Shown piece after piece: positions 1 through 64,000 of a stretch of DNA of 64,000 nt. Numbering within the stretch: the first letter of the stretch is position 1; every line of letters starts with the position of its first letter. A program made the position numbers and the translations under genes. The notes beneath the pieces are model-generated. The model did not search any database. It saw nothing but the letters and a program-made list of their open reading frames with translations, and was not told the DNA's origin. Origin of the DNA: Citrus sinensis (Eukaryota > Streptophyta > Magnoliopsida > Sapindales > Rutaceae); contig NC_068560.1 of assembly GCF_022201045.2 (NCBI RefSeq), positions 32,761,001 to 32,825,000 on the forward strand, read 5' to 3'.

Positions 1-718
1 TCCGATTTTTAGAGTAGGGACAGATGCCTTCTTCATGCTTGGCTTTGGCGATACTTCAATGAGATCATATGAGGCTAGGTTTTAAGCTTATGAGTTGGTA
101 AGCCGAAGCTTCTTTACACAGTAGGTATACGCCAGGTCGTTCGTTAGTTAAAAGAGTAAAGGACTTGTCGTCTATACGTTATAGAACAAGATGTCATTTC
201 ATTACGGATCTACATGTCGTTATTTTAAGCAAAACACGACTTGCATTTACTAAGTAGCTAGATGTTACGTCATTTTAAAACCATATTTAGACGATTGTCA
301 TAACATATCAATCGACGCATACCTTTTCGAATGCCGTTTGTTATTTTAATACAGAAAATTATTATTCATTCGCGAACTGAGTAATTAGATGTTATGTCAT
401 TTTAAAATTATATTTAAATAACTTGTCATAAAAATTAAACATTGACGCATATTTGTTTTGAATGTTATCTTTTCCGTTCAAGATAAATGATGAGTTGATA
501 ACTTCTTGTTCATCGGTTTAAGATTTAAGATTTTAAGATTTAGGGTTTAAGGTTTTTAGGGTTTAAAATTTAAGGTTTGGGCACGACTTTGTCGATGTGG
601 ATTGTTTTAAGCCACTTATTTTATGCAACCTCTCGTGGCTTGTTTGCTTTACTCCCTTCCTCCTCTCCTCTGTTGTGAAAATTTATTTACTAAATATCAT
701 ATGGAACTTTTGTTCCAG
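1..718. other. Non-coding 5' margin with telomere-like repeats
   Basis: No coding region was recognised here. At about 525-585 there is a run of degenerate TTTAGGG/TTTAAGG motifs, the plant telomere-type repeat. It may be an interstitial telomeric relic or telo-box-like promoter DNA. The stretch ends in a pyrimidine-rich tract and a CAG acceptor directly before the dioxygenase exon remnant, so part of it may be an old intron. Confidence 0.4.
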
Positions 719-802
719 GATTTGAGCAATGGGAAATACAAGAGTGTTCTTCACAGTAATGTCGTGAACAAGGAACGTATGCCCATGTGTTGGGCAGTGT
801 AA
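719..802 (+). pseudogene. Last-exon remnant of a 2-oxoglutarate/Fe(II) dioxygenase
   Basis: A 28-codon frame follows a TTCCAG splice acceptor and ends in TAA. It reads DLSNGKYKSVLH, then VVNKER, and ends MCWAV. This matches the C-terminal signature of the plant flavonol synthase/gibberellin oxidase superfamily, where the His of VLH is the third iron ligand and an R-x-S motif binds 2-oxoglutarate. Here the R-x-S position reads R-M-P, so the conserved Ser is lost. No upstream exons were found in the 718 bp available. It is either a decayed fragment or the end of a gene lying mostly outside the window; the motif loss favours decay. Confidence 0.6.
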
Positions 803-940
803 TTTAAAGTAATAATAATAATAATAACATTGATTGATTGATTAATGAAGAAAAACTTACTGAGAAGCATCCAATGAATGCTAAAAAATAGTTTTAAAAA
901 AAAAAACACAGAGAACACTAAAAACGATCAACACATTCTA

Positions 941-3900
941 TCACGTATCCTTTTTAGAAATATTTTTCACAAGCTGATGTGGGAGCTTAGTCGCCCATCT
1001 TTCCATATGTTCACATGCTTCCCGTATCTTGCTTTCTTTTTCCCAGTCCCATATATCCTTCATACTTGAGTCTACGCCTCCTTGGTTCAGTTCGTCGAAC
1101 CCTCCAAGTCCCTAGAAACAGAATTTTTAAACTCAAGAAGAATTTACAAAATATGCAGAAGTAATAGTGTAACATGAAGTAGAAAATTTCAAAGAAGAGA
1201 AAAAAATATCCACTTGGAGCCGCAAGGTCTGAGAATTTTGAATGCATGGTAAAAGAAGTTGATTAAAAATAGGATTTTTCAAATTGCTCCTGATACTAGA
1301 AAAACTATAATATTAGACAGAAGGGCAAAAAATTTTACCTTGGAGAAAGACAAAAGGTACAAAAGCCTATCTGCGTATTTTTTCCCATCATCACGTAGAT
1401 CAAGCGGTTGTTTCAAAACCCAAAGCGCTGTTTCAATGTCAATAAAACCTGCTTCCACCATCCTTTTCAAAACTCTTGCTTGGAAGGTCTTCCCTCTATT
1501 AAAAATTGAGAAGTTAATACTTTAGTGTACAAAATTTTCCTTAAAAATAACAGAATCAGTAACTAACACAAAAGTAAAACCACATAAAAGTCATGAGCAT
1601 CCAGCTCAGAAACTTTTGAAAACGCTTTAAAAGAGTCAAATCAGAAAATGACTTTTTTTTTTGGGGGGGAGGATGATCAAATTGAACAATATCAGCCCAG
1701 ACAAACCTGCTACAGTCCTTGAGCGGTGATCGAAGATCTGGAGCAGGTATCATCCCTGCAAGCATTGCGGCCTCTGCCATACTCAGAAGAGATGGATGCT
1801 TTCCGAAATAGAAAATAGATGCTGATTCAATGCCATAGATACCATGGCCCCAGTATATCTGCAACATTCCATGACAACATCTGCAAATATTATTTGCACT
1901 TTACATCTTTTACTTTTTCACTCCCTCTGCATATTCTATAACCTAGACTTCATAAAATAACTTTGAAAATTTTTCTTAGCTCTGGGAATGAAACACATGA
2001 TCCGAATTCAGAACCAATTATTCTTGATTCCTCTTCCCAGAGTCTAGAATATAAATGCACCTGTTATCATCTCCATACAAATATTCCTGCATCATTCTTC
2101 TTGATTAAGATGTCAAGAATGCATTTTAAGCTGACAAGTCTCTATCAAGAAATGTAGTTTGGTTAAATTCAGTTAAAAGGAAAAGAAAGCTCAGCATGGA
2201 CACCCCTTACACAAGACATTAGGAGAGTGCTTGAGGAGGAAGCATATTTACCTTACTCACATACGAGCTCAATATTTCCCATTTTGATATTGCCCGCTCC
2301 AGAGCAAGTGCTAGCACCATCTCAACAATCTTTCTTGAAATAGTGCGTTCATTTTTTAGGAAAGTATTCTTGACAAGCTGCCATGTGGCTTGAAACATGT
2401 TAAGAAACCCAGAGAACTCCAATTGATAAAAAGCAAAACGTTTAAAAATCAACCAGAGGAAGAGAGAGAACTACGAATCAAGGTTCAAAAAATTTAGCAA
2501 AGTATTCTTGACAAGCTGCAATGTGGATTGAAACATCTTAAGAAACACAAAAAACTCCAATTGATAAAAAGCGAAACGTTTAAAAATCAACCAGAAGAAG
2601 AGAGAGAACTACAAAGCAAGGTTCATATTTCCTACAAAGCATGCAATGGTCAAGTCTTAGGCTAGCTGAAACAAAACTCTCCTTGAATCCCTAATAACAA
2701 ATATTCCTAAGAAAAAAAAAATCAAAAATCAAGTGCAGGGGAAGAGGGAAGATTGGAGCCATCTCATCATTGCATAAGTTCTAGTAGCCAAAAATTAGAA
2801 AATCAACAACAGAAGATTTTTCTTTCCTGTCATCATGTGTCATAACTAGTGACATAGTGTTTATTTCAACCAGCACATTTACACTATTGTTTTACATTCA
2901 ATTTTATGCTTTGAGTAAACTAATGTTAAGTCAACTAAAAGTGCATAAAAGAAAGATCAAGAACACAAGCCATAAAGTAGCAGTATTAATAGTTGAATTC
3001 CTATCAATGGCCAAAAAGACATAAAAAGCAAATAGATTGAGTTAAAAAGGAGCTATCACCAACAAAGCTGTTCGAGTCGATTTAGACAAAACAAACATTA
3101 TATTTCTACTGTCCCTTTTGCCTTTCATGCTCTTGGACCTTCGTCTAGAACCAGAATCAGTATCATTCAACACCTATAAATAAAAATAAATGAGTATTGA
3201 AATTAACAGAAAAGCCTATTAACTACTAAGCTAGTTTCGCAGTATTCCTACTGGCAGCTTCTGATAATAAATCTCAGACCAATTCTCAGTTTTTGATATC
3301 CCACACTGCTAGCAATGGTGTTCCTGGACTGGTCAGTAGGTCCTCAAAAGAAGAAGTATGCAATATCCCACATCGCCAGGCTAGATTGATTTATAAGTCA
3401 TGGGCCCTTCCTTTTTCTACTTGGTTGTTGGGCTCGGGCTGTTACAATTGGTACCAGAGCCGACTGCGACCTGATGTGTGAATAGATATGTTTATAATAT
3501 AGTTGTGGACCTTATGTGTGGATGACTATGTTGTGGACCCAATGTGTGGATGGATATGTTTACTATATGGTTTCGTGTATGTAATATCACACAAATAAAC
3601 TAAGAATAAATAGAGTCCCCTGAAGAGATCAATTACATCTATCCGAAGGCAGAAATATTATTTCAGCAGCCAAGTTTCAGTGGTCAAAAGGTCTGAAATT
3701 GAAAACCAGTTGTCTCTAGTTTAGAAGAACCACCACCAAAGTATTTCAACAGAATAAGATATACAAATTACACAGGTGTTTCTACAAAGAAAATAAAAGT
3801 TAAAATTCAATACCCTTAGACCTTATAGTCGTTCATTCATAATCAACATTATCTTGGACCAGAAATCTGATGTGAAGAGACATAAGAAAAACAAGTAGGG

Positions 3901-6598
3901 AAGCCAGTTGTTGTGCTAGTGAGAGAAGCATTTGCTCGTGGAATAATCATAACATCGCTTTGCCCATTTTCCTCTTCTATCATGGAAGCCTCAGTAAATC
4001 TACGCCCGTAAAAACGCAAGAAATTCAAAGACTCAACTCTTGGCTGACCTACAGGGATCCCTCCTTCCAACATGCCAACAACGCTAACCATATTCGGTCT
4101 TATTGCTGGTTCCTCATGAACACAGCACAAAGCAATACGCACTAATTTTTCCACCTCCTCATTTGTAACTCTGCCCTCTAATCTTGGGTCAGCAAGCTCC
4201 AAGTACTTCCCTTGCTCATGCATTTCCAATGCCAATAGTGGAAAATAAACAAGTGCTGAGGCTGACGACGATGAAGAGGGAACCCCACTACTATTACTAT
4301 CCATGCTATGACTTTGTGATCGTGGTGAGCAATTTCTCCTCCCACTCACAAGTTCAAGCAGTACCATTCCAAAACTATAAACATCAGTTTTTTCTGATAT
4401 TGCAGAGTTTGTAAGCCATTCAGGTGCAAGGTAGCCACGAGTGCCTCTCATTGTTGTGAACAGGCTAGACTGCTCAGGAGTTAGAAGCTTTGAGAGCCCA
4501 AAATCAGATATCTTTGCCTGAAAATGATAGTGCAAAAGAATGTTTTCTGGTTTGATATCACAATGAATGATCTTTTGTTCACAACCACTGTGCAAATATG
4601 CAAGCCCCCGAGCAGTTCCCAGTGCTATATCAAACCTCTCTTGCCATTCCAAGACAGGACCATTTCCAAAGAGGATACGGTCCAGTGAGCCGTGATTCAT
4701 ATACTCATATACCAGTAGGCGTTGTCTCCCTTGAGCACAAAACCCTTTCAATTTGACCAAATTGACATGGTGTATGTTTCCAATAATTGCAATTTCAGTG
4801 CAGAAATCCTTTTTCCCTTGTACACCTACATTTGTAATCTTTTTCACCGCTACAATAGTTTTATCATTCAATATACCCTTATAGACAGCACCAAACCCAC
4901 CTGACCCAATAAGGTTCTTAAAATTATCAGTAGCCACCTCCAGCTCTTCATAGTCAAACCTTTGAGGTAAGCCTGGGATGTAGAAGGCCTCCAGGTCTCC
5001 TGAAGACAGTGTGTTGTTGGGGTTGCCTGATTTGGAATCTATACTCTTGTGAAGTTTCCATCTTCTCCACCAGAGGAAACCCAGAGCAGAGAAAAGAAAG
5101 AACCCAGTGAATGGTAAAAGCACTAAAGCAACTAAAGGAAAATCTTGATTTTGATTGCTGGAACTGTTGTTAGGATTTAAGTCTGCTTGAGTAGGCCCAA
5201 CAAGAACTTTGATGTAGCCCACAAGATCACTATCAACTGTATTGCTTGACATAATGGAGCCCAACACATTCCCAAGCATGTAGCAAGATCCTGATGAATT
5301 TTTAAAGAAAATTCCCAAGCAAGAGCAGTCATCCGAGCACAACTCTTGACAGAATGACAGATTCACATCATATGTGCTAGGCTGGAAGAAATGATTAGCA
5401 AAGTAATCCATGCCATAGCCAAGCCTCAAATATGAAACGACAGAGGCATTCAACAGGCTTTCTTTCCTAGTTGAATTACAAGCGACTGGCAGAGAATGAG
5501 AAGCATCACTTGGCACACAACCACTTGTATTCTGTGAAGCTAAGTGGAATCCTGCTGGACATGAACAAGAGGGGGACCCCGATGTAGCGTCATCAGCACA
5601 CATTCCCATTCTGCCACAGATGAATGGGATTTGACAACCATCATCAGGTCCCATATATTCCTGTTCCAAGTCACTGCCAGAAAGCCTAAGGACAGTAAAC
5701 TGGCCAGAGGCATCCAACTTAGCAATTCGGAAGTTGGAGGGTGGCAAGACCACACGGATTACCACCGCTGATCCATTGTTACCAAACAAATAAACTCCTG
5801 TTCTGTTTATTGCCATATAATCCACGATATATCTTGAGTCCACATAAGCCTTGGTATCCATTGATAATTTCCAATACATCTGTCCTTGCCATTGCAGTTC
5901 TGCATCAGAAGCTCCAACTGTGAGGCTATAATCACCTGTTGCCAAATTGTAATCTGATACAGCACTTGACAGCGATTCTCCAGCAGGTAATTGTTGGCCA
6001 ATCACAATTGTGTCTGTCGGGTGATGGAAGCTCTCCCAAAGAGAGCCATTAAAGCCATCAAGTAAAACAAGGTTACCCATCTCAGTCAGCCGTAGTGCAC
6101 TTACTGATGATTTCAGTGGTGGTGTTGACCATTTGAGATTGCCATTTTCATCGGAAATTATAATTCCTTTTGGCGTAAGATTCATTTTACCGGAACCGGA
6201 AATGGGAGTATCACGATTAGCAGACCAGATAATGGTGTTGGACAAAACATGGATGATGCATAAGTAAAAGCTATTTTGCTGTGACCGAGTATTGACGATA
6301 GCAGCCTTAAACGTTCCATTATGAGAGGTCAGGAAGGAGCCACCATAATCAATGAATTTAACATGTGAAGCAGTGAAATTTGGATGGATAAACTCCGAGA
6401 AAGAAATGCTGGAGGCAGGTGCAATAAACAAGAAAATGGTAGCTACAAACAAGAGAGGTTCCATAAACGTAAGGAGGATTGATGAACGGAAGATTATAGA
6501 GAAGTAAGAAGAATGGTATAATGAAGGGGAATTGGTAAGGGTGGAACTGGTCCATTTCTTTTCTCCAACTCAGTTTCTGCATCTAGCGTTGACTACTG

Positions 6599-6636
<38 letters not shown>

Positions 6637-7775
6637 TCCCTCTCTACACGAACTAAATCCTTATTGGTGGCCCAAGTTAGAAGCTAATCTTTTACTCAGT
6701 GCCAGCATAGATGTAAGATATTAAAATTTAATGCAGGTCAAACCTACAGAATTGTTATTTATTCTAACAAGGTGGGTGATTCGTGTCCTAAAACCTCTCT
6801 CCCCCTCCACTTTATTATTCCCTTTCAACATCTTCTTTTCTCCAAATGCTAGCTATATGCAGAACTACCATCCCATCTTCTTTAATTAAATCATTCTACG
6901 GTAAACAACTCCAAATATTTAAATATGCAAATACACAGGTTCCAGCCTGACCTAGGCAATGCGTTTTGTAATGCGATTTATTTACGCTAAAATTGTTGGC
7001 GTTCATATTATAAATTATTTATAGGAAAATGATGTTCTATTCACTGAATCATTCGTCAAAACAGCATTAAACAACATCCATCACTTACCACATCCAAAAT
7101 ATAACCCAAATAAACAATGTAAACATAAAGTACAAATAACAACCACCAACCTACCAAACAAAACAAGCAAAATCCAACTTGGTTCAGTAAAAACATCGAA
7201 CATTTGGCAAGCAATAAACAGAAGGGAAAAAACAAACAATATAACAAAACAGTGACCTGCTGGGTTATAGTGCTTCCGCCCCCGCGAGCCGAGAGAGACA
7301 AAACTGCACGAGAAATCCCAACTGGGTCGACTCCAAAATGCAAAAAAAAACGCTTGTCTTCATAGGCAACAACGGCTTGCCATAAATGTGAAGGGTAACC
7401 TCGCGTTGTGGGTTCATTTTGTTGAGAGAAAGCTACCAGATTGCGCCAACGAAGAGGGAAACTCGGCAAAAGAGCGTTGGAGATGAGGCGGAATAAGAGA
7501 AGAGTTATGGAGAATGTGAAGAGAATGAATAATTCTTGAATGGGCTGGGTTCTTTTGAAGGGGTGATTTTGAGAGGATGACTTTGCTGGGCCGAGAGAGT
7601 TGACTCGGGCGTGGAGTGAGCTCGAACGAGTTGAGAGCGGGTGAGTGATATTAATATACAAGTACTGAGTTGGGTGTGAGTTGAAGCTGCAGTGATTTGG
7701 TGAGTTTTGGTCGTTGCTGAGCGGGAAAATCGGTTTCTTTGTGAGAAGTGTACTGTAAATGGCAGAGAAGGTCAT
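941..7775 (-). CDS. Plastid-type monofunctional peptidoglycan glycosyltransferase (GT51)
   Basis: Five exons on the minus strand: 7775-7257, 2377-2252, 1858-1707, 1495-1339 and 1111-941, all with GT-AG borders and consistent phase, giving 374 aa. GT51 enzymes polymerise lipid II into glycan strands. Residues 1-75 are Ser/Asn/His-rich and acid-poor, like a transit peptide. A membrane helix spans about 80-102. GT51 motifs follow in order: EDKRFF..H.GVD (catalytic Glu139), GGGSTITQQLVKN (166-177, across the first junction), RKIVEM (second conserved Glu192), then IYWGHGIYGIE and EAAMLAGMIPAP. There is no transpeptidase domain, so it resembles a bacterial MtgA-type enzyme. The last exon is acidic and Trp-rich and is the least certain part. 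Intron 1 is about 4.9 kb and contains a receptor kinase gene. A plastid role is inferred. Confidence 0.82.
2361..2630 (-). repeat. Direct duplication of an intron-exon junction (about 138 bp offset)
   Basis: The segment beginning at 2361 recurs from 2499 with few differences. On the minus strand, copy 1 contains the real acceptor and first codons of GT51 exon 2 (LVKNTF). Copy 2, upstream in the intron, repeats the acceptor (CACATTGCAG) and the same first codons, then runs into non-coding sequence. It is a potential decoy 3' splice site. Confidence 0.8.
3290..3475 (+). mobile_element. LTR-retroelement remnant (TRIM-like)
   Basis: The stretch has short-LTR features: a CCCACATCG-type motif near 3370, TATAAGTCATGGGCCC near 3390, and a GGGCTCGGGCTGTTACA end. 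Directly after it, at 3449-3460, comes TGGTACCAGAGC, one base from the usual primer-binding site complementary to initiator-Met tRNA (TGGTATCAGAGC). No retroviral-type coding sequence follows, so it is a solo or truncated non-autonomous copy. It lies in the large GT51 intron. Confidence 0.5.
3849..6464 (-). CDS. G-type lectin S-receptor-like Ser/Thr kinase
   Basis: A single uninterrupted frame of 871 aa starts at an ATG followed by a hydrophobic signal peptide (about 1-19). Domains in order: B-type lectin (about 30-160, with WSANRDTPIS), S-locus glycoprotein region, EGF-like cysteines (about 277-318), a PAN/apple module with paired cysteines (about 330-415), a transmembrane helix (about 440-466), and a protein kinase (about 515-790). 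The kinase has a Gly-rich loop (GSGGFGAVYKG), AVKK lysine, HCDIKPEN catalytic loop and DFG. HCD instead of HRD makes it a non-RD kinase, a class often linked to immune signalling. It should sit in the plasma membrane with the lectin part outside. Length and absence of introns match the Arabidopsis At5g35370 type. The whole gene lies inside intron 1 of the GT51 gene on the same strand. Confidence 0.95.
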   Translation of the reverse strand: MEPLLFVATIFLFIAPASSISFSEFIHPNFTASHVKFIDYGGSFLTSHNGTFKAAIVNTRSQQNSFYLCIIHVLSNTIIWSANRDTPISGSGKMNLTPKGIIISDENGNLKWSTPPLKSSVSALRLTEMGNLVLLDGFNGSLWESFHHPTDTIVIGQQLPAGESLSSAVSDYNLATGDYSLTVGASDAELQWQGQMYWKLSMDTKAYVDSRYIVDYMAINRTGVYLFGNNGSAVVIRVVLPPSNFRIAKLDASGQFTVLRLSGSDLEQEYMGPDDGCQIPFICGRMGMCADDATSGSPSCSCPAGFHLASQNTSGCVPSDASHSLPVACNSTRKESLLNASVVSYLRLGYGMDYFANHFFQPSTYDVNLSFCQELCSDDCSCLGIFFKNSSGSCYMLGNVLGSIMSSNTVDSDLVGYIKVLVGPTQADLNPNNSSSNQNQDFPLVALVLLPFTGFFLFSALGFLWWRRWKLHKSIDSKSGNPNNTLSSGDLEAFYIPGLPQRFDYEELEVATDNFKNLIGSGGFGAVYKGILNDKTIVAVKKITNVGVQGKKDFCTEIAIIGNIHHVNLVKLKGFCAQGRQRLLVYEYMNHGSLDRILFGNGPVLEWQERFDIALGTARGLAYLHSGCEQKIIHCDIKPENILLHYHFQAKISDFGLSKLLTPEQSSLFTTMRGTRGYLAPEWLTNSAISEKTDVYSFGMVLLELVSGRRNCSPRSQSHSMDSNSSGVPSSSSSASALVYFPLLALEMHEQGKYLELADPRLEGRVTNEEVEKLVRIALCCVHEEPAIRPNMVSVVGMLEGGIPVGQPRVESLNFLRFYGRRFTEASMIEEENGQSDVMIIPRANASLTSTTTGFPTCFSYVSSHQISGPR
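6599..6645. repeat. CT microsatellite in the receptor kinase leader
   Basis: A run of about 17 TC dinucleotides followed by CCCTCT units. It lies 135-180 bp upstream of the receptor kinase ATG and reads GA on the coding strand. GA/CT tracts are common in plant 5' leaders and core promoters. It is likely length-polymorphic. Confidence 0.9.
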
Positions 7776-10700
7776 TTTCTGATTTCATCGGGGCTCAATT
7801 TGTTAGTTAACATCGTCAAATACGCTCTTTTAAAACTGTGAAATCACTGTTCAGGACCTGAATGCTTTGGAAATTCTCCAGACTTCACAGAGGTCGCTTC
7901 AGTAATTTTCTATTTTTATTTTTGAACGAAGGTCACCTTCGGTATTTGAAACACAAACACAGTTGAGTGAGATACTTGTTAGGAAACATATAACCACTAA
8001 TCTTCAAAACATGCTTCAAAATTAATTTACAGCAAACTAAGACTTAATATCTTTGGGTGAATTTAAAGTTTAATACCATGAGATGCGAATAGCATCTTAT
8101 GCATCAACTTAAGATCCGTTTGGGGCAGCTGCGCTGCTTAAACTCATTTAGATTAGTGGAGTTGAATAAATTATCAGAATTACAAAAATTACAACAAAGT
8201 TCTATTAATGAAGTTGAAACTTATGTTTATTTTTGCGACACAAAATTATTAACATTGTGTAAACATGGTAAAGTATACGTATATAATCTGCTTGAATATT
8301 ACCGTTAAAATCTCAATTCAACATTTAAGTTAAAATCTCAATTCAACATTTAAAAATAATATAGATTTTGCAACCAGAAACTTATGCAGAATGGTGATTA
8401 TAAAATCTTCAAGAAATTGATGAAATTAATGGTTGAATCCTGCGCTAATTAATTTTTTTAATTCTTTAATTATCCAATTATTTACATTCTGGAAGGTAGT
8501 TGGCAAGTGAACTGCTACTATTTTATTTTATTTTATTTTCATCAACTGAATGATCCAACTCATTCCAGCTACAATTTGTCTAAAATAATACTATATAACA
8601 TAAATTTAACGAGCGGTTCACATGGACAATGAATCTTCGAGGTTCATTTAATGTGTGGGTTCTTGAATTCCTTTGAATCCCGTGACAACCAAGCCTGATC
8701 CACTCTCCACGAATGGTTGAATGCTTCGTCTCCTTTTAATTCTTAATTTTAATTTTGCATATCTCCTCCTGTTTTAATTTGATTTGTTTCTTCTAAATTT
8801 TGAATATTTGACAAATTTATTCATCTATTTAGGTTTATGTTCTCTTTTAATATCTGGATTCGTGCTCGATGTTATTCTGACTTATGACTTGAAATTTTAG
8901 CATTAATAGGTAATTGTGACTTTTTAGTATACAGAACATCTAACTAACTATTTTTTTAACAGACATATCACATTAGATCGGTGCCATAATAATTTTAAAA
9001 AAATTAAGAAAAAATATGTTTTTTTTTTTTTTTCAGTTACTGTCTGACGTTGAATAAGCGATAATGAAGTACCGAAATTTTTTTTTTCAAGTGGTATGTA
9101 ATGTTGGATTAAAATATATGATAATGTTCATATTAAACCAATATTTTTTGTCCTTCCTTTTCAAGTGTTAGAATCAGCCAACAACTTGGAATAAATTTTG
9201 GCCGACCACCATGACTTGGCCGTATAAAAACTTTAAAAGAACCTTAAAATATATTAAAACGATTATTAAACTTTTGTATTTGGGATTGAAGAACAATCTA
9301 CTTGGCCTAATAAGGACAATTTTTGGTTCATAATAAAAGATTTCAAACTCGCAACTGTCAGTTCTATCTTTTAATCAAAGATCACGCTTCGGATTAAGAC
9401 TTTTTATAATGTGATTGTTGTAATGTAACAATTAACTTATATTTAAAGTGAAAGAAAAATAGGGATTCTAAAAATATCTTTCTTTTCAAATTAAGCAACG
9501 GAATAATTGAATATTGGATTACGTTAATGGTCGAAAAAAAATCACAAGCGAAAATCATTCTCTGATCAAATATAAATGCCTTTTTTATAAATTGTTTAAT
9601 GTTCTTAATTTTTGAATCTTCACGAAGAAGATAAAGATTCTCTTTCAATTCCTCATTACCCCAAATGGTAACTGCTTACCATGTGTGGATCAAGTTGGAT
9701 TGGCTTATCATGGGCGACCCACCAATCTAACATAAAGGGACAACTAAAATTAAAAATAATAATAATAATAATAACTTAGGAAATTTGAAATAAAATTATT
9801 CAACAAATCTAGAGGGGGAATTCATTGATAAATGGTTAAAAAAATTAAAATTTGTAATAAATTCAAATGGTTAGACTTATATAGACATTAAAAATACACA
9901 CACATTAATAAAAGGAAAAAAAAAATCGATAACGTACGTATTAAGATTAGCATCATTTGTTAGACATATAACGTCGGCCACCCCTAACATGTGAAGATTT
10001 ATTGTAACTGAATTGTAAGTTTCTGAACATATTTTTATTAATTGTCAACGATTAAAAAAAAAAAAGAAAAGAAAAATGGCCATACATATTGAATAAGATC
10101 TACAATTTAGTCTACTGTCCATGTGAATCTATGTGTATGTATGTGTGTGCATTAAACTTTTTTTAATTTTTCCAGAAAAATAAAAAAAAGCAATAACATT
10201 AATGAGCGTTATCTCCAAAATTTAAAACATTGATTTCTTGTCCCTTTTTTTCCAGAAAAATAAAAAACAATAACATTAATGAGCGTTATCTCCAATATTT
10301 AAAACATTTTTCGTTTTTAAATTGAAATTGATCCGAACTTAGGAAGACTGGATTTCCAATTATGAAGCCCAATAATAGTGTTAGTGTAAAGCCATTTATT
10401 GAAGCCCAATAATGATAGCCATACACATAGGCTCGAATAGAACTTCTTCGGGAAGCACAAAGCCATTTATTGAAGAGGTTTATGTAAAGCAATGATGCTG
10501 GTGTCCATTTCTTTTGGTTAATGATCATGTGATAATCCAGAGTTCCACACGTGAAAATGTTGTCCGCAATCCACCATATTTTTTTTTCTTTGCTTTTTAA
10601 ATCTTTCGGTTGCACTTTCTGTTTTCAAATAATCTTTAGACTTACCAAAAGTTTTACCATCAGTTCTACGGGTGGGTGCTTCCAGTTTTGGTTCGGATTG

Positions 10701-10860
10701 CAACTCCATTCAATTTTGAGAATTTATTTCAAATGGCTTCAAAAGTTAGTTCGGTTGGGATTCAAGTTCAATTCGTGTTCAGGTTATAATTTCAGGTCAA
10801 ATTTTAATTTGAGTTGAGATTTGAGGGAAATGAATTTTTTTTATTTGATTTATTTTTTTA

Positions 10861-11350
10861 GGAAAATTATTATTTTACTACTAAAATTATTCTGACATAT
10901 CATGTCAGTACTATGGTTTACCGAAAAATATATTTTACTACCAAATGTTTGCGTCGTTATCAATTCACTAATATTCCATTAAGAAAACGTTAATATTTAG
11001 CAGAAATTGAGTTAAAAATCGATTTTACCCTCAAGAGTTTAAAAGACAATTTTACTCGTTGTAAATTAAGCATTATGTATCATAATAACTTTGATAGTAA
11101 AATGATAATTCCCTAAAAACTTGGTAGTAAAATGATAATTTATTTATCAAATTAACAGAAAATTTTACTCTTACAGTTGGAAATGTCTTTGATGCCCTTA
11201 CGACGACATCAACAAATTTTTAACATTCTTAACGGAATAGTAGTGAATTGATAACGGCTCAAACGTTTAGTAGTAAAATACATTTTTCAGCAAACCATGA
11301 TACTGACATGATATGTCAAAATAACTTTGGTAGTAAAATGATAATATTTT
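10861..11350. mobile_element. MITE of the ATTATCATTTTACTACC family, copy 1
   Basis: The left end reads TTATTATTTTACTACTA and the right end is its near inverse, TGGTAGTAAAATGATAAT. The inner parts also pair: CATGTCAGTACTATGGTTTA on the left against CAAACCATGATACTGACATG on the right. Arms are about 180 bp. T-runs flank both ends, so the target duplication cannot be read cleanly. It belongs to the same family as 32,594-33,544. An extra internal end (GTAGTAAAATGATAATT) at about 11,130 suggests an internal rearrangement. Confidence 0.75.
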
Positions 11351-11654
11351 TTTTTAAGTTTTTATATTTAAATGTAATATGATCAATCTTGATTTTCGAT
11401 TCGGTCTAAATCGAGCTGAATCCAAACTTGAGCAATTTTCAATTCTTAATCCAATCAAATTTTAGAGTCAAATCGAACTAAACCGAAAATCGAAATAAAT
11501 TTCAGACCTGATTTCGATTTGACCAAGCTATGCCCCAACCCCCACTCAATTATATTTGATTTATTATACTTTGTAATTCAACTAACTGGTTTAGTTGGCT
11601 TAATTTAGTACATTCATAATAAGTTTCGAAAAATACAATCCAACTAACTTTATA

Positions 11655-12285
11655 TTTTATTTGGTATAACTTTTCAAATAAAGTTTTCTTACGTAAAACT
11701 TTTATCCAATAGAAAATAGTTATTGAAAGAATGAAATAAAATTTTAAAATAAGTGAAGGACATTTAAAAAAAATCCAATCTCTATTCCCAAAAACTCAAA
11801 ATTTAATCATTTTTAATATAGACAAAATAACTTATATTATCATTAAAAGTTCTACTCAAAATCCAACATAATCCAACTGAACAATTTCGTGCATATTTAA
11901 TATGACTTATTTAATAATAATAAGTATTTATTTAAGCCCATAAAAAATTTTCAAATTTTTTGTTATTTGCTTATTCTTTTAGAAGAACTTTTGAATATTA
12001 AATAAGTTATTCTATCATTAGTAGCAAAGACTCAAATTTTGGGTTTTTATAAGTACATATTAATTTTTTCTAATATTAAAATATATAAAATATTCTTTAC
12101 TTGTTTGGCAATTTTATTTCATTCCTTTCATAACTTTTTTTAAAAAAATTATCTATTAAAATAATTTTATAATATTGAATAAAAACTCTCATAAGCAACC
12201 AAACAACTAATTTTTCTTTTTTTATAAAAGTTTTACTGACAAAAGCTCAAGTAGTTATATTTGAAAAACTACACCAAATAGAGTC
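11655..12285. mobile_element. Probable hAT-like inverted-repeat element
   Basis: TTTGGTATAACTTTTCAAAT near 11,660 is the approximate inverse of ATTTGAAAAACTACACCAAA near 12,260-12,280. Inner parts (GTAAAACTTTTAT against ATAAAAGTTTTAC) also pair. The interior is AT-rich and non-coding. Exact ends and target duplication were not resolved. Confidence 0.45.
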
Positions 12286-13416
12286 ATTAAAAATTGTGAA
12301 AGAACTTTTAGTCACTAGATAAATCATACTAGATATTCACTTATTGCAAGACTCTTCAATTGTGATAATTCCTAAATTCTCACAAAACTCTATGAAACAG
12401 TAAACTTTTGATACTATAAGAGGTTTTTTTTTTAATTCATTTTTATTTTAATTTTTGAAGTTTTTAATTATATGGTTTATAATAAATTCCATTAAAAATA
12501 GAACTTTAATCGAATCAATTGAAGGTTAGTGGGAAAACATCGCACACTTTTGTGGTACATATTTTATTTTTATTTTTTTTAAAAGAAAGTACAAGAAGAA
12601 AAACCACTAGTGTAAATACTAATTACAAAAGTCAATAAAAATAAAATTTCCAGGATGTGGGCTTGTAAAGATAAAGTTGACCCAACATCACATTTTGCTT
12701 GTTTTAGGCCTTAGCATATATAGATTTGATTGCCCATTTCGCTTGACTAATGAGTAATGAACATAATTATTATCGACACGTGAATGTGTACGAGTCTTCA
12801 CTCCACTGTCCTGGTGCTTTCTTTCTTCAGCTTTCGGTTTATAGTCATAGCCCATAGTCTTACCAAAGCTTATTGACCAATTATTCAATTTGATTTGTTG
12901 TCGTTTATGCATTAAATCAACGGACGGATAAATTGATTCCTCGTGGTTTCTATGTTATATTAACGGATGCCAATCATGACAAACAATCTCAATCTTAGCC
13001 ACAACTATATTATTTATTTTGGGTGAATTTGGCACCTCCTAATGACTTTTGAAAAATCAAACACAACCAAACTTTATTAATTCAATCAATTGAAATTTTG
13101 AAATGAATGAGGTTGGTTGAAAAGCATCACACCCCTTTTCTTTTTTCTCTTTTGTATTTTTTAAACATTGCATCACTTTACAAGCATTCATATCAACTCT
13201 AAAATAGCACCATATACATACGCGAGTCCAATACTTTGAAATATTTTTTATGAAAAAGCTTCCACCACTAATGCACACATGCCTGGAAAGATAAAGTGAT
13301 TTTTCTAGCCAATTAGATGTTGATTCCCTGAAACATAACAAAAATGGAAAAGAAAAAGCAGAAATGAGAAAGGACTGTTACGCCCCTGAAAATTTTGAGA
13401 AAATAATTATGAAAGG

Positions 13417-13526
13417 GAGCTGCTACCTTACATGCAATGTAAGGTACAGCCTCTATCTGGGTCTCATTTGGGCCCACAAGCCTTGTAAAAGACTGTACCT
13501 TACGTGCATGTAAGGTAGCAAAAGTC
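13417..13526. mobile_element. Short fold-back element
   Basis: The left arm GCTACCTTACATGCAATGTA and the right arm TGCATGTAAGGTAGC are inverted copies, about 110 bp end to end. The interior is a GC-richer loop containing TTTGGGCCCACAAG. The whole segment can fold into one hairpin. No coding potential. Confidence 0.65.
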
Positions 13527-13598
13527 ATTATAAAAATGTCTTAAGTTCGCAATACCAAGATTCCCTCTCTCTCTCTCTCTCTTTAATCATAATATCAT

Positions 13599-13975
13599 GG
13601 GAAATTATCATTCGTATACCTTAAATTTATACTTTTATCATAAATACTATAATATTTTAAGGGTGTATCAATCGTCTACCCTAAATTGACAAAAGTTATA
13701 TGCCGTCCACTAAATCGTTAACTGCTGTTTGAAAGTTAACGGAATAGTAACAAATTGACGATTTTACCTTAAAAAATTATCACTTGTATACCCTTAAATT
13801 ATCACTTATATCATATAAAAAGACTAGATTACCCCTCTAACATCATCATATTTAAATGGCAACTAACAGTTTGGTGGACGACATATATATTTTGTCAACT
13901 TAGGGTGGATGACTGATAATGTTGTAGTAAATTTGATAACGGAGTAAACTAAGGGTATACGATTGATAATTTCTC
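13599..13975. mobile_element. 377-bp MITE with 9-bp target duplication
   Basis: Ends are GGGAAATTATCA and TGATAATTTCTC, inverted with one mismatch. The 9-bp direct repeat TAATATCAT flanks it at 13,590-13,598 and 13,976-13,984. Inverted pairing continues inside, for example GGTATAC/GTATACC and the GTGGACGACATATA block near 13,875. A 9-bp duplication fits a Mutator-like origin. No coding capacity. Confidence 0.85.
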
Positions 13976-15560
13976 TAATATCATTTATATACAGTGACTA
14001 AAAAATTAATTTTAAAATTTTTAATGGATACAAATATAATTTAAGTAGTTTAATTTGTTTATTAGACTAATAATATTATAATATTTTTAACATACAAAAT
14101 AAAATTTTGAAATAAAAATTTTTATATTTATTTTAGTAATATATATTGTATTTATTGTAAAATTTTTAAATAAATCTTTGGGTTAAATAGATTTATAATT
14201 AATAAAATATACCTTGTGTATTAATACTATTAAAATTATTCTATATAATATTGAAAATAATTTAAAATTTTTATATACTTATTTTAATATTATCTTTCCA
14301 TTTGTTATAATTTTTATTTAACATTATATAAGATTATAAAGTATTAAGACTTTTTTAAATATTAATTTTTTTAAAAATGTATATATTGTTACATTTATTT
14401 TAATATTATATTTCTATTTGTTGTCAAATACTAAATTTAATTTTTTCAGTTAATAGAGTCAAAGGATATTATGATTAAAATATAGTGTCTCTTTTTTAAT
14501 ATAGAGATCTACATAATTATTTTCGCAAATCTTGAATGTGTAAGTGTCTTTTTTTTATAAAAAAAATAGCACAATTAATGTCACAATTCTAAGAGTATAT
14601 TTCGAAAACAATCATGGATCTTTCACAAAATGAATGGAATATATTCAATAATAATGGAAACCACAAAAAACTTTTAGAAGCTAATGCATATAAACTGATG
14701 CGGCACCAAGAGATTGACCGAAAAATAATAATTTTTTTTTTATTTTGTGGATCCTTGATAGTTTCATATAATTAACCTCATCGTGTCACATCGGTCATTA
14801 GTTTGTATACACTTATTTGTATAAAATGATCACGGTTCAATTGTTACTCCATATGTATATGTTTTCTATTCTATTACTATTATCATTATTTTTAAATATT
14901 CCATGAGTTTTCTGACTTTCTCGGCTATACAAAATATTTTGACACATCGGCAACAAAATTCATAAAACACCTAAAATTTACAAATTCTATATATAAAAAT
15001 CTATTCAATGGTGTAGACACATTCAAGAAAATTCCTAATTGATTTATTATCCTACAATTGGGATTGATATTTGATATTCTTAGTCTTAGCTTAAACGTTA
15101 GAAGACTTATTTGGTAGGTGTCATCGAAATAAACATTAAATTTTTTTTTTTATCAAAAGTAAAAACGATCATAATGCTTATGGGTAAAGATGGATAAAGA
15201 TTGAATTTTTTTAATATAAAATTTTATATCTAAATTTGAGCTATCAATTAAGCAATCAAGATTAAAAAAAAATGTAGGGTGGGAAAGGGCCAAATTAATT
15301 TTGTAACCGTATTTCAGGGTTTTAATCGTATACATTTTTTAATTAATTTTTTTGTCAAAACATTATGAATCCTCAAATAATGAGCAAAATTATAGTGCAG
15401 CACAACTACACTCACTCATTGAATCAACCTACAATTATCATTATAGTTAAATTTAATGACTAAATGCAATTGTGGTGAGGTACCACAGTTGTACATAGCT
15501 GGATCCAAATAATGACATTAATTTTTTAATCACGTGACTATTATAACTCGGAAGAAAGTA

Positions 15561-15576
15561 GGCGGGGGGGGGGGGC
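15561..15576. repeat. Poly-G tract
   Basis: An uninterrupted G run preceded by GGC and followed by CGC, within otherwise AT-rich DNA. A longer run of about 18 G lies at 20,258-20,275 in an intron of the exoribonuclease gene. Both are prone to sequencing and assembly length errors. Confidence 0.7.
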
Positions 15577-16192
15577 GCAATTGAGCATCTAGCGGTGACA
15601 AATTGTTAACAGTAATTATGAAAAAAATAAAAGAATAGTTAGAGTCAGAAAGAAGCACAACACGTGGCATAAGATCCAGCTACCCTAGCATCTTACTCCA
15701 AATAAAATAATATATAAAAAAGGCAAAAAAAATAAAAGGAAGTGAGGAAGAGAAAAGAAAAAAGAAAAAAAGAAAAATGAAAAAAGAAAAAAAATTACAT
15801 AAAGAAAAGGAAAGCGAGAGAAAAGAAAGATAAGAGGGAAGACAAAGTAATCGAAAGTCGGCGCCTTATGTCTACGCCGAGTCGCCGACCAATCATCACG
15901 TCCTTTTCTCACCACAAACACACACACACAGACACAGACTCTCTCTCATAGACTCATATAAATCCCTAAGCCTAACCCCTCTCTTATCTTCCCTTGGCCT
16001 TCTAAATTCATCTTTCAGATTCACCTAGTTTCTCCTCATTAACATCTCAATTCCTGCTGCTTCTTCCGTTTTGATACTTTTTTTCATCTATTCGGAAGAT
16101 GCCACGACTTGAGTTTTTAATCTGATCTAGGTTTTTGTTTTATTTTTGATTTGTCTCGATATTTCTTTTGAATTTTGTTGTTTGGTTAAATT

Positions 16193-19100
16193 ATGAGAGG
16201 AGGGAGCGCCGTTGAGCAATCTCAACCTATGGTGGTCGATGAGGTTGTTGACAAGGAAAAGAAGAAGAAGAATCGCCGATCTAATCGCCGATCCAATAAG
16301 AACTCTTCAGGTACGTACTTACTATCTTTTTTTATTTAATTTTTATTTTATGAAAATTACTATTCGATTTGGATTTTTATTTATATTTCTTTTACCGCGA
16401 GTTTCGTAAAATTCGCGGGTTGCATGATGTCTGTTGTCGTTTTCTGATTTGGCTTTTGTCAGTACGTTATAATATGGGTCTGTTTGGCTGCTGCGTGGTT
16501 CATAACTTTAGAAGCACTGGAATCTTTGAAAAAAAAAACTATTCTCTTTCTGCATATGGCAACCGAGTTTAATGTGTTCGTTATATATTAATTACACTGG
16601 GATGCAAGTGATGTTCTTGATTTTTGAATTGTTTGATAAATGTGACAAAATTTAAGTTTAGTGTAAGCTTAATTCTGTTGTATGATATATGGATGTTTTT
16701 GGTCATGCATTAAGGCGATTATTCTTTGCCTCTGACTTCAGTTTGGTTATGTTAAATGATTGATCGTGCATTTTGTAATTCAGTAAATGAAATACGTGGA
16801 GAAGCAACACAGACAAAAAATGGTTACAAAACAAAGAATCTCACCTCATCCATGAACTGCTCTTCTACAAAACAGCAGGATTTAGACTTGCATCCTTTGA
16901 GTGAGCAGGATCCTACCGGAGCATCCACCGTTACCTTCAGTTCAATGCCAACTATGCATATAAATGAAGAAGAATCAGCTGAGTCAGGAAGCACACAAAG
17001 TCAGCTTCTGTTAGCAACCGATCTTTGCGGAAGTATAATATCAAGGTCATGTCCTGAACCGATTGCCAATGACAGTTCTTGTTGGGCATATACAAACAAG
17101 GATGATAATCCATCCCATCAGTCTGAGGGTCGATGTAAAATTTTTGCTCCGCATTGGTCCATGGAGGCTGTTAATGAGGCATTAGAGGTTAGCTACAACT
17201 ACAGATTATAGTTACTTATACATCGTTATGCTTACCAGTATATAGAATTTTCCTGCCCTTACGAGCTCAATTTTTTGTGTTTTTTTTGTTGCCCTATATC
17301 TGCCAGAAAGGAGATGCTTTTAAAGCCTTGTATCGTGTGAATGCACACAATCGACTTGAGGTTTGTAATTTTCCTCTGTATGGGGATTTGGTGCTTTTCT
17401 TGCATTTTCTTCTCAGCAAGTGTCTGTATTGTAGGCCTATTGCAAAATTGAGGGAGTGCAAACAGATGTTCTCATTACTGGGATTGCTGCTCAAAACAGA
17501 GCTGTAAGTCTGGAGTTCTTCTAGCATTACTCATGTTCATTCTTTAAACCGAGCTGTAAAAGTGGATTTCCTTTTTCATCCCCATTTAGCCAATTTACTC
17601 TTTTAGCTTTTTCCATGGACTTGATCTATATTTCTAGCTAGATTCTTGATGAAGTGCAATTCTCTTTCTCTTTCTGTATATGAAGCATTTGTGATGGTAG
17701 ATGCTTAGGATTAGGAAACTGCTTCTAATTGTTGAAAAAATCACTTGTTTAGGTGGAGGGAGATTTTGTGCTGATTAAAGTTGACCGTTTGTCACTATGG
17801 GCCAAGATGAAAGGTTTTTCAAACAATTCTTCCATAGTAGAAGATAGTAACTTGCCTACAGAAGCAAATGGGATGCACAGTGATATTTGCAAAGGTAAAA
17901 GTAAAGTAGATGTGAGTTATGAGTACTCTAATTGTACTTTGCTTTCTGAGAAGGGCATCCATCATGACGATGATTCATCTAGCGAAGCTTATAATCAAGA
18001 AATGATTGAACGAGAGGGTTATAATTATATCAATGGACATCATCCCTCCACATCGGACTCTACAGAGAAAGTTTCTTCGAGTCAGCAGAATGATGGCATG
18101 AATGCAATTGAGAGATTGTCTGCCATGATTAGTTCATATCCAACAAAACGACCGACAGGCAGGGTTGTGTCCATCATTGAAAGGTCCCCTCGTCGGGATG
18201 GTATTGTCGGATTCCTAAATGTCAACCAATGGTTTAATTACAAGGGAGGTTCCAGAAAAGATGCGAAGAAGAACAGGAGCTCTTTGTCGGTTCCTGATCG
18301 TGAGTATATCCAGCTGACTCCAACCCATCCAAAATATCCCAAAATGGTGGTCCTTGTGAAAGACTTGCCTGACAGCATCAAGAAAAGATTAGAGGAAGGT
18401 GATGCAACTATTGAAATGGAACTGGTGGCTGCACGAATTGATGAATGGAATGAAGAAAGTCCTTTTCCTCAAGCCCATGTCTTGCATGTTTTTGGACGAG
18501 GTGGTGAAGTGGAGCCCCAGATCAATGCCATTTTATATGAAAATGCTATTTGTTGTTCTGGATTTTCTCCTGAATCGCTCTCCTGCCTTCCGTGCGTTCC
18601 TTGGGAGATGCCACAGGAGGAACTACTTAGCAGAAAAGATCTTAGAAATTTTTGCATATTTACTATTGACCCTTCCACTGCCACTGATCTTGATGATGCT
18701 CTATCAATTGAAAGGCTATCAGATGGCATTTCTAGAGTCGGTGTCCACATTGCGGATGTGTCATATTTTGTTTTACCTGGCACAGCCTTGGACATAGAAG
18801 CTCAAGTTCGCTCAACTAGTGTCTATATGCTGCAACGCAAAATTCCAATGTTGCCCGTTTTGCTTTCAGAAGAAGTAGGTTCACTTAATCCTGGAGTAGA
18901 CAGACTTGCATTTTCTATTTTCTGGGATTTAAATAGCGCTGGGGATGTTGTGGATCGCTGGATTGGTCGCACTGTAATAAGATCTTGTTGCAAGCTTTCA
19001 TATGAACATGCTCAGGATATCATTGATGGGAAATTTGATGTGGAGAGTTCCAATACCTTAGGAGAAGGCTGGCCACAGTTGTATGGCCAGTTTGAATGGT

Positions 19101-21415
19101 CTGATGTTGTTAGATCTATTAAAAGTCTTTATGAAGTTTCAAAAATACTGAAAGATAAGAGGTTTACAGATGGGGCTCTACGACTTGAAAATTCCAAACC
19201 TGTTTTCTTATTTGATGAATATGGAACTCCATACGACAGTGTGCTTTCGGGAAGAGAGGACTTAAATTTTCTTTTTGAGGAATTTATGCTGTTAGCAAAT
19301 AAGACAGCTGCTGAAGTTATCGCTAGAGCTTTTCCAGATAGTGCATTATTGAGGAGGCATCCTGCACCTAACATGCGTAAACTCAGAGAGTTTGAAGCCT
19401 TTTGTTCTAAGCATGGCTTGCAATTAGACACTTCTTCGTCTGGTCAGTTCCATCAGTCACTGGAGCAAGCCCGGGAAAAGCTCAAGGATGATTATGTTCT
19501 GTTTGATATTCTTATCAATTATGCTACAAGACCAATGCAATTGGCCTCCTACTTTTGTAGTGGTGATTTCAAAGATGATACAGATTGGGGTCATTATGCA
19601 CTTGCTTTTCCTGTTTATACGCATTTTACTTCACCACTGCGCCGGTATCCTGATCTTGTAGTACACAGGACATTGAATGCAGCTTTAGAAGCTGAGAAGT
19701 TGTACTGGAAGCATAGAAGAACGTTGCCAAAAAATAACCATAGGGAGGGAGTGAGAGGAAGATTTTTAACTGGTATTTTTTACAATAAAGATGCTGCAGA
19801 ATCTCTTGAAGGCAGGGAAGCATTATCAGTTGCAGCATTAAAATATGGAGTTCCCTGTGCTGATATACTCGTGAATGTTGCTACACATTGTAATGATCGA
19901 AAGCTCGCTTGTAGGAATGTTAAGGATGCCTGTGTGAAACTCTATATGTGGATTTTGCTGAAGAAAAAAGAGGTATTATTTAGTTGCCTAATTTTATATC
20001 TCACCTCTTTTTCTATCATCTATGTATAGCTGCAACTATGACATGTGCTAAACTTAGTAACAAGGAATTGATATGAGGGATAGCTGAATTAATCAAATTT
20101 AAAATAAATTTCAGCCTGCTATTGAGTATAGAAATGGTTAGGGTAAACAATAAAGGAATAAATTTCTATTTTAAATCTTTTTAGGTATAATTCAGTTGAT
20201 TTATCAATAATGAGGCCATCAGGCATACGAGTCGGGTTTTTTGTTTTTTTTTTGTTTGGGGGGGGGGGGGGGGGGTTTTTGTTACAATAGACTAGATAAT
20301 ACTATTTGACCATTGTTTCGATATGACAGACTTCATGTTATTGCTGGGACCTATGATATGTTGTTTCTGTGGTGTTGCAATATATTTGCTGTGCATTGTG
20401 AACTTACTATAGTTAAATATTAAACGTGATAATGCTATCTCTTAGTGTTTTGATCCATTGTATCATTTTATAATCTGTGTTGCTGTGAATTGTCACATTT
20501 CTACACCCAACTTCCAAGACATATGGTTATGATATGCTATTTCTTACTGTCTTGTTCCATTTATCTGTGTTGTTCTGCATTGTCACATTTGGACAGTTCC
20601 TAACTTCCAAAAAAGATGGGCAATCTCTGATTAATTAAGCATTTTGGTTGATGTGGCTCACCAACAACCATTCAGATTGCTGATTGTGGTTTTGTGTGTA
20701 AACTTTTAGAGTAGATGAGTGCATGACATTTGAATTTGAGGAAAGGTCTTGTAATTTTCAATCTGATGCTTGCTTCCATTTGATTAAGCCTGGTTGCATA
20801 TCTTTCGTGTTAAATTTGATGTCTTTGTTTTTTGTATTAAAATTTCAGGTTTTATTGTCGGAAGCAAGAGTGTTGGCTCTTGGGCCAAGATTTATGACCG
20901 TATACATTGAGAAGCTGGCTGTAAGGAGTTCATAGCCTTGTGTATTCCGTGATTTCTATTGTATTTTAAATGTCTTTTTTAGCCTCATGCACCGTTTCTT
21001 CTTTTGTCAGATTGAACGGCGAATATATTATGATGAAGTTGAAGGTTTGATAGTAGAATGGCTTGACACTACTTCTACATTGGTGCTTAGTTTATGTGCT
21101 CAAAAACGTTCATTTAAGAGAGGTAGTCCTGGTAACTATAAAGCTCTTGAAGAAGTTGCATTGGTTGTTAGACCTAATGACCTGAAAGAGGAACATGGCA
21201 TGTTTGGAGGCAGTGTTAACAAGTGCTTTACAACTGATGCAAATGCTAAACGACAGTGTTCCGGATCCTCTTCAAACTCTGGAGTTGATCCTGGGGTATT
21301 CCCTTTAACTATACCTCTCCTCTCTACAATTCCTGTGGCACTTAATGCAATCGGTGGGGGTGATGGACCGCTTGAAATTGGTGTGCGGCTCTACATGAGC
21401 TCCTACATGAGGTAA
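16193..21415 (+). CDS. SOV: DIS3L2/SOV-like 3'-5' exoribonuclease (RNase II/R family)
   Basis: Seven exons: 16193-16310, 16784-17187, 17307-17360, 17435-17503, 17753-19972, 20849-20920 and 21011-21415. All have GT-AG borders and phases agree, giving 1113 aa. The protein starts MRGGSAVEQSQPMV, then a basic KKKKNRRSNRRS stretch. Cold-shock-like OB regions precede an RNB catalytic domain. Its active-site motif begins at Asp521 (DPSTATDLDDAL) and keeps all four metal-binding Asp. The motif HFTSPLRRYPDLVVHR lies near the RNB end, and an S1-like region follows in exons 6-7. No PIN domain is present, which separates DIS3L2 from DIS3. The family degrades cytoplasmic mRNA, often uridylated, from the 3' end. 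In Arabidopsis the homologue is SOV (suppressor of varicose). Exon 5 alone encodes two thirds of the protein. Confidence 0.93.
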
Positions 21416-22794
21416 AATGTGTTTGAAAGTGACAAATCTAGTATTAGCCCTGTACTTAAGGAGGATAGAGTGTTTTCTACAGAATGGTCAAATGCTGTAA
21501 CCAGATGTAGATAGACAATGTATAGTTGAATTAGAGTTTTAGGGATGAAAAAAAAATGATAATTTATGGGTTTCATTTGGAAATGCTTGGTGAATCTGAT
21601 TGATGCCAAGACATTGGGTGGGAGTTGTAAATAACGGGTGGGTCTTCAATGACTCCGAGCTTTGGTGGCTGTTTTTAAGAAAAGCTACTTCCTGGAATTG
21701 CCCCTTGTTTTTGTATGGTGTCAGTTCCAGTCTAATTCACACCCGAATCCAGTGCTTCAATTGTGAGCGTCAGAGCTCTCGGATTTTATATTTCATTTTC
21801 ACATGTAATATCGGACTGCTGCATCCCGATAATTTTTGGTAAGGGTGGGCAGATGGACCTTATTTTAGCTCTCTCTATTTTTGTTCTTTACACCGTTTGC
21901 AGTGACGTATGACGAGCTGTCAAATTTCATTCACTGCTTCTTAAGAGTGATCCCCCTTGCGTTGAAATGGAAGTGTTAAACAATGTGTGAGATTTTTTTT
22001 TAATGTTCTCCATTGCAGATTATTTTGTCGCGGATTTCTTCCTTTATTATTACTACAGTAATGTTTATGTTTAGCTGTTGGAGGAGTATAGACAAAGGGT
22101 GACTTGGGGATTGATGTGTTGTAAATTTTAAGTTATAGTTGCTGTGAGAAAAAATTGTAAGTATAAAATAAAAGCTAGTAATATACAGTAAATGTAAATT
22201 TTAAATAATAATTTTAATAAAATTATTAAAAATATAATAATTTTTTTATTATCATAGTTTAAAAGTTACAACAGTGAGTATTTATTAAATATCTTAGTAT
22301 TGTAATTTTTTAAGCTATAATTTTTTAAACTACAACTACCTAATCTTAATTTCAAACACATCTAAATTACTGTAGTCAAATTGAGCTGTGATATGTATTT
22401 ACAAGAATAATATGATATATTATTATTAAAATTTATACAATATAATCCATCACTATATTTTAAGACTGAACCCAATTTTAATTTAATTTAAAATATAAGA
22501 TATTTGACGTTATCGTAAGTGGATTTAAAAAACAATAATGCTGAGATTTCATCATCTGAGCTCTAGCTCTAACATATTAATGGATCGTTTTGCAAAACAA
22601 GAGTAGCATAAAAGAATAGCATTACATGCTCCGGTACCGCTGGTGCTGTATCCGAACACCGGGATAAAGCCCTAACCGATATTAATTAATTAATAACGCG
22701 CCAAAAATGCTACTTGAAGTTGAGCGATTAGACTGTTCTCTAACTCTTGATAAAATTCTGAATTAAAATGTAAATTAGGCATGCATACTGAGAA
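21416..22794. other. Intergenic interval downstream of the exoribonuclease
   Basis: The first 500 bp is probably 3' untranslated region and flank. At about 22,120-22,380 lies an AT-rich stretch whose ends (TTATAGTTGCTG on the left, AACTACAACTACC on the right) are roughly inverted, a possible degenerate hAT-type MITE. TTAATTAATTAATAACGCGCC near 22,680 precedes the OB-fold pseudogene. No gene was seen. Confidence 0.45.
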
Positions 22795-24710
22795 ATGACG
22801 TCAACAATCGGATGGTACGGACCATTGATCGATTTATCCCAAGCGGCTTCTCATTTCGGCGATTTCGTCGTTCAGCTTATCGTCTCCGTTCATTGCTCCA
22901 CTCCCGTCCAGGTGTCTGTCTCTCTTTATTCCATATTCATACTTCGTGTACCCGTGTATTTATTTCTTCTTTTGTTAATTATTATTGATAACTGTTGTGC
23001 ACCATCCAGTACATACCATCGAAAGGTGGACGGTGGGAGATGAGACGCTGCGGTTTTTCTCAGTTTCTTTGTGGCAAAAGCTATTGAGAAGGCAATGCGT
23101 GGCATTTGCCGGTGATGTCGTACTGTTACAAAGTAAAGATATTTCATCATTGCAATGTTCAATCAATCCACCCTTATGAATCACTTATTTCAAAAGGTAC
23201 TGCATTCTGTTTATCTCAAAAGTTAAAAAGAGTTTGAAGCGTACATTGAACTTAGTTAACGCAGTTCAAAAATGTTTAGTCTTGTCTCCGCTCATGCAGG
23301 TGTTGATGACTTACTGGCTGGATCTCAAGTAGGAAATCGATAAAAGAGAAGCTATCGAAGGTCGCAGAATGGGTTCAGCGGACTAAGTCTGCTTTACAAC
23401 TTCTAGTGCACAACTCCCAGGTACTTTCAGACAAAGAAGGTTTTCGTTTTCGCATGGACATACGCGTTACACCAAATTTTTTAACTGTTTTCATATGTAC
23501 TAGTGCTTGTATTTGTACCATGTATCAACTAGTTTGTTGTCTCTTTCCTTTTTCGCCCTCTCCAATGACAAATAATAATCATATTTTTCTTCATGTGTGT
23601 GATCTCCATGTTAGACTGCACCATCCATAATTTTTTCAGTAGTAACTAATGTGTGGGAATATCTTGCGCAGTCGAAGGAGGCAACTCTCTAGGAATTGGA
23701 AGGTGCCTGAAGAAAGAAAATCAAGGGATTGTTTTTCGCTTTCAGAAGTATCGTGATTGACCAGTCCCCGTAAGGCAATTTTTCGATGCATGTACTGGTG
23801 AAATTTTTTCTGCCAATTACCTGGAAAGCACTTGGTGAATTTGGGTGTGAAAAAAATGTTCTTCAGCCGGAGACTATGTAGAACAGAGGATAAAGATTTA
23901 GTGGAAGATCTCATTTGTACAGGCTGCTAGCCATGTGGTTCGCAATTATGCAAGAAAATGAATTCTGAATGCTTTCTATAAGGCAATTGTTATGATTATC
24001 TAACTTTTTTTTTTGTCTTTTTCCCCCACACGGCAGGTCCACATTCGGGCAAAACTCTGTGCCCTACTCTACCGTGAACGATGCTCAAATCGCCGTCATG
24101 CAGTGGGCTTGATCTATAGGCCTTTTATGGTACAATTCATTTCTTGAATTTATAAGCCTGCGGCTTTCTTTTTGGAGCGTCGATTTAAAATAATGCAACT
24201 TTTTTCATTTGAACTTGTTGGCCATTGCTAATGCTAGTCTCTCTGGCTTTTTACTGCAGTTATATATGTCGGGGATGAATTGGAATACATGCCCCTCCTC
24301 ATCAGAAACAAGGCGGCTGAATTTTTGTTCGGAAACATCAGGGCTGAAAGAGTCTACCAGTGCTATAGAGGTAAAGATCATGATCAGTCCCCTCATCCAG
24401 GAGGTGTTCAAAAGGAGAATCATTATACCCCCAAAGCTACTAATCTTCGCAAGATGACTGCAGAAGCATTTGTGGGGTCTTGCTTATTAGATGCAGATAA
24501 GACTCTGTAGGGGAAGGAAAAAAATACCAATGTGCTAGTAAGTACTTTTATCTGATTTGGATAATTCTTCTGAAAATGCTGCTGGAGCAAGGAAAAACAG
24601 TCCCTTGAAATTTCGGGTGATTATAAATTCCAGCTTACATAGGGAAAATGGAAGGCTTGAAATGGTTCCTGTCTGGGCTCCATGCTTTGTGATGAAATAG
24701 CGTTGTCACT
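22795..24710 (+). pseudogene. Decayed gene for a plant OB-fold (RPA-like) nucleic-acid-binding protein
   Basis: Exon 1 begins MTSTIGWYGPLIDLSQAASH and ends at a CCAG/GTGTCT donor (22,911). Further exon-like blocks keep recognisable sequence in changing frames: FFSVSLWQKLLRRQCVAFAGD, then IHPYESLISKGVDDLLAG, AEWVQRTKSAL, LSRNWKVPEERKSRD, LIYRPFM, and RNKAAEFLFGNIRAERVYQC. Breaks include a shift before the HPYESL block, an in-frame stop after GSQVGNR, and stops and shifts in the block at 23,740-23,930. The order resembles a plant-conserved protein with RPA-type OB folds and a zinc-ribbon-like CTGC segment. The family assignment is from memory of these motifs. It cannot make a full-length product as read. 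Confidence 0.7.
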
Positions 24711-25196
24711 AATCGCCGAAAAATATATTCATTAAATTTGGGTGTAAATATTATGTTACATGCTTGCGCTAAAGATTGGCCAAAAACTCTTCCATTTATA
24801 GTTTCTGATTTTTGACGACTTAAAGTGCACTCCAAATTAGGCTCATGCAAAGGAGAATAACTGGATAAATTGGAGGACATTTTGCGGTTGAATAGAATTG
24901 TAGAAGTGACGTGGAAAAGCACATCTCAATTCTCAAGCTTCCACCAACTCCTCTTGGCTGCCAAACGCAAGCACATTTATGAAAAAGCATCTCCTTTCTG
25001 GATGAACACTCTGATTTTTATTCGCTGATATTATAGTACGCCTGAACAACATCAAAGTCATTGATCGTGCAATGAAAAGACGAACGGAAAATCAAGGCAA
25101 AGAGAACTGATATTCTAAATGAGCGAGTCTCCTACAGCAAGAAAAACGAACTCAGAGCACCCTCATACAGAGATACATGGTCATCTAGACTTTAGT
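24711..25196. other. Short intergenic segment
   Basis: No coding sequence was recognised. It lies between the 3' end of the OB-fold pseudogene and the stop codon of the minus-strand small membrane protein gene, so it includes that gene's 3' untranslated region. Confidence 0.4.
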
Positions 25197-27153
25197 TCAA
25201 GTCTCAGTTCCTGTCTCAGTTAAAGAAGCATCGGCTGCAGCATTTTGGGCTTCCAATAGCTTCATTTGGCGTTCTGCATGTTCTCTTTCACAAGCACTGA
25301 CCCCCATAATGATGTCAAGCATAGTACCAGTTGTGCCAAAAAATACAAGGGGCGCTAAAGATTTGCGTTTTATCCCAACCGGAATTGCAAGCAAAGCTCC
25401 GGCTACTGAGAATACCCATGTCCCCAATGCACTGCAGACATTCAACATCCAAAGAACACTCGATTGTGAAACACAACATAAATTTGGATCAATAAAAAGG
25501 CCATAAACTTTAAAATAACTTGGATATCAATTCTACCATGGGTAAGAGAATTTTGCGAGATATGAATGAAAAATGAGACATGTTGACGCTCTATTGAAGT
25601 ATGCTGAGCAACATAAACTTGTGACCCTTTGGTATTTTATGTATATATACATGCTTCGTTACTAACTCTGACATACGAGCTCAAAATGAAAATCATGCTA
25701 GCTTTCAATGTTGCAATAGCAACTTCAATTTATATACAATTCTAGTATTTCATAGCAAAGATTTGAATTATTCTCATTTCTGTTTTACAGCTTGTGCCAG
25801 CTAGGGATATTATGGATCAATAACAATACAAGCCAAGCAATTGAAAAGAGAAGTACATTTTCAGAGCACAAAAATCACCATAATCACTAGCACGCATTGA
25901 ATCATCAAAATGAAGAAACATTTCAGTAACGGTAAACATCACTGAGGTTAAGTGATCAAGATATGTGTGGAGCACTGCATCAACATTCTCCAAATAATGC
26001 TGAGTCAAAAACATCCAACCCTCATATTAGTTGACTTGTCTGGATACTACCACACATAGCTTAGAATATTACATATCATTCGCTATCCATGTTATTGCAA
26101 AAGATACCAATATAATGGTCGTATCTTAGATATCTGAGTTATTTACTTAGTATCAGAATCCAAAATGCATAATCGGCAATGGATGTGCTGGCCCACTCCC
26201 ATGTAGTATGATATTGTCTGCTTTGAGCTAAGCCTTAGCCTGGTTTACTTTTGGATCCCTTAAAGGCAGTAAACTGTTCGAGCACGGGCTCTACAGATAA
26301 AGCCAACAACCTTGTCTCACCCAGTGATGTGGATTCAAGCACCCTCATCCTTGGGTGCTAGTTACTATGAAAGCGTGCAAAGTATTCATAGTTTACCTAT
26401 TATCAATATGAAAAACAAATTGTGTGCACTTTTAAAAGTTCCAAGAGAAAACTCATCATTTGAGACCTCTGGAATGTAGAGAATTATCAAGAAATTGAAT
26501 AAATAACACTAACTACTTATTGACAACACAAAAGGCAACCAACACAGCATCAGGAAAATAGAGTTGTTGGTATGCCAACCAAATTATAATATCATACAAT
26601 GGAAAAAAAAAGCACTCGCTGCGTCGTTGAGGACTGTCTTGTGTCAGTCGAATATCACACAAGTTAGATAAATCAAGAATTCAAAAAAACAATGAAAAAT
26701 ATTATTGTCAGTTCCTTGTTTCAATAAAAACTAACTAATTACTTCTAACAACTCAACTCTAACAAAGAACACGGTGGCACTAAGAATTCATTAAAGAACA
26801 TTTGAATTGCCAATCAGTCCAAATGAACATATAAATAAGCAGGCTACTGTTACATACCCTTTGTCTGTATTTTTTTCCCCCAAGAATTTCACAAAACCAG
26901 AGGGTAGCATAAGACTCCAAGAATCACAAAGATGGAACTTACTGTAAATGCATACAGTTCAAGCAAAACTTTCAAATACACAAATACTATAATCCAATTA
27001 AGAAAATAGCTTCAGTCTTCACCAACATATAGAAGAACAATTGCAGATTCGACTCCATTGAAATAGAAAGACAGATTAAAAGGTTTCTTGAAATATCACT
27101 GACTTGGAAACTGAGCAATCTTCAAGTTGCTTCACTGTCTCCTGACTAGCCAT
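25197..27153 (-). CDS. Small plant protein with two predicted membrane helices
   Basis: Two coding exons, 27153-27104 and 25431-25197, join in phase (AA + T = Asn) and give 94 aa starting MASQETVKQLEDCSVSN. A 5' untranslated intron is likely between about 27,203 and 27,336, since the frame reaching upstream has no ATG and a good acceptor (TTTTGCAG) precedes exon 2. Residues about 17-32 and 39-58 are hydrophobic, separated by a short basic loop (GIKRKS). The second is followed by a charged helix (ACEREHAERQMKLLEAQN) and an acidic tail. The topology suggests a small organelle or endomembrane protein. I do not recognise the family and assign no function. Intron 1 of the coding region is 1.67 kb. 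Confidence 0.7.
26180..26400 (-). mobile_element. Possible LTR fragment inside an intron
   Basis: Read on the minus strand, the stretch contains CAAAGCAGACAATATCATAC followed by a CCCAC-rich block, a motif pair often seen near plant LTR ends. No coding part, second LTR or clear primer-binding site was found. It is tentative. Confidence 0.3.
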
Positions 27154-28019
27154 TGTCCTCACTCTTTTAACTGCTTGTGCTTGACTAGCCCAGTTATCTG
27201 CAAAAATGACAAAACTTTCAAAGTTCAAAAAAAAAAGTACACAAAAACAAAATTTAAAACAACGACGACATAAAAGATCATTTAATTTCTCAAAATTCTG
27301 GATACCCATATGATTAACTAAGATTCGAAACTCACCTGATCGAAGATTGAGCCTAGAGGAATAACACAGCGCCACTGTGTCTGTGTATGTAAGAAAACAT
27401 TGAATTTAGTGGAGTCGCTCTTCTCTTAAACGTGAATTCAAAAGGGGTATTTTATCTTATTTTTTATAAATTCACAGTTAAACATAGAGTTTTGAAGTTT
27501 TTATCATATAGGTTCTCATGAAAGTATTATGCATTGTCAAATTTTGTTAAGAATTCACTCCTGAGGTAGAATGGTAGATATATTTGGACGGGTCCATCGT
27601 ATTATTTTGTTGTTTGTGTCATATAACTCTATTATTTTTAAAGTTAAATTTACTTGGTGCGAGATTTATTATTTTATAAATATCAAATATAATCTAATAA
27701 TTCTACTGTATTTATGTAATAATTTAATAAAATTATCTACCATATTTTGTAATAAATTATAAAAATATTCTGACACATTAAAAAAATTTGAAAAGATAAA
27801 CAAATAAACAATACTTATAGACACAAAAACTCACGTTCTTATGACACATATCACTATTTTTATCAACAGAAATTACCAAATCTAATTACAGGGACTCAAA
27901 CGAACAATAATATAAATAATATCCCTGTTTGTGGTTTTCTTAAATATCAGAGAGTATCGAGATATTGTAATTTGGTAATTGGCATCGTTTACACCGTACC
28001 GGGCTCCGGTGCGTATAAA
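27154..28019. promoter_or_regulatory. Shared divergent promoter region
   Basis: The small membrane protein gene (minus) and the coiled-coil protein gene (plus) start head to head, with about 870 bp between ATGs. The left third holds the leader exon and intron of the minus gene. The middle is very AT-rich. No clear TATA box was assigned to either gene. Confidence 0.45.
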
Positions 28020-30183
28020 ATGGAAAATAAAACGAAGCTGGAGAGCGAGATAAAGATGAGAGGAATAGGAGGGCCACTCCTGACAATCGGAGATCTGTTA
28101 AGCGATGTGGGAGGAGAAACTGTTACAGCTTCTGACAGTTCCCATTCTTCTTCACCATCTTCGTTAGTTCAAGATTCCAATAGTACCCCTCATTCATTGG
28201 ACCTCACCAAGCTTTTTCAGGTTCTCTTCTTCATCTATATTTTCATGTTCGTTTTTTTTTTAAGTTTATTTTTTTCCCCACCTTGTCTGACCTTGATTTG
28301 TTCGTTTTTTAATTAATGGGTAATTGTCAAAATGAAAAAAAGAAGAAGTTCTTATTGCTAGCTCAATGCCATCGAATTATGAGTAGCTCATATTTGTTGT
28401 TAGATTAGTCGTTCAAGTAATTTACTGAATCTTAGCCGAATTTACCCTGAAATTTACGAAGCGATGAAGCCAAAAACACTGTGTTGAACTTTGTGTCTGT
28501 TTAACATTAAGTAATAGAGCCTAGTGCTGTAATTTGTCCTTTTTAAATGACTTAGTTTAATCTGTTCTTGATTTGTTCTATTGAGAAGATAATTTTATTC
28601 ATTGAGATGGCATCTTATGGCTTGCAAGTTAAATGCACATTAGTGTGGTGTCACTTGATCCCCTTCCTATGGTTATACAGGGGGATTGGCAAATTAAAAG
28701 AAATAAACAGGAGGCTCACCAACAGATTATGGTTATTGCATGGCAGGATAACTTGTATATGGTTCTACATAATATGGTTAACTTATCTAATTACTTCTCA
28801 AGATTGTAAGCACGTTCATTTCAATCATTTTGCTTCAGGAAAACTACGATCAATTAAACAAGGCATTTTCTGGTTCAGACCACTCATGGACAGCTCTAAC
28901 ACTGAAGGTAATGGATCATCTTTATTGAAGAATGTTTGTTATATGAAGAATTAGCTTTTCTTTAATGATCATATTTTATGGGATATTGTGTTCTACAGCT
29001 AATTGGACATGTATTGAAGTATGTATAGCACGTATTTAATTCAGTTATGCTGTAGGAACCATCATCATCTTATGTTATTCTTGATGTGGCACTGCTTCTT
29101 TTGTATCCGCATCCAAGGGACTGATGTTGATTCTTCTATCTCAAAAAACATGTTGTTTTAGTTTGACAGTAACCTTTTCTTCTATGTCCTCTTTTTTCTG
29201 TATCATTTTTTCATCTTGGGCGTGGCAAAATGGGAGAAGGCATAGATGAGTGGCAATTTGGGTTGGTGTGTTGTGGTTGTATCGTGCCAAGTTGAGCCTA
29301 TATAGATCTGAATTGTTGGTTAATCATGTCAGGAATCCTGAACGCTATCCTGACACACATATAGGATGTGCTATAATTTTTTCACCATTTAACATAGTTT
29401 AAGATTTTTTTCTATAATTTTGCCCATTTAACATGTTTATTTTAATATGTTTTCCAAAATATTTGCAGTAATAACTACACAAATTTAATCAATTTTGGTC
29501 TCAATATGACTAAACACTTTAAAATATGATAGTTACAACATAATTCTATTGTCTATTGTAAAAAGTACGAGTCAACATGATATGATTAATTGTATAGTTA
29601 ATTGTGTCATAAACAGGTTTGTGTGTAGGGAACTCTAAACCTGAACTTGACATGTTTAATAAATTGGTTATGAAAATCTAAATCCACTAATTTTGTACTG
29701 TGCTTGTATCAGTTTGATGGGTCTTGTTGCAAATTTCCACCGTTAGGCATAATGGTGGTTTGTGAACTTTATCTTTTATGACTTAAACAGGCAGGCTGTT
29801 CTTGACGACCCTCAATTTCCCCTTTATGTAATTCTTGCATACAACTTTTGCTCTAGATTTTAGGTTATTGCACTATTCTATACTCAGTTTGTTTCCTAAA
29901 AGGGCAGTTACTCGAGGAAAATAGTTATTTTCAGTTATCTGACTGTTTCCCTTTTTTTACTCATTTGTTTTTTCCCGGTTACCAGTTATGCACTGCTCTG
30001 GAAACTGCAAACAAATTGGTCCAATCCACAAATACAAATGTTACATTGTTGTCAGAGAAGGTTTTAGAGCTTGAAAGAGTTGTCAAGAGGGAAGACTCTG
30101 CCACAGCCGCAGCCAAAGCTATAAATGTCTCTCTGAACCGGAAGCAAGGACAATCTATTGGTAGTGATCAACATATGACATAG
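28020..30183 (+). CDS. Small plant protein with C-terminal coiled coil
   Basis: Four exons: 28020-28220, 28681-28776, 28839-28907 and 29986-30183. All have GT-AG borders and every junction is phase 0, giving 187 aa. The N-terminus starts MENKTKLESEIKMRGIGGPL; a second ATG (MRGIGG) 12 codons later is an alternative start. A Ser-rich stretch (about 38-60) follows. Exon 2 encodes a basic helix (WQIKRNKQEAHQQ). The last exon forms a heptad-like helix (LETANKLVQ, LLSEKVLELERVVKRE) and ends in a Gln/Ser-rich tail. No catalytic motif was seen and I do not recognise the family. A coiled-coil adaptor role is only inferred from sequence. The consistent phase-0 exon set supports a real gene. Confidence 0.7.
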
Positions 30184-30695
30184 TCCAAGTCTTTCAGGAT
30201 TAAGGTTTTTGTAGCCATTTATAGGATATTCACATTGTTTGTGAGGAATATATTCAGTCTGACCCAGTTTGCTGTTAATATTGTCTTCAAATTGATTCTG
30301 TAAAAATAGTGTGATAGATAACAAATTGTGGAGCTTTTCATGGTTTTGGTCCTTTTTCCTGGGAATGTTGGTTAATTTGGAAATGTGCTGGTCAACTTGA
30401 TGGATTATTGAATGTTAAAAGCCAATTTCAGTACGCCAGGCATGTGTTCGGAGCAGTTTCTCTAACGTTAAGTTTTTCGATTCTGGCATTTGCAGCAGTG
30501 ATTTAAGTTGCACAGATAATGCTCGAGTGATAACAATGAATTTGAACTTAGTGGATCTCTAATCTTTATTAAACCACTTAATAGCATTTCAGGTATGCCG
30601 GTGTCCTCCGCCAGATTTATTTGTAAATACATGAAATGCATGCTTTCGTTATCATTGCAATAGATTAAGCTTATTCAGCAAGTGGTTTCAACTCC
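30184..30695. other. 3' flanks of two convergent genes
   Basis: It holds the 3' untranslated region of the coiled-coil gene and the 3' flank of the inverted PKS pseudogene. No gene was seen. Confidence 0.45.
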
Positions 30696-31690
30696 TCAGT
30701 TAGAAACCATAGGGATGCTACGCAACACAATTGCTTCAACAGTGAGGCCTGCCTCGAATCCAAGCAGGACTCCCCATTCAAGTTCTTCTCCTGTGGTTGC
30801 CTTTCCTTCTTCCACCGATCTCTTCCTCATCTCATCCAGAACAAATAATACAGTGGCGCTCGCCATGTTTCCATACTCGCTTAGAACGTGTCGAGTTTCT
30901 CTGAGTTTCGTTTTCTCTAGTCCAAGTTTCCCTTCAATCTGGTCAAGAACTGCTGGTCCAATGGGATGCATCATCCAGAACAAAGAGTTCCAATCATGAT
31001 CATTCAAGCTAACTTGATCAAAAGATTCGGCCAAGAACTTGTCAATGTTATCAGCAATCAATGGGGACTAGTTCTTTGACAAATGAACAGTCGGACCGAC
31101 CTCTCGAAAATGCCCCTTGATTGCATCTTCCGAATCTGGAAGAATTGTCTGTGCAGTTGGCACAATGTGGAACAATGGTCGCTCTGTGTTTATATCAGGA
31201 CAGGCACCAACGATCAGAGCTGCTGTACCGTCACCAACAATTGCCCGGTTTACAAGACATGACAAGTTTTCATCAGAAGGTGCTCGGAAAGTACCAACAG
31301 TAATCTCAGAGCAGACAACTAGAACGCGTGCACCAGCATTGCTTTCAGCAGTCCTTGGCGAGGCGTAGAACCGTTGCGCCAGCAGAACAGCCTTGCGCAT
31401 ACAACATCACTCTTTTAACAGATGGTTTAAGGCCAAGAAGTTTTGTAAGTTGATAATCTGCACCAGGCATATCTACACCTGAAACTGAACAGGAAATGAG
31501 ATGAGTGATCTTTGATATGGGTTGTCCCCATTCTTTGATGGCCTTTGATACTGCTTCTTTGCCGAGTTTTGGTACCTTAGGAACTAGAATATCTTGACGA
31601 GCGTCAAAGATGGGGCATCATACGTGCATAAGCTTGGATTCTCCTTGAGAACTTCTTCAGTTAGGTACGTGTAGCGTTTCTTTACAGTTA
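30696..31690 (-). pseudogene. Type III polyketide synthase (chalcone-synthase-like) pseudogene
   Basis: Minus-strand homology covers CHS exon 2 from [19 protein letters not shown] to the end ([11 protein letters not shown]). Exon 1 is not found upstream. Breaks seen: a 1-base loss in the PSL(D)ARQD motif, a shift near AKD/TAES just after the active-site Cys block, and an in-frame TAG after VHLSKN. Several family residues survive: the Cys of the AQGCSAG block, the His of FWMMHPIGP, and SEYGNM. The normal HPGGP is HPIGP, and the terminal GFGPG loop is GFEAG. The 265-equivalent residue is Val (TVHL) instead of the CHS Phe, as in the intact gene at 40.4 kb. The two are probably products of an old local duplication, now in opposite orientation 9 kb apart. 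Confidence 0.92.
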
Positions 31691-32270
31691 GCAAAAAAAA
31701 CACAAGATAACAGTGGCAAAATGATGTTTATTTGCCTGCGTGATCTATATAAAGCTGCTTATATATGATTCTACAACGAGTCATCAATAGATTGTTTAAG
31801 TGATGCATAGATGAACAACTAAATGTGCGTACACATGCGCTTGAATTTCTCCTTCAACTCTGTCATGTGATTGCTGCTAGTGATTCGGAAGTAAAAATCA
31901 GGATAATCAGTTTGGTACACACAGTTTGCTGGATTTGCTGTGCCTATGGCTTAGTATTGAAGCCAAACCTTGAGGTCGTTGGGTCTCTTGAAATTTCCCC
32001 AGCAATGCCATCGATTCCTAGCTACTTAGATTATTTCCACGTGAAATAATCTGCAACTTCTTTTTCCATTTTTTGAATTACTGATATGTATTTTACAATG
32101 AGACGTCTATATTAATTTTTATCGCCTAAGTAAAATTTATTGTGATATAGACTCAAGCAAATAATGATATGGTTAACTTGAGAATTTGAGGGGCGGCTTT
32201 GGCGGTTGTGTCCATTATAAACTTGATCCGACAGAACCTTTCAAATTCAACCACCAAACTGACGAACAGA
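31691..32270. other. Spacer between PKS pseudogene and tandem array
   Basis: An open frame of 74 codons at 31,825-32,049 ends VGSLEISPAMPSIPSYLDYF followed by HVK and stop. It has no domain I recognise and could be a captured exon end. The minus-strand DNA upstream of the pseudogene shows no recognisable CHS exon 1. Confidence 0.35.
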
Positions 32271-32593
32271 CAATAATTGTTGCGCGGGCTGAAACACGTT
32301 GTCATTTATTTTATCAACTCTAGCCTATCAATGTTGACCATTTTAACGTTGTCACAGTTTTGGTACGTGGAGCTTCTTGATCAAGAGCATATGCACGTTA
32401 TGGGGAAAGCTAAAAATGGAGGCATCTTATCAATAATGTCTAGTAATGGGACTTGCTTTTTCTGACAAACTCAATAGTTGTATCATACATGTCCCTGCGT
32501 CAATTTAGTATTAAATGAAGTTGATGACTCTATCCAAAATATAATAAAGTGACTTGCTTTTCATCCTATCTTTTGTTAAGTTATATTCAATAA

Positions 32594-33544
32594 GGGATAT
32601 TATCATTTTCCTACCAAAAATATTCTGATACATCATGTCAGTACCATAGTTTGGTAAAATCATCAAATTTTCACTAAACGTTTAAACTGTTAGTATTTTC
32701 CCACCATTCCGTTAAAATTCAGTTAATATGTAACGAAAAATTCATAAAAGATTAATTTTACTCCTGGAGCGTAAAAAACCATGTAATTAACCTTGAGCTT
32801 ATAAAATTGAGCTTTTGCTTTATCTCAGCAACACATAACCTTGAGCTTATGTGATTTAAGAATAAAATATTAATCAAACTACAAAATTATGTCATTTAAG
32901 AAATTATATTTAAGTATTTACTTAATTAAAGTTTTAGTTAACCAACAAGTGACTTAGATTTAAGACTCTAGTTGATCCCTCATTTGAGAATGTTAATTCA
33001 CTTACTTAGCATTATGTGATATTTTCTTTAAAGATTTTGAATTGTTTGATGGTTGTGAGAGTAAAATTTAAAATAATAAAAACTAATATAATTATCATGT
33101 TAATGTAATAGTATGAGTTTTAAAAAATTTTAAAAATAAATATTTTTTTCCGTGTGAAAAGGCTCGAAAAAAGGTTTATTCAACTAAATATTATTTGGTC
33201 CCTATCATTTTAAATCCTATGGTATTTCGCTCCAAAATTTTCAATTCTTAATTTGCCCTAGCCAGAGGACCCAATCCATTTTTTTTTAATTTTCTCCTAA
33301 AGATTATTTGGATGTGAATAAAAAACCTCATCCACTAAATTCGTGTGATAATTATATGGTCTTTTACGCTCCAGGGGTAAAATTGACCTTTTATGAATTT
33401 TCCGTTACATATTAACTGAGTTTTAACGGAATGGTGGGAAAATATTAACAGTTTAAACATTTGGTGGTAAATTGATGGTTTTACAAAACCGTGGTACTGA
33501 CATGGTGTGTCAGAATACCTTTGGCGGAAAAATGATAATATTTC
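32594..33544. mobile_element. 951-bp MITE inserted in array unit 1, same family as the 10.9-kb copy
   Basis: Ends are GGGATATTATCATTTTCC and GGAAAAATGATAATATTTC, inverted. The arms run about 190 bp and pair throughout, for example GGAGCGTAAAA against TTTTACGCTCC. A 10-bp direct repeat TATTCAATAA flanks it at 32,584-32,593 and 33,545-33,554. The intact array units carry TATTCAATAG at this point, so the insertion site is exact. The interior has no recognisable protein. Confidence 0.92.
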
Positions 33545-33573
33545 TATTCAATAATGGACACATATATATATAA

Positions 33574-34242
33574 GGGAAAACATCCACCATCCACCTGTTT
33601 TTTCTAACTTTTTCAAAAATACACAATTCCTTCTTTTTTTGGGCTGGAATCTACCTAAAGTTACATTTTGTTTCACTTTTCCACTAACGGAAACTTAAAA
33701 AAATGACCATTTAACCCCTCAAAACGAAATTTACAATTTCATCTTAAAAATTACAAAAAATAATCAGATTAAATCTAATTATTTTTTCCATCGGTTAATA
33801 AAGAAATTAATTCCACAACCATCAGGTGCAAGTTTTTTTTTTTTAAATATGTCTGTAATTAGAATGCTAAATTATAACAGTAGTATTAAAAATAGCTCAA
33901 TCTCGCAAACCATCAACTGAATTTAAGATAAGTAGAGTTTTATTATTCATTGAGTGATAATCTCTAGTAGTTAAGATTTTTTTGTACTTCATTAACGTAC
34001 CAATAATGATATTCATTATTAAATCTGATTATTTTTTGTATTTTTTAGGGTGCAATTGTAATTTTCGTTTTGGGGGTAAAATTGACATTTTTTTAAGTTT
34101 TCGTTAGTTTTCTGAACAGATTCCAATCGGAAGTGGAAAAGTGAAACAAAATGTTACTTTAGGTGGATTTCAGCAAAAAAAAGAAGGAAATGTGTATTTT
34201 TAAAAAAATTGTAAAAAATAGGTGGACGGTGGATATTTTCCC
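33574..34242. mobile_element. 669-bp MITE, second insertion in array unit 1
   Basis: Ends GGGAAAACATCCACCATCCA and its inverse near TGGATATTTTCCC pair over about 170 bp with an AT-rich loop. TATATAA flanks both sides (33,567-33,573 and 34,243-34,249), inside the TATATATAAAATAAC stretch of the array unit. It is a different family from its neighbour. Only 29 bp separates the two elements. Confidence 0.88.
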
Positions 34243-35089
34243 TATATAAAATGACAAAGTAGGTTCAAGAGCACAGCCCCAGAACACCCCCACAAATTTT
34301 TTTAAAAAATTAATCATATCATTATTTGTTTGGGTTATTTCATAGTAGATTTAATTTAGGTTGTTCCAGGAGATAAGAACAAACAAGAATAATAAAGTTA
34401 TAAATCTCTATCCACATCTAATAATGTAGTCATGGGACTCAATATTGTTGCGCGAGCTGAAACACATTGTCATTTATTTTATCAACTCCAGCCTAACAAT
34501 GTTGACCATTCTAACACTGTCACAGTTTTGGTACGTGGAGCTTCTTGATGAAGAGCGCATGCACGTTCTGGGGAAAGCAAAAAATGGAGGCATATTATCA
34601 ATAATGTCTAATAATGGGACTTGCTTCTTCTGACAAACTCAATAGTTGTATCATATATGTCCCCAGGTCAATTTAGTATTAAATGAAGTTGATAACTCTA
34701 TCCAAAATGTAATAAAGTGACTTGCTTTCCATCCTATCTTTTGTTAAGTTATATTCAATAGTGGACACATATATATAAAATAACAAAGTAGGTTAAAGAT
34801 CACAGCCCCAGAACACCCCCACAATTTTTTTAAAAAATTAACCATATCATTATTTGTTTGGGTTATTTCATAGTCGATTTAATTTAGGTTGGTCCAGGAG
34901 ATAAGAACAAACAAGAATAATAAAGTTATAAATCTCTATCCACATCTAATATTGTAGTCATGGGACTCAATATTGTTGCGCGAGTTGAAACACATTGTCA
35001 TTTATTTTATCAACTCCAGCCTATCAATGTTGACCATTCTAACGCTGTCACAGTTTTGGTACGTGGAGCTTCTTGATGAAGAGCACATG

Positions 35090-37207
35090 CACGTGCTGGG
35101 GAAAGCCAAAAATGGAGGCATATTATCAATAATGTATAGTAATGGGACTTGCTTCTTCTGACAAACTCAATAGCTGTATCATATATGTCCCCACGTCAAT
35201 TTAGTATTAAATGAAGTTGATAACTCTATCCAAAATGTAATAAAGTGACTTGCTTTTCATCCTATCTTTTGTTAAGTTATATTCAATAGTGAACACATAT
35301 ATATAAAATAACAAAGTAGGTTAAAGGGCACAGCCCCAGAACACCCCCACAAATGTTTTTAAAAATTAACCATATCATTATTTGTTTGGGTTATTTCATA
35401 GTCGATTTAATTTAGGTTGGTCCAGGAGATAAGAACAAACAAGAATAATAAAGTTATAAATCTCTATCCACATCTAATATTGTAGTCATGAGACTCAATA
35501 TTGTTGCGCGAGTTGAAACACATTGTCATTTATTTTATCAACTCCAGCCTATCAATGTTGACCATTCTAACGCTGTCACAGTTTTGGTACGTGGAGCTTC
35601 TTGATGAAGAGCACATGCACGTGCTGGGGAAAGCCAAAAATGGAGGCATATTATCAATAATGTATAGTAATGGGACTTGCTTCTTCTGACAAACTCAATA
35701 GCTGTATCATATATGTCCCCACGTCAATTTAGTATTAAATGAAGTTGATAACTCTATCCAAAATGTAATAAAGTGACTTGCTTTTCATCCTATCTTTTGT
35801 TAAGTTATATTCAATAGTGAACACATATATATAAAATAACAAAGTAGGTTAAAGGGCACAGCCCCAGAACACCCCCACAAATGTTTTTAAAAATTAACCA
35901 TATCATTATTTGTTTGGGTTATTTCATAGTCGATTTAATTTAGGTTGGTCCAGGAGATAAGAACAAACAAGAATAATAAAGTTATAAATCTCTATCCACA
36001 TCTAATATTGTAGTCATGAGACTCAATATTGTTGCGCGAGTTGAAACACATTGTCATTTATTTTATCAACTCCAGCCTATCAATGTTGACCATTCTAACG
36101 CTGTCACAGTTTTGGTACGTGGAGCTTCTTGATGAAGAGCACATGCACGTGCTGGGGAAAGCCAAAAATGGAGGCATATTATCAATAATGTATAGTAATG
36201 GGACTTGCTTCTTCTGACAAACTCAATAGCTGTATCATATATGTCCCCACGTCAATTTAGTATTAAATGAAGTTGATAACTCTATCCAAAATGTAATAAA
36301 GTGACTTGCTTTTCATCCTATCTTTTGTTAAGTTATATTCAATAGTGAACACATATATATAAAATAACAAAGTAGGTTAAAGGGCACAGCCCCAGAACAC
36401 CCCCACAAATGTTTTTAAAAATTAACCATATCATTATTTGTTTGGGTTATTTCATAGTCGATTTAATTTAGGTTGGTCCAGGAGATAAGAACAAACAAGA
36501 ATAATAAAGTTATAAATCTCTATCCACATCTAATATTGTAGTCATGGGACTCAATATTGTTGCGCGAGTTGAAACACATTGTCATTTATTTTATCAACTC
36601 CAGCCTATCAATGTTGACCATTCTAACGCTGTCACAGTTTTGGTACGTGGAGCTTCTTGATGAAGAGCACATGCACGTGCTGGGAAAAGCAAAAAATGGA
36701 GGCATATTATCAATAATGTATAGTAATGGGACTTGCTTCTTCTGACAAACTCAATAGCTGTATCATATATGTCCCCACGTCAATTTAGTATTAAATGAAG
36801 TTGATAACTCTATCCAAAATGTAATAAAGTGACTTGCTTTTCATCCTATCTTTTGTTAAGTTATATTCAATAGTGAACACATATATATAAAATAACAAAG
36901 TAGGTTAAAGGGCACAGCCCCAGAACACCCCCACAAATGTTTTTAAAAATTAACCATATCATTATTTGTTTGGGTTATTTCATAGTCGATTTAATTTAGG
37001 TTGGTCCAGGAGATAAGAACAAACAAGAATAATAAAGTTATAAATCTCTATCCACATCTAATATTGTAGTCATGGGACTCAATATTGTTGCGCGAGTTGA
37101 AACACATTGTCATTTATTTTATCAACTCCAGCCTATCAATGTTGACCATTCTAACGCTGTCACAGTTTTGGTACGTGGAGCTTCTTGATGAAGAGCACAT
37201 GCACGTG
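35090..37207. promoter_or_regulatory. Five perfect G-boxes (CACGTG) in the tandem array
   Basis: CACGTG occurs at 35090, 35618, 36146, 36674 and 37202, exactly 528 bp apart, in the context ATGCACGTGCTGGG. In the older or outer units the same site reads CACGTT. G-boxes bind bZIP and bHLH factors and are classic CHS promoter elements. Whether these act on the PKS gene 3-5 kb downstream is unknown. Confidence 0.6.
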
Positions 37208-39660
37208 CTGGGGAAAGCCAAAAATGGAGGCATATTATCAATAATGTATAGTAATGGGACTTGCTTCTTCTGACAAACTCAATAGCTGTATCATATATGT
37301 CCCCACGTCAATTTAGTATTAAATGAAGTTGATAACTCTATCCAAAATGTAATAAAGTGACTTGCTTTTCATCCTATCTTTTGTTAAGTTATATTCAATA
37401 GTGAACACATATATATAAAATAACAAAGTAGGTTAAAGGGCACAGCCCCAGAACACCCCCACAAATGTTTTTAAAAATTAACCATATCATTATTTGTTTG
37501 GGTTATTTCATAGTCGATTTAATTTAGGTTGGTCCAGGAGATAAGAACAAACAAGAATAATAAAGTTATAAATCTCTATCCACATCTAATAATGTAGTCA
37601 TGGGACTACATATTGTTGCGCGAGTTGAAACATATTGTCATTTATTTTATCAACTCCAGCCTATCAATGTTGACCATTCTAACGCTGTCACAGTTTTGGT
37701 ACGTGGAGCTTCTAGATCAAGAGCACATGCACGTTCTGGGGAAAGCAAAAAATGGAGGCATATTATCAATAATGTCTAGTAATGGGACTTACTTCTTCTG
37801 ACAAACTCAATAGCTGTATCATATATGTCCCCACGTCAATTTAGTATTAAATGAAGTTGATAACTCTATCCAAAATGTAATAAAGTGACTTGCTTTTCAT
37901 CATATCTTTTGTTAAGTTATATTCAATAGTGGACACATATATATAAAATAACAAAGTAGGTTAAAAATTAACCATATCATTATTTGTTTGGGTTATTTCA
38001 TAGTCGATTTAATTTAGGTTGTTCCAGGAGATAAGAACAAACAAGAATAATAAAGTTATAAATCTCTATCCACATCTAATAATGTAGTCATGGGACTCAA
38101 TATTGTTGCACGAGCTGAAACACATTGTCATTTATTTTATCAACTCTAGCCTATCAATGTTGACCATTCTAACGCTGTCACAGTTTTGGTACGTGGAACT
38201 TCTTGATGAAGAGCACATGCACGTTCTGGGGAAAGCAAAAAATGGAGGCATATTATCAATAATGTCTAGTAATGGGACTTGCTTCTTCTGACAAACTCAA
38301 TAGTTGTATCATATATGTCCCCATGTCAATTTAGTATTAAATGAAGTTGATCACTTTATCCAAAATGTAATAAAATGACTTGTTTTTCATCTTATCTTTT
38401 GTTAAGTTATATTCAATAGTGGATGCATATATATAAAATAACAAAGTAGGTTAAAAATTAATCATATCATTATTTGTTTGGGTTATTTCATAGTAGATTT
38501 AATTTAGGTTGTTCCAGGAGATAAGAACAAACAAGAATAATAAAGTTATAAATCTCTATCCACATCTAATAATGTAGTCATGGGACTACATATTGTTGCG
38601 CGAGTTAAAACATATTGTCATTTATTTTATCAACTCCAGCCTATCAATGTTGACCATTCTAACGCTGTCACAGTTTTGGTACATGGAGCTTCTAGATCAA
38701 GAGCACATGCACGTTCTGGGGAAAGTAAAAAATGGAGGCATATTATCAATAATGTCTAGTAATGGGACTTGCTTCTTCTGACAAACTCAATAGCTGTATC
38801 ATATATGTCCCCACGTCAATTTAGTATTAAATGAAGTTGATAACTCTATCCAAAATGTAATAAAGTGACTCTATCCAAAATGTAATAAAGTGACTTGATT
38901 TTCATCATATCTTTTGTTAAGTTATATTCAATAGTGGACACATATATATAAAATAACAAAGTAGGTTAAAAGGCACAGCCCCAAAACACCCCCACAAATT
39001 TTTTTAAAAATTAACCATATCATTATTTGTTTGGGTTATTTCATGGTCGATTTAATTTAGGTTGTTCCAGAAGATAAGAACAAACAAGAATAATAAAGTT
39101 ATAAATCTCTATCCACATCTAATAATGTAGTCATGGGACTCAATATTGTTGCATGAGCTGAAACACATTGGCATTTATTTTATCAACTCCAGCCTATCAA
39201 TGTTGACCATTCTAACGCTGTCACAGTTTTGGTACGTGGAGCTTCTTGATCAAGAGCACATACACGTTCTGGGGAAAGCAAAAAATGGAGGCATATTATC
39301 AATAATGTCTAGTAATGGGACTTGCTTATTCTGACAAACTCAATAGTTGTATCATATATGTCCCCAGGTCAATTTAGTATTAAATGAAGTTGATAACTCT
39401 ATCCAAAATGTAATAAAGTAACTTGCTTTCCATCCTATCTTTTGTTAAGTTATATTCAATAGTGGACACATATATATAAAATAACAAAGTAGGTTAAAGA
39501 TCACAGCCCCAGAACACCCCCACAAATTTTTTAAAAAATTAACCATATCATTATTTGTTTGGGTTATTTCATAGTCGATTTAATTTAGGTTGTTCCAGGA
39601 GATAAGAACAAACAAGAATAATAAAGTTATAAATCTCTATCCACATCTAATAATGTAGTC

Positions 39661-40358
39661 ATGGGACTCACGTTTCATCCCATCTCTTATAATGTCATAT
39701 TCAATAATGGACCTATATAAATAAGAATAGAGCAGATTAATGAGCGAAATCGCAAACCATCCCCTTAAATTTTAAGCAAATCAACCATATCATTATTTGT
39801 TTGGGTTAGTCATAATAGACTTAATATAGGAGGCCCTGATATACAAGAATGAATAAAATTAATAAAGTTATAGATTAGTATCTACATTTGGTAATGGGCC
39901 TTGGTATATTATATATATATATAATATTTTGTATTCATAACGTTGTCATATTTACTAATGCTCCAAACACAATGTTATGGATACAAAATATTATATATAA
40001 AATATACCATGCTTTAAAAAATCCCATATCAATTAATAATACAAATTCAATTATGAATTAAGTATCATAAAATTAAAGCAATCCTCAACTCTTGAGTTGA
40101 TCTTTGTATATGAGTTAATCATATATACTTTTACAAAAATTTACATGTTGGTAAGGGATGTGTGAAGAAAAATATACATCACGTGATCTACATGATTAGC
40201 ATTCAATTTATGAAAATCTATCAATTAATTTACAACTATATACCAGCATTTTTTTCCCCTACTTTTTAAAATATTTTTTAAAAAAAAGAACTCTATAAAT
40301 ACCAGTATTGGAAATTGGTTAGCATGCCGTGTTCATCAAAATCAAGGTTGAATATATA
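39661..40358 (+). promoter_or_regulatory. Upstream region of the type III PKS gene
   Basis: At 39,670-39,900 is a degenerate extra half-unit of the tandem array. It lacks the frame-containing half and jumps from CATGGGACTCA straight to TTTCATCC. A 110-bp hairpin follows at 39,901-40,010. A TATAAAT box at 40,294-40,300 lies 58 bp before the ATG, so transcription probably starts near 40,325. An ATCACGTGATC palindrome containing a G-box core is at about 40,178-40,188. Confidence 0.7.
39901..40010. repeat. Near-perfect hairpin upstream of the PKS gene
   Basis: The left arm starts GGTATATTATATATATATAT and continues AATATTTTGTATTCATAACG. The right arm starts CGT-less at ACAATGTTATGGATACAAAA and ends AAAATATACC, the inverse of the left start. 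The loop is about 25 bp. It looks like a tiny MITE and could also yield a small-RNA hairpin if transcribed. Confidence 0.75.
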
Positions 40359-41643
40359 ATGGAGAAAGTTAAAGATGGGAAGAACCAACAGCAAGGAGGA
40401 GGGTTAGCCACGATCCTAGCCATCGGCACTGCAAATCCACCAAACTGCTTATACCAAGCTGACTACCCTGATTATTACTTCCGTGTCACCAACAGTGACC
40501 ACATGACTCTCCTCAAACAAAAATTCAAACGCATCTGTGAGTTTATTACGTATTTTTATTTCATGCATGCACATTAATAAATTAACATTAACATATGCTT
40601 TTTCTCAGCATGGTTATTGTATGTGGTTTACAGGCGAGAAATCAAATGTGAAGAAACGCTACTTCCATGTTACCGAAGATATTCTCAAAAAGAACCCAAA
40701 TATATGTGCCTACGACGGCTCCTCCCTCGATAGCCGTCAAGATATATTGGTTAGGGAAGTACCGAAACTTGGCGAGGAAGCGGCAACAAAAGCAATCAAA
40801 GAATGGGGCCAATCAAAATCCCAGATCACGCATCTCATTTTCTGCTCACTTGTGGGCGTAGACATGCCCGGGGCTGACTATCAGCTGACCAAAATGTTGG
40901 GCCTCAACCCATCTGTCAAACGAGTCATGCTATACTTTCAAGGCTGTTACATTGGCGCCACAGCCATCCGAATGGCCAAGGACTTTGCTGAAAACAACCC
41001 TGGTACCCGCGTTCTAGTCGTATGCTCTGACTTATCCCTTGGTACTTTCCGTGGACCTTCTGATGCCAACTTAGGCTGCCTTGCAGGCCAAGCCCTCTTC
41101 GGCGACGGCGCCGCAGCTTTAATCATTGGCGCTAATCCTGACACTACATTGTCAGAAAAGCCATTGTTCCAAATTGTGTCGGGTGCACAAACGATTCTGC
41201 CGGGCTCCGACTCAGATGTTGCGGGACAATTCCGGGAAATGGGACTCACAGTTCATTTGTCCAAAAACGTAGCCACGGTGGTATCCGAAAACATTGAGAA
41301 ATGTTTGGATGAGGCGTTTAGTCCGTTCGGAATCAAAGATTGGAACTCATTGTTCTGGATTGTTCAACCCGGTGGCCCGGCTATTGTGAACCAAATTGAA
41401 GCCAAACTTGGGCTGAAACAACAGAAGCTCTCGGCCACGAGACACGTATTAAGCGAGTACGGAAACATGGGTGGGGTGAGTGTGTTTTTTATTCTAGATG
41501 AAATCAGGAGGAAATCGGCGGAGGAAGGGAAGGTCACCACAGGTGAAGGGCTCGAGTGGGGCGTTATGTTCGGAATTGGTGCTGGTGTCACTGTTGATAC
41601 CGTCGTGTTGCGTAGCTTTCCCTTCCCTACTGTTACAACCTAG
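40359..41643 (+). CDS. Diverged type III polyketide synthase (CHS/acridone-synthase-like)
   Basis: Two exons, 40359-40536 and 40634-41643, with the 97-bp intron inside a Cys codon (T|GC) exactly as in CHS genes. 395 aa, the usual family length. The family condenses a starter CoA with malonyl-CoA units as a cytosolic homodimer. With alfalfa CHS2 numbering, Cys164 (FQGCYIG), Phe215 (ALFGDG) and Asn336 (SEYGNM) are kept. The catalytic His303 is Gln (FWIVQPGGP, residue 304 here because of a 1-residue insertion). Further pocket changes are T131S, T132L, S133V, T194S, F265V and S338G, and the GFGPG loop is GIGAG. Positions 132, 133 and 265 are those known to separate Ruta acridone synthase from CHS. 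A true chalcone synthase is therefore unlikely. It is either a new specificity or an enzyme with weak activity. The frame is fully open. Confidence 0.95.
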
Positions 41644-42989
41644 CTGGTGGACAGTGTCCTACTCGACACTCATCAGCTAGCTCTCAAAACTGTGTCAGTG
41701 TTTGCATTTACAAGCGCCATGCCATCCATCCAGGATTGATTATTATCACTTAGGCTTCATTTGGTTCTTATTCTACGAAAAATCTAGATGAATAACTTTT
41801 TCTAATTTATTAAGGTTACTAATTATAAGTCGTATTTACTATAATTAACAACTTTTAGTTTACGGCTAACTAAAATTTACTCTTCACAACATTAGGATTA
41901 GTATTTCTCAACTCTCAAGCCATAAAACATAATAATTTTGTTAACCTCAAGGTTGAATCAGTGTGAAATTTTAAATCTACATCTCTAAAGCAGCTATTCG
42001 CAATTTAAGGATACACATTCTGATTTATTTATTTATTTATTTATTATTGTTGATGTTTGTCTAAGAGTGTTGTTTCGATTAATGGTCAATATTTGTGATA
42101 TATGGTTTAAAATTAGGTTACGGAATTAAGGGCTGTGATCGAATGATTATAAGTAGTTATCTTTGGTTGAACATTAAAAAAGAGTAGGTCTTTCGATACA
42201 CGACAAAATTTCACATAAAATTCATTTTTAGTTTAAATTACCTAAATGATCAAATGCAAATGAATTCATTTTATGTTTTGAACGGAAATCAATTAAACAC
42301 TGAAATAAATAATTATTTTCACAAACTTTTTACACTACCCCGTTATATAATTTATATTTATATTTTAAAAAATATTATTTTTAGAAAAGTTCAAGAGTTT
42401 AAATTTATGGAAATAAAATAATGTAATAAGAAGAAAATAATTTAAGATTTGTATATATTTTATAGATAAAAACTTAAAATAGATACTTTTTGAAGAAGGA
42501 TACTATTTATGGTAAGATGGTTGATTTTAATATATAAATTTGTATATATATAAAATTAAACTGGAGTATTTTCAAAAGGGGTGTTATAAGGATTTTGGAG
42601 TGATGTTAAAACTCCACTTTTAAATGAAAACGCTCATGACTTTGTCAGTTACGCACTTGGATCCCGATGATGGGGTGTATTCGGAAGAATTCGTAAGTTT
42701 CATGGTCATACAAAGACATCAACTTTTTGTCCCAATGCATCAAGGCGACCTTGTCCCCTGACAATGTGTTGGGCGGGCCAAGTCGAAAAATTTTCACCGT
42801 CTTCATCTTGCATTTCGACTGCTAGTAATGTTACTGTAAAACCCATTAATTACTTTTATTGCACCTTTTTTTTTTTATTATTATGTATAATAAGATACAG
42901 TCAAGTACTCAAGTGCCGAGTTTTCCGGACATTTTTTTTTTAAAATTTTTTTATGGGTGCACCACATAAAGTCATTAACCAAAACTTTT
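41644..42989. other. PKS 3' flank and AT-rich intergenic DNA
   Basis: No gene was seen. A (TTTA)n run lies near 42,022-42,045. The stretch 42,360-42,620 resembles 61,320-61,520 (shared GAAAATAATTTAA, ATGGTTGATTTTAA and GGTGTTRTAAKRATTTT motifs), so it is a dispersed repeat. A GTTGGGCGGGCC block lies at about 42,769. Confidence 0.4.
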
Positions 42990-43313
42990 GGGAAATTTAC
43001 GAAAATAACCATAAAAATTTTGTTATTTTCACAATTAACCCTCTCAACTTTTTTCTATCAACATTAGCCAAACACACGCTTTTCTCCCCAAATTACCCTT
43101 CTTTACAGACCAAAAGCAACTTTCTTTCTCACATATCGTCAAACCAAAGGCAGCTTTCCACTCTTTAATCATCAACCAACGGCGACGGCAAAAGACAACG
43201 ATAAAAGTGAAATCCGATCATAATCTATCCGGATCCAACACTAATCGGCATCACATGAGTTATTTTTTGAACTTGCTCGAGAGTTTCAGTGAACTGAGTC
43301 GTGGGTGAATATG

Positions 43314-43642
43314 GCGACAGGTGCCTGTCGCAAAAAAAACTTGGTGCGACAGGCACCTGTCGCACTTAGCTTGGTGCGACAGGCAACCTGTCGCACTTAG
43401 CTTGGTGCGACAGGCAACCTGTCGCACTTAGCTTGGTGCGACAGGCAACCTGTCGCACTTAGCTTGGTGCGACAGGCAACCTGTCGCACTTAGCTTGGTG
43501 CGACAGGCACCTGTCGCACTTAGCTTGGTGCGACAGGCAACCTGTCGCACTTAGCTTGGTGCGACAGGCAACCTGTCGCACTTAGCTTGGTGCGACAGGC
43601 AACCTGTCGCACTTAGCTTGGTGCGACAGGCACCTGTCGCAC
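43314..43642. repeat. Minisatellite of eleven palindromes (30-31 bp period)
   Basis: The unit is GGTGCGACAGG, a short centre (CA or CAA), CCTGTCGCAC, then TTAGCTT. Each unit is itself a near-perfect inverted repeat, so single strands can fold into a row of hairpins. There are eleven palindromes in a row: the 1st has centre TG, the 2nd, 7th and 11th have CA, and the others have CAA. Further copies are at about 44,024-44,063. Reversed-centre versions (TGTCGCACCAAAATTGGTGC) are at 44,732-44,790. There are no unique spacers, so it is not a CRISPR array. Confidence 0.93.
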
Positions 43643-43752
43643 CAAGTTTTATTCGAGGATTAATCGCACCAAGTTTTGCTTTTCCATAAGTGCGAGCTAC
43701 AGAGGGTCCAGCCTTCAACAAGTTCGGTTTTGTGTCACTTCGAAGCCATAAA

Positions 43753-44022
43753 TCATTCCAAATTCTTATAGCTCAACGTCAAACTCAGCAACCCAGAACT
43801 TGAAAAGCCCCAAGAACGTGAAAGATCAATAGATTGAAGTGTAAAGCTAGTGATTTTCGATATTGCAAATAAAGAATGGTCATTTATGCGTGGATAGAGA
43901 CTGAGATCAAGATGAGTTGTGTTTGAATATCGAATGAGAACAACTGGTAAGTGCTCTTGGCGAAGAGGCTTCAGTTTCTTGCAGTGCTTTGATTCTGTAA
44001 TGTAAAACGATTTGCAAACCAA
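43753..44022 (-). pseudogene. Captured F-box/LRR-repeat gene fragment inside the transposon
   Basis: The minus-strand frame reads LVCKSFYITESKHCKKLKPL, then LPVVLIRYSNTTHLDLSLYP and SIDLSRSWGFSSSGLLSLTL. This matches the start of the leucine-rich-repeat part of plant F-box/LRR-repeat proteins (FBL3-like), with the F-box end (CKSFY) and the first LRR units (HLDLSLYPRI, LQSIDLSRS). It remains open over about 90 codons. At 44,023 it meets a copy of the palindromic repeat, which probably marks an intron or a rearrangement joint. It covers only a small part of the roughly 600-residue parent protein. Confidence 0.75.
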
Positions 44023-45272
44023 CCTGTCGCACTTAGCTTGGTGCGACAGGCAACCTGTCGCACCAAGTTTTATTCGAGGATTAATCGCATTTGCTTGGTT
44101 ATTATTTTGCTGGAAGAAAATAGAGTTGATGAAGATGGAAGTTCCAGAGGCACGCTTGCTCAACAACATGGCTTGGCACATTTTGTAGCTTGAACCTTTG
44201 GCCGTATTTGAGATGTCATATGTTACTGTTCTCTCTTTTTTTCTTTCTTAAATTTATTTTAAACGAATCATTGGTTGTCCAAGGTACTTGATTTAAAACT
44301 GCCAATATGTTCGTTTGGCTTCAGGCTTCAGGCACCAATTTCTAACAAATGAAAGATGAAGAAAATCCCAGAATTTGGAATCAGTATCCGAAGAAATTAA
44401 AAGATTCATGTTATCGATTATCTCAAAGTATCTATGAAAAATTTATTAACAAAACTTAGCATGAAAGAAAGATTGACTGCATTATTCCAAGAGCAGTACT
44501 CAACTGCCCAATCGTTCATAGAACAATATTCATCACTTTATGGTATCTTAAAAATTTTCTTCAGCACCTTAACCAAGTTCCAGTCTTTACGAGACATATC
44601 ATCCTGAAAATTTGAAGCAACCGTAAGCAGACCAATATTACTGACATTTACCCCGTAAGCAGACCAACAAATTCAAAATTTGGAAAAACTGGATGCAAAA
44701 ACATAAAGAATATAGGGTGCGAGAGGCTTGCTGTCGCACCAAATTGGTGCGGCAGTAGGGCGCTGTCGCACCAAAATTGGTGCGACAGTGGGGCGCGCAT
44801 GCGCCCGCGCTGCTGCCCAGCGATGGGCGCCCGCGCGCGCTGCCCCCCACCCCCCCTCCCTCCCCACAACACTCAAAAATCCAAAAACAATACTCCCAAA
44901 ACACCACCAACCACCACAAACACCACCACCACCACCATTATTCTCAAACTACAACCATTATTATTCTAAAATTTCATTTGAAATTAATGAAAATAAAAAA
45001 AATGGCTAATCTAGGTTTTGTTGAAAGTTGTAGATTGTAGATCGGACGTCGATGAAAGATGGAGCCACCGCCGACGAGGGCTGATGTTGCCGCCGATGAT
45101 GGGAGTTGGTTCGGTTTGGGAGAGATGAGTGAAAGGGAGTGTTGGGGGAGAGATGAGGGAGAGGGGTATTTTAGTCTCAAAGCTTGTTTTATGGCTAATG
45201 TTGATAGAAATTTGTTTGGGGGGTTAAGATGAAAAAAACCAAAACTTTAATGGTTATTAGTGTAAATTTCCC

Positions 45273-45858
45273 AAAACTTTTTGTAGTGACAAATCTATCT
45301 ACGCGTAAAGTTATTAAAATTTATGAGAGATAAATAAATACTAACCAAATAATATATTTTTAAATTTAGTAGATCTCCCCTTGGAGTTCCTTTCTTTTTG
45401 AAAGAATACCTGTATTAAACTTCTTATAAAAATTCGTTAAGAGTAAATATATATGTGTGTGTATTGAAGGAGTCTTATCGATTATTTTACCGCCATTATA
45501 TACACCTCCCCCCCACCATTTTGTGTACTATTTACTTCAAAATAGATTCCTCAATAATAGATTGTCATTCTAGCCATGTTTTGCTAAATTATCTCAGGTT
45601 CTAACTTGATTTTATAAAACAAAATAATAATAATAAATTAAGGGGTTAAAAAAGGCAAGTGAAGGTGAAGGCCCGAAGGACGCATTTTTACTCTAATTTA
45701 ATTCTTGAATTCTTACCTTTTAAGGCAAAACAAATCAAAAAATTCTCTCTTCCATAGTAAGGGATTTCTTAAGTTATTAGAGTATATATATATTGGGTCT
45801 TTTAACTTATTCTTTACCTTAATAACATAAGGATCTCTCATTATAATTTTATTATTCC

Positions 45859-45892
<34 letters not shown>

Positions 45893-48800
45893 TCTCATTT
45901 TAATAGAGTAAGGATGTCATTAGTAGATAAAAGAATACATATTTCAATACACTAACAGAGAAAAAAAAAAACATAGTCTCCAATGTATTGAAATATGTAT
46001 TTTTTTTTTATATTTTAGTTATGCATCCTCAATATAACAAAATGAAAATGTCCTCACTAGAGAAGGTGTGTGTGTGTGTATAAAATCAATTTATATCTAA
46101 TTTTAAACAAAAAAAATATAAATTCTTGCTGCATGAAAACATTCCATGGTTTAATTTTGAATATAAAATTTCTTCTTTTTATTGAAATGGAAATTTTAAT
46201 TAGCTCAAAAGTTTGTCACGCCACCTAGAATGATTAATCTCTAAGTGATTACTCTCTAAATAAAATTTGAAAGCCATGAAAACAACATCCAAACCAAATT
46301 ATTGTCATCGCTATCACTAAACTTCCAAAAACAAAACTCATCATCGCTGCTCTATTCAAAAAGAAAAGACAACCCTAGCAACAACCCTCTGTTTATTCTT
46401 TACTCTTTAAGTGTTCCAGTTTGCATGTTCTTTAACAATAACGTCACTATCTTAATTCCATAATTTAATCTTTAATGATGCTTCCACGGAAGCACTATTT
46501 TAAAGAATTAAACATAAAAAATTAAGTTGATTCTCTTCTAACCAGACAATTGTGTACCCATCACAGCCCTCTTTTAGTTTTCCAATTAATTAATCATTCA
46601 TTTTTCGTTCATTATTAATTTTTATTCAGTTGATGGATCTGAGGCAGTGACATCACTGGCCTTCAGTTCTAACTTATTTATTATTGTTTCTTGACCGTAC
46701 CTGATAAAAATTTTTATTTCGCAAATGACGTGTGCAAAAAAGTATGAAACTAGGTCAATTTTGCCAATTAAGAGACAGGAAAATTGAAATTATCGCTCCA
46801 CGTGGAAGCTTACTAGACGGTCTGCCGGTGCCCAAGAAGCGCTTTTAAAACAAGTAGGAATCATTCCCGACCTCATTTTATTTATAATTATTTTACTAGT
46901 CTATATTCTATAATCTAATAACCAAAAGATCATGGCAAAGTACAATAGAGATGATTTTGGAAAGTTTCATTGTTTCGTTATCTTTTGTGTTTAGCCATTT
47001 TAACTTAGCAAAAGTTAATTATTTGGCTTTTGCTTTTCTAAATTTGCATGGTAACATTTCCCGTTGGGGGTTCATTGATAGGAATACAGAGTATCTCTAC
47101 TGGTTAAGGTGATGCCTGTGCTACTTTAGGCTATAGGTCCCGCTAGTTCAGTTACGGGTGCCAGTATTCTTGGTCTCGTCGTTCAAGGCTTTTTTTTCTT
47201 TCTGGTGACTGCAAACAAAAAATGTATTGGTGATCATTCGAGCATCGAGCTAACCTATGGGATCGATCAAATTTATTATTTTTGTATCATAAAATTGATG
47301 AATGTAAACTCCTTAGAATGGACAAAGTTGAGATATACTTTATAGAGGTTTATTGTTATTCATGTTATTAGAGTAATTGGGTAATTTCAATATGATTATC
47401 GACCAATATGTTTCAAATGGAAAGTTATATCCTTATATGATGTTAGGAAATATGTCTCATTCTTCAATAAGGATTTGTAAATTCTAAATTATGATATTTC
47501 ATATTCTTTTCTTATTTAGTTGTTTTCTTATTCAAAAGAATTCCTATTTAAGGAATAAATAATTTTCCATTTAGGACTTAATTTACTCATGGAGAAATAT
47601 AACTTATATAAGAAAATGAATACTTATTCTATAAGAAATCATTATCATATATAGGGAAGTTGGGTTTACTTATTTACTTAACACAACAATTAGTTTTCTC
47701 TATAAGAAGACAATTTTTACCTTCTATTGTGAGAAAAACAATAGGTCCATTGAGAGAGTAGGTGTTATTGGGGTTTTGAATGTGATGAAAAATTATAAAG
47801 TAATTATAATAATTTTTCATATAGTAAATTTTCTCTCATTGTCCTTAATGGTTGTGGTTTTTTTTATAGTATAAGAGTTTTGCACATAAATTATTATGTT
47901 GTGTGATTGGTTTTATTTTCCATCTATTTTATTATTTATTATCTGTTTGATATTTTCGAAATTAAAATTTCCTAACGTATGAGTAAACATTTAAAAAAGA
48001 CTCAGGGACCAAAACGTTATTAAACCAAATTTTTAATATTCATCACCCCCTTCGTTCAAAAGAAATATTTGTTTATCTCTGCAAGACTGCAATCCAATTG
48101 TTAGCTGAAGCAACAGTGTTTATTAATAACTTCAATCTATTCTGGGCCAAATAAATGTCAAAGAAAGACACCAAGAAAAACGAACCAGCACAAATTTCCA
48201 AATGCTTCGATTTGCCCAACAGTGTAAGCTGCAATAAATCTCTGCCGGTTGTTAAATGAACAAAACACCGGCAATGACCAATGAGTCATTCCTTCACTGC
48301 AACAACCAAAACCCGTGATTAATTTTTAACCAAAGTTAAATTAATCTTTCTAACAATTTGAGTCACCTTAATTGATAAATTTATGTTCACAATTCACTTT
48401 GAGCTGCCCAGAACTCTTTCAGTATTTTGAGTTTGTAAATGTATATGAACTCAGTGTAAGCAAAATTATCTTACTGTTTATGCTGGTCAGGACGCATGTA
48501 TGACCTAAGTTTGCTCAAGTTGCAGCTGTTTTCAACTAGGGTTTTGCTCACTCTTTCCAATAAAAAAATAAATAAAAACTCTACGGCTCTTGGTCTGATT
48601 ACGCCAACCCTGAGAGATTTCTTTTGCTTAAATAGTACAATGCACAAGAAATGTACTAAATTTCGTACAGCAGCAGCCGTTGATGATAATTATTTTTTAC
48701 GTAGGGAATCTCATACGTGTTCTTGTTATATACGAGTAGATATTTATATTTAATTAAAAAAAAAATTTAAGTACGGTTGACAACTAGGGTTTTTATAATT

Positions 48801-51800
48801 ATATGGTCAAAATTAATGGAATCTATAATTCTTTATTTTTTAAAATACAAGGCGTGTGTTACTGGCCAATGAGAGAGTGCTTTGACTCGAATAATGAAAG
48901 TTTTAATGTTTAAGCTTTCATCAGCATCCATTAATGTCTTGATGGTGATGGTTTTTTCTTTGCGAGGATAAATAAATACCAAGGATTAATTGGTAATAGA
49001 ATTGATATTATAAATAGATCATATTTAATACCCAATTGGTAAATGTACATGAATCTGGCAGAGTTTTGACCATCGATTTAAATAATAACTTGCTATAATA
49101 AGTAAACTAATTTATATAGGTTATTTAGTTTCAATCCAAAAAAAGGGGGGTGATGAAGCAAATATTTTTCAAACAATTAATATAAGATTGAGGTGTTTAT
49201 TGATTGGGGACATCATAAATGTTCAAATATTCGGTGATAGTAGTTTTTTGATTCGGAATTATAAAGTGCGGGAAATGTTCGAAAAAACTTTAAAACTGCG
49301 AGATTTTAAAAGTTTAAAACTTAAAGTGCTAAAACCACACGGTTTATACATTTTTCCGGACGTTCCTGCATTTTAAAATTCCAGATTAAAACATTTCTCT
49401 ACGTGGTGATATTCGTGTTCCATTATAAATGTTCACATACAAATCATTCTCAAATGCAGGCACCCTTATTTTTTTAATGCAAGATACATTGGTAAGTAGT
49501 GTGGCTTAGTACAATTAATTTTCAATACATTATAAAGTCATATTGTTTAATAATATTAAAATCTAACTCTATTAAAATCTCACAGTTTAAAAGCGTGTCC
49601 GCATGAAAAAATTAATAATAAGAGCATCCGTGTGTATATATATGTGTGTGTAACATACCAAAAAGGCAAAAAAAAAATTCATATATTTTATATACTTAAA
49701 ACAGCTAAATTCTTTCTATCTAAATCATTGAAATATCCATCGGCATTAAATTTCAGAAGTTGCTATAATATAGTATTAAAAATCGTGCTTGAATTCTACC
49801 TTCTTATATCAAACAAATTTTAAAAGAAAACTTTGCAAGATCAAATGCCAATCGGCTCATATTATAAAATTTCTTGTATGGTACCAGGGGTCTGGAAAGG
49901 CGACTAGGCGAGGAAGATCAAAATTTCATTTCTGTACATTCAATTCTTAATATAAAAAAAATCGTAACATACGCATATGTAAAATGTTACACACTTAGAC
50001 AATTCATTTAAGCTTTTTAACTTTAATATTTTAACATTTTGGCCCTCTAGAGACAAGACTTCCAATTCTGGCTCCGACTTCAATTTACTTATCGCATGTA
50101 AATGGATAATTGACACTGATATTTTCTGAAATTTGTCACTAGCACAAAATTATAGGTAGCGTTCATTGAGTGATATGAGGCGTCAAGTTGCGATTAATAG
50201 CTAAATTAACAGATTAGCAGATGTCTTAGCTCTGGGTTAGGGATCAGAATTTGACCTGCACCCTAACTGCCGTCTAAAGTAGAGGACTGCGTGAGCTTGC
50301 CTCGCTTTCGCGGACCTGTCTGTATCAGTATTACATATTGCACGCCGGCCGTTGGACTTGGATCATTAAAAAACTATAATGATTCAATCAAGCGCCTCAG
50401 ATATAGCCACGTCTTAGGTCATACACTACGCAATCCTTCACTGTACATTACAAATTTCCTTCTTTTTTTTTTTTTGCTTTCCCTGTTTTTACTTTCAGTC
50501 TTGCTTTTTACTATTTAATTTCTGTTTTACACTTTCGTCTTGAAGAATTTCACTGTCATTATCAAATGATTAGCAAGCTGACTTTTGACTAATTTAGCAT
50601 TTAGATCCTAGAATCCCACTTAATTGTGATCGATCTCAGCCATCCATTTAATTGACATTTCTTTGAGGCAATCTTTTTTTGGGATAAGGATTTTCTGATG
50701 ATATAATCATATACTGGACAAATAATTCAAATACTGATTGGTAATTAATAAATAAAAAAATTAAGTTTTATCCATATACATATATACTATCATTGAAAAA
50801 CACATGGTAGGAAATCTTTAAAAACTAGTAGAGCCCACATCAGAAAGGATCCTATACCTTTCATTTGCCAATTAAAATGATGTTACTAATGTTTAATTAT
50901 TTTGTACTTTAAACAACAATAACAACAATAATAATAATTTTAAGTTGCAAACCACACATCTCTAATTAGTGTCATTTAAGTTTGTGAAAAATTGGATGCA
51001 CTTTCATATGATATGCCTTGTGGTGTAGAGAATAATAACTCTTAATTATGCAAAATCGTAATCTTTTTACTCAATTGAAATGACTTTATGTAACTTGCAA
51101 ATATAGTAATAGATCTTCTACAAAATTCTCTTCAAAAGACAATAAACACTCGTCAAAATTCTATTCAAAAGACTAAATTGTTCGCCATAAATTAACTTTG
51201 ACAGTTAATTTTTGCAGTGACAGGAGAATGTTGATGAGTTTTAAAACATGAATGGGAAAAAAAATTTATTCATGGGATTAATAACAGTTTTTTTAATTAT
51301 ATTTCCTAATCACATATAACGTAACAATCTAGGTTACGTTAAACTCATATGTAATTAACCTCGGACAAGTTATTAAATACATACACATAATTCACTACTT
51401 GTGTCGTCTTGGACTTTTATTATTAAACCACCCGTTCAAATTATTACAATAAGATTTAGTTGTATTTTTGTGGACATCTTTTACAAATATCAAGTAGTGT
51501 ACTTATACATCGCACCACTAAAAACATGGCATAAAGTTTGCAACAAACATGCATGCATCAAGTACCCCATGCCAAAATTTACGATGAGCTTTATCTCATT
51601 TTATTTTTTCCTTGTCGCATTTTTTTTGGTTTCATCAAATTTTACTTATTGTTACATAATGTAATATTAACGTACAAAATTGAATTGATCCGGCCGAAAG
51701 TCATCCCGTATGTTCTATGGGGCCCATTGGTGTGGCTTCAAATCAACCAATCACGTCCATCAATATACATTTGACTGGAAACATTGTCGAAATTGTGGAG

Positions 51801-53419
51801 CCCTTTGATGGCGATTATCAGAACTGAAGCAAACATTCCCTATAAACTGAGTGTTCAGATCAGCATGCTGCATCCATATAATTTATGATTAATGATTTAT
51901 TATTTTTTTTTCTAGAAATATGATTGGTGGGTTATGAGCAAGCAAGTAATGGGAGAAAATGGAGGTGAGACGGTGGAGCCGGCAGTGAGAGTGACGTGGC
52001 GGAGATGCTGACGTGGTCATACACGTAGTCATAGCAAATACAGACCAGTCAACTTAACTGAGTTTTGGAAGCACCATCTTTTAGGGTTTATCTGAATCGT
52101 AAGAGCCACAAGTGTGGGTTATGGCGTATGGTTAAAAAATGTCCAACTCAAAATCACTTTTCCACTTCATAGAAAAAAGAAAAAGAAGAATGGCGCTTTC
52201 CTCTAGCTGAGCTCTCATTCCGATGATTTCCACGCAAATTGATTCGATCTGTCCTTTCCATTAAAGTTGCTCAACTTTGGAGATTTTGCTGTTGTAGATC
52301 GGATTTTTCTGATATCAGTTATAAACCCCCCATTAGTTTGCCTCAATTTCCTTCATAACCACCAGCTTTTAATGTTGTAACCCGTAAATGATAGAGGTTA
52401 ATGCTGAAGTTTTGCAATCTCTATATCAAAATTCATGCACATAACTAAAGTTTTGGCTCTTTTAATGATTGGTTGAAATGTATCCATGGTAATGTAGGGA
52501 TTAAGAATTAATTAAAGTTTTTATGCTGAATGTACATTATTGAGTAGTTTTATTAATAATTAAGTAAGCATCAATTGAATTAGAAAAGCATCTTATGTAT
52601 AAGTAAAAGTACTTTTTAAGTGTACTGAATGTCTAATAAGTGGTTTTTATAAGAGAAAAATTTTAGACTAAAAGAATATTTTTTTTCTAAAATATGACTT
52701 TAATCGTGTTCTGTTTTTTAAGACTTTAATTAGTTTACAATTGATTAAATTTTTAAAAAACCAATTGCGGCGCCTATTGAATAGTACGCAAAAAATAGTT
52801 CGGGGTACTCTAGGGCAATAACTCCAAAATAGAAGGGTTTTGATGTAAAGATTGGGGTACTCCTAAACATTGTTCATCAATATTTGTTTAATTGATTACG
52901 GCCCACTCGATTTTACATAAAGGAAAAATTAAGACCCCCTAATCATCGAGTATTTTTTTTTTAAAGAAATTATTGTTCGTGATATTTACAATTATATAAT
53001 TATTGAGAATAATTTATATTAATTTTAATATAAAACAACTTAAATTAAAAAAAATTTAAATTAAACTTCTACAATACATCTTCACAAAATTAAACCACTT
53101 CCCTCACAGTTGTGAGGAAATGACTTTAACCACTGGGACAAACCCTAATGGTTAATCATCAAATATTTAAAACCAAACCAACAAAGGGATGTGCAGCCCA
53201 TCTTATTCAATAATCAGTTAATAAAACTTTTAAGACTAAATCATTTTCTGCCTTCACTGTCTCTTGCTTCAGCTTCTTGCTCTCTCCTTACTCCCCCTCT
53301 ATATATGCATCTCTATATACTCTATTTTAACGTTATAAAAAAACCCCTAAAAATAAACAACCTAAGACAAATAAACACACTACTCTCCTCTTTCTCTCTC
53401 TTCAGTGATTTCAGCCAGC
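45273..53419. other. 8-kb gene-poor AT-rich interval
   Basis: No convincing gene was seen; short frames lack domains. Contents: a TG/AC microsatellite at 45,861-45,891, a short GT run near 46,065, and a stretch at about 47,090-47,185 with a tRNA-like CTCTACTGGTTAAGGTGATG and GTTCAAGGC that may be SINE-derived. From 51,960 to 52,040 there are repeated ACGTGG/TGACGTGG cores, bZIP-type sites. The segment 53,095-53,160 reads SINE-like on the minus strand (GTCCCAGTGGTTAAAG). The last 200 bp is the CT-rich leader of the GRAS gene. Confidence 0.5.
45861..45891. repeat. (AC)n microsatellite
   Basis: About 15 uninterrupted AC dinucleotides. It is a probable polymorphic marker. Confidence 0.95.
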
Positions 53420-54913
53420 ATGGCCATGGCCATGGACTTCGATGATATCCTCCATCTTGATTTCTCCGGCTACAGCTCCACCACCACCACTACCACTACA
53501 GGCGACGACTATGCCTGTGACTGGAACGACTGGTCTCCGGTCGTAGACTGGGAAGCTCTATCTGGAGGTCAAGATGACTTTCACGACCTCATCGAGTCGA
53601 TGATGGACGATAGCGGATTAAATCCTAATGCAAGAGTTGCAAATATTGCCCATGAGCCATGCAACTCTGTGTCAACTGAAACCAGTAGCAGCAGCATGGC
53701 CGTAGATGAAGAAACCAACGGCGAGGATTTCAAGGGCTTGAGGTTAGTCCATCTCTTGATGGCTGCAGCTGAAGCCCTAACCGGCGTCAACAAAAGCCGT
53801 GAATTGGCTCAGGTGATATTGGTTCGGCTCAAGGAGTTGGTTTCCCCTAACGACGGATCCAACATGGAAAGGTTGGCGGCGTATTTTACCGACGCCTTGC
53901 AAGGCTTGCTAGAAGGTGCCGGGGGCGTACATGGCAACAACAAACATAACACCAGCAACGGACCCCACCATCGTGATGACCATCATCACACGGACGTGCT
54001 CGCTGCTTTCCAATTGTTGCAAGACATGTCACCATACGTTAAGTTCGGACACTTCACAGCCAATCAGGCGATTCTCGAGGCTGTAGCCAATGATAGGAGA
54101 GTCCACATAGTTGACTATGACATCATGGAAGGGATTCAATGGGCGTCGTTGATGCAAGCGCTGGTTTCTAGAAAGGATGGCCCACCAGCCCCACATCTTA
54201 GGATCACGGCGTTATCTAGGGGAGGCAGTGGTAGACGTTCGATCAGCACCGTTCAAGAAACGGGGCGTCGTTTGGTTGCATTTGCAGCATCAATCGGTCA
54301 ACCGTTTTCTTTTCATCAGTGTAGATTGGACTCTGATGAAACGTTTAAGGCATCAGCCTTGAAATTGGTAAGAGGAGAAGCGTTGATTATCAACTGCATG
54401 TTACATCTACCTCACTTTAGTTACCGGGCGCCCGATTCGATTGCTTCGTTTTTATCAGGAGCAAAGACCCTGAATCCGAAATTGGTGACTCTAGTCGAAG
54501 AGGAGACCGGACCCATTGGAGATGGCGGGTTCGTGAGCCGGTTCATGGACTCATTGCACCATTACTCAGCGGTTTATGATTCACTGGAGGCCGGGTTTCC
54601 AATGCAGAGCCGGGCTCGGGCTTTAGTGGAAAGAGTGTTCTTGGGCCCCCGAATATCTGGGTCATTGGCTCGGATCTACAGAACATGCGGAGAGGAGGAG
54701 GTTTACTCTTGGGGGGATTGGTTGGGTGCAGTGGGGTTCAAGCCAGTTAATATAAGCTTCGCCAATCATTGTCAAGCAAAGCTTTTATTAGGATTATTTA
54801 ATGATGGCTATAGAGTGGAGGAACTAGCCAACAATAGGCTTGTTTTAGGGTGGAAATCTAGGCGTCTGCTCTCAGCTTCTGTGTGGACTTCTTCTCTCGA
54901 TTCTAATTTGTAA
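53420..54913 (+). CDS. NSP2: GRAS transcription factor, NSP2 type
   Basis: A single exon of 497 aa. The start is the first ATG ([17 protein letters not shown]), preceded by a CT-rich leader. The N-terminus is acidic with a Thr run (TTTTTTT, about 21-27). The GRAS domain starts near residue 106: a first leucine heptad ([14 protein letters not shown]), a His/Asn-rich insert (about 171-197), the VHIVDYD core (228-234), a second leucine heptad region, the PFYRE-equivalent region around [11 protein letters not shown], and a C-terminal SAW region ([13 protein letters not shown]). Close matches to NSP2 include [19 protein letters not shown] and [23 protein letters not shown]2 acts in the nucleus with NSP1 in symbiotic (mycorrhizal, nodulation) signalling and promotes strigolactone synthesis genes. 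The coding region contains a miR171h-type target site. Confidence 0.95.
53812..53830 (+). promoter_or_regulatory. miR171h-type target site in the NSP2 coding region
   Basis: GGTGATATTGGTTCGGCTC is complementary, with G:U pairs or few mismatches, to the miR171h variant that targets NSP2 transcripts in mycorrhizal plants. It encodes VILVRL at the same place in the first leucine-rich region as in known NSP2 genes. The miRNA sequence is recalled, not searched. Confidence 0.75.
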
Positions 54914-57900
54914 AAAATAATAATAATAATATTATTAATAATTAGCTTGCTCATTTTTAGTTGCATCATTTGCTTCTTTGGGGTGGCCTATTTGTATTGT
55001 GTGTTTGTTAGAACTAAGTTATGGTTTTTGAACCTTCTCAGCAAAATTATGAACCAAAATCTTACTAAAATGTTGTAATTTACTCTTCAATTTGATTTTG
55101 CTGATTCGTTTTGTGTTAATGCGGCTTGTATAAGCTTTTGAGTTTTGAGTGTTTCACTTTCAGATGTAAGTTGTGCTTTATTTTAGGTGGATTTCAAAGA
55201 AAAATTATTGAATATATAACAATGACAGTCATCTAGGTGATGTTACAAATTGTACTTGTACACATACCGTTGTTTGTTTAAAAATTGGGTACCTGCTGTT
55301 TGTTTAACTGTGTGTATGCCTGTGCGCCTCTCTCTCTCTCCTTTTTTTTGGTAAGGAGTCACGAATCTATTAGAATTCTTACTTACATTATATATTGGAT
55401 GTAGTATGATAAGTATAAAATTGGAGTTGTAACTTTTTACACCAAAAATCATTTATGAATGTATGTATAAAATTGAGAGGTCGTAACTTTTAAACAACTA
55501 CAACTTTAAAATAAAATGACTAATTGTCATGTAAAAATGGATTGCTGGTTGACAAACATGAATTCCCAAATTATAAAAACAAATATTTATAGGTTATAAG
55601 TTATATCTCTACTATGAACTTAATCGTTTACTCCATATGCAAATTAGTTGCAACAAAAAAGAAAGGAATGTACATAAAAATACAGGTTATCTTTGAATTT
55701 GATAGTTGATGATTTTTTTATCACTTTTTATTATAGTTATGGGAAATTATCCCTCAAACATCTTTAAAATATTGAAAATGTAGGTAAAGTTTATAAAAAA
55801 AAAAGATTGATTGATTCATTTTTATTTATTTTTATCCAAAAAGTGTAAGTAACCACCATGAGTTTATGATAATATCTCTGTATTTCCTCAAGTTTTAGTC
55901 TTATATCCACCAACCACTTTTCCTTTAACTTCAATCACAATTAAAAAATATAATTTAAAAGACCATTTTTCCATTAAAATGAAAAAAAAGGAGTAAAATC
56001 TTTGTTACCATCTTAACTAAATCTAGGAATAAAATAATATTTTATCTTAAATTTTTTATTAATGACTTAAGGGGTAAACTGAAAAGTATCTAGTTGATAT
56101 TAAAACTTGAGGTGATGTAAAAATATTATCAAAAACTCAGAGTGACTGCTTGAACTTTCGATATTTTTGAGGTGATTGGCGAATAATTTTCCTAAATATT
56201 AAGATGTCAACAATTATTTCAGTGTTAGAATCAATTCTCGTACAAAAATTACTCGAGTCAAAGCAATAATCACTCACCAAAAAATAATAATATATGCACC
56301 AAAAACAGCACAAAATTTAGAACAAAAGCCACAAAAGATTAAAAAATTTATTTTGTTGTGAATTTTTTTTTCTAATAATAATGTTCCATTTCTTCCACTA
56401 CCTCTCTGCACATATCATCAAATTAACTTTAAAAGGTAATCGATTCTCTATAGCATCATTTACACCTACTCCAGCAATTGTCATTTTCCCTTTAAGTTCG
56501 GCCCACTATAATCTATAAATTTCAACCCAAAATAATAATAATAAAATTCACAAAATGAAGATCTTGGTATATGCTGAAGGGTGGTTCACGTTTCCCTATC
56601 TTTGTACGTATAAGCTTTGCTGAATCACATGATTAAGAGGCGAAGATTCTTAAGAATGTACCTTTCACAGCAATTCTATATAACTTTTCTTCGTCAATTT
56701 AAAAACATAGACAATCGACATGGTTTTATGATAATTTAGATCACCATCGTTGAAAAAATTAACATGATGTCATCCCAAAAAGTTCTCTTTTGTACATCAT
56801 TCTCAGAAATGGCATCTAATTTCTCTGCTGATATCTGCTAATTTTGTTCATATGAATGCGTTTTTTTTTTAATTATTATTTCTCCATATAAAGCGTCGGC
56901 GTGTCATCAGCTTAATTTTTAATAAATTTGAATAAATCCGAGTGTATGATCAATCATGTAATCTGCAGTAATTAATATATTTTGGTCCAGTTACGTTGTT
57001 ATTGATGATTTTTATAATTTTTGTATTTGGTTAATAAATCAAGATTCCATCGACGAAAGCTCAGTTCCCTGTCAAGAATAAGCCTGATACGTTGTGCAAT
57101 TGCAGGCGATTGTCATGTATGAGCCCCTTTGACGATGCAACTACAGTCTACAGGCAACTTGGAGGAAGTCAAGGCCTTGAAAGTACAAGAACCAATAGTT
57201 TTAGTAAAGCTTTATTTGATGTCTAATGATTCCAAACATTGTCTTTTGAAGATGCCATGCGACCCTCCATATCGTCATGGTGGAAGTAAATAATTTGGAC
57301 TTTAACTGCAGCGCATTGCCACTCGGTCAAAATATTCTTAAGTCCTTCTCGTTTGCGAAATGCGAGCAGAGCATAGACATCTCTCGTATGTGAGTATTAT
57401 TTATTTGGATGTGTACTTCATAAAATTTAATGTAATAATGTAAGTCTCAATTATGTATATATGAGGGCATATACTTCATAATACAATAATCTGATATGTA
57501 ATCAATATTAAAAAAAAAAAAAAAACTGCAGCGCATTGGTTCTCAAATTGTAACGTTCTACTGAGTAAAATATAATGCTGCGATTATTGATTATTAAGAT
57601 AAACTTGTATAAGAAAATAAACTGCGCACGTACGTGGTACAGAATTGTATTGACATAGTATTGCAAGATTGTCATAAACATGTATTAAAAATGAGCTAGA
57701 GACCTACATTTATGTGTCCAATACGGTATTTAACAGTAATAACCCTTTATAATAACATGCATTGTCGGTGTGTCATCGCATTTCTAATGATTTTAAGAGT
57801 AATCGCACATAATCCTAATACATTATTTATCATACAAATGGTATGATTAATCATACAGTAATTAGGATTATAATTTATTTTTGTATCTAGTAAATAAATT

Positions 57901-59770
57901 AAGGATTTCCATCAAGAACCCAGTTCGCGGTTAGCAAGCCTTAGCCTGTTTGATGATTCAACAATTGGCCACTTGTCACTTGTAGCAAGTTAAGGCCTTG
58001 ACATTGGACTTTGAATTTGTAAATTCTTTTATAAACTCCTGATGATTAAGTAGAATAATTACTTGCCTCTGAGAAGTATAAAACCCATATTAAGCCTGTG
58101 GACGAATCCTTTAGAATGCATCTTTCGCAGCAATTATGTATAATTCTTCTTTGTTAGTTTAAAGTTAGACCGCCCTCGTTGAAGATATTAGCATGGCGTC
58201 ATTGTAAAAAGTTATTTTTTTGTATATCATTCTCACAATCAGTGGTATCTATTCACTACGCTGATTTTTTAAATTGAACTGAAAAAATCAAATAGACTTG
58301 CTTCTTTTAAAATTCCTCCCTATCTTCGATGCATCATCCTTTTCTTTTTAATAAATTTTAATCCTAATGTGTAGCACTACCCTTAATCATATACTTTGTA
58401 ACTGTAAAATGACTGGTCTAATAAACCAAGGATTCCATCGACAAATGCTCAGTGAGCCTGCTCTATATATGTCCAATTGCATCAAATACTAATTAATAAT
58501 GGAGGTACGTGGAGTTTATATTTCTTTATTTAAGATTTAGATGGAGATAAAAAGTACTCATAAAATATCAATCTTTGGTAATTGTAAGTAGTGAGCATTT
58601 ATAATAAATGAAATTACTCTCGAGGCAGGATAATAAAGATGTTATGGTTAATTTAATAGAACAGGTGAAAATATCTCATATATAGTGTGTTTATCAAAGT
58701 ATCTCCAGCTTAAATTATTTAAAATATCTCCTCCCCGACTCCCCCATCCCCGCTCAACAACAATAATAATTTTTTTTAATAATCTAGATTTTTGCACTAA
58801 CTCAGATTATGGGTCTGTTTTACCTAGACTCTAAATTAGGGGATTAGTTAGGCACCCTAATTTGATGGCCATCCCATGATAAGACAATAAATGATAGAAT
58901 TTTAAACTTACCAAAAGGGTCAATTATGAGACCTCCATACATTCAAGCATCAAATCCTAAGCCCTCAACCAATTGAGCTGCTCTTTGGGAGCCCCTCCAA
59001 CATTAATTATTGATCTAAAATCACGGTGGAAACGACGATTAATGTTATAAATCTTTGAATTTTTTTTTTTTTTTTGGAGAAAGCGGGGTGTCTAAAGGAG
59101 AACATCAAGTTTTAAATTTAAGACATATGCTTCACGAGAAATGGGGTGTGGAGAAAGCTTTTGATGAGTTCATACAAATAACGCCACCCGAAGAAATTTA
59201 ATGTATTGTCATGTGTAAAATTACAAAACAAAACAAAACAAAATGAAAGTAAATAAATAAGTTAGGCTCATGGCTATATCATGCAAATGCAATTTGTATG
59301 AGTAAGGCTATTAAAAGCTCCTAAAAACATTATGCATTTATTTATTTCATACCACAAGAAGGTTAGGCAATACTCAATAGGCAAAGGTTCTTGCTTAATT
59401 TTTAATCTACTAGTTTGCGTTGAATAACAGGAACATAAAATTACTGGTTTTTTTTTTAAAAAAAAAATTATATGTTGATAAAATCATATGCGTATATGAG
59501 TCATTTTATTTTAATTGAATGTATCAATTGCTTAAGATTGATTTTTCAAATGTTGTTTAAGTGTGATCGTAGGCTGAGATATTAAAAACAAGAAGATCTT
59601 CGATCAGAAACTGAAGGAATCAAGGATTGACCTAGCTAGCTAGCAGAAAGTAAGTATAATAGTGGGAAAAAAAATTAAATTAAATTAAAAATATATTAAA
59701 TAATCATTTTGATGGTTAATATTTTATTTTTTATAATGAATTTTGATATCCTTGCTTTACATTGTTTGTC
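54914..59770. other. Gene-poor interval with degenerate dispersed repeats
   Basis: No gene was recognised. A probable inverted-repeat element spans about 55,741-56,190 (ends GGGAAATTATCC and GGCGAATAATTTTCC). From 56,560 to 58,500 a diverged module recurs in direct orientation (see the repeat entry). At about 58,940-58,995, minus strand, a tRNA-like AGCTCAATTGGTTGAGGGC resembles the A-box region of a plant SINE. Confidence 0.5.
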
Positions 59771-60900
59771 TATTAATAAGTGTCCGAAGAAGTGGCTTCA
59801 TCAAGCACCGTGGCAACAACCGAGTCCTCGGAAGAAGAGCCAGTGGTATCCGATTTGACCGAGTTGAAAGGCAAGGTCAAAGAAGCTGAAGAAGAACACG
59901 ACAAGTTGAGTGCCGAGCTTGAGAAAAAGCAGAAAGAAAAGGAGGGTCTGTTGAAAGAAAATGAATTTTTGACCAAGAGGAGAGATGATCTGCTGCATAA
60001 AAATTGAAGCGGAGATACCTTATTTTCATCAAAATATATTATGATGAGATGAAACTTTTTATTTGCAGTTGTAATAATAAGATTTTTAGAAAAAATATAC
60101 TGCATGAAACTATTTTTTAAGTTTTATGCGACCGGCCCAGTTGCCAGTTTCAAATAAGTTTATTGAAATCAGATTTCAGATTCAAAAATTTCTTTAATAA
60201 CGTTTTCTCACCGATAAATATTTTAAAAAAAGTCTGAAAAAAACATCAAATAGCTAGCCATTAACGTCTCAAAAACTCTATTTATTTTTTAAAAACAAAA
60301 TTCCCAAAACAATTTTTCAATCTAAAATATGATCACTAACATAAGGCCGGCTAGAGCGTTTGTGACATGCAAAATGGGCCGAGTCAATTGTCATCAATTC
60401 ATGGCGCAGTACTGTCGGTGCCTTTCACAACAATGAACCTAACCACCATCGTCGGACGGACATATTCACATATTGTCTGTCTCTCACTTAGAAGAGAAGT
60501 TCTCTTCTCTGCGCATCGTCTTAGCTCAAAATGGCATCTACTTTCTTTGATGACAATTCTGAATTCAAGTATAAAAAATGCGAAGACATAATTCTTAATT
60601 GTATAATTATAATAATCACACAGAAGCATTGTCGGTATCGGTGCGCGACGTCATCAGACTCATCACCACCTTTTTAATGATTTTAAGAGTAATCAATTAA
60701 CCCTAACACGTTACTTATCATATGAACGAACTTAACTTGTAATATTAAATTTTGTACTTCTTGGTATTGGTTAAAAAAATTAAGATTCCTTTCCTTCAAC
60801 TCAGGACCCAGTTCAGGATTAATAATATTTAACCTGTTTGATGATGCAAACATTTGCTACTTGCAGCGTGTTTAAGGTCTTTCAAAATGCAATTTTTTAA
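56560..60900 (+). repeat. Four diverged direct copies of an intergenic module
   Basis: Shared landmarks appear in order. First is GTCGGTGTGTCATC-like sequence, next TTTTAATAAATTT or ATGATTTTAAGAGTAATC, then a GGTTAATAAATCAAGATTCC type block, then CCCAGTTC...AGCCTG and TTGATGATGCAAC. Copies lie at about 56,890-57,180, 57,765-58,000, 58,325-58,460 and 60,635-60,890. Two copies also share an upstream block (TTTCRCAGCAATTMTRTATAA, then GTTGAARAWATTARCATGRYGTCAT) at about 56,660 and 58,120. They are too diverged to be recent. No termini or protein were recognised. Confidence 0.6.
59780..60007 (+). pseudogene. Orphan coiled-coil exon
   Basis: An open frame of about 75 codons begins after a possible acceptor (TATTAATAAG) and has no ATG at its start. 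It reads SEEVASSSTVATTESSEEEP, then a strongly charged heptad-like helix (KGKVKEAEEEHDKLSAELEK, KENEFLTKRRDDLLHKN) and a TGA stop. Codon use looks coding, unlike the flanks. No upstream exon was found, so it is probably a gene fragment or captured last exon. The family was not recognised. Confidence 0.4.
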
Positions 60901-61732
60901 AATAAAATCCAGGTTATTAAGAGGAGAAGCTTTGCCTCTGAGAAAATTATTAAATAAGATTCACATATTGAACATGATGAGCAAACGCAAATAGGTTTCT
61001 ACTTTCTGAGGATGCAAATGGAGAGTTAATAAAATCAGAGTTCGAGGGGACCAAGTCTGTTATCTCGGCGTAAGCACCGATTAGTGTAACATTTTGATGT
61101 GGAACTCCAGGAAATTAAGGATAAATAAATCGATAATGGGTGTCTCATGATTTGGTGGTTCCGTTCGTATGACTTGCGCAACAAATGGGGACTCCGTAAC
61201 GGGCCCAAGACGATTGCATGGCCCAATCAGTAGCTATTTTGTCATGACTGCGTCTTTACACCCATCTAAACTTTTCATTAAGCCCCTTATAGACTAATTG
61301 AAATTACATGGACCAACTTATATGAATTTAGAATTATGGAGATAGGAAACCAGTTGATGAGAAGAAAATAATTTAAAATTTGTATAAAATTTAGAATTTT
61401 ATAGTGAGATGGTTGATTTTAATTTTTTTAATTTTAATTTCATAACTTAAACAAAGGGGGAATATTTTGAAAAATAAAATTTAAAACCGGTGTTGTAATA
61501 ATTTTAGAGAGGAGGGGAGTGTTACAGGCTCCCCTCTTTTTGTTATTGGACCGCTTTAAATCTGAACGGTAAAGAAAAGCCCAATTCTAGTGGTCAACCC
61601 AGCTGAGTGCTAAGCGGGGGCTACTAGTAAACAATCCATTAACCATTTAATCCAAGATCCATCATCTCTTTTACCCTCATTTGTTTATTCGGAAATATCA
61701 AGGAAATGGGAATGCAAAATTAGTCGTGAATC
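60008..61732. other. Intergenic DNA upstream of the aminotransferase gene
   Basis: It holds one copy of the dispersed module (60,635-60,890) and a stretch (61,320-61,520) similar to 42,360-42,620. No gene was seen. The last 200 bp is presumably promoter and leader of the aminotransferase gene. Confidence 0.4.
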
Positions 61733-64000
61733 ATGCAGTGTCAGTGCACCTGGACATGTTGTGAAAGTAAGATGCTTAAGCCGTCCGCCTTCGGGTCTTC
61801 TTTTTCTTCCTCAGCTCTGCTTTCGTTTTCGAAGCATTTGCATACAATAAGCATTACTGATTCTGTCAACACCAGAAGAAGAGGAATCAGTACCGCTTGC
61901 CCTAGGTACCCTTCTCTCATGGCGAGCTTGTCCACCGTTTCCACCAATCAAAGCGACACCATCCACAAGACCAATCTTCAGCCTCAACAGGTTTCCCCAT
62001 TTTCCAATCTTTTCATTTTCAGCTCCTTTTAGTCAACGTCTGTGTCATCTGATCCGGATTGTCTCTGCCTCTGTGTGTGTGTCAAGATTTTAAGTCATTT
62101 TCTGATTTCTTGTTTCTTTTGGTATAACTGGTCAAATCAGTAGTTAAATTGTGAATTTAATTTCAGCTGGGAAATTTATTATTTTCACTAATTATTGATA
62201 GCTATGGTTATTTATTTTCGTTTGTTTAAAATATGAAATGGCGGGGGGGTACTTTGAACCCGTGTAGGGTTAATATCTGGCGTAGCATAACATCATCCCT
62301 ACCTATATGCAATTAACCTGCTTAGTTGTCTTGACGTGGCGATGGTTTCACGCCAAGGTTGGAATCAGTTGAGAAATTGGAGCTCTATATTTCTGCGCAT
62401 ATTTGTCTCCTGCCCTATATGCTTAACTTAGTGAATGAGAGAATTCTGTTGATACATTATTGGACGTGAACACTATCATGATTCCAGAAAGCATTTTCTT
62501 TGACCTTGTGCTCTAGTTTTGCCAATTGATTCTTTTTTTTTTCCCCCAAATATTGAAGTTCGTTTTGTCGTTTCCAAATGGTGGGACAAATTATAACCAA
62601 ATTTATTATCACTTTATGGTTCCAAGAGTCGTGCAATCATAATAGCAGTACATTATTGCCTTGGGTCAAAAATCTGCACTTGAATAAGTTTCTAACTTTA
62701 AACAAACGCTTTCTATATTCTCGCTGTCTTTAATCAGTCATCAGAAGCAAGCTATTCTATTTCCCTCCATGTGCATGATTGTGGCATGGCTTAGCGTTGC
62801 ATAATTCAGAAGTCCTGTCACCTTTAATCAGTCGTGTCATAAACAAACAGATCTTGATCTGTTTATCTGTTTGTTTGATATATATGCCTCTATTTCTCAG
62901 GTTGCTAAGTGCTTGGAGAAGTTTAAAACTACAATCTTTACACAAATGAGTATGCTTGCCATCAAACATGGAGCTATAAATCTTGGTCAAGGCTTTCCCA
63001 ACTTCGATGGCCCAGATTTTGTTAAAGATGCAGCGATTCAAGCCATAAGGGATGGGAAGAATCAATATGCTCGTGGACATGGGGTTCCAGAGTTCAACTC
63101 TGCCATTGCTTCCCGGTTTAAGAAAGATTCTGGGCTCGAGGTTGACCCTGAAAAGGAAGTTACTGTTACCTCTGGGTGCACCGAAGCCATTGCTGCAACC
63201 ATCTTAGGTTTGATTAATCCTGGAGATGAGGTGATCCTTTTTGCACCTTTCTATGATTCCTATGAAGCTACTCTCTCCATGGCTGGTGCTAAAATTAAAT
63301 GCATCACATTGCGCCCTCCAGAATTTGCCATCCCCATTGAAGAGCTCAAGTCTACAATCTCAAAAAATACTCGTGCAATTCTTATGAACACTCCACATAA
63401 CCCCACTGGAAAGATGTTCACTAGGGAGGAACTTAATGTTATTGCATCTCTTTGCATTGAGAATGATGTGTTGGTTTTTAGTGATGAGGTCTATGATAAG
63501 TTGGCTTTTGAAATGGATCACATTTCCATAGCCTCTCTTCCTGGAATGTATGAGCGTACTGTAACCATGAATTCCTTAGGGAAGACATTCTCTTTAACAG
63601 GGTGGAAGATCGGGTGGGCAATAGCTCCACCGCACCTTACATGGGGGGTGCGGCAGGCACACTCTTTTCTCACGTTTGCCACATCCACTCCAATGCAGTG
63701 GGCAGCTACAGCAGCCCTTAGAGCTCCGGAGACGTACTATGAGGAGCTAAAGAGAGATTACTCGGCAAAGAAGGCAATTTTGGTGGAGGGATTGAATGCT
63801 GTTGGTTTCAAGGTATTCCCATCTAGTGGGACATACTTTGTGGTTGTAGATCACACCCCATTTGGGCACGAAACTGATATTGCATTTTGTGAATATCTGA
63901 TCAAGGAAGTTGGGGTTGTGGCAATTCCGACCAGCGTATTTTACATGAATCCAGAGGATGGAAAGAATTTGGTGAGATTTACCTTCTGCAAAGATGAAGG
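61733..64000 (+). CDS. Kynurenine-aminotransferase-like PLP enzyme, partial at window end
   Basis: Exon 1 is 61733-61990 and exon 2 starts at 62901 and is still open at the window end. Both meet in phase 0. Exon 1 encodes a Ser-rich, acid-poor leader (MLKPSAFGSSFSSSALLSFS from the second ATG, 12 codons in), which suggests an organelle transit peptide. Exon 2 is a fold-type I class I/II aminotransferase of the kynurenine/glutamine transaminase branch: INLGQGFPNFDGPDF, QYARGHGVPEFN, TVTSGCTEAIAA, MNTPHNPTGK, FSDEVYDKLAFE, and NSLGKTFSLTGWKIGW with the PLP-binding Lys in GKT. It should transfer amino groups between amino acids and 2-oxo acids. It resembles Arabidopsis At1g77670, the neighbour of SOV (At1g77680). 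The C-terminus is missing because the window ends. Confidence 0.93.

Follow-up and report, generated by a model that had tools for sequence, protein, structure and literature searches.

The window analysed here, a stretch of 64,000 nucleotides from Citrus sinensis, contains a type III PKS gene on the forward strand (join(40359..40536, 40634..41643)) that encodes 395 amino acids with no internal stop. Exon 1 (40359..40536, +) covers residues 1–59 and the first base of a Cys codon, whereas exon 2 (40634..41643, +) ends at TAG and encodes Cys164, Gln303 and Asn336. Between them lies a 97-bp GT...AG intron (40537..40633, +) that interrupts the conserved Cys codon at the position usual for the chalcone synthase (CHS) family, bearing out the intact full-length frame and canonical CHS intron of the initial annotation. 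The CAA codon for Gln in place of His303 (41365..41367, +), which that annotation had also singled out, was read from the sequence and is repeated in other records and species. Pfam domains Chal_sti_synt_N and Chal_sti_synt_C score 345.8 and 197.4 bits in the protein (cut-off 27), and a CHS fold is indicated because the protein is similar over its full length to many CHS crystal structures. Judged by sequence, it belongs to the type III PKS superfamily in both descent and fold.

In public annotation this is a plain CHS-like gene, represented by P0004 ('Chalcone synthase [Citrus sinensis]'). When the joined coordinates are compared with this public protein, P0004 is the window gene, letter for letter, minus an 84-nt stretch (41003..41086, +) treated as an in-frame, cryptic GT...AG intron, and 28 core residues are lost by its removal. 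The exon 1/exon 2 junction is used by both models. P0004 is labelled 'isoform X2', a weak and indirect sign of expression. A further Citrus record, P0005 (representative of a cluster of 74 member sequences), also has Gln303, but its start falls inside the intron and it is therefore not a spliced transcript.

Pattern matches upstream of the gene include a putative G-box-like motif, CACGTG (40180..40185, unstranded, 179 bp 5' of the ATG), and a putative TATA-box-like motif, TATAAATA (40294..40301, +, 65 bp 5' of the ATG). Repeats are found on both sides: a tandem array of about four 490-bp units (37471-39498) ends less than 1 kb upstream, and about ten copies of a 31-bp unit with 98% matches, containing TGCGACAGG...CCTGTCGCA, lie 1.7 kb downstream (43340-43642). 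Elsewhere in the window, an ORF at 7056-7775 (-) encodes part of the Transglycosylase domain of a peptidoglycan-type enzyme (PF00912, 52 bits), here on a nuclear plant contig; it probably belongs, as a single exon, to a larger gene.

About 8.4 kb from the Gln303 gene and inverted relative to it lies a decayed CHS-like paralogue (30696..31953, -), with stops and frame shifts, which the trees group with Acer negundo and P0152 in a sister subclade. It has kept His303, so that within the window the His303 copy is dead and the Gln303 copy still open. A Pfam search of the genome gave 35 exon-level matches, and all 13 further Citrus loci that cover the position (L009-L021) have His303, as does the window pseudogene. 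Among them, the Citrus acridone synthase corresponds to L012 and L013 (G000:C7, 26.99 and 27.03 Mb), a pair of genes separated by about 42 kb whose spliced proteins are identical and match 3wd7 best, and the quinolone synthase to L020, whose translation fits the 3wd8 rows. About 1 Mb from the Gln303 gene, on the contig that holds the window, L015 and L016 (G000:C5, ~33.845 and ~33.828 Mb) form an inverted, near-identical pair resembling alkyldiketide-CoA synthase, with Trp338. A cluster of related PKS genes (L017, L018, L019 and L021) occupies 10.40-10.61 Mb of G000:C8; L018 is nearest to alkylquinolone/quinolone synthase, and the frame of L019 is disrupted in the translated match.

Triad and pocket residues

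Residue numbers were anchored so that Cys164, His303 and Asn336 match MsCHS; owing to a one-residue insertion near 231, Gln303 is residue 304 of the window protein itself. The triad reads Cys164-Gln303-Asn336, the catalytic His303 being absent. On these residues the protein is best filed as a variant by descent that is without the defining Cys-His-Asn triad. All four pocket substitutions proposed at the outset (T132L, S133V, F265V and S338G) are seen in the MsCHS-numbered alignment, and E192D, G168A and P375A can be added to them. The GFGPG loop (372-376) reads GIGAG in the window protein and in Zanthoxylum, and GLGAG in Populus. Phe215 is retained, as are Lys55, Arg58 and Lys62, which we take to be the CoA-binding residues.

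True CHSs (those on Citrus contigs C2 and C9, and Ruta CHS3) share with the window protein the fold, intron site, Cys164, Asn336 and CoA-binding residues at about 66% identity, but they have His303 and the CHS pocket residues and fall in a separate part of the tree. Differences from the Citrus CHS on C9 include L98, R100, S131, L132, V133, F161, Y165, I166, S194, L195, G196, V265, V302, N311, G338, G339, I373 and A375 in the window protein. Chalcone synthase was rejected as its identity on L, V, V and G at 132, 133, 265 and 338 and on its branching apart from the CHSs. Stilbene synthase was likewise rejected: the Glu192-Thr132-Ser338 network that forms the aldol switch of that enzyme (PMC6274091) is replaced by Asp, Leu and Gly.

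Positions 132, 133 and 265 had also been read as a hint of acridone synthase. Rutaceae produce acridone and quinolone alkaloids, and a synthase of either type with a tolerated triad change would fit Val265, as in acridone synthase, and Gly338, as in quinolone synthase. The window protein and acridone synthase (3wd7; Citrus L012/L013) have V265 and Y165 in common. However, at 65% identity the latter differs in H303, S132, A133, S338 and P375; the window protein has L, V and V at 132, 133 and 265, and of five changed positions only V265 is shared with the Citrus enzyme, so that the hint did not hold. Quinolone synthase (3wd8; L020) resembles the window protein in G338-G339 and in a bulky residue at 132 (Met there, Leu in the window), but differs in H303, A131, A133 and L265 and in its part of the tree. 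When aligned with these sets, as the initial annotation had proposed, the window gene groups in a CHS-like clade apart from CHS and from acridone and quinolone synthases. C. sinensis thus has separate matches of both alkaloid enzymes, with His303 and other pocket residues, outside this clade, and acridones are not known from Populus, which also has Gln303. An acridone- or quinolone-type synthase is therefore highly improbable here.

Distribution and history of Gln303

Three protein searches (the best 120 of 2932, best 120 of 2830 and best 120 of 985 matches, the third with a query that itself carried Gln303) listed 232 proteins, in which position 303 is His in 226, Gln in six and no other residue; these counts are not a population frequency. 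Since this is a sample of best matches, further Gln303 cases are possible. The six are two from Citrus, one from Zanthoxylum and three from Populus. Zanthoxylum armatum P0006, the closest full-length protein of another species among the matches listed (83% identity), reads ...FWIVQPGG..., and Populus alba P0065 and P. trichocarpa P0162 read ...FWIVQPSG.... Cys164 is present in all five Gln303 sequences that cover the site; the sixth, P0163, has no coverage there. Moreover, L132, D192, V265, G338 and A375 are common to the Gln303 proteins from Citrus, Zanthoxylum and two Populus species, whereas none occurs in two Citrus CHSs and V265 alone in Citrus acridone synthase. A sequencing or assembly error behind the CAA codon was rejected on the same Gln in P0004, P0005 and other species, and the sequences from Zanthoxylum and Populus make the private decay of one copy less likely.

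Other active-site positions vary among these relatives. Phe215, kept in the window protein, is replaced by Val in Zanthoxylum, where G163S is also seen, and by Thr in Populus, which has D217E and G305S as well. As far as the sequences tell, the active site is altered further in both genera than in the window protein. P0005, one public Citrus sequence, carries Ala308Asp, at a position that we assume to be part of the CoA site.

Relationships were examined with trees of 49 and 34 rows, including 40 and 25 hand-picked proteins of the 232 listed. Omitted from them were L016, L019 and L021 (no clean splice), L013 (the same protein as L012), the far relatives L011 and L014, and the fragments L022-L024. 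Gene models for the trees came from a splice search limited to introns that split the Cys codon, and they are hence no evidence for that intron site. In both trees the window gene forms a pair with the Zanthoxylum sequence (100/99 in the 49-row tree, 100/98 in the 34-row tree). This pair joins Populus, Xanthoceras and Althaea (93/89 and 90/82) with the inner order unresolved, and next Acer negundo, P0152 and the window pseudogene (94/92 and 96/92). The resulting nine-row CHS-like clade is separate from CHS, acridone synthase and the quinolone/alkyldiketide group. His303 is found in five of its rows (Acer negundo P0172, P0152, Althaea P0164, Xanthoceras P0008 and the window pseudogene), which share with the window protein Val265 in four of five cases (not Althaea) and Ala375 in four of five (not Xanthoceras).

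Because Xanthoceras and Althaea carry His303, the best trees require two or more switches between His and Gln. Forcing the four Gln rows into one clade, with column 303 omitted, costs 4.29 log-likelihood units (p-AU 0.249) and is not rejected. Gln303 may accordingly have arisen once, long ago, and reverted to His in places, or may have been gained in parallel. Citrus and Zanthoxylum belong to the Rutaceae (Sapindales, malvids) and Populus to the Salicaceae (Malpighiales, fabids), so that if Gln303 was gained once, this would have been very long ago.

Constraint was assessed at 115 family-invariant positions, defined as at least 98% conserved in 187 other family rows. Citrus and Zanthoxylum differ at 5 of 115 such positions versus 70 of 272 elsewhere (Fisher p = 2e-7), Citrus and Populus at 8 of 115 versus 120 of 275 (p = 4e-14), and the pseudogene and P0152 at 13 of 112 versus 70 of 250 (p = 4e-4). 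These sequence comparisons show that purifying selection acted in the past along every path, that of the pseudogene among them, which is not proof for present-day Citrus. Against Citrus paralogues, dN is 0.24-0.32 and dS, which is saturated, 2.1-3.1 in four pairs, with two of six pairs not computable, which makes dN/dS a weak guide. Changes unique to the window gene number 30/331, 19/363 and 28/166 at codon positions 1, 2 and 3, compared with 35/331, 29/363 and 30/166 for the pseudogene; the window gene is slightly tighter, a modest difference.

These data bear on whether the gene is in early decay, a slightly harmful change of His303 having been fixed in a redundant paralogue and the Populus Gln having arisen independently, by chance. 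The neighbouring paralogue is already a pseudogene, P0005 has Ala308Asp, the isoform X2 model is without 28 core residues, and two state changes are required on the best tree. In addition, a study of 77 Citrus CHS and CHS-like sequences reports expression for 3 of 10 candidates tested, which may or may not include the window gene (PMC6134715). Against this, frames are open in relatives at 82-83% identity to the window protein (Zanthoxylum) and 67-70% (Populus), and invariant positions are spared. Furthermore, of the seven amino acids one base from a His codon, Gln is the sole one seen in the 232 listed proteins, and it is the one reported to be compatible with decarboxylation (see below). Early decay is thus unlikely, in keeping with the earlier argument, drawn from the absence of stops, against plain decay. 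Sequence and distribution give the Gln303 gene the appearance of a long-standing variant that has been kept, not of a damaged copy.

Predicted chemistry and its precedents

An engineered counterpart is available in alfalfa CHS2 H303Q (PDB 1d6i), in whose chain Gln was read residue by residue. It has the same Cys-Gln-Asn triad and CHS fold and matches residues 8-388 of the window protein at 553 bits, but it is a laboratory mutant, whereas Gln303 in the window gene is natural. The remaining pocket of 1d6i is presumably that of wild-type CHS (the C-terminal 96 residues alone were compared). The original report of this mutant is said to describe retained activity and a raised cysteine pKa.

The claim that mutation of His303 impairs alfalfa CHS stands for H303A, H303D, H303N and H303T, which abolish malonyl-CoA decarboxylation, but not for H303Q, the stated exception, in which decarboxylation is kept (PMC6274091). 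The H303Q entry in section 4.1 of that review covers decarboxylation and is silent on condensation. By that account, Gln303 would be the one replacement with which the reaction is reported to be compatible.

The explanation we favour, to which we give an even chance, is that the window gene is a retained member of a rosid CHS-like type III PKS lineage, with Gln replacing the catalytic His303, that condenses slowly and makes a short product. In such an enzyme, an acyl starter would be loaded onto Cys164 and malonyl-CoA decarboxylated, the side-chain amide of Gln303 and Asn336 serving as hydrogen-bond donors to the thioester carbonyl and enolate. Cys164 would be less acidic, and turnover slower, than with His303. 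Leu132, Gly338 and Asp192 would break the Thr132/Glu192/Ser338 aldol-switch network and alter the pocket, and the likeliest product would be a short di- or triketide, freed by lactonisation or hydrolysis, and not a chalcone, stilbene or acridone.

This explanation is supported by the presence of Gln303 in Citrus, Zanthoxylum and Populus with the same pocket residues, by H303Q being alone among the reviewed His303 mutants in keeping decarboxylation, by the retention of Cys164, Asn336, Lys55, Arg58 and Lys62 with invariant positions spared, and by G338 and Met132 in the Citrus quinolone synthase match. Counting against it are Ala308Asp, the dead sister copy and the altered Phe215, Gly163 and Gly305 of relatives; a dN/dS that is low only against saturated dS and a codon-position split barely tighter than the pseudogene's; and the two or more His/Gln changes on the best trees. 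Slow condensation to short products without the aldol switch is the least certain step. We infer it from Leu132, Asp192 and Gly338 together with the conversion of benzophenone synthase into a phenylpyrone synthase by T132L (PMC6274091). In another PKS, S338G gives a longer chain (PMC6274091), which points against short products for that residue. In favour of short products, the quinolone synthase of C. microcarpa, which has a smaller cavity, stops after one condensation (PMC11093982).

Alternatively, the protein may have kept the CHS fold and CoA binding without condensing, and serve as a malonyl-CoA decarboxylase, a PKS dimer partner or a regulator. Gln303, the modified GFGPG loop and the substitutions that relatives show at Phe215, Gly163 or Gly305 would fit relaxed catalysis on a maintained fold, and H303Q still decarboxylates (PMC6274091). 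However, Cys164, which is required for condensation and dispensable for decarboxylation (PMC6274091), is kept wherever a Gln303 sequence covers it, and L132, V265 and G338 are identical in Citrus, Zanthoxylum and Populus, as if selected for a product. A non-condensing protein is therefore rather unlikely, though it deserves some weight.

Under the favoured explanation of a slow condensing enzyme, we further propose, tentatively and with somewhat less than even confidence, that a PKS lineage with the Gln303 triad has been working since before the split of Rutaceae and Salicaceae. A neutral amide would take the place of the imidazolium, and a pocket rebuilt with L132, D192, V265, G338 and A375 would yield a short polyketide that has so far been attributed to no plant enzyme.

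A survey that included C. sinensis, C. clementina and P. trichocarpa describes 164C, 303H and 336N as extremely conserved in all genes and species (PMC5004622), and a comparison in Senna found the triad kept in 30 of 30 members (PMC10003783). At the level of sequence, the window and Populus Gln303 proteins contradict the universality of 303H as it is worded in PMC5004622. That survey dropped highly similar clustered sequences, so Gln303 genes may be absent from its set. Full-text searches of non-subscription literature, for a natural Gln303 and for the Populus gene, listed no report of such a residue, although a mention within a text is possible. A CHS-like lineage with Gln for the catalytic His, in at least two plant families, is new within the bounds of that literature.

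The Cys-His-Asn triad is regarded as invariant and as what defines the catalytic machinery of type III PKSs. A natural Gln303 lineage would provide a direct test, in nature, of the need for the histidine and for the thiolate-imidazolium pair, with the laboratory H303Q mutant (1d6i) as a ready comparator. If active, the Gln303 enzymes would offer polyketide engineering a new point of departure; should they prove inactive, they would represent a conserved CHS-fold pseudoenzyme, and either outcome would be informative.
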